Assembly (NCBI GenBank): GCA_018004935.1
Contig: JAGNBF010000048.1
Location: 1 to 53,521 of the forward strand
Reading direction: 5' to 3'
Source: Chloroflexota bacterium
Lineage (GTDB): Bacteria > Chloroflexota > Anaerolineae > Promineifilales > Promineifilaceae
Length of the DNA: 53,521 nt
The position numbers and the translations under genes are program-made. Shown in pieces: positions 1-53,521 of this stretch; the first letter of the stretch is position 1; every line of letters begins with the position of its first letter. Under the pieces are notes generated by a model. It worked only from the letters and a program-made list of their open reading frames with translations. It had not been told where the DNA came from and searched no databases.

Positions 1-2
1 AC

Positions 3-710
3 ACCGATCTCATCCGCCTGCAATGTTATGAAGGGTTGGATGTAAATCACGCTGTCTACGAGTGGAACTACACCCGGCAGTTGCTCCACATTCGCTTGCT
101 AGAAGCACGCGGGGAACGGGCCAGCGAAGCCGAACTGTTTGGCCCGGAATATTTGTTAAAGCGGCCGCTACTCCAGGCCATCGAACAAACCCGCACCAAA
201 CCACCCGTCCTGCTCATTGATGAAGTAGACCGCAGTGACGAGGAGTTTGAAGCATTCCTGTTAGAAATCCTGTCCGATTTTCAAGTCACCGTACCCGAAA
301 TCGGCACGATCAAAGCGACCCAACCCCCCGTCGTTATTCTCACCTCCAACCGTACCCGCGAAGTCCACGACGCCCTGAAACGCCGCTGTCTCTACCATTG
401 GATTGATTACCCCAGCTTTGAGAAAGAGTACGACATCGTGCAGGCCAAAGTGCCCCAGGCGGGCGAACAGTTGGCGCGGCAGGTCACACTATTCATTCAA
501 GAATTGCGCGAAGCCGACCTGTACAAACTCCCTGGCGTAGCCGAAACGCTGGACTGGACAACGGCTCTGGTGGCACTGGATCAGGTGGCGCTGGATTTGG
601 GGGTGGTGGAAGATACGTTGGGCGTTATCCTGAAATACCAGGATGACATCGAAAAGGTAAGTGGGGAGATGGCAAAGCAGATGCTGACGCGGGTGAAGAC
701 GAAAAGTTGA
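3..710 (+). CDS. MoxR-type AAA+ ATPase, 5' end outside window
   Basis: This is the C-terminal two thirds of an AAA+ ATPase of the MoxR/CoxD kind. The reading frame is open to the window edge, so the start and the Walker A loop lie upstream. Visible are a Walker B motif (LLIDEVDRSDEEFEAFLLEIL region near nt 210-272), a sensor-1 segment ILTSNRTREVHDALKRRC (about nt 334-390) and a C-terminal lid. The segment before Walker B (NHAVYEWNYTRQLLHIRL) is typical of CoxD-like MoxR proteins. MoxR ATPases act as chaperones that insert metals or mature enzyme complexes, often beside a von Willebrand A-domain protein. No partner is visible here, so the client is unknown. Family assignment is firm, exact role is not. 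Confidence 0.85.
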   Translation, partial: TDLIRLQCYEGLDVNHAVYEWNYTRQLLHIRLLEARGERASEAELFGPEYLLKRPLLQAIEQTRTKPPVLLIDEVDRSDEEFEAFLLEILSDFQVTVPEIGTIKATQPPVVILTSNRTREVHDALKRRCLYHWIDYPSFEKEYDIVQAKVPQAGEQLARQVTLFIQELREADLYKLPGVAETLDWTTALVALDQVALDLGVVEDTLGVILKYQDDIEKVSGEMAKQMLTRVKTKS

Positions 711-750
711 TCTGTTTGTCAGCAGGTCAGGTACACGTTATCCTTAAACT

Positions 751-1272
751 ATGAGACTCTTACACACAGCATTTGACAAACTGTACCCACTGATCCGCTT
801 CAACTACGAAAAAATTCGGGGACATCGCTGGTTTGATGAGATTACCCCGCAGTTATGGCTGGGTGGTGCGCCCACTTATGAGCGCGATTACACCTTCCTG
901 CGCCAAAACAAGATCAACGCTGTCGTCAATATCCGGGCAGAACGGGAAGATGATACCGCTTTTTATGCCCGTGAAGGCATTAACCACGTGCAGTATAAGG
1001 TGTTTGATGTCACGATACCCGCACATGAGGTGTTGGATGTAGGGGTGGAATGGATTGCCAAACAGGTGGCCCAGGGACGAACGGTGTTAGTCCATTGTGC
1101 CAAAGGCCGCGGCCGCAGTGCCACTCTCCTCGCCGCTTATCTCATGAAACACCAGGGCCTCTCCTTCGACCAGGCCAATACCCTCATGAAAAGCAAACGC
1201 CCCCTCACCAAACTCGAACCCCGCCACCGGCGACACCTGGAAGCGTGGATGAATGGCCGAGGGCGGGAATAG
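751..1272 (+). CDS. Dual-specificity (tyrosine) protein phosphatase
   Basis: A 173-residue cytoplasmic protein with the cysteine phosphatase signature HCxxxxxR: H115-C116-A-K-G-R-G-R122-S. C116 is the predicted nucleophile and R122 the phosphate-binding arginine. D87 in the FDVTIP loop fits the general acid. The N-terminal part ([15 protein letters not shown]) matches the start of small dual-specificity phosphatase domains. It follows the MoxR gene by 40 bp on the same strand and may be cotranscribed. No strong ribosome binding site precedes the ATG. A GCGGCCGC octamer at 1109-1116 lies inside the codons of the catalytic loop. Substrate unknown; it could also act on phosphoinositides or nucleotides. 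Confidence 0.85.
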
Positions 1273-1491
1273 TGAACAGTGAACAGTAAATAGTGAGATT
1301 ACTGAAGAAAGAGGGGTTTTCACCGCAAAGACGCAAAGGTCGCAAAGATTTTCTCTGGACTTCATCTGCTCTTGGCGTTCTTAGCGTCTTGGCGGTTCCT
1401 TTTTTCAGTAGACTCAACAGTGAACAGTAAACAGTGAACAGTGAGCCGTAATCCGGCGAACCAATACACCAATACACCAATAACCATCCCC
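1273..1491. repeat. Dispersed repeats between phosphatase and mutS
   Basis: The gap holds two repeat types. Runs of degenerate GTGAACAGT units lie at about 1271-1300 and 1417-1445; the same units occur inside mutS (2605-2721) and, inverted, near 23790. Between them (about 1318-1408) is an imperfect inverted repeat whose arms read ACCGCAAAGACGCAAAGG and CTTAGCGTCTTGGCGGTT. No convincing promoter or gene is seen. Confidence 0.6.
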
Positions 1492-4110
1492 ATGAGCAGT
1501 ATCACCCCCAGTCGCCAGCAATATCTGAACATCAAGGCGCAATACCAGGATGCCATTGTTTTTTTTCGCCTGGGTGACTTTTATGAGACGTTTGATCAGG
1601 ATGCGGAACTGGCCGCCCGCGAACTGGATCTGGTTCTGACGCGCCGCCAACAGAACCCCATGGCCGGGGTTCCCTTCCATGCCGCCGAAAATTATATCGC
1701 CCGGCTCATTGCCAAAGGGTACAAGGTGGCCCTGTGTGAGCAGATGAGCGATAAACCGGTGAACGGCCTGATGCCCCGTGAGGTGGTGCGGGTGTTTACC
1801 GCCGGGACGGTCATCGAGGCGGGAATGTTGGAAGCGGGGCGCAATAATTACCTCGCGGCCGCAATCCTGGAAGGTGAGCACATCGGCCTGGCCCACGCTG
1901 ACATCACCACTGGCGAATTTGCCACCACCGTTTTGCCCAACCGCCGCGCCCTGCACGAAGAACTGGCCCGCCTGGCTCCCGCCGAACTGCTCATCCCCGA
2001 TGCCGAACAAACCCTCAACGACCTGGGTATTCCCCTCTCCCGCCTGCCCAACTGGCGTTTTGAAGAAGGCACAGCCCGCCAGGCCCTGCTCAACCATTTT
2101 CGCGTGAGCAGTCTGGATGCTTTTGGTTGTGAAGGGAAACCGTTGGCGGTACGCGCGGCCGCGGCCATCCTTTTCTACCTGCAAGAAACCCAACGAGGGA
2201 GCCTGGGGCAAATCCAGCGACTGTCCACTTACAACACCGACGGCTTCATGGCTCTGGACAGTGCTACCCGGCGCAACCTGGAGCTAACCGAATCCCTGAC
2301 GGGCAAAAAGGCCGATTCGCTCCTGGGTATTCTCGACAAAACGGTCACGCCGATGGGGTCCCGTCTGGTTCGCCAGCGCATCAGCCTGCCCTTGCTGGAT
2401 GCCGAACTCCTCAACCACCGGCTCGATCAGGTGCAAATTTTCCATCAGGACAGCCTGCTTCGTGCCGAAACCCGCTCCGCCCTGAAAGGGTTGCCCGACC
2501 TGGAACGGCTCACCAATCGTGCCCTCAACGGCTCCGCCACCCCCCGTGATATGCAGAACATCGGTTGGGTGTTGGCCGCCGTGCCGGGGTTGAAGCAGTT
2601 GCTCAGTGAACAGTCAACCGTGAACAGTAAGCAGTTAGCAGTAACCAGTGACCAGTCTCCAGTCTCCAGTCCCCAGTCTCTCAATCTCTCAGTCTCTCAA
2701 TCTCTCTCCCCCCTCACCTCCCGCCTCGACGACTGCCCCGACGTGCGCGACCTGCTAGAGCGGGCATTAAATGAAGATGCACCCAGCAATTTGAATAAAT
2801 CGGGCGTCATCAAAAAAGGGTTTTCGGCGGAGTTGGATGGGGTGATGAGTGCCTCGGCTCATGCGCGGGAGTACATCGCCAATTTGGAGCCGCAGGAACG
2901 GGAGCGGACGGGTATTAACACGCTCAAGGTGGGGTTTAACCAGGTATTTGGTTATTACATCGAGGTTTCCCGCGCCAACAGCCATCGTGTGCCCGATGAT
3001 TACATCCGCAAGCAGACACTCACCAACGCCGAGCGGTACATCACGCCCGAACTCAAGGAGTACGAGACACTGGTGCTGAATGCCGAGGAGCGTATTTTGG
3101 AGATTGAGCGGCGGCTGTTTACGCAGGTGTGCCAACAGGTGTCCGCGGCCGCGAAACGTCTCCTACCCACCGCTTCCGCCCTGGCCGAACTAGACGTAGC
3201 CTCAGCCCTGGCCGAAGTCGCCGCCAACCACAACTACACTCGTCCCCACCTGACCGCCGACAATTGCCTGAACATCCACCAGGGACGCCATCCCGTGGTC
3301 GAGCGCAACCTCACCCTGGAGCGGTTCGTCCCCAACGATACAAGTTTTACCCCCACTGAGCGCATCCACGTTATCACCGGCCCCAACATGTCCGGCAAAA
3401 GTACCATCCTGCGCCAGACAGCTCTCATCGTCCTCATGGCCCAAATCGGCAGTTATGTCCCCGCCGAATCGGCCGAAATTGGGCTGGTGGATCGCATTTT
3501 CACCCGCATTGGGGCGCATGATGAACTACACGCCGGACGTTCCACATTTATGGTGGAGATGGTCGAGACGGCGGAGATTTTGCATCACGCCACCCATCGT
3601 TCTTTGCTCATTTTGGACGAGATTGGTCGGGGAACCAGCACCTACGATGGGCTGGCGATTGCCTGGGCCATTGTTGAATACCTGCACAACCATCCCCGCC
3701 TCAAACCGCGCACTCTCTTTGCCACCCATTACCACGAACTAACCGAACTGGCGGATATTTTGCCCCAAGTCGAAAATTACAGTATTGCCGTAGCCGAGGA
3801 AGGGGAAAAGATCGTTTTCTTGCACCAACTGGTGCGTGGCGGAGCGGATCGCAGTTATGGCATCCACGTGGCCCAGTTGGCCGGTTTGCCCCGTGATGTG
3901 ACGAATCGGGCTAATGAGTTACTAAAAGAGCTGGAACGGCACGCCCCGACCGCGGCCGCGCAACCCAGCCACCTGAAAAGCGTACAGCAGATGGCCCTCT
4001 TCCCAGCCAGCAGTCCCATTCTGGAAGAGTTACAAAAACTAGACATTACCACCATAACCCCGCTGGAAGCCATCAACAAACTGTATGAGTGGAAGCGGCG
4101 GTTTACATAA
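1492..4110 (+). CDS. mutS: DNA mismatch repair protein MutS
   Basis: 872 residues, the usual MutS length plus a small insertion. MutS recognises mispaired bases and, as an ATP-driven clamp, recruits MutL. Domain I carries the mismatch-reading Phe-x-Glu motif in GDFYETF (about residues 24-30). The ATPase has Walker A GPNMSGKST at residues 630-638, Walker B LLILDEIGRGTST and a C-terminal helix-turn-helix region. The frame is open upstream to 1441, but ATG 1492 is preferred because the residues before it come from repeat DNA and the family begins at this point. Residues about 372-410 (nt 2605-2721) are a Ser/Gln/Val-rich tract made of the GTGAACAGT-type repeat and CAGTCTC/TCAATCTC repeats read in frame, located in the core/lever region. 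It has six GCGGCCGC sites or near neighbours by position (1855, 2155, 3145, 3952 are exact). Confidence 0.96.
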   Translation: MSSITPSRQQYLNIKAQYQDAIVFFRLGDFYETFDQDAELAARELDLVLTRRQQNPMAGVPFHAAENYIARLIAKGYKVALCEQMSDKPVNGLMPREVVRVFTAGTVIEAGMLEAGRNNYLAAAILEGEHIGLAHADITTGEFATTVLPNRRALHEELARLAPAELLIPDAEQTLNDLGIPLSRLPNWRFEEGTARQALLNHFRVSSLDAFGCEGKPLAVRAAAAILFYLQETQRGSLGQIQRLSTYNTDGFMALDSATRRNLELTESLTGKKADSLLGILDKTVTPMGSRLVRQRISLPLLDAELLNHRLDQVQIFHQDSLLRAETRSALKGLPDLERLTNRALNGSATPRDMQNIGWVLAAVPGLKQLLSEQSTVNSKQLAVTSDQSPVSSPQSLNLSVSQSLSPLTSRLDDCPDVRDLLERALNEDAPSNLNKSGVIKKGFSAELDGVMSASAHAREYIANLEPQERERTGINTLKVGFNQVFGYYIEVSRANSHRVPDDYIRKQTLTNAERYITPELKEYETLVLNAEERILEIERRLFTQVCQQVSAAAKRLLPTASALAELDVASALAEVAANHNYTRPHLTADNCLNIHQGRHPVVERNLTLERFVPNDTSFTPTERIHVITGPNMSGKSTILRQTALIVLMAQIGSYVPAESAEIGLVDRIFTRIGAHDELHAGRSTFMVEMVETAEILHHATHRSLLILDEIGRGTSTYDGLAIAWAIVEYLHNHPRLKPRTLFATHYHELTELADILPQVENYSIAVAEEGEKIVFLHQLVRGGADRSYGIHVAQLAGLPRDVTNRANELLKELERHAPTAAAQPSHLKSVQQMALFPASSPILEELQKLDITTITPLEAINKLYEWKRRFT

Positions 4111-4276
4111 AGATAGGAACTCGTAGGAACTAAACGCGAGTTCCCACAGTCTCCTGAGTTCCTATGAGGTAACCGCTCAGTCAAGAAGTTGAACTTTTCT
4201 CTAGTAACTGTCCCTCACCCCAGCCCCTCCCCCGCTTCGGGAGAGGGAAGGCTGAACGATTACCCTATGAGTTTCT

Positions 4277-5305
4277 ATGGAAAAAGCACCCATGACTGAC
4301 ACACCTTCTACCCCTGGATTTGGCGCACGGTTGGGCCGGGCGTTAGGACGATTCCTGCTGGCTTTGCTCAAAACAGCCCTATTTACCCTGGTTATTGTAG
4401 GCATTGCGGCCGCGGTACTGTTTGGTTACGACCAATTTCGTAAGGGGAGTCTGACCCAGCAATGGGTAGATATTTTGCGCGGGGGGTTGGATGAATCGCG
4501 GCAACGAGACGATGTGTTACAAACGGAACTGGACGAGGCACAGAGTCAGATCGCCACGATGGAAGCACGCATGACGGAAATGGACGCAGAAACCGCCAGC
4601 GAAATGGTCACGGTAGCGGCCGCGATACACCAGATGAATCTGGATCTGAACCTGTTGGCCAGTTCTGGCCAGACGATGAGCGCAACGATTGTGATGCTGG
4701 ATAGTGACCTGGCCGTGCTCCAGTCGGACATCGCCAATGAAACAGCGACTTTAAGCAGTGATGTGACCGTTTTACAGGCGGACGCAACTGGCTTGCGCGA
4801 TGATTTGCTCACCCTGCAATCCCAGGTGGATGAAATTCCTGAAGTGGATGTGATCCGGCTGGAAGAAATGCTCTTGTTGTTCCGCATAGGGGAGATGATC
4901 AGCCGGGCACGGTTGCACCTGGCCGAAGGGAATACGGGTTTGGCGTTGGAGCAAGTGAACGGGGCGTTGGCCCTGGTGAATGGACTGATGGGGGATGAAC
5001 GATTCGACGCGGCCGCGCTTACCCCCTTACAAGAACGTTTGCGGCTGGCTCAGGCCTCGTTGCCCACCGATACCTTTTTAGCCAGCCGGGACCTGGAAAC
5101 TGCCTGGTCTACTCTAGACACACGGCTCACCGAGTTGTTGGGTTTTGTGTTGCCCGAGAACGTAGCTCCTCTGCTCAACGCCACCGCTACACCTGAACCA
5201 CTTACTCCTACCCCCCTGCCTGTCACCGCAACCCCCACTCTCCCGGCGGCCAGTGCCACTCCCCAACCAACCGTTCCCCTACCTACATTCACACCGGCTT
5301 CTTAA
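4277..5305 (+). CDS. Membrane-anchored coiled-coil protein of unknown function
   Basis: 342 residues. A basic N-terminus is followed by one membrane span at about residues 30-52 (LLALLKTALFTLVIVGIAAA). Residues about 70-200 are rich in E, Q, M, L and D with heptad-like spacing and should form a long coiled coil. A helical segment at about 200-290 follows, then a Pro/Thr tail (PEPLTPTPLPVTATPTLP). I recognise no family. The layout (inside N-terminus, one span, extracytoplasmic coiled coil, Pro/Thr tail) suggests an envelope-spanning spacer or a sensor-like protein, which is inference. A second ATG at 4292, preceded by GGAAAAAG, is an alternative start. Three GCGGCCGC sites lie in the gene; the first falls in the membrane span as alanine codons. 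Confidence 0.75.
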   Translation: MEKAPMTDTPSTPGFGARLGRALGRFLLALLKTALFTLVIVGIAAAVLFGYDQFRKGSLTQQWVDILRGGLDESRQRDDVLQTELDEAQSQIATMEARMTEMDAETASEMVTVAAAIHQMNLDLNLLASSGQTMSATIVMLDSDLAVLQSDIANETATLSSDVTVLQADATGLRDDLLTLQSQVDEIPEVDVIRLEEMLLLFRIGEMISRARLHLAEGNTGLALEQVNGALALVNGLMGDERFDAAALTPLQERLRLAQASLPTDTFLASRDLETAWSTLDTRLTELLGFVLPENVAPLLNATATPEPLTPTPLPVTATPTLPAASATPQPTVPLPTFTPAS

Positions 5306-5918
5306 ACAACTTACGCTATTCTGCTCTTTGCCCCGGGGTAAACAGCCTTTTGTTCATTAAATTTTTAATCGGGTAACGCATTCATTGACCCCCATCCCCC
5401 CTGCCGATTCCCGAGGGAAGGGGGGAATTCCCATGGGGCATTTTTCGGGGCATTCGCCCCGAAAAATGCCCCTTAGAAAAGTTCCCCGCCCCTGGGGGCG
5501 GGGTTAGGGGTGGTGGGGATTCCATTACCTGATTAATTTTTTAAACGACAATCAGGCTGTTCTAGGGCGTGGATTGAACCTGAAGTTTGTATTAAACGAC
5601 TAATACAGTTTTACGAAAGTACGACGCTGGTTTGATAACAACTGTCGGTATCAGTGTGTCACCGGAAACCCTATTACCTGACTATTTTTGGCTCTTTGGG
5701 AATTCAGGGGGTTGACACCAGATGCAGGGGTTGGCCTTGTGCCTGCCCTGTGTGGGGCAACCACAAGGGTTGCCCGTACCCACGAAATCCCGAAGACCCC
5801 TATTTTTTTTACCAACAATTACGACCGGGCTATCGCAACAAAGTCCGTTGGTCTGGAATTTTAGCCCGTAGGGCTTGGTATATTTAGCCTGGTGGTTTGA
5901 CCACCGGGTGGGGCTGTA
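5306..5918. repeat. Repeat-filled gap; 202-bp variable-palindrome element at 5350-5551
   Basis: No gene is supported here. An element spans about 5350-5551 with AT-rich imperfect terminal inverted repeats (TTGTTCATTAAATTTTTAAT at left; complement of ATTAATTTTTTAAACGACAA at right). Next come C-rich/G-rich inner arms, then a perfect central hairpin at 5435-5472 (16-bp stem GGGGCATTTTTCGGGG, 6-nt loop). The other copies are at 14440-14640, 16094-16291, 24790-24935 and 52765-52870. At 5850-5915 is a fragment of the AGCCCGTAGGGCTTGGTA repeat that also occurs at 16308 and 42330. The short open frame 5654-5887 is made of repeat sequence and looks non-coding. Confidence 0.7.
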
Positions 5919-6728
5919 CTAAAGCAATCTGGCTTTGCTCAACTTCTCCTGCAATTCCATCTCCGTCTCCTTCATCCCTTCATTGACATGCGGATAAGCC
6001 AGCCAGACGAGTGTCAGCCCAAACCAGGCTCCCGTCAAGGAGCGCAGGAGCGGGGTGCTTTCGCGTAAAACCAGGATATTAGCGATAAAAGCGGTAAGAC
6101 CCGTTTCACTGCCCTGAAACATATAGCCAAAAAGCTGACTGAACCCATCCAGGCCAATTGGCCCCATGCCCAGGATGATAAAGGCCATAATGGGGAGTGG
6201 TTTGATGCGTCGTTGTCGCCGCAAAACGGCATAGACTAACCCTCCGAGCAAAACAAACAGGTAAATACCGATGTCCCGTTCACAAAGGGCCATTTTGTAA
6301 CCCATCTGTTCATTTCCCAGGAAAGCGCGTGCGGCCGCGAAAAAACGCCCACTATCTGTCGCCGCAATGCCCTGAAACTCAGCCAACTCCGGTGTGTAAC
6401 TTTCAAATGGAACCATCTCTGTACCGGCCAATTCACGCGGATAAGCCGACTGTTCACCAAAGAGAAAAAAGGAACGGAACGCCATTTGGTGGCACATGGG
6501 GGAGTAAGCCACATAAATGGCCTTAGCCGGACCGGTAGCCCCGATATTCATCAAAATGGGAGCCAAAATCGGCAAGCCAACATAGAGCGCGGCCGCGCCA
6601 TTAAACACCCCTAACCAATGTCGGCTTAACCACAAAACAAACCGGTCAATCATAATCACCATCGTCCGAGTTCGTCCCGTTACGGCTGTTTTTTTGTTAT
6701 CACGTCGTTTTTCCCACTGTTCTGCCAT
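5919..6728 (-). CDS. DUF2085 family membrane protein
   Basis: 269 residues, polytopic. After a short basic N-terminus there are about five hydrophobic segments. The signature is a conserved polar cluster following the first spans, YSPMCHQMAFRSFFLFGEQ, and later a CERDIGIY motif that takes the place of the usual CaRClGIY of the DUF2085 family. The family also conserves the GPIGLDGFSQ-type segment seen near residue 190. Function of the family is unknown; the conserved Cys and His residues hint at a metal or redox role. ATG 6728 is used; an internal ATG at about 6662 just before the first span is possible. It stands alone on the minus strand, 88 bp downstream of the kinase pair. Confidence 0.8.
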   Translation of the reverse strand: MAEQWEKRRDNKKTAVTGRTRTMVIMIDRFVLWLSRHWLGVFNGAAALYVGLPILAPILMNIGATGPAKAIYVAYSPMCHQMAFRSFFLFGEQSAYPRELAGTEMVPFESYTPELAEFQGIAATDSGRFFAAARAFLGNEQMGYKMALCERDIGIYLFVLLGGLVYAVLRRQRRIKPLPIMAFIILGMGPIGLDGFSQLFGYMFQGSETGLTAFIANILVLRESTPLLRSLTGAWFGLTLVWLAYPHVNEGMKETEMELQEKLSKARLL

Positions 6729-6816
6729 GAGTTATCCTTCTGGGTTGCGCGAGCCGGTCTCTTGCCCGTGCTCGGTGTAGCTGGTGGGGACATCGGCCAC
6801 AGCACATAAGTCCTAA

Positions 6817-8457
6817 TCAGTCAGCCTTTGGTAAGGTAAACCAAAATGTGCTTCCTTGACCAAAGACACTATCCAGCCCTACCTGCCCCCCCAACTTTTC
6901 AATAATGCGCCGCACAATCGAAAGCCCCAGACCATGACCCTTGACCCGGATTTTGTTGACTTGTTCAAAGGGTTGAAACAGCCGGGACTGTTGCTCCTGA
7001 GGAATGCCAGGACCTTCATCTCGTACCCAAAAACGGATCATGCCATCTGCCTGTTCCGTTGCCCCAAGTTCAATGATGGGTGGTTCTCCACCATAACGTA
7101 AAGCATTGCTCAGATAGTTGACCCAGGCTCCTTCTACCCACGGTGCGTATCCCTTGGCCTGGGGCCAGGTTGTTGGGACTGTCAGGCGGGCCTCTGCCTT
7201 TTCGCAAATATGGTTCAGGCGGCGACGAGCTTCTTTTACTGTGCGGGCCATATCTACCGGAGCAATGGCTATATCTTCGCGCCGTACTGTGGCCAACAGA
7301 AGCAATTCATCAATGATGTTGCTCATCTTGCGCGTATTATTCAAAATGCTACGCAGGCTACGCTCTTTTTCATCGGCAGTCAAAACAAAATCGGTTTCTA
7401 CCAATACCTCGGCATAGCCGCTGATGAGCGAAAGAGGGTTTTGCAAATCATGGGCGACGGTGTGGGCAAATGCATCCAGTTCGTTTTTGCGTGCTTCCAG
7501 GTCTAACGTCTGCTGACGGAGAGCTTCTACCAGGTTAGCATTGTGAATGGCGATGGAAGCTGAGGCGGCTAATGTCTGCGTAAAGGCCAGATCGTCTGTA
7601 TCAAATTGCCCTTCTCGTTTGTTAACGACTTCGATCACCCCAATGCTTTCATCTCCCAGGCGCAAAGGTACAGCGATGAGGGAGTGAGTGTGGAAGCCGG
7701 TATTGTGGTCAATTTTTTGCGCGAAACGGGGATCCGCGGCCGCGTCCGGCACCGTCGCTGGTTCATTGTTTTGCGCTACCCACCCGGCTATCCCCTCTCC
7801 TACCTTAAGCTGTATGCCCAACAAGGGTGGTATGCCTTGATAATGAAAAACCGCCCGACATTCCAATATGTCCGAATGGGGCAAATTCCGCAACCATACC
7901 GAACTGCCTGCGGCATCGGTCAGATCGAGCAACGCCTTTAACAGGCGAACCATGATCTGTTCCAGGTCAAAAATGGAGGTAAGCGCCTGCCCTGCCTCAT
8001 TCAGCAAAGCCAGTTTCTTATTTCGTTTCTGCAAGGCGGCTACTGCTTGTGCCCGTTCCAATTCCAACTGCTGGTGCAATAGCACCTGTTGAATAGTCGA
8101 GGGCATTAACTCCAAATATGCCCCATCCGGATCTTTCACAATGTAATCACTGGCCCCTAACTTCATTGCTTCAACGGCTGTCAATTCATTACCCGTTCCG
8201 GTAATCATAATAATGGGAGGATGTGGAGAATTGACCAACTTTTGCATAATCTCCAACCCATCATGACCTGGTAACTTGTAATCTAGTGCCACCACATCAT
8301 AATCAACTTGATTGATCTGGGCCAGTCCGGCTTCTCCATCATACACCAGGTCCACGGCATAACCGGCCCTCTCTAGCCGCTTCTGGAATAGGCGTGCCAA
8401 GCCTACATCATCTTCGACATATAAGATATGAATGGGGGAGTGATTGTTCTCAGTCAT
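6817..8457 (-). CDS. Hybrid receiver-GAF-histidine kinase
   Basis: 546 residues, no membrane segment. Order of domains: response-regulator receiver (about 8-128, acidic pocket VEDD, phospho-acceptor D59 in ALDYKLPG, K108), a short coiled coil, GAF domain (about 155-315), dimerisation/phosphotransfer helix with the H-box FAHTVAHDLQNPLSL, and an HATPase domain with N-box NALRYGG, G1 DEGPGIP and G2 GHGLGLSIV. The N-terminal receiver placed before its own kinase suggests that a second kinase phosphorylates it to tune output. The gene next upstream (8460-9314) encodes a kinase and ends 2 bp before this start, so the two are almost surely cotranscribed. Signal sensed by the GAF domain is unknown. 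Confidence 0.92.
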   Translation of the reverse strand: MTENNHSPIHILYVEDDVGLARLFQKRLERAGYAVDLVYDGEAGLAQINQVDYDVVALDYKLPGHDGLEIMQKLVNSPHPPIIMITGTGNELTAVEAMKLGASDYIVKDPDGAYLELMPSTIQQVLLHQQLELERAQAVAALQKRNKKLALLNEAGQALTSIFDLEQIMVRLLKALLDLTDAAGSSVWLRNLPHSDILECRAVFHYQGIPPLLGIQLKVGEGIAGWVAQNNEPATVPDAAADPRFAQKIDHNTGFHTHSLIAVPLRLGDESIGVIEVVNKREGQFDTDDLAFTQTLAASASIAIHNANLVEALRQQTLDLEARKNELDAFAHTVAHDLQNPLSLISGYAEVLVETDFVLTADEKERSLRSILNNTRKMSNIIDELLLLATVRREDIAIAPVDMARTVKEARRRLNHICEKAEARLTVPTTWPQAKGYAPWVEGAWVNYLSNALRYGGEPPIIELGATEQADGMIRFWVRDEGPGIPQEQQSRLFQPFEQVNKIRVKGHGLGLSIVRRIIEKLGGQVGLDSVFGQGSTFWFTLPKAD

Positions 8458-8459
8458 AA

Positions 8460-9314
8460 TTATTCTGTGGGCACCAAATAGTTAGAAATTGTAAAAATGA
8501 ATGTCGCGCCCTGATCAGGCGTTGATTTACAAGTGATTTGGCCCCCATGCCGCCGTACCAGAGTTTGTACATACGTCAGCCCCATCCCCTCGCCGCTTAT
8601 GTCTTGCCGACCTGCCCGATAAAAAGGTTCAAAGATTTTAGCCTGTTCACCCTCCGTCACGCCACGCCCATTATCTTGCACATAAAAAGTAGTTTTGTCC
8701 GATTTTACCTCTCCCCATACACGAATATGTCCTGGCCGTTCTGGCACCAGGTAGCTCAGAGCATTGGTCAGGAGATTGCTCATGATCTGTTCCAGAGAGA
8801 TCTGGTCGCCGACAACTTCGGGCAAAGGGGCAACGTCTATGGTGACGTGTTTGCGGTTTATTTGGTAGGCCAGGGTAAACAGGATTTCCTGCACCAACAC
8901 GAGCATATCAATGCGTTCAAACTGTAACTCTCGCCGCCCGATTTGTGCCAGAGCCAGAACTGCACTGCTTAGCCGGGACATCTTGCGGACAGAAATGTCT
9001 AAAAATTCGAGGGCTTCAGGGATATCTTCGTAAAGAGCGCGGGCCAGAGCTACTTTTTGTTTTTGGCTCAAATGCGGCCGCAAACTATCCACCACATCTA
9101 GCACCACCGCCAGCCCATTGCGCAATTCAGCCAGAAAGCCGTTCATGTTGACCAGGGGGGCACGCAAATCATGTGACACCATATAAACAAAGCGACGCAA
9201 CTCTTCATTCACTGCCGCCAGCTCCGCCGTATGCTCTTGCACCAGCAACTCTAAGGAGTCTCGTGATTCTGGCTTACGGGGGGATGTCACATTCTCTTGG
9301 GGCCGTTCCATCAT
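8460..9314 (-). CDS. Soluble sensor histidine kinase
   Basis: 284 residues. After a short polar N-terminus and a helix (about 20-40), the H-box FVYMVSHDLRAPLVNMNGF gives the phospho-accepting histidine. The ATPase domain has N-box NLLTNALSYL, G1 VQDNGRG and G2 GEGMGLTYVQTLV. There is no membrane segment or recognisable sensor domain, so input may come through protein contacts. It lies 2 bp before the hybrid receiver-kinase gene and probably signals to that receiver. MM at the N-terminus gives two adjacent candidate start codons. Confidence 0.9.
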   Translation of the reverse strand: MMERPQENVTSPRKPESRDSLELLVQEHTAELAAVNEELRRFVYMVSHDLRAPLVNMNGFLAELRNGLAVVLDVVDSLRPHLSQKQKVALARALYEDIPEALEFLDISVRKMSRLSSAVLALAQIGRRELQFERIDMLVLVQEILFTLAYQINRKHVTIDVAPLPEVVGDQISLEQIMSNLLTNALSYLVPERPGHIRVWGEVKSDKTTFYVQDNGRGVTEGEQAKIFEPFYRAGRQDISGEGMGLTYVQTLVRRHGGQITCKSTPDQGATFIFTISNYLVPTE

Positions 9315-9340
9315 GATACCCTCTATTTCTTCCCTGGCTT

Positions 9341-10306
9341 TTAGTACGCCCCACGCGCCAACGTTTCATGTTCTTCCCGTAGACGCAGGTAACTTTCATA
9401 CCGTTCTGGCGTAATATCACCCCGTTTTGCGGCCGCGATCACCGCACAACCTGGTTCATGCCGATGAGTACAATCGCTAAAAGCACAATCAGACACCAAC
9501 GGCGCTATCTCCCGAAAATAACCATCTAATTCTGCTGGCTCCACATCAAACAAGGCCAACCCCCGGATACCCGGTGTATCGGCCACATAACCACCACCCG
9601 GCAAAGGAAACATCTCTGCGTAGCGGGTTGTATGTAACCCTTTGCCTGTAGCTTCACTAACCGCATGTACCTTTAACCCCAGCCCTGGCTGAATGGCATT
9701 GAGCAGACTCGACTTACCCACCCCTGACGAACCCGACAACACCGAAATTTTCCCTTTAAGCAGTTCACCGAGGGCTTCAATACCCATACCCGTTTTGGTG
9801 CTGGTATACAACACTGGATACCCAATTTTTTCATAAAGGCCAAACTGGGCTTGCGCCTCTGCCTGTGAAGTCAAATCTACTTTGTTGACGCAGAGAATAG
9901 CTGGTAGGTCATTCATTTCGGCGACAACCAGAAAACGGTCTAATTTGCGTAAACTGGGAGAGGGATTTGCCAGGGCAATGACGATGATGAGCTGATCGGG
10001 ATTGGCGATTAAGACCTGCTCCTGGTCGGAATTAAGTTGGCGTGTACCCGCTACGGTGCGTGTGCGCGACAAAACCGAATGACGCTCGGCAATTGTCTCA
10101 ATAGAGCCTGTGCCATCTTTATGGCGAGAAATTGTCACCCGATCCCCCACTGTTACCAGATCGGTATTTTGTCGTTGTCGTTTGATCCGTCCCGGTAATT
10201 GACACACCACAAAACCTTCCGGGGTTTCAACCGTATAAAATCCACTCAACGCTTTAATAACCAATCCCTGCTCTTTTAGGCTCATAGGCAACTCATGAGA
10301 ACACAT
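9341..10306 (-). CDS. rsgA: Ribosome small-subunit GTPase RsgA
   Basis: 321 residues. RsgA is a circularly permuted GTPase that helps final maturation of the 30S ribosomal subunit. The sequence shows an N-terminal OB fold (about 10-75), G4-like NKVD (VNKVDL), then G1 GSSGVGKSSLLNAI and G3 DTPGIRG in permuted order, and a C-terminal zinc finger with C, C, H and C ligands in DCAFSDCTHRHEPGC. ATG 10306 gives the longest form. ATG 10285 (MSLKEQGLVIK) fits the usual family N-terminus equally well, and neither has a strong ribosome binding site. It lies 26 bp before the kinase pair on the same strand. Confidence 0.95.
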   Translation of the reverse strand: MCSHELPMSLKEQGLVIKALSGFYTVETPEGFVVCQLPGRIKRQRQNTDLVTVGDRVTISRHKDGTGSIETIAERHSVLSRTRTVAGTRQLNSDQEQVLIANPDQLIIVIALANPSPSLRKLDRFLVVAEMNDLPAILCVNKVDLTSQAEAQAQFGLYEKIGYPVLYTSTKTGMGIEALGELLKGKISVLSGSSGVGKSSLLNAIQPGLGLKVHAVSEATGKGLHTTRYAEMFPLPGGGYVADTPGIRGLALFDVEPAELDGYFREIAPLVSDCAFSDCTHRHEPGCAVIAAAKRGDITPERYESYLRLREEHETLARGAY

Positions 10307-10414
10307 CTCTCTGGTAAAACTGTTCCCTCTCCCGGCAAAGGGATGACAATAGACAGGGGCAAAAACTGGTCGCCGTGATTATTCCCAGTTTTCCGGGGCA
10401 TTATGGGTCTATGC

Positions 10415-11449
10415 TCAGACAACCATCTCGGCGATGGTCCGTAGCGTTGCCAGCGGATCATTGCCCATGGGGGCGATGTTAAGGGTAGTGATGGGGCTAT
10501 CTTGCCAGGCGGTAAGCCGTTCGCGGATACGCTCTTGGGGGCCTACCAGGGCGACCTCATCAATGAGGTCAGGGGGCACTTTCATCATGGCTTCGCCCTG
10601 ACGTTTGCTCAGGTACAGGTCTTGAATTTCGTTCGCGGCCGCTTCGTACCCATAGCGCACGGCCAGGTCATAATAAAAATTCTTGCCCTTGGCCCCCATC
10701 CCGCCAATGTATAGAGCTAACAGCGGCCGCACCATGTTGTAAGCCACTTCCAGATTATCTTCAACCGCCACCAACACCGAGGGCGCAATGTCAAAATCCG
10801 CGGCCGCTTTGCCTGCTTTAGCCAAACCAGCATCAATCGCTTGTTTGTAGGTCTCCGCATACCGTTGTGGCGAAAAGAACATGGGTAACCAACCATCAGC
10901 AATTTCTGCGGTTAGCTCTACATTACCCGGCCCAATCGAAGCCAGATAAATAGGGATATCCGGTTGAGCACTTAACATGCTCTTGAGAGGTTTACCCAAA
11001 CCCGTAGCGTCTTTTCCCCGGTAAGGAATCTGATAAATAGCCCCATTGTAAGCCAGGGGCGTCTCCCGCTTAAAAATAGTGCGGGTAATCTCCACATATT
11101 CACGAGTGCGCGTAAGGGGTCGCCGGTAACCTACACCATGCCACCCCTCAACCACCTGTGGCCCAGAAAGCCCTAACCCCAAAAGAAAGCGACCACCTGA
11201 AAGCTGGTTTAAAGTCATGGCGGTCATGGCCGTATTAGCCGGGGTGCGGGCGGGCATCTGCATAATCGCGGTCCCCAGTTTGATGCGTTCCGTCAGCGCC
11301 CCAAGCCAGGCCAGCGGTGTTACCGCATCAGAGCCATAGGCTTCTGCTGTCCACACAACATACACTCCCAGCCGATCTGCTTCCTGAACCAACGCAACAG
11401 GCAAATCAACTCGCCCCGCCGAATAGCCAATATTTAATCCTAAACGCAC
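10415..11449 (-). CDS. LLM-class F420-dependent oxidoreductase
   Basis: 344 residues, a luciferase-like TIM-barrel flavin/F420 enzyme. The sequence starts [12 protein letters not shown], and has the family segments [40 protein letters not shown] (nonprolyl cis-peptide region) and [12 protein letters not shown]. Probable cofactor is reduced F420; the substrate cannot be told. GTG at 11449 is chosen because AGGAGGT lies 6-7 nt upstream (11454-11461 on the minus strand) and the longer open frame to 11554 is repeat-like. Two GCGGCCGC octamers lie within 80 bp (10723, 10800). Confidence 0.9.
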
Positions 11450-11539
11450 GAGAAACCTCCTCTGAAAATAACCACTGATGTGAAGAAATATGGATAGGGA
11501 AGAACTCAGATAAGAATGAAAAGTAGGGTGGTGGCCTAC

Positions 11540-11611
11540 TCGGGTTTTTCCCATCCCCAGGGGCGGGGACCCTTTTATGGGCCATTTTTCACCCTTCCCA
11601 GGGAGATGGGT
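11540..11611. repeat. Fragment of G/C-arm repeat
   Basis: A short stretch with CCATCCCCAGGGGCGGGGAC followed by CCTTCCCAGGGAG resembles the conserved arms of the variable-palindrome elements but lacks their AT-rich ends. It is taken as a degenerate remnant. Confidence 0.35.
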
Positions 11612-11615
11612 TCAT

Positions 11616-11970
11616 CTTGGTGTGCCGCAAGCCCATGGGGAACTCCTACGAAAATGTAGGGCGATTTGGCAAATCGCCCAGTGGACGATTTACCAAATCG
11701 TCCTACAGATTTTCATCCCTCTTGGTGTGCCGCAAGCCCATGGGGAACTCCTACGAAAATGTAGGGCGATTTGGCAAATCGCCCAGTGGACGATTTACCA
11801 AATCGTCCTACAGATTTTCATCCCTCTTGGTGTGCCGCAAGCCCATGGGGAACTCCTGCGAAAATGTAGGGCGATTTGGCAAATCGCCCAGTGGACGATT
11901 TACCAAATCGTCCTACAGATTTTCATCCCTCTTGGTGTGCCGCAGGCCCATGGGGAACTCCTACGAAAAT
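11616..11970. repeat. 105-bp tandem repeat, three copies plus a partial fourth
   Basis: Units begin with CTTGGTGTGCCGCAAGCCCA at 11616, 11721, 11826 and 11931 (partial), giving a constant 105-bp period with only about one base change between units. Each unit contains a hairpin-rich core (TGTAGGGCGATTTGGCAAAT ... CAAATCGTCCTACA) related to the core of the 119-bp MITE. A single inverted copy is at about 45414-45530. Because 105 is divisible by 3, two frames stay open through the array, but the resulting repetitive peptides have no family and no start signal, so no gene is called. Confidence 0.85.
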
Positions 11971-12042
11971 ATGTTTGTGAGTAGCGAGTGAACACTCACC
12001 CGCAAACGCGCACTTTTCAGACATGCCTTTCTGGAGGCCAAA

Positions 12043-12076
12043 ACAAAAAAGGCTTCACGGTTAGGTGAAGCCTTTT
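12043..12076 (-). terminator. Intrinsic terminator after tRNA-Glu
   Basis: Perfect 12-bp stem (AAAAGGCTTCAC at 12047-12058, GTGAAGCCTTTT at 12065-12076) with a 6-nt loop. On the minus strand it is followed by TTTTTTGTTTT. It lies just 3' of the tRNA-Glu gene. Confidence 0.85.
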
Positions 12077-12078
12077 GT

Positions 12079-12150
12079 GCCCTCACGGGGATTCGAACCC
12101 CGGTTTTAGCCTTGAAAGGGCTGCGTCCTGGTCCCCTAGACGATGAGGGC
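12079..12150 (-). tRNA. tRNA-Glu (anticodon TTC)
   Basis: 72-nt cloverleaf on the minus strand. The acceptor stem GCCCTCA pairs with TGAGGGC. The anticodon loop CTTTCAA gives TTC, and the T arm reads CCGGGGTTCGAATCCCCG. CCA is not encoded. It has its own promoter and terminator, so it is a single-gene unit. Confidence 0.96.
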
Positions 12151-12162
12151 AAAGCGGTCGAA

Positions 12163-12191
12163 ATTCTATCATTCACTAGCCGTCTGGTCAA
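12163..12191 (-). promoter_or_regulatory. Promoter of tRNA-Glu
   Basis: On the minus strand TTGACC (12186-12191) and TAGAAT (12163-12168) are separated by 17 bp, a close match to the housekeeping consensus. The -10 box ends 12 bp before the tRNA. Confidence 0.7.
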
Positions 12192-12356
12192 GCCGAGTTT
12201 TTTTGACTCTGTTCACCTTGCCTGATTCTAACATCTAACCTGACAACGCCAACTCTTTCCATTATAATCCTGCCGTTCGTTTGATTACCTTGGTCTGATA
12301 CTGTCACAAACAGGCAAGATCATCTGGTAAGTACCGCAAACGTGAAGGATTATCGT

Positions 12357-13070
12357 ATGTTTTTATCAGTGATTATTCCGGTCTATAACGAGGCTTCTAC
12401 TCTGGCCGAATTACTGCGCCGTGTTCATGAGGTCAACATTCCTAAAGAAGTCCTGGTGGTAGATGATGGTTCTGATGAGGCCACCAAGATTCTGTTGGGA
12501 AAATCAGCTTCAGATAATGTGACCTTGATCACCCATCCGCATAACATGGGCAAAGGGACTGCCATTCGCACAGGGTTGGCGCATGCTACCGGTGATGTGG
12601 TTATTATTCAAGATGCAGATTTGGAATACTTTCCATCGGATTATGTTAATCTAATGGCTATGTATCGTACCCACCGGGCCAAAGTTGTCTATGGTCAGCG
12701 AGATTTAAGTCGCCGTTCGATGTTAATGCGGCAGGGTAACCGGCTTATGACGTGGGCTACGAACATTCTTTATGGTGTGCGCCTACATGATATGGAGACT
12801 TGTTATAAATTGATTGACCGACAACTGATGCAATCGCTCAATCTGGAAAGCCGCCGCTTTGAAATTGAAGCCGAGATCACGGCCAAAATCATTCGTTCGG
12901 GAAACAAAATTTATGAGACCCCTATTCAATATGATCACCGTGAGGAAGGGAAGAAACTTACCCCATTGGATGGGTGGCCTACGTTGCAAGCACTTCTGCG
13001 GTATCGTTTCTGGCGGCCGCAACCGGTTGTAGCCGTTGCCGATAAGCCGGTTGAAGGTAGAACAGGGTAA
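12357..13070 (+). CDS. Glycosyltransferase family 2 (dolichol-phosphate mannosyltransferase-like)
   Basis: 237 residues. A GT-A fold starts at the N-terminus (FLSVIIPVYNEASTL), with VVDDGSDE for nucleotide binding and DADLEYFPSDY as the DxD-type metal site. It likely transfers a sugar from a nucleotide or polyprenyl donor on the cytoplasmic side; no membrane tail is present. ATG 12357 is preferred over the in-frame GTG 12342 because GAAGGAT lies about 7 nt before it. Its last 92 bp overlap the 3' end of the convergent MFS gene, so the final 30 residues are encoded on both strands. Confidence 0.9.
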   Translation: MFLSVIIPVYNEASTLAELLRRVHEVNIPKEVLVVDDGSDEATKILLGKSASDNVTLITHPHNMGKGTAIRTGLAHATGDVVIIQDADLEYFPSDYVNLMAMYRTHRAKVVYGQRDLSRRSMLMRQGNRLMTWATNILYGVRLHDMETCYKLIDRQLMQSLNLESRRFEIEAEITAKIIRSGNKIYETPIQYDHREEGKKLTPLDGWPTLQALLRYRFWRPQPVVAVADKPVEGRTG

Positions 13071-14241
13071 GTCCTACCGCGGCCGCAAATCCCACACCCC
13101 CATAAATGAGCCAGGGTAGATGCGGATGGTTTAGCCGTGCCGCCCAATCCACCAATGTTCCTCCTACCACATGCCCCAGGCTTCCCCCTACAGCCAACGC
13201 CAGGGAGTTCACCCCAAAGTAGGAACCTCTGGCAATGGGGTTAGCAAACGCGGCCGCGACCGTTTCTGAGGTGGGCATCACCAATACTACCCCCAATGAG
13301 AAGAAAAAGAGAGCCACGTAAAATTGCCCCAGGTTTGCGACGACTGCAATGAGACTCAGGCTCAGAGCCACCGAGAGTACCCCTAAAATCAGGGTGGGGA
13401 AGGTAGCCACACGCCCTTGTACCAGTTTCAACGCTGGTACTTGCAAGCCAATAGCCATAACCGAACTGATGGTCAGCATTACGCCTACGCTACTATCGCT
13501 TCCCGTGAGGTTTTTCACCGCCAGGGGCATGGCAATAGAAAGTTGGGCCCACATGAACCAATAACCTATCAGCAAAGCGGTGAACAGCATGAAGGGTTTA
13601 TCTGTCAGAGGATAACGTAACCCTTTCATTGCCGATTCTTTGTGTTCGTTGTCTGACACAGACATGGCGGGTAAGCCCACCCAGGTGAGGAAAAAGGCGA
13701 TGACATAAAAAATCGCGGCCGCATACCCCACCGTTGTAAAGTCAAACCGGATCAACCAGGCACCAATAATTGGCCCCACTGTTCGCCCCAAGTTTTGTAA
13801 CATGCTGATTTGCGCGTAAGCTTCGGTCATCTTCCCCTGGGGCGCCAGGACGGAAACAGCCGCCCGTGTGGGGGCACCAAACAAAGCGCCGCCAATGGCC
13901 GCGGCCGCGCCCGAAAGCAACAATAACCCCGGTGTGTCCGCATACCCCATCAGAGCAAAACTGCCTGCCCGGATAAGCACCCCCCACAAAATAAGCCCAT
14001 TTGGCCCAAACCGATCAGCCAAGGCTCCCCCAAATACTGTCAGCCCCTGCTGAGTAAACTGGCGCACCGCCAGCACAACACCAATAAACCCGGCGGCCCA
14101 TCCCAGACCATCTACATAATGGACAGACAATAACGGGATAATCAAAAAGAAACCCGCGTTCATCAGGAAGATATCTGCCAGTAAAGTGGGCAATCCCCAT
14201 CGAAGAACGCGGGTCTGATGCATATTCGCTTGTTGTATCAA
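12979..14241 (-). CDS. MFS transporter, probable multidrug efflux
   Basis: 420 residues, about 12 membrane segments. The N-terminal half has the MFS loop-2/3 signature GGALADRFGPNGLILWG and a SVLAPQGKMTEAYAQISMLQNLGRTVGPIIG motif typical of drug:proton antiporters such as MdtH-like proteins. Substrate unknown. The longest frame begins with TTG at 14241 with GGGGTG about 9 nt upstream; ATG 14223 is the alternative. The cytoplasmic tail after the last span lies in the 92-bp overlap with the glycosyltransferase gene. Four GCGGCCGC sites fall in the gene, mostly read as alanines in membrane helices. Confidence 0.9.
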   Translation of the reverse strand: MIQQANMHQTRVLRWGLPTLLADIFLMNAGFFLIIPLLSVHYVDGLGWAAGFIGVVLAVRQFTQQGLTVFGGALADRFGPNGLILWGVLIRAGSFALMGYADTPGLLLLSGAAAAIGGALFGAPTRAAVSVLAPQGKMTEAYAQISMLQNLGRTVGPIIGAWLIRFDFTTVGYAAAIFYVIAFFLTWVGLPAMSVSDNEHKESAMKGLRYPLTDKPFMLFTALLIGYWFMWAQLSIAMPLAVKNLTGSDSSVGVMLTISSVMAIGLQVPALKLVQGRVATFPTLILGVLSVALSLSLIAVVANLGQFYVALFFFSLGVVLVMPTSETVAAAFANPIARGSYFGVNSLALAVGGSLGHVVGGTLVDWAARLNHPHLPWLIYGGVGFAAAVGLTLFYLQPAYRQRLQPVAAARNDTAEVLAT

Positions 14242-15084
14242 GATATTTACACCCCATTAGATGAATATCTAATGATTATACACACCTTTCAACGGGGGCA
14301 ATGGTAAAGCCAGGAATGGAGAGTATAGAAAGTTTCTATGGTAGGGGGAAAAATGGTTAGGACTTACGCGTTGTGGCCGGTCTCCCGACCGTGCCATCTT
14401 GTATTCACAAAAGTGATGCGCACCCGGTTTGTCGCCAGAAACCTCCACCCCTAACCCCGCCCGAGGGAATCGGCAGGGGGGATGGGGTCAATGAATGCGT
14501 TACCCGATTAAATATTTAATGAACAAAAGGGAAGGGGGAGAAACCAATGGTGCGGTTTGGCGGGCGTCCGCCCGCCAAACCGCACCAGAAATAGTTCCCC
14601 GCCCCTGGGGGCGGGGTTAGGGGTAGGGGGCCGCCTCGGACAAACCGATCATGAGACCGAGCACAAATCCATGGCCCCATTCCCCTCATGATGATCAAGC
14701 GTGTGGCGATTATTGAATGACCTGAACCAGTTGAGTTTAGAGCTAGAGCTAGAGCTAGAGCTAGAGCGGGAGCTAGAGCGAGAGGGTTTCCAGAGTAATT
14801 TCCTCTCGCTCTCTCCTCTCTCCTCTTGCTCTCTCCTCTCGCTCTAAACTCCAGGAACCATCACTCTCTGGGAAAATGTCAGATTATGCCCTTTGGCAGT
14901 ATAAATCCGTTGAAGTCAGCCAAAATGGCCTGAAATTGTTTCTCAACTGAACGGTGGGTTTACTGCAAAAAGCCCGGTTTCTGACTAATTTAACCGTCGC
15001 TTCCAGAGAAAAAGAAACCGGGCTTTTAGCTGTTTTGACCTTTTTTCAGTGGACTCAACGGTTACTGCCAAAGAACCCCTGGTT
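14242..15084. repeat. Gene-free block of three repeat types
   Basis: No gene is supported. At 14371-14397 is a fragment of the GTGGCCGGTCTCC repeat. At about 14440-14640 lie abutting copies or halves of the variable-palindrome element, with a perfect hairpin at 14548-14587 (19-bp stem, 2-nt loop). At about 14725-14956 is a GAGCTA-repeat element whose left arm (GAGCTA)n is complementary to the right arm rich in CTCTCGCTCT. At 14967-15027 is a hairpin with arms AAAAGCCCGGTTTCT and AGAAACCGGGCTTTT. Confidence 0.7.
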
Positions 15085-15087
15085 CAA

Positions 15088-15125
15088 CAAAAAAACGCCA
15101 GAAGTTTATCTAACCTCTGGCGTTT
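15088..15125 (-). terminator. Terminator after the PHAX-domain gene
   Basis: A 10-bp stem AAACGCCAGA (15093-15102) and TCTGGCGTTT (15116-15125) is followed on the minus strand by TTTTTTTGTTG. It lies 38 bp past the stop codon at 15163. Confidence 0.8.
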
Positions 15126-15162
15126 GCCTTACAAATACAGGGTGGAACCGGGTAGTCCGTTG

Positions 15163-15882
15163 TTATTCCTCAGTTTGTTTAGAGCGTTGTAGTTTAACCG
15201 TGGTGGTAGATTGAGCCAAAACCCCAATCACACCCAGCCGTTTATCGTTAAAAGGATACCCCTCAATAATGAGGCGGTCATCTGGGCTTTTGATGGCCTC
15301 GCTAACCCGTTTCCACTGTTTTTGAGCAATATAAACCAGATAAACGGTGGGATCATCTTCAGGAAGAGAGGGCAACCCTTTGGGTAACGGGGGTGGTTCT
15401 TTGCCGGTCATTGTAATGACAACAAACTGGTTACGTTCCAAAATTTTGGCGGGACGTCCGATCAAAGTAAGTTTCACGTTAGTTGCTTCTCCTGGTTTAC
15501 GCAAACCTTCGCGCAGTAATTCGCGCCTGGCCTCCAGGTTCAAAGTGACAGGTTGGACTGTGGGACGAGGGTGGCTCGTTTCCTTTTTACGTTGGCGCGG
15601 ATAAGGGAAGATGATTTTGCGATCTTCGGGGGAAACGCGGCCGCGAACCAGGTAAAAGTACACCCCACCTGGTGAGCGCCGTCGTTTCTTATCATTGGTA
15701 GGCATTCCCCCAGCGGCTTCCACCTGCTGTGTTTCCGTCAGGAAAGCCCGAGCCACCGCCGCTCCCAATTGACCGATAATTCGCTCAATCTGAACCAGGG
15801 CGTAAGGATTTTTCTCGTCTAATTGATGGGCGATTTCTGCCGCTATTTTTCGATTAATTTCTAACTCTGGCACATCACTCAT
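15163..15882 (-). CDS. PHAX RNA-binding-domain protein
   Basis: 239 residues. The N-terminal 90 residues match the RNA-binding domain of the eukaryotic snRNA export adaptor PHAX: helices INRKIAAEIAHQLDEKNPYALVQIERIIGQLG, the segment FLTETQQVEAAGG and the hallmark RRRSPGGVYFYLVRGR. The rest has a possible OB-like region (VKLTLIGRPAKILERNQFVVITM ... GYPFNDKRLGVIGVLAQS) that may bind nucleic acid, which is inference. It probably binds structured or single-stranded RNA in the cytoplasm; no bacterial role is established to my knowledge. ATG 15882 is preferred to the longer start 15918, since the domain begins there and AGAGGA lies upstream. Confidence 0.8.
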   Translation of the reverse strand: MSDVPELEINRKIAAEIAHQLDEKNPYALVQIERIIGQLGAAVARAFLTETQQVEAAGGMPTNDKKRRRSPGGVYFYLVRGRVSPEDRKIIFPYPRQRKKETSHPRPTVQPVTLNLEARRELLREGLRKPGEATNVKLTLIGRPAKILERNQFVVITMTGKEPPPLPKGLPSLPEDDPTVYLVYIAQKQWKRVSEAIKSPDDRLIIEGYPFNDKRLGVIGVLAQSTTTVKLQRSKQTEE

Positions 15883-15918
15883 AAACCTGTATTGTCCTCT
15901 TTTTAGGGCAATTGGCAA

Positions 15919-16542
15919 TAGTCAGCCATTCTTAATTTGAGCATTTCGCGGATTTGCTCAACAGTTATATACATGCCACAAGCTCAGGCATTACCGTACC
16001 CACCTTTCAGCAATTCTCAATTTGGCCTGAGCCTCAACAAATGTAGAGGCCGCCCGGCCGTAAAACGGGCCGGGCTATACTTACGAAGGCCGTTTGTTTA
16101 TTAAATTTTTAATCGGGTAACGCATTCATTGACCCCCCCCCTGCCGATTCCCGAGGGAAGGGGGGAATTCCAATGGGGCATTTTTCGGCGCGAATGCCCC
16201 GAAAAATGCCCCATTGGAAAAGTTCCCCGCCCCTGGGAGTGGGGTTAGGGGTAGGGGGATTCCATTACCTGATTAATTTTTTAAACTACAATTGGCCTGG
16301 GGTCTTAGCCCGTAGGGCTTGGTACTGATAGCCCGGCGGTTTGACTGCCGGGCGGATTAAGGGAATGCTTACCCTTCAAATTGAGAATGGCTGCCACCTT
16401 TTTAGATACCGTGCGCCGCAGTAGATACAATTGAGAATTACCGGGAATGGGCAACGCTTCTTTTAACCCTAACCAAACATGTGTATACTTGTGACGCTGG
16501 CAAATCTCTGCTCAAGGCAACAGCAATTAATTGAGGTGTTAC
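15919..16542. repeat. Nested repeats: 186-bp-class MITE (16008-16393) split by a variable-palindrome element (16094-16291)
   Basis: The outer element has 11-bp terminal inverted repeats CAGCAATTCTC and GAGAATGGCTG (one mismatch) and flanking direct repeats CCACCTTT at 16000-16007 and 16394-16401. The intact relative at 42261-42446 shows that sequence 16094-16291 is an insertion. That inner element has AT-rich ends like the copy at 5350-5551, and a 19-bp hairpin at 16170-16217. No gene is present. The last 100 bp before the TPR gene contains no clear promoter. Confidence 0.8.
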
Positions 16543-17667
16543 GTGGCAAACAACCGTGAGCGTTATGCAGAAGCCCTCCGGCGAGGGTTGGCCTACAATG
16601 TCGAAAAGAAATGGCAGTCCGCCCTGCGGGAATTTCGCCAGGCAATTCAAGAGTTTCCCAATGAACCCACCGCTTATGCTGGTCTAGGGGAAGCTTGCTT
16701 TGGGCTAAACCAGATTGACCGTGCGTTGGAATGTTATAAATTAGCCGCCCGCTATTCTCAAGGGAATGTTAACTACCTGAATAAGGTGGCCGATTTTCAA
16801 GAACGGTTAGGTCAACTGAGCGAGGCCGGTAAAACTTATATGGCCGTCGGCGAAATTTACCTGCGTAATCGGGACCTGGACAATGCCGAAAGCAATTGGC
16901 TGAGAGCCGTACGCCTGGAGCCAAATTTATTGGGGGCACACCAACGGTTGGCTACCGTATACCAACGGCAGGGCAAAATCCGATCTGCCGTGCGAGAATA
17001 TCTGGCCATTGCCCGTATTTTGCAACTCCGGGGCGAAAAAGAAAAAGCGTTGCAGATGTGTTATGCCGCTTTACGCCTGGAACCAGATAGCCCAGAAGTG
17101 CAAACCGCCATTGAATTGGTCAAATATGGTGAAGAAGCGTTCCGTGAAGAGGAAGAGCCGGAACTAGACATGGAACCCGCTCAGGAGATTACGCCACAAC
17201 TGGAACCGGCCGAACCCACCATTGCCGATACGATTCGCCAGATGGCCGCCGTGTTTGAACAGGAACGGCAAAAACAGGCCCCGCCACCCCAGCCGGTGAG
17301 TAGTAGCCCGGTGGATGTGGCCTTGAAGTTGGCTCAAGAACAACTGGCTGAAGAACTGTTTCGGGATGAGGAAGATGAGGCAGAATTATATGGGACTAGC
17401 GGAGCCGGTCTCAGTAAGTTAGAACGTGATGCGCTGATAGGTCAGGGGATGGATTTTCAGAGCCGCGGCCGCGTGCGGGAAGCCATCGAATGTTACGAAA
17501 AAGCCGTCCGAGGGGGACTCAAGTTACCTTCTGTTCATTTCACTCTGGGGGCTTTATACATGGAACTGACTGACTACGAGCATGTTACCTATCACCTGGA
17601 GCGAGCCGGGCAAGATAAATCCTACTGGTCTGCCTGCCGCGAATTGCTGGGACGGATTGAAGAGTAG
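16543..17667 (+). CDS. Tetratricopeptide-repeat protein
   Basis: 374 residues, no signal peptide. Residues about 5-175 form four or five TPR units (for example WQSALREFRQAIQEFPNEPTAYAGLGEACFGLNQ). An acidic, Pro/Gln-rich linker (about 195-270) follows, then one or two more TPRs (GMDFQSRGRVREAIECYEKAV) near the C-terminus. It is a protein-interaction scaffold; partner unknown. GTG 16543 is used because GAGGTG sits 6 nt upstream and an upstream TTG lacks a site. The GCGGCCGC at 17465 is read as Arg-Gly-Arg within a TPR turn. Confidence 0.85.
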   Translation: MANNRERYAEALRRGLAYNVEKKWQSALREFRQAIQEFPNEPTAYAGLGEACFGLNQIDRALECYKLAARYSQGNVNYLNKVADFQERLGQLSEAGKTYMAVGEIYLRNRDLDNAESNWLRAVRLEPNLLGAHQRLATVYQRQGKIRSAVREYLAIARILQLRGEKEKALQMCYAALRLEPDSPEVQTAIELVKYGEEAFREEEEPELDMEPAQEITPQLEPAEPTIADTIRQMAAVFEQERQKQAPPPQPVSSSPVDVALKLAQEQLAEELFRDEEDEAELYGTSGAGLSKLERDALIGQGMDFQSRGRVREAIECYEKAVRGGLKLPSVHFTLGALYMELTDYEHVTYHLERAGQDKSYWSACRELLGRIEE

Positions 17668-17689
17668 GGCAATCAAGCTGGCTTAAAGA

Positions 17690-19183
17690 TTAAATGCCTT
17701 GTAAGGTCATTGTTCGCACCTGTCCACTTGTCAGGTCGGCCACACGGATGACATGGTTGTTGGTATCGGCAAGGTAAAGATGGCCGTGTGCAATGCTCAG
17801 GCCTCCTGGTTCATCCAATAAAACCTCGGTTCCCACACCATCACGCCACCCTCGCCCATTCCCCAAAAAAGTATGGCATTCTCTTGTCACCGGATCGAGT
17901 ACCTTGATTTTGCTATTGTATGTATCGGCAATATAAACCCGCCCCTCATGGTAGGCTACCCCCAGTGGGTGCTGGAGCAAAACCCCTTCCCCTACACCGT
18001 CCTGGTCGCCAAAATCAAATAACCCCGTTCCTACCAACGTTTTTAATTGCCCGCCAATATCGAATCCGGCCGAACGAATGGCACTTGCTTCGGCATCGGC
18101 GACATACAGCTGTTGACCGTCTGTGGTGAGGCCACTAGGCTGGTTTAGACAGCCATTTAATTGTGTCCCATCTACCAGGGCTTCTCGCCCTGTTCCTGCC
18201 AACAGGTACACCGTCTCTGACGTGGGGCTGTAACCCCATAGTTGGTGCTGTCCTGCCATGGCGATAAAAACGGTTCCTGCGTGGTAAAGCACATCCCAGG
18301 GGGTGTTGAGGGCCAGTTCGCGGCCGCGGCCGCTGGCTGGGCGAATAAATGCCTGCCGCCCCGTCCCGGCGACTGTCACCACTTTCCGTGTGGACAGATC
18401 CACCCGCCTTATACTGCTATTTTCTGTATCAGCTACATAAAGTGTGTCAGCATCGGCCAGGGTCAGCCCCTGCGGGCGGTAAAACCGGGCCGTAGACCAC
18501 TCCCCATCCTGCCAACCCGCCACCCCACTGCCAATAACGGCCTGCACCTGCCCTTCCAGGTTGGTAATAACAATCCGGTTATGGTTAGAGTCAGCAATGA
18601 AGAGGCGATTGTTTACGCCATCCGCCAGAATTTTGCCCGGGAAGCATAAAGGGGAATCGGGCAACCCTTCTTTGGCTTGATCCAGGTTGAGCGGTTGGCG
18701 GTTCAGCATCCCTTTTGTCTCCGCCTCCCGAACGAGAGCGGCGATGGCGGTATTAAATAGCCCATAAATGCCTTCACCGGCATGGTGGCCTACCACATAC
18801 CCGGATGGGTCAATGAGGGCAAAGGAAGGCCAGGCGCGTACAGCATAACTTTCCCACAACTGATAAGCATGATCATTAACGACAGGATGAGTCAGTTCAT
18901 ACCGTTGTACCAATCGCCGGATGTTTTCGGTTTCCGCTTCATGAGCAAATTTGGCTGTATGAACGCCAATGACAACCAGTTCCTGAGGATATTGGGCTTC
19001 TAGCCGTTTCAGGTCAGGAATGACATGCATGCAGTTGACACAACCATAGGTCCAAAAATCGAGCAGAACCACTTTGCCCCGTAAATCAGCCAGGGTAAGC
19101 GGCCGAGGAGTGTTTAACCAATCTAACCCGGCGGGAAACTCCGGGGCACGAACGCGAGGAGTGAAAGGGGATGGGGTATTCAT
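17690..19183 (-). CDS. Thioredoxin-domain NHL-repeat protein (NHLRC2-like)
   Basis: 497 residues. The N-terminal thioredoxin-like domain (about 15-160) has the redox motif WTYGCVNC and a cis-proline near VRAWPSFALIDPSG. The C-terminal part (about 175-490) is a six-bladed NHL beta-propeller with repeats such as LFIADSNHNRIVI, LYVADTENSSIRRVDL and VYIADTYNSKIKVLD. No signal peptide is seen, so it is probably cytoplasmic. Its ATG overlaps the stop of the upstream YhfC-like gene by 4 bp (ATGA), so they are translated together. Function of such proteins in bacteria is not well defined; a redox-linked binding role is inference. Confidence 0.9.
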   Translation of the reverse strand: MNTPSPFTPRVRAPEFPAGLDWLNTPRPLTLADLRGKVVLLDFWTYGCVNCMHVIPDLKRLEAQYPQELVVIGVHTAKFAHEAETENIRRLVQRYELTHPVVNDHAYQLWESYAVRAWPSFALIDPSGYVVGHHAGEGIYGLFNTAIAALVREAETKGMLNRQPLNLDQAKEGLPDSPLCFPGKILADGVNNRLFIADSNHNRIVITNLEGQVQAVIGSGVAGWQDGEWSTARFYRPQGLTLADADTLYVADTENSSIRRVDLSTRKVVTVAGTGRQAFIRPASGRGRELALNTPWDVLYHAGTVFIAMAGQHQLWGYSPTSETVYLLAGTGREALVDGTQLNGCLNQPSGLTTDGQQLYVADAEASAIRSAGFDIGGQLKTLVGTGLFDFGDQDGVGEGVLLQHPLGVAYHEGRVYIADTYNSKIKVLDPVTRECHTFLGNGRGWRDGVGTEVLLDEPGGLSIAHGHLYLADTNNHVIRVADLTSGQVRTMTLQGI

Positions 19184-20022
19184 AGATAACGACTTTCATC
19201 CAACCTGTCTACCGCTACGGCAACCGGTTGAATGGGTGCAAGAGGGGGCAATGGTTCCAGGGGTGGGGGGGTAGGTTCGGGGGTGCGAACAGCCAGGATG
19301 AAGGCCAGGCTGGCCAGGGCAACGATGGCGAGGAACCCTTCGGTAATGTAAGGGTTGAACTGTTGGGCCAGGTAAACGGCGACGGAATTGGTGAAGGCAT
19401 GCCAGAAAATCGCGGCCGCGAGCCATAATGGTTGCCGATGGGTAAACACGCGCAATACCATAAGCGAAGCCGATAGGTGTAAACAAAGGGCAAAACACCG
19501 TTCTAATCCGCCCAGGATGGCATCATACCAGGGGAGAGAGAAGAGAGAATCCGCGGCCGCGGTGATTTGGGCCACTGTTTCTGAGGGAACATCCGCCAGG
19601 GCATCATGCCACATCCCGGCCCGATAAGTCACAAAAAAGCCAAAATTAAGCAAAAACAGTACCCCCAGAATAATCGCCTCCATTCCCCCATGGCCTGCTC
19701 CCAGCATAAGCCCCTGTCCCCAACTCCGTCCCTCTTTAGCCCAAAAACGATACGTCAAATATCGTGAAACTTCTTCAAACACCCCAGACGATAACCCCAG
19801 AAAAATAACCACCAGGACAAAATCAGTTTCTGGGTCAGGGTTCCATTGTTGCATGAAAAAATTATTAAAGGGAATATGCCCAACCTGACTTAAAACAAAT
19901 GTAGCCGCACCCATGCCCCACAACCCCCAACCCGGTTTCCGGTAACGTCTAAGAAGCCATACCACTGGTAGCGGGCTGAGAATCATCAATAACCCATTGA
20001 GAGTAAGAAATAAATAGATCAT
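19180..20022 (-). CDS. YhfC-type glutamic intramembrane protease
   Basis: 280 residues, about seven or eight membrane segments. The proposed catalytic motifs of this CPBP-related family are present: an E-E pair in VFEEVSRYL, followed by a GAGHGGMEA motif with a histidine and a glutamate, and a late HAFTNS histidine. Family members are thought to cut within membranes; substrate unknown. It ends in a Pro-rich cytoplasmic tail (TPEPTPPPLEPLPPLAPIQP). It overlaps the downstream thioredoxin/NHL gene by 4 bp. Confidence 0.82.
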   Translation of the reverse strand: MIYLFLTLNGLLMILSPLPVVWLLRRYRKPGWGLWGMGAATFVLSQVGHIPFNNFFMQQWNPDPETDFVLVVIFLGLSSGVFEEVSRYLTYRFWAKEGRSWGQGLMLGAGHGGMEAIILGVLFLLNFGFFVTYRAGMWHDALADVPSETVAQITAAADSLFSLPWYDAILGGLERCFALCLHLSASLMVLRVFTHRQPLWLAAAIFWHAFTNSVAVYLAQQFNPYITEGFLAIVALASLAFILAVRTPEPTPPPLEPLPPLAPIQPVAVAVDRLDESRYL

Positions 20023-20124
20023 CTTTACGTTTTTTTCACGTGCTATTAACTAAAACCGTAAGGCAAAATGTGGCATAGTACCAATGTACTACAATCAATT
20101 TGCTTTCTTCGCGGAGGTAGGACA

Positions 20125-20274
20125 ATGAATGATCTGACCTTATTTGTGGTAGGCGGCATCGCCCTGATTCTCGCCTTACTCGTTTTGGCTTATTTCATCT
20201 GGCCGACCAATCGGGATGATGAGATTCCCCGGCGCACCACGTCTAGCAAAAATAGCCGTGGCTACTGGGAGTGA
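20125..20274 (+). CDS. Small single-span membrane protein
   Basis: 49 residues: MNDLTLFVVGGIALILALLV begins a membrane helix at about 4-26, followed by a charged tail (NRDDEIPRRTTSSKNSRGYWE). The gene is supported by a strong ribosome binding site, GGAGGT at 20113-20118, 6 nt before ATG 20125; the longer frame from 20068 is not. It is convergent with trpB, 7 bp apart. Function unknown. Confidence 0.65.
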   Translation: MNDLTLFVVGGIALILALLVLAYFIWPTNRDDEIPRRTTSSKNSRGYWE

Positions 20275-20281
20275 GGAACCC

Positions 20282-21496
20282 CTAGAAGCCTACATTTCCG
20301 GTTAGCAATTCGAGCACAGTGTTCAAATCCTTGTCACCGCGGCCGCTTAGATTCACCAAGATGATTTGTTCGGGAGCCATCCGGGGAGCCTGCTTGAGTA
20401 CCTCAGCTACTGCATGACTGGACTCAAGGGCGGGGATAATCCCCTCTGTGCGGCACAACATCTGAAATGCCGCCAGTGCTTCTTCATCCGTCGCGGCGGT
20501 ATAAAAGGCCCGTTCCTGATCCCGCAACCAGGCATGTTCCGGCCCCACACTGGGATAATCCAACCCGGCACTGATACTATGCGTCTCTCTCACTTGCCCA
20601 TCTGCCGTCTGCATCACATAACTTTTCGTGCCATGTAAAACACCAATGCGGGCAATGGTGAGATCCGCAAAACGTGCGGCATGAGCGCCACTACTGATAC
20701 CTTTCCCACCGGCTTCAACACCAATCAATTCTACCGCCTCATCATCACGGAAGGCGTGGAAAATACCCATCGCATTACTGCCGCCCCCCACACAGGCAAT
20801 CACCTTATCAGGCAGATGACCCGTCGCCGCTAAAATTTGTGCCCGCGCTTCGGTTCCAATCACGCTCTGAAAATCGCGTACCATCATGGGGTAAGGATGT
20901 GGTCCCAATACTGAACCTAGCAAATAATGGGTGTTGTGCACATTCGTCACCCAATCCCGAATTGCTTCATTGATGGCGTCTTTAAGGGTGCGACTACCAC
21001 TATTTACTGCCCGAACTTCCGCACCCAGGAGCTTCATTCGGGCGACATTGGGAGCCTGCCGGGCAATATCTACCTCACCCATATAGACGACACAGGCCAG
21101 CCCTAACAACGCGCAGACGGTAGCGGTGGCAACGCCATGCTGTCCGGCTCCCGTTTCCGCTACGATGCGGGTTTTGCCCATTCGTTGGGCCAACAATGCC
21201 TGCCCCAGGGCATTGTTGATCTTGTGCGCCCCAGTGTGGTTTAAATCTTCTCGTTTGAGGTAAATCTGTGCCCCCCCCAGGTTGGTGGTTAATCGCCGGG
21301 CAAAGGTCAGAGGCGAGGGCCGCCCCACGTAGGTAGCCAGCAAATGTTGGAATTCCTGCTGAAAAACGACATCTTGTTGCACGTCTGCATAAGCCGTTAT
21401 CAATTCAGCCAGGGCTGGCATGAGGGTTTCTGGAACGAATTGCCCACCGTAGGGGCCAAACTTGCCATGTTTATCAGGAAGGGTAGGAGTTGTCAT
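20282..21496 (-). CDS. trpB: Tryptophan synthase beta chain
   Basis: 404 residues, normal length. TrpB joins indole and serine to make tryptophan using pyridoxal phosphate. The PLP lysine is K92 in [10 protein letters not shown], the catalytic glutamate E114 in AETGAGQHG, and the phosphate-binding loop is GGGSNAMG. It lies 9 bp after the Nudix gene and is likely cotranscribed with it. trpA is not in the window, and trpF is 0.9 kb upstream behind a repeat block, so the pathway genes are scattered. Confidence 0.97.
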
Positions 21497-21505
21497 AGCG
21501 GCAAA

Positions 21506-22045
21506 TTATACCAGCGAACGAAGTTTATCGGCGGTTATTAACAAGGCCAGGGCGGATGGCCCATCTGTGATGTAACCAGCCTGGGCCATTTGTAGGACTT
21601 CGGTGATGGGTTTGGTGTGAATCTGGATCACCTCAGCGGGTTCATGCGCGGGTTGGCTAAGCGTGACACCGGTCGCCAGAAAAATGTGCCCGATTTCGTT
21701 GCAGATGCCATTGGCGGGGTAAAAACGGGTGACATAACTCCATTGATCGGTTGTCCCCCCTACTTCTTCGCGCAGTTCGGCGATGGCCGCCTCTTGGACT
21801 GTTTGTTCTGGTTTGACGCTCCCGGCCGGAATTTCCCAGCACCAATCGTCTATGGTGTGACGATAAGTGTAAATGAGGGCGATGTGCCCTGTGGTTGTAA
21901 CGGGGATAATCCAAACGGCTGGGTCTTTGACGATCACGTTGTAGACGCCGGGTTGGCCGTTGGGCAAAATGATCTGGTCTTGCCGTACGCTATACCAGGG
22001 GCAAGACCAGGCGATTTGGGAGGTGAGGGTGTGGAAGGGGGACAT
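21506..22045 (-). CDS. Nudix hydrolase, ADP-ribose pyrophosphatase-like
   Basis: 179 residues. The Nudix helix region reads GSVKPEQTVQEAAIAELREE then VGG. The metal-binding EE pair at its end is kept, but the usual first Glu is Gln and the usual Arg of RE is Ala, so the box is degenerate at two positions. The N-terminal beta domain and the IPAGSVKPE motif match ADP-ribose/NADH pyrophosphatases of the NudF type. It likely hydrolyses a nucleoside diphosphate derivative, or has altered activity. It sits directly before trpB. Confidence 0.85.
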   Translation of the reverse strand: MSPFHTLTSQIAWSCPWYSVRQDQIILPNGQPGVYNVIVKDPAVWIIPVTTTGHIALIYTYRHTIDDWCWEIPAGSVKPEQTVQEAAIAELREEVGGTTDQWSYVTRFYPANGICNEIGHIFLATGVTLSQPAHEPAEVIQIHTKPITEVLQMAQAGYITDGPSALALLITADKLRSLV

Positions 22046-22407
22046 GGGGAGTGGTGAATGGTGAATTTATCTATGGGTTCACTCGAAATTAAGTTGGGTG
22101 GCTCGGTCGGGAGACCGGCCACAACAAACTCAAAAGTTATTTGCGAGCGAACCCTATGTGGGTAAGCGTTCAGTTGAGTTACTTTAACGGATTAAGAATT
22201 TGAGTTCAGAGCTAGAGCGAGAGCGAGAGCTAGAGTGAGAGCTAGAGTGAGAGCTACAGATGGAGGGTTTTCCAGAGTAATTCCCTCTCGCTCTCTCCTC
22301 TTGCTCTCTCCTCTTGCTCTAAACTCCCGTTTCTAAATCCGCTGAAGTCATCCAAAATGGCCTAAAATCGTCTCTGAACTGAACGGTTACTTATGAGGGC
22401 GCATTGG
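22046..22407. repeat. 80-bp palindromic repeat and GAGCTA-repeat element
   Basis: At 22075-22154 is an 80-bp element with near-perfect ends GGGTTCACTCG and CGAGCGAACCC around the core GTGGCTCGGTCGGGAGACCGGCCAC; related copies are at 27752-27831, 39400-39435 and 45115-45210. At about 22162-22390 is a second element with ends GTAAGCGTTCAGTTGAG and complement of CTCTGAACTGAACGGTTAC. Its centre is a long imperfect hairpin of GAGCTA/GAGCGA units against CTCTCGCTCT units. The copy at 14725-14956 shares the right-hand 60 bp. Confidence 0.75.
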
Positions 22408-23070
22408 TTATGGATTTTTCGCGGCCGCGATGAATCTGCTCACTTTCTCCCTATCCTTCATCCCGGGCCGTGACTCTACCCCACTGGCGACATCCACGGC
22501 AAAGGGTTGTACCTGACGCACCGCTTCGTTTACATTGTCCGGGGTTAGTCCCCCGGCCAGCATAAGGCCCTTAATCGTTTGCGCCAACCCGGCAACCATT
22601 TGCCAGTCGGTTATAGCACCCGTGCCCCCCCGCAACCGGGGATGATAAGTGTCAATAAGCATCGAGGGATAATTCCCAGGCCATTCTGGCGGCATATACC
22701 ATTCCGCTTCGGCTTCGGCTTCAGTGAGAGAGATGGGGCGTAAGGCTTTATAACACCGGCCATACAAAGGTGAATCAGGTGCACCGACCATCCAGGGGAC
22801 TTCATCGCCGTGGAGTTGGGCCAGATCCAGGCCACCTTCGTCTAGCCAATGAGCCACAGTGGAGGCCGTCTCGTTAACGAAAACCCCCACCAGGGAGACA
22901 GAGGGATGGGTATGACGCAGTACTGTCGTGATACTCTGGACGGCGGCGATAGAAATAGCCCGTGGGCTAGGAGGATAAAGGATGAAACCCAGATAATCGG
23001 CTCCGTGTGCGGCCGCGTGCAGGGCATCTTCCTGGTTTGTTAAACCACAAATTTTGACTTTGGTACTCAT
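22408..23070 (-). CDS. trpF: Phosphoribosylanthranilate isomerase
   Basis: 220 residues, typical length. TrpF performs the Amadori rearrangement in tryptophan synthesis. The catalytic cysteine is C8 in VKICGLT and the catalytic aspartate is in MLIDTYHPRLRGGTG. The phosphate-binding loops LAGGLTPDNV and VDVASGVE are present near the end. It starts 12 bp after the deoxynucleoside kinase gene, so the two probably share a transcript. Confidence 0.95.
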   Translation of the reverse strand: MSTKVKICGLTNQEDALHAAAHGADYLGFILYPPSPRAISIAAVQSITTVLRHTHPSVSLVGVFVNETASTVAHWLDEGGLDLAQLHGDEVPWMVGAPDSPLYGRCYKALRPISLTEAEAEAEWYMPPEWPGNYPSMLIDTYHPRLRGGTGAITDWQMVAGLAQTIKGLMLAGGLTPDNVNEAVRQVQPFAVDVASGVESRPGMKDREKVSRFIAAAKNP

Positions 23071-23081
23071 ACGGCCCTTTT

Positions 23082-23720
23082 TTATGCAAAAACAACATCT
23101 TCTCGCCCGGTCAGCTTTTGCTGAATGCGTTCAATAACAATATCTAGATGATGCGGTTTGTGGACAAAATCTAGATCTTCGGTGCGGATGGTCAGAACGG
23201 GACAGAGATCAAACGTCTGAAGCCACTCTTCGTAAAAGGTGTCCAACAAAGCCAGGTAATCGGCGGTGATGCCACGTTCGATGGCGCGGCCGCGACGCTG
23301 AATCCGCTCCATCAACAAAGGAACCGGAGCCTTCAGGTAAAGGAGCAAATCTGGACGCGGCAACCCGTCCACCACCAGGTCAAACACCGTCTGATACGCC
23401 TGCATATCCCGTTCATTCAGGTTGCCCAGGTGATGCAAAGCACGGGCAAAAATAAACGCATCCTCATAAATACTCCGATCCGAAATCGCTGAGAGAGCCA
23501 TTTCGGCCAGGGCACGATGCTGTTTTGCCCGGTGTCCTAAAAAGAAAACCTGCAAATGGAACGACCATTGACGCATATCGGCATAAAAATCGGGCAGATA
23601 TGGATTATCAGCAACCGATTCGTAACCAGTATGCCAGTTTAGCCGTATTGCCAGCCGTTCGGTGAGGGATGTTTTGCCAGAGCCAATGTTGCCCGCGACA
23701 AGAAGAAAACGTTTGCTCAT
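23082..23720 (-). CDS. Deoxynucleoside kinase (dAK/dGK family)
   Basis: 212 residues. A P-loop GNIGSGKT (residues 10-17) is followed by the ESVADNPYLPDFY motif and by DRSIYEDAFIFARAL (substrate-binding DRS and E/D), then the LID region IQRRGRAIERG. These are the marks of the deoxyadenosine/deoxyguanosine kinase family, which phosphorylates salvaged deoxynucleosides. Base preference cannot be told from sequence. A run of GAATGGTGAATGGT units follows the stop of the upstream region at about 23748-23795. Confidence 0.9.
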   Translation of the reverse strand: MSKRFLLVAGNIGSGKTSLTERLAIRLNWHTGYESVADNPYLPDFYADMRQWSFHLQVFFLGHRAKQHRALAEMALSAISDRSIYEDAFIFARALHHLGNLNERDMQAYQTVFDLVVDGLPRPDLLLYLKAPVPLLMERIQRRGRAIERGITADYLALLDTFYEEWLQTFDLCPVLTIRTEDLDFVHKPHHLDIVIERIQQKLTGREDVVFA

Positions 23721-23747
23721 AAGGTTGAAATCTGGAGAACTGAAAAA

Positions 23748-23796
23748 TGGTGAATGGTGAATGGTGAATGGTGAATGGTGAATGGTGAATTACTGT
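23748..23796. repeat. GGTGAAT microsatellite
   Basis: About six head-to-tail copies of the 7-mer GGTGAAT lie between the sucrase/ferredoxin-like gene and the kinase gene, followed by an inverted GTGAACAGT-type unit (TACTGTTTACTGTTC) that runs into the 3' end of the downstream gene. Confidence 0.75.
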
Positions 23797-24708
23797 TTAC
23801 TGTTCGCTACTCACTTCCCCCCAATACAATTCATCCACTTCCCACTTAGCTGGGGAGCAACTAACTAATACCGGTGTGGCAGAAGTATGAACCGTCACAT
23901 TGACGGTGTGCCGGGTATGGTTATCGGGCTGGTGGAATTGGATTTGCCAGGTATCTGGCCCGGTCGCGGCCGCATCCACCCAGGTGAAAACGTCTTGCCG
24001 GGTGGCCCCCGTGGCCTGGTAAAGGAAAAATTCGGCGGCCTGTACAGGTTTGGCGTACCCATTGCGGCCGCGATACCGGGCCAGCATTAACTCCCCTCGC
24101 CGATGCGTCTGCACCAAAACCTCGATTTCCTCAGGTTGAACCAGGCCATAAGAGAGGCCTGCCGGAAGAAAAACAAGCGTAGCCGCAAACCGATGCCCCC
24201 CCAGGTGCGTTGTCATCCACACCGATTCTGGGGAAGCGGCCGGGTGTTCTTGGAGATAGGTGGCGAGTAACCGAAATGCGGCCGCGCCAAATTGTCCACA
24301 ACAACGATCCCGCTTGCCATTGGTACACACCAATAACAATTGTTCCTGGCTTTGCTGAGCCGGATGGGTCAATGTCGCCCAATCCAACGATAACAGATCG
24401 GCATAATGGCTAAGCTGATACCGGTAGAGATGACCGGCTGTAGCCGTATAAAAAACCAGACCACCAACTGCCGAGGCCGTAGGCCGTTTAATAAACTGCA
24501 ACCGACTCTGCGGTATTTGTGCCGTCAAATTCTGGAGCCACGCATTCACTTCCGCCGGTAACTGATTACCATCGGGGGCTTTGGCAGTCCAGGGGCCAGG
24601 ATATTCTAGTAAAAACCAGGTCTTGGCGACGGTGGCTGTACCATAAACGGGCGTTTGTTGTTGCCAGGATAAAACCGCACAGGGGGTATCAGGGGTAACG
24701 ATGCTCAT
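23797..24708 (-). CDS. Sucrase/ferredoxin-like protein
   Basis: 303 residues from ATG 24708. The family marks are seen: N-terminal CAVLSWQQQTPVYGTA and LLEYPGPW, the cysteine motif CTNGKRDRCCGQFG and the HLGGHRFAAT motif, all in the thioredoxin-like ferredoxin part. It may bind an iron-sulfur cluster; no enzyme activity is firmly known for the family. The open frame runs to 24786, but the extra 26 residues cross into repeat DNA and are not expected for the family. The last residues (about SEVSSEQ) come from repeat sequence. Three GCGGCCGC sites lie within 320 bp. Confidence 0.82.
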   Translation of the reverse strand: MSIVTPDTPCAVLSWQQQTPVYGTATVAKTWFLLEYPGPWTAKAPDGNQLPAEVNAWLQNLTAQIPQSRLQFIKRPTASAVGGLVFYTATAGHLYRYQLSHYADLLSLDWATLTHPAQQSQEQLLLVCTNGKRDRCCGQFGAAAFRLLATYLQEHPAASPESVWMTTHLGGHRFAATLVFLPAGLSYGLVQPEEIEVLVQTHRRGELMLARYRGRNGYAKPVQAAEFFLYQATGATRQDVFTWVDAAATGPDTWQIQFHQPDNHTRHTVNVTVHTSATPVLVSCSPAKWEVDELYWGEVSSEQ

Positions 24709-25367
24709 TCGGTCAATCTTACCCACAACCGGCCAATGGGCAACTATAAATAACAAATACAGCTTGATCCAACTCCTCAGCCGCATCAGGTCGGAAGACC
24801 CATCCCCCCTGCCGATCCCCGGGGAGAAGGGGGAAACCCAACAGCGAGGTTTTTCGGGGCGAAGGCCCCGAAAAACCTCGCCTAAAAAAGTTCCCCGCCC
24901 CTGGGGGCGGGGTCAGGGGTGGGGGAAGTCCGTATACACTATCACACCTTCTACTGGCCGGTAAAAGCGGAGAGGCCCCCTTTTTTGGAAAGGGGGCCTC
25001 TTGTTTAGGAGGGATATGAGGAGGAAATTTTTGGAGGAAGAGGAATTTGTTTTACCCGTTGTTGCCCTTGATGTATTTAGTATAGATCAAACCATTTGCT
25101 CCTGCGGCTGAGTTGACTACAAACGAACTGTAAAATGGCTTGCAGAAATCATGTTTCATTCCACCAACCAAACTTTTAAGGCCAGGAAATTTGGAGAAAA
25201 AGACTATCTGCCAGGAGACAAGAGACTCAGGCAGAGGTTTGTTATGCCCTCTGTCCGCATACTCTGACACCCCTTTAAGGTTCGTAAAAATATAACTTTC
25301 CGGTTTAGACCTGACAGATTTCCGAAAACCTGTCAGGTCTTGACCGAACTTAATCTTTTACAGGCCC
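24709..25367. repeat. Repeat-rich gap with terminator hairpins
   Basis: At about 24790-24935 is a short variable-palindrome element (no AT-rich ends) with a 17-bp hairpin at 24844-24881. At 24970-25001 is a strong hairpin (AGAGGCCCCC arm, 13-bp stem) that could end transcripts. At 25307-25340 is the AGACCTGACAG ... CTGTCAGGTCT palindrome, also present at 28044-28076; it lies 27 bp past the cadA stop and may serve as its terminator. A 72-codon GTG-started frame at 25052-25270 has no ribosome site or family and is not called. Confidence 0.6.
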
Positions 25368-27584
25368 TTATGCTTCCCGGTACAACAAACGCAACCCATT
25401 CGCCGTTACCAGCAATGATGTCCCCATATCAGCCAGCACCGCCAGCCACATCGTACCCGAACCAGCCAGCACCAGGAGCAAGAATATCCCTTTGATCCCC
25501 AGACTAAAGGCAATATTGGCCCAAATGGTGCGCATGGTAGCCTGGCTGAGACGCACGGCAAAGGGGAGACGCCTCAGATCATCCTGCATCAGGGCGATAT
25601 CGGCTGTTTCCATAGCCTGGGCTGTGCCGCCCGCGCCAATGGCAATGCCTACAGCCGCAGTAGCCAGGGCTGGAGCGTCATTGATGCCATCACCTACCAT
25701 AGCAATGGGGCCAACGGCCTTTTGTAACATTTGTACCTGGGCCACTTTATTTTCCGGTAGGAGATTGGCCTGCACCTGGCTAACGCCCACTGCCCGAGCA
25801 ATGGCCTGAGCGGTGGTGTGATTATCACCAGTAAGCATGATCAAATGGTGGATGCCGAGGGTTTGCAGTTGGGCCAGAGCGTCCCGACTGCTGGGGCGCA
25901 CGGTGTCTTGTACGGTAATGAACCCCTGGTATTCCCCATTACGGCTGATGAGTAAAGGTGTATGACCTTGCGCGGCCGCATTCTCCGCCCAGGCACATAT
26001 TGTTTCGTCATGGGGAATATGTTGCTCAAAAAAGGCATGACTTCCCACCATAATGGTTTGCCCATTCACCTGCCCGGTTACACCCTGACCAACAAGAGCC
26101 TGGACACCCTGGGCTGAATATTTATACAAAAGCCCTTGTTGATCCGCGGCCGCGACTACTGCCTGGGCCAAAGGATGTTCACTTTGTTGTTCCACTGCTC
26201 CGGCTAAGGCTAATAAATCGGTACAGGCCGCACATCCGACTTCGTGTCCCTGGCACTGAGCCGCTTGCACCGCCACAACCGTTGGTTGCCCAGTGGTCAG
26301 CGTTCCCGTTTTATCAAAGGCTATTGCCTTGATACGGCTCAGGGTTTCCAGATGTGCGCCCCCTTTTATCAGAACCCCATGCCGGGCGGCGTTGCTAATG
26401 GCACTGATCAGGCTTACCGGGGTACTGATCACCAGCGCACAAGGGCAGGCCACCACCAACAACGCTAACCCCCGGTACAGCCAGCCTTTGCTCTCCGGGT
26501 CAGGATTCCAAAACGGCTGATCAAAAAGGAGTGGGGGAAGTAAGGCGACCAAAACAGCTAACACAACAACGACCGGTGTATAGTAGCGGGCAAACTGGTC
26601 TACTAACCGTTGTGCCGGGGCACGTTTTTCTTGAGCTTCTTCCACCATTTGAATGAGGCGGCTGATGGTATTATCAGTGGCCAGATGGGTGACAGTGATT
26701 TCGAGCGCGGCCGCGCCGTTGATAGTGCCAGCGAAAACCGTCTCGCCTACACCTTTCGCTACCGGAATACTTTCTCCGGTGATAGGGGCCTGATTCACCG
26801 CCGATTGCCCGGCTATCACCTGGCCATCCATAGGGATTCGCTCTCCTGGTTTCACCAAAATCACATCGCCAATCTGTAAAGTGCTGATGGGGCACGTTTC
26901 TTGAAATGACAGACCAACCAGGGGTAAGGTGAGCGTGGTTGCGGCTACCGGCGCGGCCTGGCGGATACGGGTAGCCGTTTGGGGCACAACCTCCATTAAA
27001 CCCCGGATAGAACGGCGGGCGCGATCCGCCGAATATCCTTCTAGCGCCTCGCCCAGGGCAAATAAAACCATCACCATACCCGCTTCGGTGTAAGCCCCAA
27101 TAATAACCGCCCCCACAGCCGCCAGGCTCATCAGGGTGTTGATGGTAATTTCCTGGTTTTGCCAGAAAGAACGGGCACCCCGTTGCATGATGGGCCAACC
27201 CGCCAGCGTCAGTGCGATAAGGGAGCAAAGGTTGATCCAGGTGGCTTCTTGTTGCAGAAATTCGCCCCCAATGAGGCCGGGCAACATGAAGATGCCCCCT
27301 AACAAAGCTTGCCGGGTGTCCGGGCGTCCCCAGAGGTAAGGAAGCAGAGAGAGGGCCGGAGTAGGCGTAGCGGCCGCGGGTTCGGCTACGGTATAGCCCA
27401 AAGCTTCTACTTTAGCCTGTACCTGTTCTGGCTGGGCCGTACCTTGCACCCGTAATTTACCAGTGGTGAAATTGATTTCGCATATGGTGACGCCAGTTAT
27501 CTGGCGTACCCCTTTTTCGATGGTCTGGGCACAATGGGCACAATCCATTCCTTCAACTTGTAGGGTAAACGTATTTTCCGACAT
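25368..27584 (-). CDS. cadA: Zn/Cd/Pb-type heavy-metal P-type ATPase
   Basis: 738 residues. An N-terminal HMA domain has the metal site GMDCAHC (C15, C18). Core P1B-ATPase motifs follow: TGES (269-272), the transmembrane CPC at 380-382, the phosphorylation site DKTGT at D424, HP (470-471) and GDGIND. The CPC motif plus a DMG motif in the last span (LADMGTS) point to the Zn/Cd/Pb subgroup rather than copper. An extra cysteine-rich stretch, CQGHEVGCAAC (about 444-454), sits in the nucleotide-binding domain and is unusual. It exports divalent metal across the cytoplasmic membrane. No regulator gene is adjacent. Confidence 0.95.
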   Translation of the reverse strand: MSENTFTLQVEGMDCAHCAQTIEKGVRQITGVTICEINFTTGKLRVQGTAQPEQVQAKVEALGYTVAEPAAATPTPALSLLPYLWGRPDTRQALLGGIFMLPGLIGGEFLQQEATWINLCSLIALTLAGWPIMQRGARSFWQNQEITINTLMSLAAVGAVIIGAYTEAGMVMVLFALGEALEGYSADRARRSIRGLMEVVPQTATRIRQAAPVAATTLTLPLVGLSFQETCPISTLQIGDVILVKPGERIPMDGQVIAGQSAVNQAPITGESIPVAKGVGETVFAGTINGAAALEITVTHLATDNTISRLIQMVEEAQEKRAPAQRLVDQFARYYTPVVVVLAVLVALLPPLLFDQPFWNPDPESKGWLYRGLALLVVACPCALVISTPVSLISAISNAARHGVLIKGGAHLETLSRIKAIAFDKTGTLTTGQPTVVAVQAAQCQGHEVGCAACTDLLALAGAVEQQSEHPLAQAVVAAADQQGLLYKYSAQGVQALVGQGVTGQVNGQTIMVGSHAFFEQHIPHDETICAWAENAAAQGHTPLLISRNGEYQGFITVQDTVRPSSRDALAQLQTLGIHHLIMLTGDNHTTAQAIARAVGVSQVQANLLPENKVAQVQMLQKAVGPIAMVGDGINDAPALATAAVGIAIGAGGTAQAMETADIALMQDDLRRLPFAVRLSQATMRTIWANIAFSLGIKGIFLLLVLAGSGTMWLAVLADMGTSLLVTANGLRLLYREA

Positions 27585-27598
27585 GTTCGCCTCAATAA

Positions 27599-27733
27599 CG
27601 GATTTGGGCGTGGTTCAAAAGTCGGCAAATGGTGCTTAACACTTTGTAGGGCGATTTGGTCAATCGCCCACGAGACGATTTACCAAATCGTCCTACAAAT
27701 TTGTAAAGCTGACCTGAACCATGCCCGGATTTG
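27599..27733. mobile_element. 119-bp MITE with 8-bp target duplication (copy 1)
   Basis: The element is 27607-27725. Its ends are GGCGTGGTTC and GAACCATGCC (9 of 10 complementary), and it is flanked by perfect direct repeats CGGATTTG at 27599-27606 and 27726-27733. The core carries two hairpins, TGTAGGGCGATTTGGTCAAT and ACCAAATCGTCCTACA. It has the same length and ends as the copy at 32245-32363. It has no coding capacity, so a transposase in trans is needed; 8-bp duplications suit several DDE families. Confidence 0.92.
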
Positions 27734-27751
27734 TGATTGACGATTGACTAC

Positions 27752-27831
27752 GGGTTCGCCCGTAAATAACTTTTGAGTTTGTTGTGGCCGGTCTCCTGAC
27801 CGCGCCACCCAACTTAATCTTGAGCGAAGCC
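27752..27831. repeat. 80-bp palindromic repeat (GTGGCCGGTCTCC family)
   Basis: The ends are GGGTTCGCCCG and a degenerate GAGCGAAGCC, and the core is GTGGCCGGTCTCCTGACC. It is the inverse orientation of the copy at 22075-22154 and has the same 80-bp length. Confidence 0.7.
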
Positions 27832-28043
27832 TAAGTACAATTGACCGACTTTTGAACCGCGCCGGTTTTTCTCTTGTAGGGCATGAACTGGCTCAAGCAA
27901 AAACCCGGTTTCTCCAGCGAGGCTGTATAGTTATTCCCCAATACCCATTCAGCGCCGAGTTTAGTATTAGTATAAACCTTCAACCATAGTTCAATGTCAA
28001 GGGCATAACCACGATTTGAGTATACCCATAAATCGTGGGGCAC

Positions 28044-28076
28044 AGACCTGACAGGTTTCTAAAACCTGTCAGGTCT
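28044..28076. repeat. AGACCTGACAGG palindrome
   Basis: A perfect 15-bp inverted repeat (AGACCTGACAGGTTT at 28044-28058) with a 3-nt loop. A slightly degenerate copy is at 25307-25340. The region 27832-28043 before it holds no supported gene. Confidence 0.8.
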
Positions 28077-28121
28077 CCCACAAAACGTGGATATACTCCG
28101 TGATAACGTGACAAGTCTGGT

Positions 28122-28150
28122 TTGACAAAACTTTTCCTCTCTTGTATTTT
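28122..28150 (+). promoter_or_regulatory. Promoter of the proS leader
   Basis: TTGACA at 28122-28127 (perfect -35) and TATTTT at 28145-28150 are separated by exactly 17 bp. The predicted transcript start near 28157 leaves a leader of about 236 nt before proS. Confidence 0.75.
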
Positions 28151-28159
28151 ATGAGAGCT

Positions 28160-28246
28160 ATGAAACGAGGAAACAGTTTATCTACCCAGCAATACCCTAT
28201 CCCTAGCGGCCCCGTTGCTTGCGGGGCGGTTTCGTTGGCTGGTTGA
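28160..28246 (+). CDS. Possible proline-containing leader peptide of proS
   Basis: A 28-codon open frame from ATG 28160 to TGA 28246, followed at once by a second stop (TAG). It contains three Pro codons in six positions (28196-28198, 28202-28204, 28211-28213) in the segment YPIPSGP. The third lies in the first arm of the leader hairpin 28209-28227. The ATG would be only about 3 nt from the predicted transcript end and has no clear ribosome site, so translation would have to be nearly leaderless. Such an ORF can occur by chance; the case rests on its position within the attenuator. Confidence 0.3.
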   Translation: MKRGNSLSTQQYPIPSGPVACGAVSLAG

Positions 28247-28333
28247 TAGGTGTAAGATGATGGCCGTGTACGCGGCCGCGAACCCAACCTGACTGAATGA
28301 AACGCCCCACGAACAAACGGGGCGTTTTTTTTT
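28209..28333 (+). promoter_or_regulatory. Candidate transcription attenuator before proS
   Basis: Three mutually exclusive pairings are visible. Hairpin A is GCCCCG (28209-28214) with CGGGGC (28222-28227). The antiterminator pairs GGGGCGGTTTCGTT (28223-28236) with AATGAAACGCCCC (28296-28308), about 13 pairs with one bulge and one G-T. The intrinsic terminator pairs AAACGCCCC (28300-28308) with GGGGCGTTT (28319-28327), followed by nine T at 28325-28333. No plus-strand gene lies upstream, so the terminator must act on the proS leader itself. A small extra hairpin GGCCG/CGGCC lies at 28262-28276. No T-box consensus was found. Confidence 0.6.
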
Positions 28334-28392
28334 GAAAAGGAACTCAGTGCCTACGAATTCCCCTTCATTCACAAACTCAAACGAGGTGTTTT

Positions 28393-30159
28393 ATGCGTAT
28401 GTCTAAACGGTTTGGCCTTACCCTACGGGATGCCCCAGCCGATGTCGAAGTAAAAAGTCATCAACTCCTTTTGCGGGCGGGGTTTATTCGCCCGTTGGCC
28501 GCCGGGATTTTTAGCTACCTGCCCCTGGCAAAACGCTCCATCACCAAAATCGAGAACATCATGCGGGATGAGATGAATGCCATCGGCGGGCAGGAATTGA
28601 CCATGCCCGTTGTCCATCCGGCGGACATCTGGAAAGAAACAAAGCGATGGTACGAAATCGGCACGGAGATGGGCCGTTTCCTGGACAAGAACGAGCGGGA
28701 TATGGTTCTGGCGATGACCCACGAAGAAGTGGTGGCCGACCTGATCCGGCGGGAAATCCAGTCGTACCGGCAGTTGCCCCAGATGGTGTACCACATTCAA
28801 ACCAAATGGCGGGATGATCCGCGGCCGCGAGCCGGTCTCATCCGCGTGCGTGAGTTCACCATGTTGGACAGCTACACCCTGGACGCCAACGAACAAAGCC
28901 TGGATGAACAATACCGCGCCCATTATCAGGCCTACTTTAACATCTTCAACCGGGCTGGTATCAAAGCCATCGCGGTGGCTTCTGATGTGGGGATGATGGG
29001 CGGTTCGATGGCCCATGAGTACATGTACCTCACCCCCATCGGTGAAGATACCCTGGTGCTGTGTGACAACTGTGGCTACCACGCCAACCGGCAAATCGCT
29101 ATCTTCCAGAAAAACCAGGCCGCTACCGAAGAAGCGCAGGTCATTGAAAAAGTCGCCACCCCCAACGTCGCCACCATCGAGGCCCTGGCCGATTTCTTGG
29201 GTGTGCCCAAAGCCAAAACAGCCAAAGCAGTGTTTATGGTTGCCACCATGCGTGAAGCGGGCACAGAGACGCAAAAATTCGTCTTTGCCATCGTGCGTGG
29301 CGACATGGATGTGAACGAAACAAAGCTGACCAACGCCCTCAAAGCCCACGAACTGCGCCCGGCTCACCTGGAAGAAATCACGGCGATTGGGGCCGTGCCT
29401 GGTTATGCTTCGCCGGTGGGCCTGCCTGCCAATAAAAACGTCATCATCATTGTGGATGATACCATTCCCACTTCGCCCAATCTGGTGGCCGGGGCCAACG
29501 ATGCGGGCTATCACCTGCGTCATGTGAATTATGGCCGTGATTACAGCGCAGACATTGTGGCGGACATCGCGGCCGCGCAGGAAGGTGATGGTTGTCCCCG
29601 TTGCGGCACACCGGTCTACCTCTCCCGTGGGGTGGAAGTGGGCAATATTTTCAAACTGGGCACAAAGTACACAGCGGCTCTGGGTGGCAACTTCGTGGAC
29701 GAAGACGGCCAACTTAAACCGGTCATCATGGGGTCGTATGGCATCGGCGTGGGCCGGTTGCTGGCCTGCTCGGCTGAAGAAAACAACGACGACAAAGGGC
29801 TGACCTTGCCCATCAGCATCGCGCCGTACCATGTACATCTGGTAGGCATGGCGAAAATGGAAAAAGAGGCCGATCAGGTGTATGCGCAGTTGGTGGCCGC
29901 CGGGGTTGAGGTGCTGTTTGATGACCGGGATGAAAGTGCCGGGGTGAAGTTCAACGACGCCGACCTCATCGGTTTGCCCATCCGCCTGACCGTTGGCTCA
30001 CGGGCCTGGAAGGAAGGGGGCGTGGAGATGAAACTGCGCCGCAGTGATGAGCGCACCGTCCTGCCCCTGGATAACCTGGTGGGTGGGGTGAAGGCCCAGA
30101 TTGACGCCCTCTTCGCCGAAATCCAGGCTACCCTCATTCCCGTCCCGTTTGAAGCGTAA
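28393..30159 (+). CDS. proS: Prolyl-tRNA synthetase (bacterial type)
   Basis: 588 residues, usual length for the bacterial form with an editing insertion. Class II motif 1 lies in the N-terminal helix region, motif 2 around REFTMLDSYTLD, and motif 3 GSYGIGVGRLL. The insertion domain (about 225-400; KAKTAKAVFMV, KNVIIIVDDT) resembles YbaK and removes mischarged alanine. It ends with the anticodon-binding domain (YHVHLVGMAKMEKEADQVYAQL). Expression is probably set by the attenuator just upstream. The octamer GCGGCCGC at 28821 is read within the conserved RDDPRPRAG segment. Confidence 0.97.
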   Translation: MRMSKRFGLTLRDAPADVEVKSHQLLLRAGFIRPLAAGIFSYLPLAKRSITKIENIMRDEMNAIGGQELTMPVVHPADIWKETKRWYEIGTEMGRFLDKNERDMVLAMTHEEVVADLIRREIQSYRQLPQMVYHIQTKWRDDPRPRAGLIRVREFTMLDSYTLDANEQSLDEQYRAHYQAYFNIFNRAGIKAIAVASDVGMMGGSMAHEYMYLTPIGEDTLVLCDNCGYHANRQIAIFQKNQAATEEAQVIEKVATPNVATIEALADFLGVPKAKTAKAVFMVATMREAGTETQKFVFAIVRGDMDVNETKLTNALKAHELRPAHLEEITAIGAVPGYASPVGLPANKNVIIIVDDTIPTSPNLVAGANDAGYHLRHVNYGRDYSADIVADIAAAQEGDGCPRCGTPVYLSRGVEVGNIFKLGTKYTAALGGNFVDEDGQLKPVIMGSYGIGVGRLLACSAEENNDDKGLTLPISIAPYHVHLVGMAKMEKEADQVYAQLVAAGVEVLFDDRDESAGVKFNDADLIGLPIRLTVGSRAWKEGGVEMKLRRSDERTVLPLDNLVGGVKAQIDALFAEIQATLIPVPFEA

Positions 30160-30164
30160 GATTT

Positions 30165-30240
30165 TTGTACACGGATTTCACGGTAGGCACGCCACGAAGT
30201 GATGAACACGAATGGGTTTTGTCCGTGAAATCCGTGTATG
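30165..30240. repeat. Inverted repeat ACACGGATTTCACGG
   Basis: Arms ACACGGATTTCACGG (about 30170-30184) and CCGTGAAATCCGTGT (about 30223-30237) enclose a short spacer with GAACACGAATGGG. It lies between proS and the toxin-antitoxin pair and could fold as a terminator-like hairpin, without a T-run. Confidence 0.65.
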
Positions 30241-30259
30241 ATTATTGTGGAGGTGGATG

Positions 30260-30490
30260 ATGAGTACCAAAGAGTTACTTGTTTCCCAAATAGACGGATT
30301 GAGTCAGGATGAATTAGAAGAAATATATGCTTTTGTGAAGCAGTATTTAGCTTCACGCAAGCAAGAAAAAACACGCCCCGGTTTTTTAGAACGCTTAGGG
30401 AAAATCCAGATTGATGGCCCAGAAGATTTTGCCGAAAATATTGACCTTTATTTGAGTGGAGAAAAGCAAATTGTCCCCGCTGTTCATTGA
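30260..30490 (+). CDS. Putative antitoxin of a PIN-type pair
   Basis: 76 residues. The N-terminal half is helical (STKELLVSQIDGLSQDELEEIYAFVKQYL), the C-terminal half (PGFLERLGKIQIDGPEDFAENIDLYLSGEKQ) is the extended kind that usually wraps around a PIN toxin. It resembles small DUF2281/VapB-like antitoxins, but there is no clear DNA-binding motif that I can see. ATG 30260 is chosen since GGAGGT ends 5 nt before it; ATG 30257 is too close. It overlaps the toxin gene. Confidence 0.72.
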   Translation: MSTKELLVSQIDGLSQDELEEIYAFVKQYLASRKQEKTRPGFLERLGKIQIDGPEDFAENIDLYLSGEKQIVPAVH

Positions 30491-30884
30491 TACGGCTTAT
30501 ATTATTGCGCTTGTTAACCGCCGAGATAAATATCATCTACAGGCACAGAGTCTGGCAAAACAACATGCGCATACCCCTTTGGTGACAACAGATGCTGTTT
30601 TATTGGAAGTTGGCAATGCGTTAGCCCAATGTTTCCGTGTTGAAGCTGTCGCTATCATTGAGCAATTCCTAAAAAACCCGGAAATCGAGGTCGTTCATTT
30701 AACCCCACAACGATTTGCTTCAGCTTTTGCTATCTACAAAAAATATGTAGACAAGGAATGGGGATTAGTTGATTGCATTTCCTTTGCCGTTATGCAGGAA
30801 AGAGGCATTCAACACGCCTTAACATCCGATCACCATTTTGTTCAGGCTGGTTTTATCGCTTTGATGACGAGTGAGGCGAGATGA
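30471..30884 (+). CDS. PIN-domain ribonuclease toxin (VapC-like)
   Basis: 137 residues. The four acidic PIN positions are visible: D in LFIDTAYIIAL, E in LLEVGNAL, D in WGLVDCISF and D in LTSDHHF. PIN toxins cut tRNA or mRNA with a metal ion. TTG 30471 is proposed because GGAG sits 9 nt upstream and the family starts SPLFIDT; GTG 30456 gives five more residues. It overlaps the antitoxin by 20 bp, and its stop overlaps the wecB start as ATGA, which ties the toxin to expression of wecB. Confidence 0.85.
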   Translation: MSPLFIDTAYIIALVNRRDKYHLQAQSLAKQHAHTPLVTTDAVLLEVGNALAQCFRVEAVAIIEQFLKNPEIEVVHLTPQRFASAFAIYKKYVDKEWGLVDCISFAVMQERGIQHALTSDHHFVQAGFIALMTSEAR

Positions 30885-31930
30885 AAATAGTTTCGATTGT
30901 GGGTGCGCGGCCGCAATTCATCAAAGCCGCTCCCGTTAGCACCACCCTACGCCAGCAGTTCACCGAAATCCTGGTTCACACCGGCCAACATTACGATCAC
31001 GGCATGTCGGCGGTCTTTTTCCAGGAGCTAGGCATCCCGGAACCGGAGTACAACCTGGGCATCGGCTCTGGGTCGCACGGGCAACAGACGGGACAGATGT
31101 TGGCGGCGATTGAGGCGGTGTTGGTGCAGGAGAAGCCGGATTGGTTGCTGGTGTATGGGGATACGAACTCCACGCTGGCGGGGGCGCTCGCGGCCGCGAA
31201 ACTCCACATCCCCATCGCCCACATCGAAGCCGGGCTACGCAGTTTTAACCGCACCATGCCCGAAGAGATCAACCGCATCCTCACCGACCATTGCTCTACA
31301 CACCTCTTTTGCCCCACCCAGACCGCCGTAGACAATCTGGCGACCGAGGGCATCCACAAGGGCGTTCACCTCGTCGGCGATGTGATGGTAGATGCGTTGT
31401 ATTACTTTCTGCCCAAAGCAGAAAACTCCCCCATTTTGAGCCAAAATCAGCTTGCCCCCCAGGAATACGTTCTGGCGACCATTCACCGGGCCAATAACAC
31501 TGACAGTGCCGAAGCATTGGCCCAGGTGCTGGCCTGTCTGGAGCAAAGCCCCTGGCCTGTGGTCTGGCCGATTCATCCCCGCACCGCGGCCGCACTGCAC
31601 CGTTTCGCCCTTACTCCCCCCACCAACGTCCGGCTCATCCCCCCGGTGGGCTACCTGGAGATGTTGGCGTTGGAGAAAAACGCCCGCTTCATCCTGACTG
31701 ATTCCGGCGGGGTGCAGAAAGAGGCGTATATCTTTGCCGTGCCCTGCATCACTTTGCGTGAGGATACGGAGTGGGTGGAGACGGTGGCCCAGGGGTGGAA
31801 CACGCTCACGGGGTCGGATGTGGCGAAGGTGGGGGCGGCTCTGGCGCGGCCGCGCCCCGACACCTTGCCGCTACCTGTTTTTGGCGACGGCGCGGCCGCG
31901 GACAAAATCGCTTACCACTTGAACCAATGA
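30881..31930 (+). CDS. wecB: UDP-N-acetylglucosamine 2-epimerase (non-hydrolysing)
   Basis: 349 residues. WecB converts UDP-GlcNAc to UDP-ManNAc for surface polysaccharide. Conserved segments are GARPQFIKAAP, HTGQHYD, HIEAGLRSFNRTMPEEINR, PIHPRT and DSGGVQKEA. It is translationally coupled to the PIN toxin gene (4-bp overlap) and has no own ribosome site in the spacer. Five GCGGCCGC octamers lie in this one gene, the first in the codons of GARPQF. No other polysaccharide genes are adjacent. Confidence 0.95.
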   Translation: MKIVSIVGARPQFIKAAPVSTTLRQQFTEILVHTGQHYDHGMSAVFFQELGIPEPEYNLGIGSGSHGQQTGQMLAAIEAVLVQEKPDWLLVYGDTNSTLAGALAAAKLHIPIAHIEAGLRSFNRTMPEEINRILTDHCSTHLFCPTQTAVDNLATEGIHKGVHLVGDVMVDALYYFLPKAENSPILSQNQLAPQEYVLATIHRANNTDSAEALAQVLACLEQSPWPVVWPIHPRTAAALHRFALTPPTNVRLIPPVGYLEMLALEKNARFILTDSGGVQKEAYIFAVPCITLREDTEWVETVAQGWNTLTGSDVAKVGAALARPRPDTLPLPVFGDGAAADKIAYHLNQ

Positions 31931-32003
31931 AGACCCAGCGTGAATATGCTACAATCAACGCTGAATCCGGGAGAAGATAACCACCTTGATTGGAGAGTGT
32001 AAC

Positions 32004-32300
32004 ATGAGCGAGAAAATAATCGGTCGCTACATCATCACCGATCCCCAAATTTGTCATGGTAAGCCAACGTTTCGCGGGACACGAATCATGGTTTCTCAAG
32101 TTTTAGATCAGATATCTAAGGGAATGGCCTGGGAAACGATTATCGAAGAGTGGAACGGCAAAGTGTCACGGGATGCCCTGGCCGAAGCGGTGCGTCTGGC
32201 CAGTCTAGCTTTTGTTGAACATGCGGACGACTATACCTTACAACGGCGTGGTTCAAAAATCGCTAAACGGTGCTTAACATTTTGTAGGGCGATTTGGTAA
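32004..32300 (+). pseudogene. DUF433 antitoxin, C-terminus replaced by MITE insertion
   Basis: The DUF433 core is intact: IITDPQICHGKPTFRGTRIM, VLDQISKGMAWETIIEEW and SRDALAEAVRLASLAFVEH. The coding sequence runs into the 119-bp MITE at 32245 after DDYTLQ and ends with foreign residues at 32300. Removing the element and one duplicated octamer restores a frame that ends QPIPA-stop, whose TGA overlaps the ATG at 32382 as ATGA. DUF433 proteins are the usual partners of DUF5615 PIN-like toxins, and such a gene follows. The shortened protein may still fold. ATG 32004 is used; a longer start at 31986 exists. Confidence 0.8.
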
Positions 32301-32371
32301 ATCGCCCAGTGGACGATTTGCCAAATCGTCCTACAAATTTGTAAAACTGACTTGAACCACGCCCTTACAAC
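32237..32371. mobile_element. 119-bp MITE with 8-bp target duplication (copy 2)
   Basis: The element is 32245-32363, with perfect 10-bp ends GGCGTGGTTC and GAACCACGCC and flanking duplications CTTACAAC at 32237-32244 and 32364-32371. Its core is about 90% identical to copy 1 at 27607-27725. It interrupts the DUF433 gene seven codons before its original stop. Confidence 0.95.
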
Positions 32372-32381
32372 CAATTCCGGC

Positions 32382-32765
32382 ATGATTATTATTGACGAAC
32401 ACTTTCCTGAAAGCCAAAGACAGATTCTACAGAAATGGCAGGTTGCCTTTCGGCAAATAGGCTACGAGACAGGAAGAAGTGGAATGAAAGACGATGAAAT
32501 CATTCCCTACCTGTTGCAATTGCGTTAGCCCACCCTTTTCACACTAGATGCAGGTTTTTTCAGGCGAGTGTTATGTCATTCCAAATACGGCCTCTTTTTT
32601 CTGGATGTGGAGCAATATGAAGCGGCCACATTCATATGTCGTGTTCTCCGCCATCCGGCTTTTGATACCCATGCCAGGCGTATGGGTTATGTGGCCCGAG
32701 TTTCGCATACCGGATTCAGTGTGTGGACAGTTAACAGTGAGAACAAAACCCCAATCAATTGGTAA
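32382..32765 (+). pseudogene. DUF5615 PIN-like toxin with internal amber codon
   Basis: In one frame the DNA encodes IIIDEHFPESQRQILQKW ... MKDDEIIPYLLQLR, then TAG at 32526-32528, then PTLFTLDAGFFRRV and on to NKTPINW-stop. Acidic residues DEH, DDE and LDAGFF match the DUF5615/Mut7-C PIN-like fold. The stop divides the protein at residue 49, so the toxin should be inactive unless the codon is read through. An internal ATG/TTG at 32568 could give only the C-terminal half, without the active site. It follows the broken DUF433 gene and formed a pair with it. Confidence 0.78.
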
Positions 32766-32813
32766 GCGGCGCACTTTCAGCCAATTATTTCTGGCATTTA
32801 CTACAAACTGAAC

Positions 32814-34508
32814 ATGACCCTGTCGCTTCTCTGGCCGCCACACTTATCACCCCAGGCACAGACCACCCAAATGTCGTTGAGCGACGCGGCCGCGCGTGAT
32901 TTGGGACTCGACAAAATAGTTGCCGCCATTGCCCCGGAACGTCAGTACCAACCCTTCTGCACAGCCATCCTACGCCAACTGAATACCAACAGAGAGGTCA
33001 TTCAGTATCGTCAGGCAGTTCTGGCTGACCTCATGGCGCATCCCCGCCTGATGGAGCAGTTAGCCGACCTGTTGCCCCAAATTGACGACCTGGCCTCGTT
33101 CCGCACCGATCCCTTTTTCCCCGAAAAGACAGTTTTACATGAGGTGAGCTGGCGGCTGGGTGAATTGGAGAGTATGGTAACTTGCGTGACCAGCCTGGGT
33201 CGGATGTTCCGGGGGGTGGGCGAGGGGTTGCGGGCAGAAGGGTGGCGACAGTTGCGGGACGCGGCCGCGCAGATGGAACAAAATGACACCTTTCGCCAGT
33301 TAGCGCAGGAGTTACCTGGTCTGCTGGAACAATTACGAGCGGTGGGAAGCATCACCATCGGTGTCAACCTGGATAATTTGCTCCGCCCGGTTGAGGCCAC
33401 CCTGATTGCCATCAACACGGAAAAGTTCCGGTCGTCCGGTTTTCTGCAAAAATTATTAGGGCGATCCAACGATGTCTGGCAAGGGTTGACGGAGTTACAC
33501 ACAGCCACTAACCGGGATGCCCCCATGAATCCGGTGACAAGCGATCAACGGCACGCGGCCGCGAACCCACTCCTCATCCCCCTCTTCCGCGACCTGGCCG
33601 ACATTTTGGACAAAACCTGCAAACCCATTGCCAAAGCTTTGGAGCAATATACCCGGCTCAATGGGCAATTTCTCACCAGTTTACGCCACGAACTCCACTT
33701 TTATCTGGGCGCGGCCGCGCTCTACCGCCGTTTTCAGGTGCTCGGTTTACCGTTGTGCCAACCAGAAGTTGACCCGGTAGAAGATCGCAGTTGTCAGGTA
33801 GAGGCCGGTTACAACTTTAACCTGGCCTTACATTGGTTAGCGGATCAGGGTGTGGCCCGGCGTATTGTGCGTAATGGGGTGGGGTTTGGGGAACGCGGCC
33901 GCGTGTTCATCCTCACCGGCCCCAATCAAGGGGGCAAAACAACCTACCTGCAAGCCGTGGGGCTGACCTTTGTGCTGGCCCAGGCGGGGTTGCTGGTTCC
34001 CGGCACATCCGCCCGCATCAGCCCGGTGGATGGGATTTACACCCATTACCCGGTAGAAGAAGCGTTGGAGAAAGGGACGGGGCGGCTGGGGGATGAAGCC
34101 AAACGGCTCAATGAACTGTTTGGGCAGGCCACCCGCTACAGCCTGATTTTGCTCAATGAAACCTTTGCCACCACCAGTGCCGGGGAGAGTTTCTATCTGG
34201 CCCAGGATGTGGTGCGGATTTTGCGGCAGATGGGCGTGCGGGCGATTTATGCCACCCATTTGCATGACCTCGCGGCCGCGACCGACGAACTCAACACCAC
34301 CACCCCCGGTGATGGTCAAATTGTCAGCCTGGTGGCCTCACCCATTACCACCGACGGGGACGGGAACCACCGCTCCTATACCATCCAGCCCGGCCCCCCG
34401 CTGGGACGGAGCTATGCCCGGGAAATTGCCACCCGTTATGGTGTTAGTTATGAACAGTTGACCGGATTATTGCAGAAACGGGGCCAACTGCCTGATCCCA
34501 AGGTGTGA
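32814..34508 (+). CDS. MutS-family ATPase without mismatch-reading domain
   Basis: 564 residues. It has a helical core/lever region (about 20-330) and a C-terminal MutS ATPase with Walker A GPNQGGKTTYLQ, a Q-loop region, the GRLGDEAKRLNELF signature segment, Walker B LILLNETFATT and the switch ATHLHDL. There is no N-terminal mismatch-binding domain, no Smr domain and no MutS2-type clamp, so it is not MutS or MutS2. In Walker B the usual Asp is Asn. The target may be a branched DNA or RNA, but that is inference. Six GCGGCCGC octamers lie in the gene (32886, 33261, 33555, 33711, 33895, 34272), the highest density in the window. Confidence 0.88.
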   Translation: MTLSLLWPPHLSPQAQTTQMSLSDAAARDLGLDKIVAAIAPERQYQPFCTAILRQLNTNREVIQYRQAVLADLMAHPRLMEQLADLLPQIDDLASFRTDPFFPEKTVLHEVSWRLGELESMVTCVTSLGRMFRGVGEGLRAEGWRQLRDAAAQMEQNDTFRQLAQELPGLLEQLRAVGSITIGVNLDNLLRPVEATLIAINTEKFRSSGFLQKLLGRSNDVWQGLTELHTATNRDAPMNPVTSDQRHAAANPLLIPLFRDLADILDKTCKPIAKALEQYTRLNGQFLTSLRHELHFYLGAAALYRRFQVLGLPLCQPEVDPVEDRSCQVEAGYNFNLALHWLADQGVARRIVRNGVGFGERGRVFILTGPNQGGKTTYLQAVGLTFVLAQAGLLVPGTSARISPVDGIYTHYPVEEALEKGTGRLGDEAKRLNELFGQATRYSLILLNETFATTSAGESFYLAQDVVRILRQMGVRAIYATHLHDLAAATDELNTTTPGDGQIVSLVASPITTDGDGNHRSYTIQPGPPLGRSYAREIATRYGVSYEQLTGLLQKRGQLPDPKV

Positions 34509-34643
34509 ATTTCTCCCCTTTTTTATCGGCTGGCCTGGAAATAATGCTCTAAACTGTGTACGCTTAGACCCGTATTCGTTCTGGGTCTGAGGGATCATAC
34601 CCCCTCTCGCGGCCGCGCCGCGAAGATTGTGCCAGGCACGGGC

Positions 34644-34672
34644 TTGCAATCTGGGGTGATTTGTTGTATTAT
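34644..34672 (+). promoter_or_regulatory. Possible promoter of the min operon
   Basis: TTGCAA (34644-34649) and TATTAT (34667-34672) are separated by 17 bp, 120 bp before minC. The gap 34509-34791 also contains a GCGGCCGC at 34609 and nothing else recognised. Confidence 0.45.
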
Positions 34673-34791
34673 CTCAACAATTATTTGGTTGTATTATCCC
34701 GCACTGGCTCCCTTGAGCGTTTCCCTGCACCCACCTATCATTGTTGCCACCCATATGGCCCCATAAGAAACGCGGAGCATCGGCTAACACC

Positions 34792-35508
34792 ATGCATCAG
34801 ACAAACGGTAATCCGATCAACATCAAAGGCATACGCGATGGTCTGCTCTTCACCCTGGGGTCAGGCGCGGATGATAAGGTGTTGTCGGCCTTATTGACAG
34901 AACTGGCGGCCAAGCGGGAGTTCCTCAAAGGGAGTAAGGTGACGTTGGATGTGGGATCACGGTCGTTTAGCCGGACCCAACTCACCCAACTGCTCAAACA
35001 ATTTAGTGAGGATGGCCTGGAGCTATGGGCCGTTTTAGCCGAGCGCGAAAGCACCCGGGAGTCAGCCCGACAATTAGGGCTGGCTACCCGTATTCCAGGT
35101 AGTGCCACTGACCTGGAGGGGCGGCATTTGCGGGAAATAATGGAGCCAGAACGAAACGCGGCCGCGGCTCCCCCCATCACTTCCTTGTTACTCAAAGAAA
35201 CCATACGTAGCGGCCGCGCTATTCACCATGAAGGGGATGTCATCATCATTGGTGATGTTAACCCCGGTGCCGAAATCGTTGCGGGCGGCAACGTCATTGT
35301 CTGGGGACGTTTGCGCGGGTTAGTCCACGCTGGGGCTTTTGGCGACCATGGCGCCCTTATTTGTGCCCTGGAGCTAAACCCCACCCAATTACGCATCGCT
35401 GATCAGATAGCCGTTGCCCCTGAAGGTAAACGTAAAAACACCCAGCCAGAGCAAGCCGCTATTCGTCAGGGGCAAATTGTGGCCGAAACCTGGCCCACAC
35501 GGGGATAA
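34792..35508 (+). CDS. minC: Septum site-determining protein MinC
   Basis: 238 residues. MinC blocks FtsZ ring assembly away from midcell. The N-terminal domain (about 5-100: NINIKGIRDGLLFTLG region) is followed by a linker with the alanine run coded by GCGGCCGC at 35158, and the C-terminal beta-helix GDVNPGAEIVAGGNVIVWGRLRGLVHAGAFGD, which binds MinD and dimerises. ATG 34792 is used, as the frame upstream to 34741 is not like the family. minD follows after 75 bp. Confidence 0.95.
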   Translation: MHQTNGNPINIKGIRDGLLFTLGSGADDKVLSALLTELAAKREFLKGSKVTLDVGSRSFSRTQLTQLLKQFSEDGLELWAVLAERESTRESARQLGLATRIPGSATDLEGRHLREIMEPERNAAAAPPITSLLLKETIRSGRAIHHEGDVIIIGDVNPGAEIVAGGNVIVWGRLRGLVHAGAFGDHGALICALELNPTQLRIADQIAVAPEGKRKNTQPEQAAIRQGQIVAETWPTRG

Positions 35509-35583
35509 ACCGTTATAGATTATGGCTTATTGGTAACCGCACCATCTTCCTCGCCAATAACCCATAACCCAAAGGATGAAACC

Positions 35584-36390
35584 ATGAGCGGGAAAGTCAT
35601 TACAGTCACTTCGGGCAAAGGTGGGGTGGGCAAAACCACCATCACCGCGAACCTGGCGGTGGCCCTGGCTTCAATGGGCAAAAAAGTTGTGGCCATGGAC
35701 AGTGACATCGGCCTGCGTAACCTGGATATTGTCATGGGACTGGAAAACCGCATCGTCTATGATTTAGTAGATGTGGTTGAGGGGCGTTGCCGTCTGCGAC
35801 AGGCCATGATTCGCGACAAACGCCTGCCGGAGCTGTATCTTATTCCAGCCGCACAAACGCGTGATAAAACTGCCGTCAGCCCTACCGATATGGTCGTCGT
35901 ATGTGATCAACTCCGGGGCGAGATGGATTATATTCTCATTGATTGCCCGGCAGGGATTGAGCGAGGCTTCCGCAATGCCATTGCGCCCGCTGATCAGGTG
36001 CTCATCGTCAGTAACCCAGAAGTTTCTTCTGTGCGTGATGCTGATCGCATCATTGGTCTGGTAGAAGCCGAAGAAAAAGGGCCAGCCCGACTCATCATTA
36101 ACCGGCTCAAACCGGCTATGGTGGCCCGTCAGGAGATGCTTTCGGTGCAGGATGTCTTGGAAATTCTTAATATCGAACTGGTTGGGATCGTACCTGAAGA
36201 TGAGTCTGTGGTGATTTCAACCAATCGGGGACAACCGCTGGTGCTGACAGGGCAAAACGGAACCAGTGCCGGGCAGGCATTTCGCAACATTGCCCGACGG
36301 TTGGATGGCCAGGATGTGCCCTTTATTGATTTGAGCCATAAAGAAAACTTTTTAGACCGGCTAAGGGTTTGGGTTAGCGGCCGCAATTAA
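35584..36390 (+). CDS. minD: Septum site-determining ATPase MinD
   Basis: 268 residues. MinD is a membrane-bound ATPase of the ParA/Mrp class that carries MinC to the membrane. The deviant Walker A is SGKGGVGKTT (residues 9-18), followed by DSDIGLRNLD and the switch-II DCPAGIERG. The C-terminal amphipathic helix that inserts into the lipid (FLDRLRVWVSG) is present. ATG 35584 has AAAGGA about 8 nt upstream; the frame to 35530 is not used. The octamer at 36377 lies in the last codons. Confidence 0.97.
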   Translation: MSGKVITVTSGKGGVGKTTITANLAVALASMGKKVVAMDSDIGLRNLDIVMGLENRIVYDLVDVVEGRCRLRQAMIRDKRLPELYLIPAAQTRDKTAVSPTDMVVVCDQLRGEMDYILIDCPAGIERGFRNAIAPADQVLIVSNPEVSSVRDADRIIGLVEAEEKGPARLIINRLKPAMVARQEMLSVQDVLEILNIELVGIVPEDESVVISTNRGQPLVLTGQNGTSAGQAFRNIARRLDGQDVPFIDLSHKENFLDRLRVWVSGRN

Positions 36391-36477
36391 ACACACCCTC
36401 AGGAGCACGCCGGGGGCCTGTTTATCTGTGTCTCATCTATAAGTATCTGCGTTCCAATCATCAACAGGAGAAACGCC

Positions 36478-36759
36478 ATGAGCTGGCTAACAAAACTGTT
36501 AGGGCAAAAGGAAAAAAGTAGCTCAGTTGCCAAAAGCCGGTTACAAATGGTGCTGGTACATGACCGCAGTCAAATTTCGCCAGGATTGATGGAGCAAATT
36601 AAGGACGATATTATCGCCGTTATCGCCCGTCATCTGGCTATTGATCCCGATCATGTTGAAGTAAACTTAACCAGTACCCAAACCGAAAGCCGTCTGGTAG
36701 CTGAAATTCCCTTAAAACCCAACGGGCGGCGCAAAACAACCGCTTACTCAATGGAGTAA
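36478..36759 (+). CDS. minE: Cell division topological factor MinE
   Basis: 93 residues. MinE stimulates the MinD ATPase. The N-terminal membrane/MinD-binding segment (SWLTKLLGQK ... AKSRLQMVLVHDR) and the topological-specificity domain (SPGLMEQIKDDIIAVIARHL, VEVNLTSTQTESRLVAEIPL) both match. It lies 87 bp after minD with AGGAG before the ATG. With MinC and MinD it makes a full oscillating system. Confidence 0.95.
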   Translation: MSWLTKLLGQKEKSSSVAKSRLQMVLVHDRSQISPGLMEQIKDDIIAVIARHLAIDPDHVEVNLTSTQTESRLVAEIPLKPNGRRKTTAYSME

Positions 36760-36861
36760 AGTGATGTACTGTGTGTTTTGTTTTTCTTTGCGGTAGGGCC
36801 AAAATGGTGGCCTGATCCCCATGAGAGAACACAGCTCACGGTACACATAACGTAACTGAAT

Positions 36862-37980
36862 ATGCTTTCACGCACATCGGTTTGGCGGCACTTTGACCTC
36901 TGGTTATTGGCCGCCGTTTTAGTTTTAACCGCCTATGGCGTTCTGATGATTCACAGTGCCATTACCGGCGCACCTGAATTCGTCGGGTTAGATATACGGC
37001 AGGCGCAATTTGGCCTGGTGGGGCTGGTCTTGATGATAGGGGTGGCCGCCGTAGATTACCGCTACCTGACAGCCTCCCACTGGTATCTCTACATCGCCTT
37101 TTTGGGTTCACTTATTTATGTGGCGCTGGCCGGGGCGATTGGGAATGAGGTGCAAGGGTGGATTCAGATTACTTCTGCGTTGCGCATTCAACCCACTGAG
37201 TTTGGTCGTATCATCATCGCCATTACTTTTGCTCAGTTCATCATACATCATCAGCAAGAGATGAGCCGTTTTAGCAATACTGTTCGTTCTCTTGTCTATA
37301 TTGGCGTCCCCATTTTTTTTATTTTTACCCAACCCGACCTGGGAATGACGATTATGTTTGGGGTGGTTTGGTTTGTCATGATCTGGATGGCTGGATTGCC
37401 GCTCTCCCATTTTGTTATTTTGGGTATTGTGGGGGTAGCGGGCATTGTGGCGGTGTTTCCTTTTCTGGCCGACTATCAGAAACTCCGTTTGCTCTCTTTT
37501 GTGACCCCCAATGCGGAGTCCGAGATTGTGCGGGAGCAGGTGTTTAATGTGGATCAGGCGTTGATTAGTGTGGGATCTGGCGGATGGTGGGGTAAGGGGT
37601 ATTTGCAGGGAACACAAAGCCAATCGGGTTTTTTGCGGGTACAGCATACAGATTTTATTTTTTCTATGCTCACAGAGGAAATGGGTTTTTTCTTTGGCTC
37701 ATTTTTTGTGTTACTTCTGCTGGGGTTTATTATGTGGCGGATTTTGCAGACGGCGCACATGACACCTGATCCGGCGGGTCGGCTTATTTGTGTGGGCATT
37801 GCCGGGGCTTTTTTCTTTCAGACAATGGTTAATGTGGGGATGAATATGCGGTTATTGCCGGTTACTGGTTTGACATTACCTTTTGTTAGTTATGGGGGAA
37901 GTTCGCTGTGGTCGCTGATGGCGGCGATTGGGGTGGTGCAATCGGTGCGGATGAGGCACAGAAAGCAGGAGTTTGGCTAG
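36862..37980 (+). CDS. rodA: SEDS peptidoglycan polymerase, RodA-type
   Basis: 372 residues, about ten membrane spans. SEDS proteins polymerise lipid II. Marks are QPTEFGRIIIAI, a large loop around the QPDLGMTIMFGVVWFVM segment, the region ending GVAGIVAVF, and the C-terminal LPVTGLTLPFVSYGGSS signature. Length and the linkage to min genes favour RodA (elongation) over FtsW (division), but this is not decisive; no penicillin-binding protein partner is adjacent. It starts 102 bp after minE and probably belongs to the same operon. Confidence 0.9.
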   Translation: MLSRTSVWRHFDLWLLAAVLVLTAYGVLMIHSAITGAPEFVGLDIRQAQFGLVGLVLMIGVAAVDYRYLTASHWYLYIAFLGSLIYVALAGAIGNEVQGWIQITSALRIQPTEFGRIIIAITFAQFIIHHQQEMSRFSNTVRSLVYIGVPIFFIFTQPDLGMTIMFGVVWFVMIWMAGLPLSHFVILGIVGVAGIVAVFPFLADYQKLRLLSFVTPNAESEIVREQVFNVDQALISVGSGGWWGKGYLQGTQSQSGFLRVQHTDFIFSMLTEEMGFFFGSFFVLLLLGFIMWRILQTAHMTPDPAGRLICVGIAGAFFFQTMVNVGMNMRLLPVTGLTLPFVSYGGSSLWSLMAAIGVVQSVRMRHRKQEFG

Positions 37981-38010
37981 TACAACCTGGCGAAAATAGA
38001 AACCAGGTTT

Positions 38011-39339
38011 TCACATCTCCAGGCAGGCTTCGGCGGCGAGCCAGAATAGTTTTTCCCGCAGGCTGGTTTGTTTGTGCCAGTGGCGGGAGTCCCAGGTCTC
38101 ACTGCTCACATCATCTCCCCCATAGAGAATTTGACCAAATTGTACTCCCCGGTATTGGGCTACGGCGAAGAACGCGGCCGCTTCCATTTCTACCATTAAA
38201 CACCCTTCAGAACGACGTAACTGTACCATTGCCGGGGTTTCCCGGTAAATACCATCGGTGGTCCAGGTTTTTCCCCGCACATAGTCCACGTGATCTCGTT
38301 GGAGAATTTTTTCCAGGGCATTTATGGCGGCCGGGCTGGCTTGAACTTCACGACCAGGGGGTAAGTAGTGGTAAGATGTCCCTTCGTCTCGTAGGGCGGA
38401 TGTAGGTATCATCAGGTGGCCCAGGGTGATGCTTTTGTCGAGTGCTCCGGCTCCGCCACAAGCGATAAATTTGCGGCCGCCGAGAGCGATGAGTTCTTCC
38501 AGAAACGCGGCCGCGCTCGAAGCTCCTACCGCCGCATGAAACACTAATAGCGGGCGGCCATCCACTTTTAGCTCATACACCGGTGCGACTCCCATCTCTG
38601 ATCCTAACTTAAACACCTCTTTCATGCCGTGCGTAACTTTTAACGTTTCAATTACCTCCCGGAAGAAACAGATCACACCATGTTCTGAGATGCCCAATGG
38701 TTTGAGATGTTCCCAGGGGTTAATGACGGCCTTAACGAGCGGATCAAATTCTAAGATGGGATAATCGCGGCGTAAAGGTGAGGTAGGGGAGAGTTGCCAG
38801 TTCTGCGCCAGTAGAGCGAAGAGATAATGGTCTACATAATGATCATAGAGCCATTCTACCTGATGGTTGATTCCTTCCAGGGTAAACCCTAAACGCCGGG
38901 GAATCGCACAACTGCCGTTATTACCCGTAGCACAGGCGATTTCGACCCGGTTAAGTCCCATATCATTAAAAATGTGAGCAATAAGAGCACGGCAGGCTCG
39001 TGTCATCACACCTTGCCCTTGATATGCTTCACCTAGCCAATAACCCAGGCTGGTACTACGATTGCTCCAATTGATGTTATGGGTGCCAATGACTCCCACC
39101 AATGTGTCTCCCTGCCAGATACCAAACTGGTATGATTTTCTCGCTTCGGCGTGTTGGCAGGCCTCGTTGATGAATTTCAGGCTGTCACTCTCCTGGCGCA
39201 CAAAGTTAAGCCAGGGAAGCCATTGTTGCAGGTGGCGCCGGTTGGCATCGGTCAGGGTGAAGAGCGCGGCCGCGTCCTCAGCCTGGAAAGGGCGCAAGGT
39301 TAATTGTTCATCTATGGCGATGGTGAGGGGAGAACTCAT
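38011..39339 (-). CDS. Fusion of GNAT acetyltransferase and nucleoside phosphorylase
   Basis: 442 residues. Residues about 8-178 form a RimJ/RimL-type GNAT domain (LTLRPFQAEDAAALF, GYWLGEAYQGQGVMTRA, NRVEIACATGNNGS, RRLGFTLEGI). Residues about 190-442 form a uridine/purine phosphorylase-like domain (YPILEFDP, HAAVGASSAAAFLEELIALG, CGGAGAL, TTDGIYRET, VEMEAAAFFAVAQ). Each half is complete and each family normally occurs alone, so this is a true two-domain protein or two genes joined by loss of a stop. Activities suggest nucleoside turnover plus acetyl transfer; a common substrate is not obvious. It stands alone, convergent with rodA. Confidence 0.85.
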   Translation of the reverse strand: MSSPLTIAIDEQLTLRPFQAEDAAALFTLTDANRRHLQQWLPWLNFVRQESDSLKFINEACQHAEARKSYQFGIWQGDTLVGVIGTHNINWSNRSTSLGYWLGEAYQGQGVMTRACRALIAHIFNDMGLNRVEIACATGNNGSCAIPRRLGFTLEGINHQVEWLYDHYVDHYLFALLAQNWQLSPTSPLRRDYPILEFDPLVKAVINPWEHLKPLGISEHGVICFFREVIETLKVTHGMKEVFKLGSEMGVAPVYELKVDGRPLLVFHAAVGASSAAAFLEELIALGGRKFIACGGAGALDKSITLGHLMIPTSALRDEGTSYHYLPPGREVQASPAAINALEKILQRDHVDYVRGKTWTTDGIYRETPAMVQLRRSEGCLMVEMEAAAFFAVAQYRGVQFGQILYGGDDVSSETWDSRHWHKQTSLREKLFWLAAEACLEM

Positions 39340-39462
39340 AGTTACTCTGGGGAATTTGTGGGGTTTGTATGCCAGATACTTAGTAATCGTTCAGAAATAA
39401 GATAGGTGGCGCGGTTAGGAGACCGGCCACAGCAAACCGCTAAGCTAAATACGGACGATTAC
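39340..39462. repeat. GTGGCCGGTCTCC-family repeat
   Basis: At 39402-39436 lies the core AGGTGGCGCGGTTAGGAGAC then CGGCCACAG, flanked by ATCGTTCAG and CGGACGATTACTTAG, so arms of the form AATCGTCCG resemble those of the copy at 45115-45210. Confidence 0.6.
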
Positions 39463-39816
39463 TTAGGAAACGGTTGCGGGTAGCGTGAACAGGCCGTCCG
39501 CATCCGGCGGGAAGGGGAGTATGTTGGTTACGGCATCCAGGTTGAGGGGGCCATAAATGTGAGGAAACTGCTGTCCGGTTTCGTAACAATCTTCGTAAAC
39601 AATGGTAGCCCGGACCTGACTGGCACTGATAACGAGTAGAATCAGATCTTCGCGGCCGCGGAACCGTTGATTCGCCACATACTCCACCTGGGCCACGGTA
39701 GAACAATGAATAAATCCCTCAGACGCCAGAGAGTCCGCCCTGTATTGGCCCTGCTGTTGGGCTTCTGCCCAGGCATCAGGTGTGGTGATGTGTAGAATAG
39801 TGGGAAAGATTATCAT
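39463..39816 (-). CDS. DUF952 family protein
   Basis: 117 residues. The sequence ILHITTPDAWAEAQQQGQYR ... EGFIHCSTVAQVEYVANQRF ... FPHIYGPLNLDAVTNILPFP contains the family marks (HI, GFIHCS, HIYG). Members are distantly related to ADP-ribosyl/RNA phosphotransferase-like folds, with no proven role. Its ATG overlaps the rluD stop by 4 bp. Confidence 0.9.
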   Translation of the reverse strand: MIIFPTILHITTPDAWAEAQQQGQYRADSLASEGFIHCSTVAQVEYVANQRFRGREDLILLVISASQVRATIVYEDCYETGQQFPHIYGPLNLDAVTNILPFPPDADGLFTLPATVS

Positions 39817-40742
39817 GACTGGATGGTAGCCAAATTGTCCAGCACAGCCTGTAAGTCGGCAGGCAGTTCGGCTTCAAAGGAAAGGTGTTGTTTATCAGAG
39901 GGGCGCAAGAAAGAGAGCGCGGCCGCGTGCAAAAAATGCCGCCCTAAGGGTAATGTCTGCTTGCGCCGACCATACACCGTATCACCCACAATAGGATAAC
40001 CCAAAAAGGCCAAATGAACGCGTATCTGGTGGGTCCGCCCGGTATGAGGTTGGCACTGTATCAGGGAAAATGCCTCATAACTGGTAACAAGTTGATAACT
40101 CGTCTGGGCAGAGCGCGAGGTAAACGATTGACTGCGAATAACCGCCATCTTTTTGCGCTGGCGGGGATCACGGCCAATGGGAGCATCAATAAACGCCGTC
40201 GGCGGCTGAATATCCCCTTCTACCAGCGCCATGTATGTTTTTTCGATCGTGCGTTCCTTAAATTGCTTCTGCAAAAACCGTAACGCCTTATCATTTTTGG
40301 CAACCAACATCAGGCCAGAAGTGTCTTTATCCAACCGGTGAACAATGCCAGGGCGAATTTCGCCCCCAATGCCGGGTAAATCAGGACAATGAGCCAGCAC
40401 CGCATGAACCAGAGTGCCCGTTTCATGTCCTACCGCCGGGTGAACGACCATACCCGCCGGTTTATTAATCAGCAAAATATCGTCATCCTCATAGCGAATA
40501 TCCAGAGGAATTGCTTCTGGTTTAAGTTCTGTCACCACAATTTCGGGCAGGGTGACAAGAACCTGTTCGGGATGCTCCAGACGCAAACTGGACTTAACCG
40601 GTTGTCCATTGAGCTGAATATCCCCCTCTTTAATAAGTTTCTGGATTTGAGTACGGGAAAGATCGGGCATGGCAATGGCCAGCGCCCGATCCAATCGTTC
40701 GCCTATGGCATTTAAGGTAATTTCAATCGTTGACCGAGGCAT
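39813..40742 (-). CDS. rluD: 23S rRNA pseudouridine synthase, RluD family
   Basis: 309 residues. The N-terminal S4 domain (RLDRALAIAMPDLSRTQIQK) is followed by a catalytic domain with the motif HRLDKDTSGLML, where the Asp is catalytic, and HTGRTHQIRVHLAFLGYPI. RluD family members modify 23S rRNA helix 69 or related sites; the exact site is not told by sequence. ATG 40742 fits the family; the longer frame to 40820 lies within lspA in another frame. The start overlaps the lspA stop by 20 bp, so translation is coupled. Confidence 0.93.
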   Translation of the reverse strand: MPRSTIEITLNAIGERLDRALAIAMPDLSRTQIQKLIKEGDIQLNGQPVKSSLRLEHPEQVLVTLPEIVVTELKPEAIPLDIRYEDDDILLINKPAGMVVHPAVGHETGTLVHAVLAHCPDLPGIGGEIRPGIVHRLDKDTSGLMLVAKNDKALRFLQKQFKERTIEKTYMALVEGDIQPPTAFIDAPIGRDPRQRKKMAVIRSQSFTSRSAQTSYQLVTSYEAFSLIQCQPHTGRTHQIRVHLAFLGYPIVGDTVYGRRKQTLPLGRHFLHAAALSFLRPSDKQHLSFEAELPADLQAVLDNLATIQS

Positions 40743-41511
40743 AAGGTTGTCTCTCTGTGAACGTAGGCGAAGAATTGTCTTCTGAAGTTGGTTCAGGGGT
40801 AACGGCTCTGGAGCCGCCATTACCGGCTAGAGGCGGGTTTTGTTTTTTCAACCGTTGTTCTTCAAATGTTTCTAACAACATCAGGTAAAACAGAACTACC
40901 ACCCCTCCCACAATGGAGGCATCGGCGATATTGAAGATGGCCGGAAAGGGAATTACGTCAATAAAGTCAGTGACGTAGCCCAGGCGTAAACGATCCACCA
41001 GATTGCCCAATGCCCCACCCAATTGCATCCCCAGGGCGATACGTAGCAGGTAATGCCCCGCATCCAGGCGACGGGTATAGACAACAATCGCTATGGCGAC
41101 GACAAAAGCGATGAGGGTAAAGAATAAACTGCCAGTGGGAAACATACCAAAAGCCGCGCCCGTGTTGTGGATATGGGTAAAACGGAACAGGCTGGCCAGG
41201 GCTGGAATGGGGGTCATGCTCTCGTACACTTCCAGATTGGCAATAATAAACTGTTTGCTTAACTGGTCCATAACGAGCAGAGTTCCCGCCAATAGAAACG
41301 GGATCAGTTTCTGCAATAGGGGTGCAGGATGGAAAGAGGCGACAGTGGGTGGGATCGCACTTTGAACCAGGAAGGGGGCAGAGGGCATAGGAACAGTCGG
41401 CTCAGACACCCCCACTTCATTGGCGGGTAAAACGGGAGCCGTTGGTTCATTGCTTATCTCGGCCTCATCGGCCCAATTTGGGGTTAAATCTTTTTGTTCT
41501 TGTTCAGTCAC
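40723..41511 (-). CDS. lspA: Lipoprotein signal peptidase II with long N-terminal extension
   Basis: 262 residues. LspA cuts signal peptides of prolipoproteins in the membrane. The catalytic aspartates are in YVTDFIDV and NIADASI, and NTGAAFG and GGALGNLVDRL are conserved. Residues 1-65 are a Pro/Glu/Val-rich polar tail before the first span, which most LspA proteins lack (they are about 160-200 residues). GTG 41511 is chosen as AAGGAT lies 6 nt upstream. It follows a methyltransferase gene by 79 bp. Confidence 0.93.
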   Translation of the reverse strand: MTEQEQKDLTPNWADEAEISNEPTAPVLPANEVGVSEPTVPMPSAPFLVQSAIPPTVASFHPAPLLQKLIPFLLAGTLLVMDQLSKQFIIANLEVYESMTPIPALASLFRFTHIHNTGAAFGMFPTGSLFFTLIAFVVAIAIVVYTRRLDAGHYLLRIALGMQLGGALGNLVDRLRLGYVTDFIDVIPFPAIFNIADASIVGGVVVLFYLMLLETFEEQRLKKQNPPLAGNGGSRAVTPEPTSEDNSSPTFTERQPYASVND

Positions 41512-41590
41512 GAAATATCCTTTTCTACGTAAACGTAGCAACAAGAGATTGATGGGAACGATGATGACTAAAATGATAACACGAATGGAG

Positions 41591-42244
41591 TTATCTGTCG
41601 TTTTTCGTGGCGATCAGGACGGTTGTACCACTGGAGTGTAGGGGAATGGGATGAATAATAACTGAGAAGCCCGCTTGCTCTAATCGGGTAATGAAGGGTT
41701 GCCACATTTTTTCATCGGGTTGACCCTGGATGGTGACGCGCCAGAGTAATTTTATCAGCCAGAATAGAGGCCCACGCCCGGTGAGATGGCCTTCAGGTAC
41801 GATGATGAATTGTCCCCGCGGCCGCAATACGCGCCACACTTCCTGCAATGTTCTCCTGTCGGCAATGAACTCCGTGGGAAAGGTAGACAGCACATTGTCA
41901 AATCGTGCGGCCGCAAAAGGCAAGGCCAGAACATTGCCTCGTGCCAGAGGGATGCTGACCCCGGCCCGGCGCATATTTCGCTGGGCTATTCGCCCCATCG
42001 CTGGGGAAAGGTCCAGGCCAATGGGTTGGTACGCGGCCGCGTGTACATCTACCAATAAGTGTCCTGGCCCGTGGGCAATCTCCAACACCGTGCGCCCAGC
42101 CAAAAACGGCAATGCCGCCCTTTGCCAGGCCCGCCAGTCTCCCCATGATACAACCCAACTCACCGCGTCATACGTCCAGGCCAGTTCATTGTAGAGCCGA
42201 CGAAAAGCAAATAAAATTAACTTGTACCAGATTGATTGCGCCAT
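41591..42244 (-). CDS. Class I SAM-dependent methyltransferase
   Basis: 217 residues. The SAM-binding motif I is VLEIAHGPGHLL, motif II region PIGLDLSPAMG, and the post-II segment VLSTFPTEFI. It resembles UbiE/MenG-type and other small-molecule methyltransferases (YNELAWTYDAVSW near the N-terminus). Substrate is not known. ATG 42244 is used, as residues before it on the longer frame come from the flanking MITE. Three GCGGCCGC octamers occur within 220 bp (41818, 41907, 42033). Confidence 0.88.
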   Translation of the reverse strand: MAQSIWYKLILFAFRRLYNELAWTYDAVSWVVSWGDWRAWQRAALPFLAGRTVLEIAHGPGHLLVDVHAAAYQPIGLDLSPAMGRIAQRNMRRAGVSIPLARGNVLALPFAAARFDNVLSTFPTEFIADRRTLQEVWRVLRPRGQFIIVPEGHLTGRGPLFWLIKLLWRVTIQGQPDEKMWQPFITRLEQAGFSVIIHPIPLHSSGTTVLIATKNDR

Positions 42245-42251
42245 AATAGTT

Positions 42252-42455
42252 GATTTTAACCAGCAATTCTCATTTTGAACGGTAAGCGTTCCGTAATCCG
42301 CCCGGCGGTCAAACCACCGGGCTATCAATACCAAGCCCTACGGGCTAAGACAGCAGGCCAACGGCCTTCGTAACCATAGCCCGGCCCGTTTTACGGCCAG
42401 GCGGCCTCGGCATTTTTAGACGTTCAGGCCAAATTGAGAATTGCTGGATTTTAAC
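42252..42455. mobile_element. 186-bp MITE with 9-bp target duplication
   Basis: The element is 42261-42446 with 11-bp perfect ends CAGCAATTCTC and GAGAATTGCTG. It is flanked by direct repeats GATTTTAAC at 42252-42260 and 42447-42455. Its inside has two hairpins: CCGCCCGGCGGTCAAACCAC/CGGGCT near the left and CCCGGCCCGTTTTACGGCC near the right. The same sequence, split by another element, is at 16008-16393. Confidence 0.92.
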
Positions 42456-42980
42456 AGAATGGGGAGCGCATGACGGTAACTATTCCGTTGAATCAATTCA
42501 TTTGCCAGGCTCGCCCGATCATAAAACGACCGGGTTATCATGACAAATTGCCCCCGTATCTTCTCAATATTGGGGAGAAAACGAGGCCTGAGCTTATCGA
42601 AGGCCGTTGGTTGCGACAGGCTCAACCCACTCTACCACGCTTTATTGACAGTTGTTCTCAATTTAGCCAACAGTTTTAACCGTTTGACTCCAAGAGCACG
42701 CTCGAAAAATGGCCCAACCCGTAGAACAACCTTTCAGGCTGTTCGCCCTACACGTCCTCGAGGGCTGAGCTGGCCGAAGCCCGGTGCCGCCTGCGACAGG
42801 CTCAGGCAGAGCCGTACCCACCTGTATAGAGAGCGCAAAGCCTGGAAAAGCTGTGCTACGCCCAGTTGACCATCGGGCGGATCAACGGAACGTTTATCGT
42901 TCAAAATGAGAATTGCTGTTTTATTGAGATGCTACTTGCCCACTTTAAAGGACTTTCCACAACATATACACGAGGAAATC
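42456..42980. repeat. Repeat remnants before pfkA
   Basis: No gene is supported. A possible degenerate relative of the same MITE is bounded by TTCTCAATTTAGCC (42657) and AAAATGAGAATTGCTG (42903-42918). Between lie fragments with GCGACAGGCTCA at 42613 and 42793, a widespread short repeat. pfkA has GAGGA at 42972-42976, 4 nt before its ATG. Confidence 0.5.
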
Positions 42981-44081
42981 ATGCCTATTCAACGTATTGC
43001 CCTTAATACTGGAGGGGGGGATGCCCCCGGTTTGAATGCGGTTATCCGCGCTGTCGTTTTATCCGCCCTCAATCGAGGGTGGGAATGTTTGGGGATTATA
43101 GATGGGTATAACGGCATTATGCGGCCGGAGGAGTATCCTAACGGCTGGTATCGGCCGCTGACGCGAGACAGTGTGCGGGGCATTACCCACGTCGGGGGGA
43201 CGATTGTGGGCACAACGAACCGGGGCAACCCGATGAGTTTTCCCAGGCAAGGGCCAGATGGGAGCTGGCAAGAGGTAGATAGAACATCTGAGGTCGCGGC
43301 CGCGCTCCAATCTGCCGGTATTGATGCCCTTGTCGCCATTGGTGGGGATGGCTCACTTAGCATTGCCCATGCCCTGGCCCAAAAAGGCGTGCGGGTTGTT
43401 GGTGTGCCCAAAACGATTGACAACGACCTTGATGAAACCGTGGCTACCTTTGGTTTTGACACCGCCGTGGCCGTAGCTACCGAATGCCTGGATCGTCTCC
43501 ACTCAACCGCCGAATCGCACCAACGGGTGATGGTAGTTGAGGTGATGGGGCGTTATGCCGGGTGGATCGCCCTCTTTGCCGGAGTGGCGGCTACGGCTGA
43601 CGTGATTCTCATACCAGAGATCGCTTATGACATTAATCAGGTAGCGGCTAAAGTCAAACAACGGGATGCGGCCGGGCGCAAATTTTCCATTGTGGTAGTT
43701 GCCGAAGGGGCTAAACCACGGGGAGGCGTTTTGACCATTCAGGGGAAAGCCATTGGGCAGGCAGAACGGCTAGGAGGTGTGGGACATAAGGTCGCGGCCG
43801 CGTTAGAAGAGTTGACCGGTAAAGAAGCACGGGTGGTACAACTGGGTCACTTGCTTCGTGGGGGAACACCCACAGCCACAGATCGGTTATTATCATTACG
43901 ATTCGGCGCGGCCGCGGTCCGCGCTTTAGCCGAAGGGTATTCCAACATCATGGTCGCCCTGGATCCCCCCACCGTGCGTTATGTCCCTCTGGAGCGTGTG
44001 GCTGGGCGCATGAAAACCGTCCCCCTGGATTGTGACACCATGCTCACCGCTCGTGAGCTGGGTATCTCCTTTGGTGATTGA
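42981..44081 (+). CDS. pfkA: 6-phosphofructokinase
   Basis: 366 residues. The enzyme phosphorylates fructose 6-phosphate in glycolysis. Motifs: GGGDAPGLN (11-19), GGDGS (121-125), PKTIDNDL (143-150) with the catalytic Asp, MGRYAGW and the substrate loop RGG. The residue matching E. coli G104 is Gly (as in ATP enzymes), but the one matching G124 is Lys144 (as in PPi enzymes). This combination marks the mixed group of PFKs, usually ATP-dependent. Thus ATP is the likelier donor, not proven. ATG 42981 is supported by GAGGA; the frame upstream to 42906 is repeat. Three GCGGCCGC sites (43296, 43794, 43908). Confidence 0.94.
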   Translation: MPIQRIALNTGGGDAPGLNAVIRAVVLSALNRGWECLGIIDGYNGIMRPEEYPNGWYRPLTRDSVRGITHVGGTIVGTTNRGNPMSFPRQGPDGSWQEVDRTSEVAAALQSAGIDALVAIGGDGSLSIAHALAQKGVRVVGVPKTIDNDLDETVATFGFDTAVAVATECLDRLHSTAESHQRVMVVEVMGRYAGWIALFAGVAATADVILIPEIAYDINQVAAKVKQRDAAGRKFSIVVVAEGAKPRGGVLTIQGKAIGQAERLGGVGHKVAAALEELTGKEARVVQLGHLLRGGTPTATDRLLSLRFGAAAVRALAEGYSNIMVALDPPTVRYVPLERVAGRMKTVPLDCDTMLTARELGISFGD

Positions 44082-44129
44082 GGTAGGTACCCGCAATTTT
44101 GCCCTACCGACATTTTTCGCCCTGAACGG

Positions 44130-45095
44130 TTACAACGAAGGGTTCAGGAGTGCCCGAATCGCGGCCACATCGTGAGTGATTTGGGTTTTGAGGGCGTCCA
44201 GGCTCGAAAATTTATATTCGGGACGGATATGGCTGATAAATTCCAGCGTTATCTCTTGTTCATAGAGGTCGCCGCTATAATCCAGGAGATGAGCTTCGAT
44301 GGTCAGGTTTTGGCCGGAGACAGTGGGACGTACCCCCACATTGGTCGCGGCCGCGAAGCGTTGCCCATTCACCCAGGCATAGGTAGCATACACCCCATTA
44401 CTAGGCACAAGCTGTTCTGCCCATACGGCCAGATTCGCTGTAGGAAAACCGATGGTGCGGCCGCGTTCTTGCCCATGGAGCACCTTCCCCGTAAGCCGAT
44501 AAGGGCGTCCTAAACAACCCGTCACCACATCCATCTGTCCCTGAGCCAACGCCTGCCGAATGCGACTGCTACTTACCCGCTCCCCTTGCCACATGAGCAA
44601 CTCACCCACATGATGCACTGTAAACCCTTTGGCCTGGCCTTGGGACTGAAGGAATTCATAGTTGCCTTCACGCCCATGCCCCAGAGAAAAATGTCCTCCC
44701 CACAAGGCTTTCATATCCAGGTATTGTATTAACCTATCCACAAACACGGCCGCCCGAGTCATACGCGTGGCTTCATCAAAAGGGCAGGTGATGACCAGAT
44801 CAAGGCCAAGATTGTCCAACAAGCGCACCCGTTCTTCCTGCCGTGTCAGATAATAACGACCTGGCAATTGTTGGATATAAACTGCCGGATGGGGGAAGAA
44901 GGTGAGGACAGCCGAGCGGGCCTGGGCGGCGTGTGCGGCCGCGAGCATTTGTTGTAATAAGGCTTGATGACCCAAATGCACCCCATCAAAAACTCCCACG
45001 GCCACATACGTAGGGCGATCCGCTGTTGCTTGATGCAGGTAAGAGAGATGTTGAAAAGCAGAATGATGTGCGATTAGACCCACAGATGTCACCAT
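44130..45095 (-). CDS. ribF: Riboflavin kinase/FAD synthetase
   Basis: 321 residues, usual size. The N-terminal adenylyltransferase domain (about 25-185) has GVFDGVHLGHQ with the HxGH-like nucleotide site and SSSRIRQAL. The C-terminal flavokinase domain (about 195-320) has GRTIGFPTANL and NVGVRPTV. It makes FMN and FAD from riboflavin. It lies downstream of truB in the same direction, separated by a 0.5-kb repeat block, an order (truB then ribF) common in bacteria. Three GCGGCCGC sites (44347, 44457, 44935). Confidence 0.96.
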   Translation of the reverse strand: MVTSVGLIAHHSAFQHLSYLHQATADRPTYVAVGVFDGVHLGHQALLQQMLAAAHAAQARSAVLTFFPHPAVYIQQLPGRYYLTRQEERVRLLDNLGLDLVITCPFDEATRMTRAAVFVDRLIQYLDMKALWGGHFSLGHGREGNYEFLQSQGQAKGFTVHHVGELLMWQGERVSSSRIRQALAQGQMDVVTGCLGRPYRLTGKVLHGQERGRTIGFPTANLAVWAEQLVPSNGVYATYAWVNGQRFAAATNVGVRPTVSGQNLTIEAHLLDYSGDLYEQEITLEFISHIRPEYKFSSLDALKTQITHDVAAIRALLNPSL

Positions 45096-45631
45096 TGGAT
45101 ATTGCTAAGAAATCGTCCGTATTTAACTTAGCAATCGTTCGTTTTTAACTTAGCGATTTGTTGTGGCCGGTCTCCTGACCGTGCCACCCAATATAATTTT
45201 GAGCGAACCCAGATAATCGTCCAAAAGACCCCAATGCCCGTTCATTCATTGGGACGGGGCATGATTCTAGCAAATAACCCCACCAATAACATATCGCGGC
45301 CGCGTTTGACATAAGGCCATTGCTTCCTTGGATTTCCCCACCCTATTTGGCCCGTCAATCAGATTCCCCCGCCCGAATTTGAGAATCGCCCTGGTGCAAC
45401 ATAGCCATTTGCCACAGGAGTTCCCCATGGGTCTATGGCGCACCCAGTGGAATGAAAATCTGTAGGACAATTTTGTAAATTGTCCGGGCGATTTGCCAAA
45501 TCGCCCTACATTTTCGTAGGAGTTCCACGGCTTTAACCATTAGCAAAAGCCAGGAAACATTCACATTGAGAATTGCGGCGTAATAATGACCGTGGAAAGT
45601 TTGGTAGTTTCAGAATGGGGGGATTGGAGTG
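45096..45631. repeat. Repeat block between truB and ribF
   Basis: At about 45115-45210 is the GTGGCCGGTCTCC repeat with arms TTAGCAATCGTTCG and GAACCCAGATAATCGTCC. A GCGGCCGC stands alone at 45296. At about 45414-45530 is one inverted copy of the 105-bp unit found three times at 11616-11970, bounded by direct repeats GGAGTTCC. A fragment CATTGAGAATTGC at 45568 resembles the end of the 186-bp MITE. No gene is seen. Confidence 0.65.
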
Positions 45632-46528
45632 CTACTCACCATCGCCGTCTGGTAGAAACATTTTTTCCACCTGCCAGCGGTCTTGCCAGGGCGAAAAGAC
45701 CCCCAGGAAGCGGCCGCGTTCATCATAGCCTCGTACAAACAAGGCGGCTGGTTGGCCAGGATCCCGTAAGGGGCGTTGCCCTTTTTGTAGCATGTCTGCC
45801 TGAATGGCCGTCAGGTGAAGCGGGGGTAGGTGTTGCACACATGTCTCTGAGGGCAAAAGATGGGAGGACCAGGTGGTGGTTGTAAGTGTGGAGAGAGGCG
45901 CGGCCGCGTCTACAGCAAATGTGCCAATTGCCGTGCGGCGTAATGCCGTCAGATGTCCCCCACACCCCAAAACCTCACCCAAGTCATAAGCCAGAGAGCG
46001 AATATAAGTACCAGCCGAACAGACAACACGCACCGTCAAGTCCGGTTTGTGCCAGTTCAGAATTTCCAGGTTATAAATCGTTACCGGACGTGGTTCCAGG
46101 TCAACTGTTTTGCCCTGACGGGCTAATTTGTAAAGAGGTTGACCCTGTTTTTTTAATGCTGAATAGAGTGGGGGAACTTGCTGAATATTGCCCTGGAAGG
46201 TTTTGAGCGCGGCCGCGATCTCCTCTGCATCTCCTGTTATCGGCCTTTCCTGCGTGATACTTCCTTCGGCATCATACGTAGCCGTATTTTGCCCCAGTCG
46301 GATAGTACCCACATACGTTTTGGGTTGACCCACCAGATACTCAATCAACCGGGTAGCCCGCCCTAAACAGACCAACAAAACCCCCGTAGCCATGGGGTCC
46401 AATGTTCCGGCATGCCCTACCCGTCTGAGTTGGCTCAGCCGTCTGATTTGTTGCACAACATCATGAGAGCTAAGGCCACCAGGCTTATCAAGCACCAGCA
46501 ACCCTTCAGGAACGAGGAAGAAACTCAT
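45632..46528 (-). CDS. truB: tRNA pseudouridine-55 synthase TruB
   Basis: 298 residues. TruB modifies U55 in the T loop of tRNAs. The catalytic aspartate is D44 in RVGHAGTLDPMATGVL; other marks are LVLDKPGGLSSHD at the start, PPLYSALKKQGQPLYKLAR and SAGTYIRSLAYDLG. The C-terminal part resembles a short PUA-like domain (FVRGYDERGRFLGVF). It follows nrnA by 15 bp in the nusA-infB cluster. Confidence 0.97.
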   Translation of the reverse strand: MSFFLVPEGLLVLDKPGGLSSHDVVQQIRRLSQLRRVGHAGTLDPMATGVLLVCLGRATRLIEYLVGQPKTYVGTIRLGQNTATYDAEGSITQERPITGDAEEIAAALKTFQGNIQQVPPLYSALKKQGQPLYKLARQGKTVDLEPRPVTIYNLEILNWHKPDLTVRVVCSAGTYIRSLAYDLGEVLGCGGHLTALRRTAIGTFAVDAAAPLSTLTTTTWSSHLLPSETCVQHLPPLHLTAIQADMLQKGQRPLRDPGQPAALFVRGYDERGRFLGVFSPWQDRWQVEKMFLPDGDGE

Positions 46529-46543
46529 TTGGTCGGCTCCGTA

Positions 46544-47533
46544 TTAGGAGTTCCCATTTGATCCAAACAGACGCTTTTGTTCGCGGATTGTCTCCAGCCC
46601 CAGGCCAACCACCAGATGTTCCGCATTGTTGAGCGGCATATCCAGTGTACAACCGGCGGCTAAAGAATGGCCCCCGCCACCCAGATTCGTTGCCAACATA
46701 GACACATCAAATGGGGGGCGACAACGGAAACTGACGATAGTACGACCATCTTCGGTTTCCTGTAATACGGCTCCAATCGCCGCCTGTTCTGTATCCCCTA
46801 ACATGTTCACCAGCCCACTACTTGAGGCACTCATGTAGCCAATGGCTTTTTGTTCCTCGTAAGTAAGCGTTGTCCACAAAAATCCTTCCTGGAATCTCAT
46901 GTGGTTGAGACCAACTTGCCACAGGTACAGGTTTGTAATGGGTTTAACTGTGAGAGATTTTTGGGTGATGGTGTTTAAATCGGCACCCGCTTCAATGAGC
47001 GTCGCGGCCGCACGGAGTGTATGAGGTGTAACACCATTCGTGCGGAAGCCCAATGTATCTGTCACCAGCCCGGTTAATAAACATTCCGCCAACGCCTGTG
47101 ATAAGGAAACACCTAACAAGGGCAACAAGTCGTACAGGATTTCCACGGTGGCATTTGCGTCCGTATCTATCAAATTAATGGTGCCAAAATGGGTATTGGT
47201 GACATGGTGATCAATGTTGATCACATCTGGTTTCGGTGTAGGCAAATCGGCAAACACTTTCCCCATACGCGATTCATCCCCACAATCCAGAGCAATAATC
47301 AGTCCTGGTGGCACTGTAGGTGCAGACTGTACCTGATTAGCCAGGGGAAGGTAACGAAAACGGGCAGGAACATTATCTTCACAGGTCAGTTGCGGCCGCT
47401 TGCCTAACTGATGCAAAATCAAACCCATCGCCGTCATGGAACCAATTGCATCACCATCTGGTGACACATGAGTCACCAACATAATATTTTCTGCCGCTAA
47501 GATTGTTTGCCTGATGGCTTTTGCCACTTCCAA
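46544..47533 (-). CDS. nrnA: DHH-family oligoribonuclease/pAp phosphatase (NrnA-like)
   Basis: 329 residues. The DHH domain has VTHVSPDGDAIGSM (residues about 20-33), LDCGDESRMG and NIDHHVTNTHFG. The C-terminal DHHA1 domain has GGGGHSLAAGC. NrnA degrades very short RNAs and pAp with a metal pair. Placement between rbfA and truB is common in Firmicutes and Chloroflexi, tying it to RNA metabolism. Confidence 0.94.
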   Translation of the reverse strand: MEVAKAIRQTILAAENIMLVTHVSPDGDAIGSMTAMGLILHQLGKRPQLTCEDNVPARFRYLPLANQVQSAPTVPPGLIIALDCGDESRMGKVFADLPTPKPDVINIDHHVTNTHFGTINLIDTDANATVEILYDLLPLLGVSLSQALAECLLTGLVTDTLGFRTNGVTPHTLRAAATLIEAGADLNTITQKSLTVKPITNLYLWQVGLNHMRFQEGFLWTTLTYEEQKAIGYMSASSSGLVNMLGDTEQAAIGAVLQETEDGRTIVSFRCRPPFDVSMLATNLGGGGHSLAAGCTLDMPLNNAEHLVVGLGLETIREQKRLFGSNGNS

Positions 47534-47635
47534 AGCCTGCTCCTAATACAGCAACCCCGTGTTCACGCTTAGAGAATCGCTAAGCCACAATGGTAGCTGA
47601 CTACTGCGTCTTATCCGCCAAAACACAACACATAA

Positions 47636-48025
47636 TTATTCCTCTTCATCCGCTACAACGTCATCCGTAACGACAACCTGCGGCGGAATGTCGAGTGTGT
47701 CTAACAAAGCATAAACCCGATCCGCCTGCGCCTGTGAAGGATCCCAGTGGAACAATAATTGGGGTACTGTGCGCGTATGAAGTTGATGTGCCAATACACG
47801 GCGCATGAAACCACTGGCCTTACGTAAAGCCGCCAATACTTCTTCCTGGCGAGACTCATTGCCTAAAGCATTAACGTAAATGTGAGCCATTTGTAATTCC
47901 CGGTCTACCGTCACATCCGTTACAGTAACCAGTTGCAGGCGTGGATCACGCAACTCGCGCAGAAATAACTCTGCCACAATGGTCTGAATTTGCTCTGCAA
48001 TGCGCTGTTGCCGAATATCACTCAT
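47636..48025 (-). CDS. rbfA: Ribosome-binding factor A
   Basis: 129 residues, KH-like fold. RbfA aids 16S rRNA 5'-end processing and 30S maturation. The family pattern is clear: RIAEQIQTIVAELFLRELRD near the start, VTVTDVTVDRELQMAHIYVN and the LHTRTVPQLLFHWD segment. Its ATG overlaps the infB stop by one base (TAATG), so the two are translated in series. Confidence 0.95.
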   Translation of the reverse strand: MSDIRQQRIAEQIQTIVAELFLRELRDPRLQLVTVTDVTVDRELQMAHIYVNALGNESRQEEVLAALRKASGFMRRVLAHQLHTRTVPQLLFHWDPSQAQADRVYALLDTLDIPPQVVVTDDVVADEEE

Positions 48026-49809
48026 TAGTTCGTTGCCCGTTGTAATTCATAAAACTCAATGATGTCACCCTGTTGATAGTTCTCACAATCCTCAATACTG
48101 ACACCAAACTCAAACCCGGTCCGAACCTGGCGGACACTTTCTTGGTGATGTTTCAGGCTTCCCACCGCACCATCAAACACCAATGTACCGTTGCGGATGA
48201 GACGGGCTTTGGCATTCCGCCGTGCCTCACCCGTACGCATATAACAACCGGCAACCACGGCTGATTTTAAGTCGAATACTTGCCGTACTTCGGCACGCCC
48301 AATAACCACTTTTTCAAACGTGGGGGCCAACATACCCTTCATGGCCTTTTCTACGTCTTCGAGTAATTTGTAGATAATGCTGTAATTATCAATTTCTATT
48401 TCAGCATTTTTGGCGGCAACACGTGCACCCGCATCTATGTCCGCATTGAACCCCAAAATCACGGCGGAGGAAGCGGATGCCAGCATAACATCATTTTCGG
48501 TGATGTTGCCAGTATTGGCATGAAGAATCTCCAGGGAAACTTCCCCCCCTGTATTTAATTTGTTTAATGAATTGACCAATGGCTCCAGAGATCCCTGCAC
48601 ATCTGCTTTGACAATAAGCCGCAGTGTCTTGGTATCCCCTTCTGTCATTTGAGCAAAGAAATCGTCCAGGCTGGCCCGTCGGGGGCGCTCTACCGGTTTA
48701 GCTTTTTGCTCTTGTAACTCTACGACTAAGCGTCGGGCTATTTTCTCATCCTTCACAACCCGGAACTGTTCACCTGCGCCAGGAATACCATTGAGTCCAG
48801 ATACGGAAACGGGGGTAGAGGGGCCAGCGGAGTCTACTGTGCGGCCGCGGAAATCATGCATTGATTTAATTCGCCCGTAGAAATCACCTACGAGCATCGT
48901 ATCCCCTTTATGCAAGGTACCATTTTGAACCAATACATTAGTTACAGCACCACGCCCTTTACTCATACTCGCTTCCAACACCGTCCCTGTAGGTGCGGCT
49001 GACGGGTTGGCACGGGGTGATAACTCTTCTGCTGTCAGCAAAATTGCTTCCAACAGATCTTCCATTCCCGCTCCCGTACGCGCTGAAACAGGAATCACCA
49101 GCGTGTCCCCATCCCAGTCATCCGGAATCAAGCCAATATCACTCAGTTGTTGTTTAACCTTGTTAGGATTAGCATTGGGCAAATCAATTTTGTTCATCGC
49201 CACAATAATGGCAACTTTGGCGGCCCGGGCATGATCAATTGCCTCACGCGTTTGCGGCATGACCCCGTCATCTGCCGCCACTACCAGAATCGCGATATCC
49301 GTTGCCCGTGCTCCCCGTGCCCGCATTGCCGTAAAGGCTTCGTGGCCGGGTGTGTCTAAAAAGGTGATAAGCTGTCCATCGCGTGTTACCTGATACGCAC
49401 CAATATGTTGCGTAATTCCCCCTGCCTCTCCAGCGGCTACCTTACTTTTGCGGATATAGTCTAACAAAGAAGTTTTGCCGTGATCTACATGCCCTAACAT
49501 TGTAACGACAGGGGGACGTGGCTTAAGATTACCTTCTCTTTCACTGGCCAATACCCGCCGCCATACGGGTTGCTCACTTAAATCCTCTTCTATTTCGGGT
49601 TCTTCCACATGAATAGGAATAAGTTCATAACCCATGTCAGCGGCCACAATTGCGGCCGTATCAAAATCAATCTGTTGATTGATATTCGCCATGATCCCAT
49701 TACTCATCAATTCTTTGATGACATTAATGGGACTGACATTAATCAGAGTTGCCAGTTCACGGACGGTAATGAATTCGGGTATTTCAATTGCTGTTTTCGT
49801 TTGTGCCAT
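48025..49809 (-). CDS. infB: Translation initiation factor IF-2
   Basis: 594 residues, a short form without the long N-terminal region of many IF-2 proteins. One IF2_N domain ([20 protein letters not shown]) precedes the GTPase with [27 protein letters not shown] and SARTG. Domains II, III and C2 (initiator-tRNA binding) follow. ATG 49809 with AGGAAAAG upstream fits the family start; the frame to 49860 is not used. The 155-bp spacer to ylxR has a hairpin AAACCTGACGAG/CTCGCCAGGTTT at 49858-49889. Only one GCGGCCGC occurs in 1.8 kb. Confidence 0.97.
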
Positions 49810-49964
49810 TGCTCTTTTCCTAATATCCAGGCAGTGCGGGCTATCTCTAATCAGCATCAAACCTGACGAGACAAAAAGCTCGCCAGGTTTGGTAAGGGTT
49901 CTATGGAACTGGTTTTCGGTGCCTCAAGGAGAACAACGGGGCAAAACGGTGACTTAAATAGCTG

Positions 49965-50264
49965 TTAGAGACTGCTTAATGCGAGTCGTTGTTCAGCCAA
50001 GGCAGTTTTGGTTTCCTGAGGAATGCTGATTTCTAAGGCGCGGTCGAGTAATTGGGTAGACTGCATTTTGACCCAACAATCCGGGTTGTCACACACATAA
50101 GCCCCGCGACCGTTTTTCTTGCCCGTGGGGTCCAGCGAGATGATCTGCTCCGGGGTACGCACAATCCGCATCAGACGTCGTTTGTCTGTTTTGGCCCGGC
50201 AAATGACGCAGGTACGTTGCGGTACATGACGCGGCCGCGTTGGTTGCGCCTTCTTTCCACTCAT
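49965..50264 (-). CDS. rnpM: RNase P modulator RnpM (YlxR)
   Basis: 99 residues. It has the DUF448/YlxR pattern RHVPQRTCVICRAKTDKRRLMRIVR and GRGAYVCDNPDCW, with paired cysteines. YlxR binds RNA and tunes RNase P in Bacillus. It sits between nusA and infB, as in most Gram-positive-like operons. The L7Ae-like protein that often follows it is absent. Confidence 0.94.
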   Translation of the reverse strand: MSGKKAQPTRPRHVPQRTCVICRAKTDKRRLMRIVRTPEQIISLDPTGKKNGRGAYVCDNPDCWVKMQSTQLLDRALEISIPQETKTALAEQRLALSSL

Positions 50265-50337
50265 CGTACTGTATGAGAGATGGTATATTCCTGATTGTCA
50301 CTGCGTTACCTCAGAAATACACCACATATAAGTTTTG

Positions 50338-52368
50338 TTAAAAATCGTCAAAATCTTCGAGACTGAATTCATCCCAGTCCCGCCGACGATTACTCTTTCG
50401 TTTACGTTTCACCACCGTGCGGCCAGCATTTTCATCATATACCAATTGCTGACCTTTCTTTGGTTTCTTGCGATCATCATCCTTATCATCCGTAGGACTG
50501 GGAGCCGCAACAGGACGTACCACCGTGACCGCTGGTTTGGCGGTGGGTCGGGTAGGGGGTGTCTTTGCCGGGGTTGGGGTCGGTTCGGTCTCCACCAGAG
50601 ATTTACTCAGGTCGTCCAGGTCTGGCACACGCGGTTTATCCAGAGCTTCAATCGCGGCCGCGAACACTTCCGAACCCTCATCCTCACCCTCTTCAGCCTC
50701 AAACACCTCTACTGCTGGCGCTGTAACCACTTCCGGCATTGGTTCAGGCTCAATAACTTCATCTTCCTCAATGACAACAATCGGAGTCATCACAGGCGTT
50801 GAGATCGGTGCGACCACTTCCTCCGGTTCAATTACTTCTTCAACTTCCACCGGCTCAGGTGCCATCGTCTTTAACTTCTTCTTATAAGCTTCAACCGACA
50901 CCTTTAAATCTTCCAACGCCTTATCCCCAAAACTGCGCATCTTCAAAAAGACATCATCCCCCAGTTCCAGGTTAAAGAGAATATCACCCACCGTCTCAAT
51001 TTCATTGTCTAACAGAAGATTATGCACCCGCCCTGGCAAATCTAACTCGTCAATCGGTTGTTTCCAGGCAATCGCCGCCACACGCTTACGTGCTTCAGTG
51101 CGGTAATGGCGCACATCCTCATAAGAAGCCGTTCGGGCCGTGACAATACGCCCCTCTACCCCAACCACCAGCCGATTCATAAACATATAATCTTCGGCTG
51201 TAATCGGTCGGTTCGCTTCCTTCTTTGCCAGAATCTGCTCAATCCGTTCCAGCAATTCCTTATCTTTAAGGACAGCCGGATCAACCGCCACATGGTGCAA
51301 ATTCTTTAACGATTCTTGCACCGCTTCAGTCATACTTTTAATGTCAATCCGCCAGCCAGTGAGCTTTGCCGCCAGCCGAGCATTTTGCCCCTCTCGCCCA
51401 ATCGCCAGAGATAGTTGATCATCAGGCACAATAACCGATGCAGTTTTGCCTTGTTCGGGGTGCTCCTCTAAAAATACCTGCGCCACACGTGCCGGACTGA
51501 GCGCCTTGGCGATAAAATTCTTAGCATCCGCATCCCACTCAATCACGTCAATCTTCTCATCATTGAGTTCGCGTACGATGCTCTGAATACGCACACCGCG
51601 CATCCCCACGCATGCACCCACCGGGTCAACCCCTGGCTGAACCGCCTTTACCGCCACCTTAGAACGTCCCCCAGCCTCACGGGCAATACTCTTAATGTCT
51701 ACCTGCCCGTTATAAATCTCCGGCACCTCTAACTCCAACAAACGGCGTAAAAGGTTCCGGTGATTGCGGCTCACATAAATTTGTGGACCCCGGTTTGTCT
51801 TCTTTACTTCTAAAACGTAGACCCGGATCTTATCATGAGGACGATATCGTTCACCATTGACTTGTTGGTTCTTCGGCAATACAGCTTCCGTCCGCCCCAG
51901 ACCAATTGTGATATTTTGTCCACTAACACTTTGCACTGTGCCATTAACAATTTCGCCTTCACGGGCTGAAAAATCCTCATATAACTGATCTCTTTCCGCT
52001 TCCCGAACGCGTTGTAAAATGACCTGTTTTGCTGTTTGCGCGGCGATACGGCCAAAATTGCGTGGTGTACTATCCGCCATAATCAAATCTCCCGACTTGA
52101 CCTGGGAATAACCCGCTCGTTTAGCATCGTCAATCGCTACCTCGGTAGATTCATTCATCACTTGATCCACCACTTCTTTTTCCGCATAAATCGTGGGTTC
52201 ACCCGTGCGAGGATCAATCTCTACCGTTACCGCCTGCGTATTACTGGCATTGACACTCCGCCGATAGGCAGACACGAGGGCCGTCTTCAGCGCATCAATT
52301 ACCACTTCCTTGGGCAAATTACGAGACTCACAAATTTCGTTGAATGCAAGAAGAAATTCGCTTTTCAT
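50338..52368 (-). CDS. nusA: Transcription factor NusA with acidic C-terminal extension
   Basis: 676 residues, much longer than the 350-500 usual. The N-terminal RNA polymerase-binding domain (1-130), S1 domain (about 135-200), KH1 and KH2 (about 210-345; PGVDPVGACVGMRGVRIQSI, AIGREGQNARLAAKLTGW) are standard. A helix-hairpin-helix-like segment (LELGDDVFLKMRSFGDKALEDL, about 470-490) resembles the RNA polymerase alpha C-terminal fold. Residues about 505-640 form an acidic, Pro/Val/Glu-rich tract, and a basic then acidic tail (VKRKRKSNRRRDWDEFSLED) ends it. NusA shapes pausing and termination. rimP, usually just upstream, is absent. Confidence 0.96.
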   Translation of the reverse strand: MKSEFLLAFNEICESRNLPKEVVIDALKTALVSAYRRSVNASNTQAVTVEIDPRTGEPTIYAEKEVVDQVMNESTEVAIDDAKRAGYSQVKSGDLIMADSTPRNFGRIAAQTAKQVILQRVREAERDQLYEDFSAREGEIVNGTVQSVSGQNITIGLGRTEAVLPKNQQVNGERYRPHDKIRVYVLEVKKTNRGPQIYVSRNHRNLLRRLLELEVPEIYNGQVDIKSIAREAGGRSKVAVKAVQPGVDPVGACVGMRGVRIQSIVRELNDEKIDVIEWDADAKNFIAKALSPARVAQVFLEEHPEQGKTASVIVPDDQLSLAIGREGQNARLAAKLTGWRIDIKSMTEAVQESLKNLHHVAVDPAVLKDKELLERIEQILAKKEANRPITAEDYMFMNRLVVGVEGRIVTARTASYEDVRHYRTEARKRVAAIAWKQPIDELDLPGRVHNLLLDNEIETVGDILFNLELGDDVFLKMRSFGDKALEDLKVSVEAYKKKLKTMAPEPVEVEEVIEPEEVVAPISTPVMTPIVVIEEDEVIEPEPMPEVVTAPAVEVFEAEEGEDEGSEVFAAAIEALDKPRVPDLDDLSKSLVETEPTPTPAKTPPTRPTAKPAVTVVRPVAAPSPTDDKDDDRKKPKKGQQLVYDENAGRTVVKRKRKSNRRRDWDEFSLEDFDDF

Positions 52369-52410
52369 TCTAGCCTGACCTTACCATCATAAAGATGAGT
52401 TTTCACTCCT

Positions 52411-52442
52411 AAAAACAAAAAAGTGGGGGAAACCCACTTTTT
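52411..52442 (-). terminator. Intrinsic terminator in the nusA leader
   Basis: A 10-bp stem AAAAAGTGGG (52418-52427) with CCCACTTTTT (52433-52442) and a 5-nt loop. On the minus strand it is followed by TTTTTTGTTTTT. It lies 43 bp before the nusA start and 33 bp after the promoter, so it acts within the nusA leader and not at a gene end. Confidence 0.75.
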
Positions 52443-52474
52443 GCCACCAAACTATAGGGGACTAACCAACTGGA

Positions 52475-52502
52475 ATTATAGCATGCTCAGGCAAAGATTC
52501 AA
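52475..52502 (-). promoter_or_regulatory. Promoter of the nusA operon
   Basis: On the minus strand TTGAAT (52497-52502) and a perfect TATAAT (52475-52480) are spaced by 16 bp. The predicted start near 52468 gives a leader of about 100 nt. Confidence 0.75.
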
Positions 52503-52764
52503 GGTGAATTATTCCCCCTTCATTTAATGAGCCGGGGAATCAATACCCACTTCCCAGGTAAATCGCTTGCGAAATTGTATGTTCAGATTATCTGGTACAC
52601 AAGGTCGGCCTTTTTTCAAAGAAAGCTTTACCAGATCAAATGGGGTGGTTTACTTTTACCACCACCAAGACGATTCGTTACCGGAACCTCTCACCCCCAT
52701 TGTGCTTACCACGGTCATAAAAGGACATTTTGTTGGCGGCAACAGATTGGATAAGCCCAGGCTG

Positions 52765-52870
52765 AAGACCCATCCCCCTACGATTTCCGATGGGAAAGGG
52801 GAAACACCAGGCGTGCCGGATTATCGAGCGCGGCCGCGCTCGATAATCCGACCCATGAAAAAGTTCCCCA
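52765..52870. repeat. Variable-palindrome element with GCGGCCGC at its centre
   Basis: The conserved left arm GACCCATCCCCCTACGATTT and right arm AAAAAGTTCCCC enclose a perfect 34-nt palindrome at 52817-52850 whose half is CGGATTATCGAGCGCGG. The centre is a GCGGCCGC octamer (52830-52837). It lies between the divergent nusA and tRNA-tuf promoters. The stretch 52503-52764 around it has nothing else recognised. Confidence 0.8.
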
Positions 52871-52915
52871 AAGTAACCAGTTACGGCGAAAAAACAAAAA
52901 GACGGGCTTTTTCTG

Positions 52916-52943
52916 TTGACGAAACCGGCAGAATTGTTATACT
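52916..52943 (+). promoter_or_regulatory. Promoter of the tRNA-tuf transcript
   Basis: TTGACG (52916-52921) and TATACT (52938-52943), 16 bp apart, lie 51 bp before the first tRNA. Confidence 0.7.
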
Positions 52944-52994
52944 TGCAATCCGGTGTGGCAAAAAACACCCCTTCATTAACATTGGGGCTAACAT

Positions 52995-53066
52995 GCCAAC
53001 GTAGCTCAACGGCAGAGCAATGCTTTTGTAAAGCATAGGTTATGGGTTCAAATCCCATCGTTGGCT
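52995..53066 (+). tRNA. tRNA-Thr (anticodon TGT)
   Basis: 72 nt. The acceptor stem GCCAACG pairs with CGTTGGC. The anticodon stem-loop ATGCT-TTTGTAA-AGCAT gives TGT. The T arm holds GGGTTCAAATCCC. No encoded CCA. Confidence 0.96.
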
Positions 53067-53096
53067 CTGTACCGACAATTAAGTCGTCATAAACCT

Positions 53097-53179
53097 GGGT
53101 CAGTGTCCCGAGTGGCAAAGGGGGCGGACTGTAAATCCGCTGGCAATAGCCTTCGTAGGTTCGAGTCCTACCTGGCCCA
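53097..53179 (+). tRNA. tRNA-Tyr (anticodon GTA)
   Basis: 83 nt with the long variable arm expected for bacterial tRNA-Tyr. The acceptor stem GGGTCAG pairs with CTGGCCC (one T-G pair). The anticodon loop is CTGTAAA, giving GTA. Confidence 0.96.
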
Positions 53180-53221
53180 CCTTTTTGAAGAAGCAATGCT
53201 TCCTCAACAATGTACTCCCCC

Positions 53222-53294
53222 GCCCACGTAGCTCAGTCGGCAGAGCGCATTCTTGGTAAGAATGAGGTCATGGGTTCAAATCCCATCGTGGGCT
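53222..53294 (+). tRNA. tRNA-Thr (anticodon GGT)
   Basis: 73 nt. The acceptor stem GCCCACG pairs with CGTGGGC. The anticodon stem-loop CATTC-TTGGTAA-GAATG gives GGT. It is the last tRNA before tuf. Confidence 0.96.
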
Positions 53295-53395
53295 TACTGC
53301 CCCGTCTGCCCTATCAGGGTAGCGGGGTATTCTTATGAATGGAGACTCCATTCCCCTGTTAAGCAAGTTGATTTGTAGAGAGGTTTGAGAAAATA

Positions 53396-53521
53396 ATGGC
53401 CAAGGAAAAATTCGCACGTGAAAAACCACACTGCAACATCGGCACCATCGGTCATATTGACCACGGGAAAACCAGCCTGACAGCGGCGATTACCAAAGTG
53501 CTGGCGTTGAAAGGGAAGGCC
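53396..53521 (+). CDS. tuf: Elongation factor Tu, 3' end outside window
   Basis: The first 42 residues are present: [20 protein letters not shown] followed by [16 protein letters not shown], which includes the P-loop [12 protein letters not shown]-Tu brings aminoacyl-tRNA to the ribosome. The gene follows tRNA-Thr by about 100 bp. The Thr-Tyr-Thr-tuf order matches the tufB-type tRNA operon of many bacteria (there with a Gly tRNA too), so the tRNAs and tuf are likely on one transcript. Confidence 0.97.

Follow-up and report, generated by a model that had tools for sequence, protein, structure and literature searches.

In Escherichia coli, pheST and the his, trp, thr, ilv and leu operons are controlled by attenuators whose leader ORFs possess ribosome sites; in Gram-positive bacteria, aminoacyl-tRNA synthetase genes are usually under T-box control. 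Streptomyces lividans possesses leader peptides, most of them reported as leaderless, before alaS, thrS, trpS and leuS (PMC8079986). In Salmonella, the leader ORFs mgtP and mgtL contain proline codons through which a shortage of prolyl-tRNA is sensed and transcription of the genes that follow increases (mgtCBR and mgtA; PMC3641672). Polycysteine leaderless short ORFs occur in mycobacteria, according to the passage of PMC9031893 that cites Canestrari et al. 2020. Among 12 Chloroflexi genomes, a published survey detected leaderless genes in four (PMC3160421).

Analysis of a 53,521-nucleotide contig (C216; hereafter the window, meaning the whole stretch of DNA that was analysed) from the 8.0-Mb draft genome of a Chloroflexota bacterium indicates that its prolyl-tRNA synthetase gene, proS, is in all likelihood preceded by a ribosome-mediated transcription attenuator with a leader peptide translated from a leaderless start. 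Like the E. coli attenuators, the proS leader follows the 1:2 / 2:3 / 3:4 logic of alternative segment pairings, with control codons immediately before 1:2 and an intrinsic terminator; the E. coli attenuators differ in that their leader ORFs have ribosome sites and specify other amino acids. With the S. lividans leaders it shares a short ORF of cognate codons and, after it, competing hairpins, ahead of an aminoacyl-tRNA synthetase gene; those leaders, however, belong to Actinobacteria, precede neither proS nor pheS, and in some cases lack a U-rich terminator (PMC8079986), whereas the proS leader belongs to Chloroflexota, contains proline codons, and possesses a classical terminator and a conserved antiterminator. 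The mgtP and mgtL ORFs likewise use proline codons as a gauge of prolyl-tRNA, but their targets are Mg2+ transporter genes rather than a tRNA synthetase gene, there is no sign of homology, and mgtP, unlike the proS leader, has a Shine-Dalgarno-like sequence and three consecutive proline codons (PMC3641672). The mycobacterial ORFs, as portrayed in the same part of PMC9031893, resemble the proS leader in being leaderless, short and able to report one amino acid through decoding speed, but they concern cysteine, belong to Actinobacteria, and are described as regulating downstream translation. The initial annotation of this DNA, which proposed ribosome-mediated attenuation of proS, knew of no such case for a prolyl-tRNA synthetase; our search of the open-access literature (subscription papers being outside its scope) likewise found no proS attenuator and no mention of Chloroflexi attenuators, nor was a mention of proS found in the broad terminator survey PMC2965389. 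As far as searched, the mechanism is known in kind, and proS as its target, leaderless initiation outside the Actinobacteria, and the set of three synthetase genes discussed below are undescribed.

The positions of the promoter, ORF, proline codons, hairpin A, pairing arms and terminator in the initial annotation proved correct when re-checked (Table 1), as did its statement that no other plus-strand gene is present: there is none from 27584 to proS at 28393. By reading, the minus strand at 25368-27584 encodes a heavy-metal P-type ATPase-like protein, and the plus strand downstream of proS (30245-30884) has two small ORFs that overlap, of toxin-antitoxin-like appearance, with a PIN-like second member.

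Table 1. Features of the proS leader region, in window coordinates
Feature	Position	Strand	Remarks
-35 element TTGACA	28122..28127	+	same in 17/17 family leaders
-10 element TATTTT	28145..28150	+	spacer to -35 element, 17 nt
Leader-peptide ORF MKRGNSLSTQQYPIPSGPVACGAVSLAG*, predicted leaderless	28160..28246	+	28 codons; ATG 28160-28162, 9 nt 3' of the -10 element; stop TGA 28244-28246
Control codons CCT ATC CCT AGC GGC CCC	28196..28213	+	proline codons CCT 28196, CCT 28202, CCC 28211
Hairpin A (segments 1:2), GCCCCGTTGCTTGCGGGGC	28209..28227	+	begins 4 nt past the second proline codon
Antiterminator 5' arm (segment 2)	28223..28236	+	pairs with 28296-28308; duplex -19.9 kcal/mol (RNAduplex)
Spacer hairpin, between segments 2 and 3	28262..28279	+	sequence not conserved
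Antiterminator 3' arm (segment 3)	28296..28308	+	overlaps terminator 5' arm
Intrinsic terminator (segments 3:4), AAACGCCCC...GGGGCGTTT + nine T	28300..28333	+	stem 28300-28308/28319-28327; nine T, 28325-28333; terminator in 17/17 family leaders
proS Shine-Dalgarno GAGGTG	28383..28388	+	in contrast to the leader ORF, which has none
proS, bacterial-type prolyl-tRNA synthetase, 588 aa	28393..30159	+	NCBIfam NF006625, 682 bits; TIGR00409, 565 bits; both exceed cut-off

The promoter (28122-28150) is the single sigma70-like site on the plus strand within 27600-28800; shuffled versions of this interval contain 1.3 such sites on average, so that the promoter match alone is weak proof. The entire window leader folds only moderately better than its shuffles (z -1.69). 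By itself the leader sequence is no more than suggestive; conservation among relatives decides. Two repeats were observed in the same intergenic region: a palindrome, AGACCTGACAGGTTTctaAAACCTGTCAGGTCT, at 28044-28078, with near-identical copies near proS of relative L008, is likely a dispersed repeat, and the stretch at 27600-27730 ('cgtggttcaaaagtcggcaa...tgtagggcgat...'), a nearly identical copy of which lies between the alaS leader and alaS (L147), is probably a dispersed intergenic repeat of the window's genome.

We infer the transcript start, the translation of the leader and its response to proline limitation as follows. From the usual spacing of the -10 element to +1, transcription would start at about 28157, a few nucleotides before the ATG at 28160, and a ribosome would load directly on this 5'-terminal ATG and trail RNA polymerase. 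When prolyl-tRNA is plentiful, the ribosome would pass the proline codons and reach the stop codon, where segment 2 would be covered or returned to hairpin A; segment 3 would then be free for segment 4, and transcription would end at 28333. When prolyl-tRNA is short, the ribosome would stall at the proline codons, chiefly CCT 28202, blocking hairpin A and leaving segment 2 to capture segment 3 as the antiterminator, and polymerase would continue into proS. Since the proline codons are spaced and do not form a run, sensitivity may be modest.

Of 52 genomes examined from the same family, 18 carry a window-type ProS (63-68% identity), and the complete arrangement is present in 17 of these; the contig of the eighteenth (G021) gives only 215 nt upstream of proS. 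TTGACA, ATG, a proline-rich leader peptide, hairpin A and the terminator are shared by all 17 leaders, although hairpin A is built differently in G031. Each ORF contains two to four proline codons, usually within a core P-x-P-[S/T/A]-x-P (for example MKKQLLFAPVPSGPVVKTTGRWCVI, MFIQVVYLPVPAGPRYIM, MNHWLIVTYAPVPTSPVAEAAGGWRLSPDQLGKLLL and MIWKRRTKAYTPAPIGPRCASNGAFQVT); the second proline codon is CCT in 16/17, and the first and third vary synonymously between CCT and CCC. A pattern search of the family for the A element (CCTANNNNCCCCGTTG..CARCGGG) gave 12 matches, every one upstream of proS and none elsewhere. The conserved leaders were recognised by reading the upstreams of orthologous proS genes; BLASTN of the window leader against the family genomes gave no full-length match, and the only hits that stood out were pieces of the terminator immediately 5' of proS in G031 and G027. 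Twelve family genomes encode the other ProS type, and none of them showed a comparable proline-rich leader; two weak promoter-ORF matches there have poor -35 elements. A possible leaderless proline leader, MFRSFGTFPRRPSPLPGHQSG*, was seen in G049 (L021) and not counted; in G101 (L162), a relative of G049, a similar terminator is all that remains.

The preservation of the core P-[VI]-P-[STA]-x-P in most of the family exceeds what bare proline codons need, as would be expected if P-V-P-S-x-P were an arrest peptide that stalls through its nascent chain or senses the status of EF-P, and not uncharged tRNA-Pro. This is very unlikely: proline spacing varies freely in other Anaerolineae (IPTPTPAFEP, FPPSPVPSP, SPAPSPG) and in G031 (APTAPRP), there is no conservation of sequence ahead of the core, and the sister leaders described below have runs of their cognate codons with no peptide in common.

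Attenuation by a ribosome stalled for want of prolyl-tRNA calls for a stall site that blocks 1:2 but leaves segment 2 free, and in the family leaders hairpin A begins 1-6 nt past the second proline codon. When a ribosome was modelled with this codon in its A site and the RNA free from +13, pairing 2:3 formed and 1:2 was lost or reduced in 16/17 family models; with the ribosome at the stop codon, 2:3 did not form and 3:4 did. Compared with dinucleotide shuffles, 2:3 pairing has a mean z of -1.73 (n=28 leaders), and in L178 and L188 it is not clearly better than shuffles. Among 21 representatives, the pairing of cognate segment 2 and 3 arms is 3.95 kcal/mol stronger than row and column means predict, a result matched by 0 of 20000 permutations of cognate versus swapped arms and inflated somewhat by relatedness within groups; this test was used instead of pair counts, which were dropped because in the MAFFT alignment (A1) the arms of the window's genome (G000) and of G009 are out of place. 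The mutually exclusive pairings 1:2, 2:3 and 3:4 are conserved with covariation, more weakly in G031, L178 and L188. The initial annotation had staked its proposal on such conservation, and the comparison of proS leaders bears it out for the three pairings and the proline codons alike. Equilibrium folding of the window leader without a ribosome already prefers the antiterminator, as it does in G064, G065 and partly G014; termination on the untranslated leader RNA would therefore depend on hairpin A folding first. Anatomy, conservation, codon frame and mutually exclusive pairings are shown by the sequence together with its comparison, and the leader combines the sequence and structural features that distinguish a ribosome-mediated transcription attenuator: an ORF of cognate codons, a terminator, exclusive pairings and placement of the stall site.

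The initial annotation regarded the lack of a ribosome site for the leader ORF as its weak point. The absence is real but would not be a weakness: the ATG lies 9 nt after the -10 element, at about +4 of the expected transcript, so that a leaderless start is predicted for the ORF, which would need no such site. An in-frame ATG occurs 6-10 nt after the -10 element in 17/17 family leaders (in G002 it is the second of two ATGs). In the whole genome of the window, the pattern TTGACA-16..18-TANNNT-6..9-ATG occurs 34 times versus 6 for the reversed pattern, which argues that leaderless starts are common there. Across genera, 24, 27, 30, 33, 36 or 48 nt lie between the ATG and the conserved proline element, always a multiple of 3, which supports the leader ATG as the setter of the frame; no stop codon interrupts this interval in the 17 family leaders.

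Outside the family, 11 Anaerolineae have proline-rich leaderless leaders, found in a set of 80 public genome contigs that carry related proS genes, with stems that differ from those of the family (for example MDAWTAFPPSPVPSPRRLRRVFGCPGSRM in L180, MNAMRRFSPSPVPSNRKPR in L197, MFATQISHAFSPAPSPAFGPFAACVGA in L195 and MQQQEARAVFCPVPSTALCLPHPALG in L184, accession CP075367.1); the leader detector gave 0/157 on reversed or reverse-complemented upstreams. No similar leader was found in about 85 other proS upstreams at the level of the class; some lineages have the leader, while others lack it or have one that escaped detection. Around the central proline codon, the nucleotides CCTA(G/C)C show more conservation than a proline codon demands in L180, L184, L192, L195, L197 and the family leaders, which span several groups. 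In 8 of the 11 (L178, L180, L184, L187, L188, L190, L199 and L207), 11-30 nt separate the end of the terminator from the ATG of proS, which must therefore be transcribed through the terminator. A transcript start beyond 28333, which the initial annotation held to be incompatible with its proposal, is improbable for the same reason. Promoter, short transcript and strong terminator do make a complete set, such as an independent gene for a small RNA or a small protein would have if proS possessed its own promoter, but we reject this as extremely improbable: the short gaps of these relatives leave no room for a promoter, no promoter-like site was found within 28333-28393 of the window, the A element is confined in the family to proS upstreams, and the antiterminator pairing is conserved.

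Familiar as T-boxes are before synthetase genes of Gram-positive bacteria, a leader that senses without translation, whether T-box-like or bound by ProS itself, has a negligible probability, since the reading frame survives changes of length that are all multiples of 3, the T-box covariance model has no match, and neither the window leader nor the other scanned proS leaders contain a T-box or regulatory Rfam family at gathering score (leader families for His, Leu, Thr, Trp, Phe and others included), the scan having matched only tRNAs and, elsewhere in L191, a SAM riboswitch.

Ribosome-mediated attenuation of proS, as the initial annotation proposed, is thus a strongly supported inference from comparative sequence data: relatives retain the anatomy, and the same design recurs before two other synthetase genes. 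Besides the proS leader, a promoter-ATG scan of the window's genome picked out leaderless ORFs that each have a terminator: MLSHRFFFFFSHNNRAATAESALSS* precedes pheS (L152, G000:C134, promoter-ATG 59547), and MINFFVIRFSSRAARQTQVWHR* precedes alaS (L147, G000:C97), where about 1 kb separates the promoter from alaS. Leaderless Phe-rich leaders (for example MNQQRFFSFFFFNTTRAAFAPEVRYT), with terminator GACGCGG..CCGCGTC, precede pheS in 26/30 family genomes (L255-L284), and leaderless Ala-rich leaders (for example MKQSCVISAAAAAQTSGLVTSAA), with terminator CCGCCAGAC..GTCTGGCGG, precede alaS in 17/30 (L285-L314). A single architecture that recurs before three synthetase genes, each time with the matching codons, is hardly a coincidence; by sequence, the proS leader is a member of a family-wide leaderless set that also precedes pheS and alaS. 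Leaderless leader peptides are probably a general device of the Anaerolineae for attenuation of aminoacyl-tRNA synthetase genes (proS, pheS, alaS and possibly others), among which proS would be the first prolyl-tRNA synthetase gene with ribosome-mediated attenuation; the leaderless starts shared with Actinobacteria would be either an old common trait or a convergence. Such a device would add proline and proS to the ribosome-mediated attenuators and extend classical attenuation to a phylum with few cultured members; a ribosome site, regarded as essential to such leaders, would be dispensable when the leader ORF begins at the 5' end, and searches that demand a Shine-Dalgarno sequence would overlook such switches. 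The set predicts that proS, pheS and alaS each answer to their own amino acid only. One further leaderless ORF, MSVLTVSVSTLNLV*, with a terminator was noticed in the window's genome before a small protein that by eye resembles a SWIM zinc-finger protein (L155, G000:C156); it may be another attenuator.
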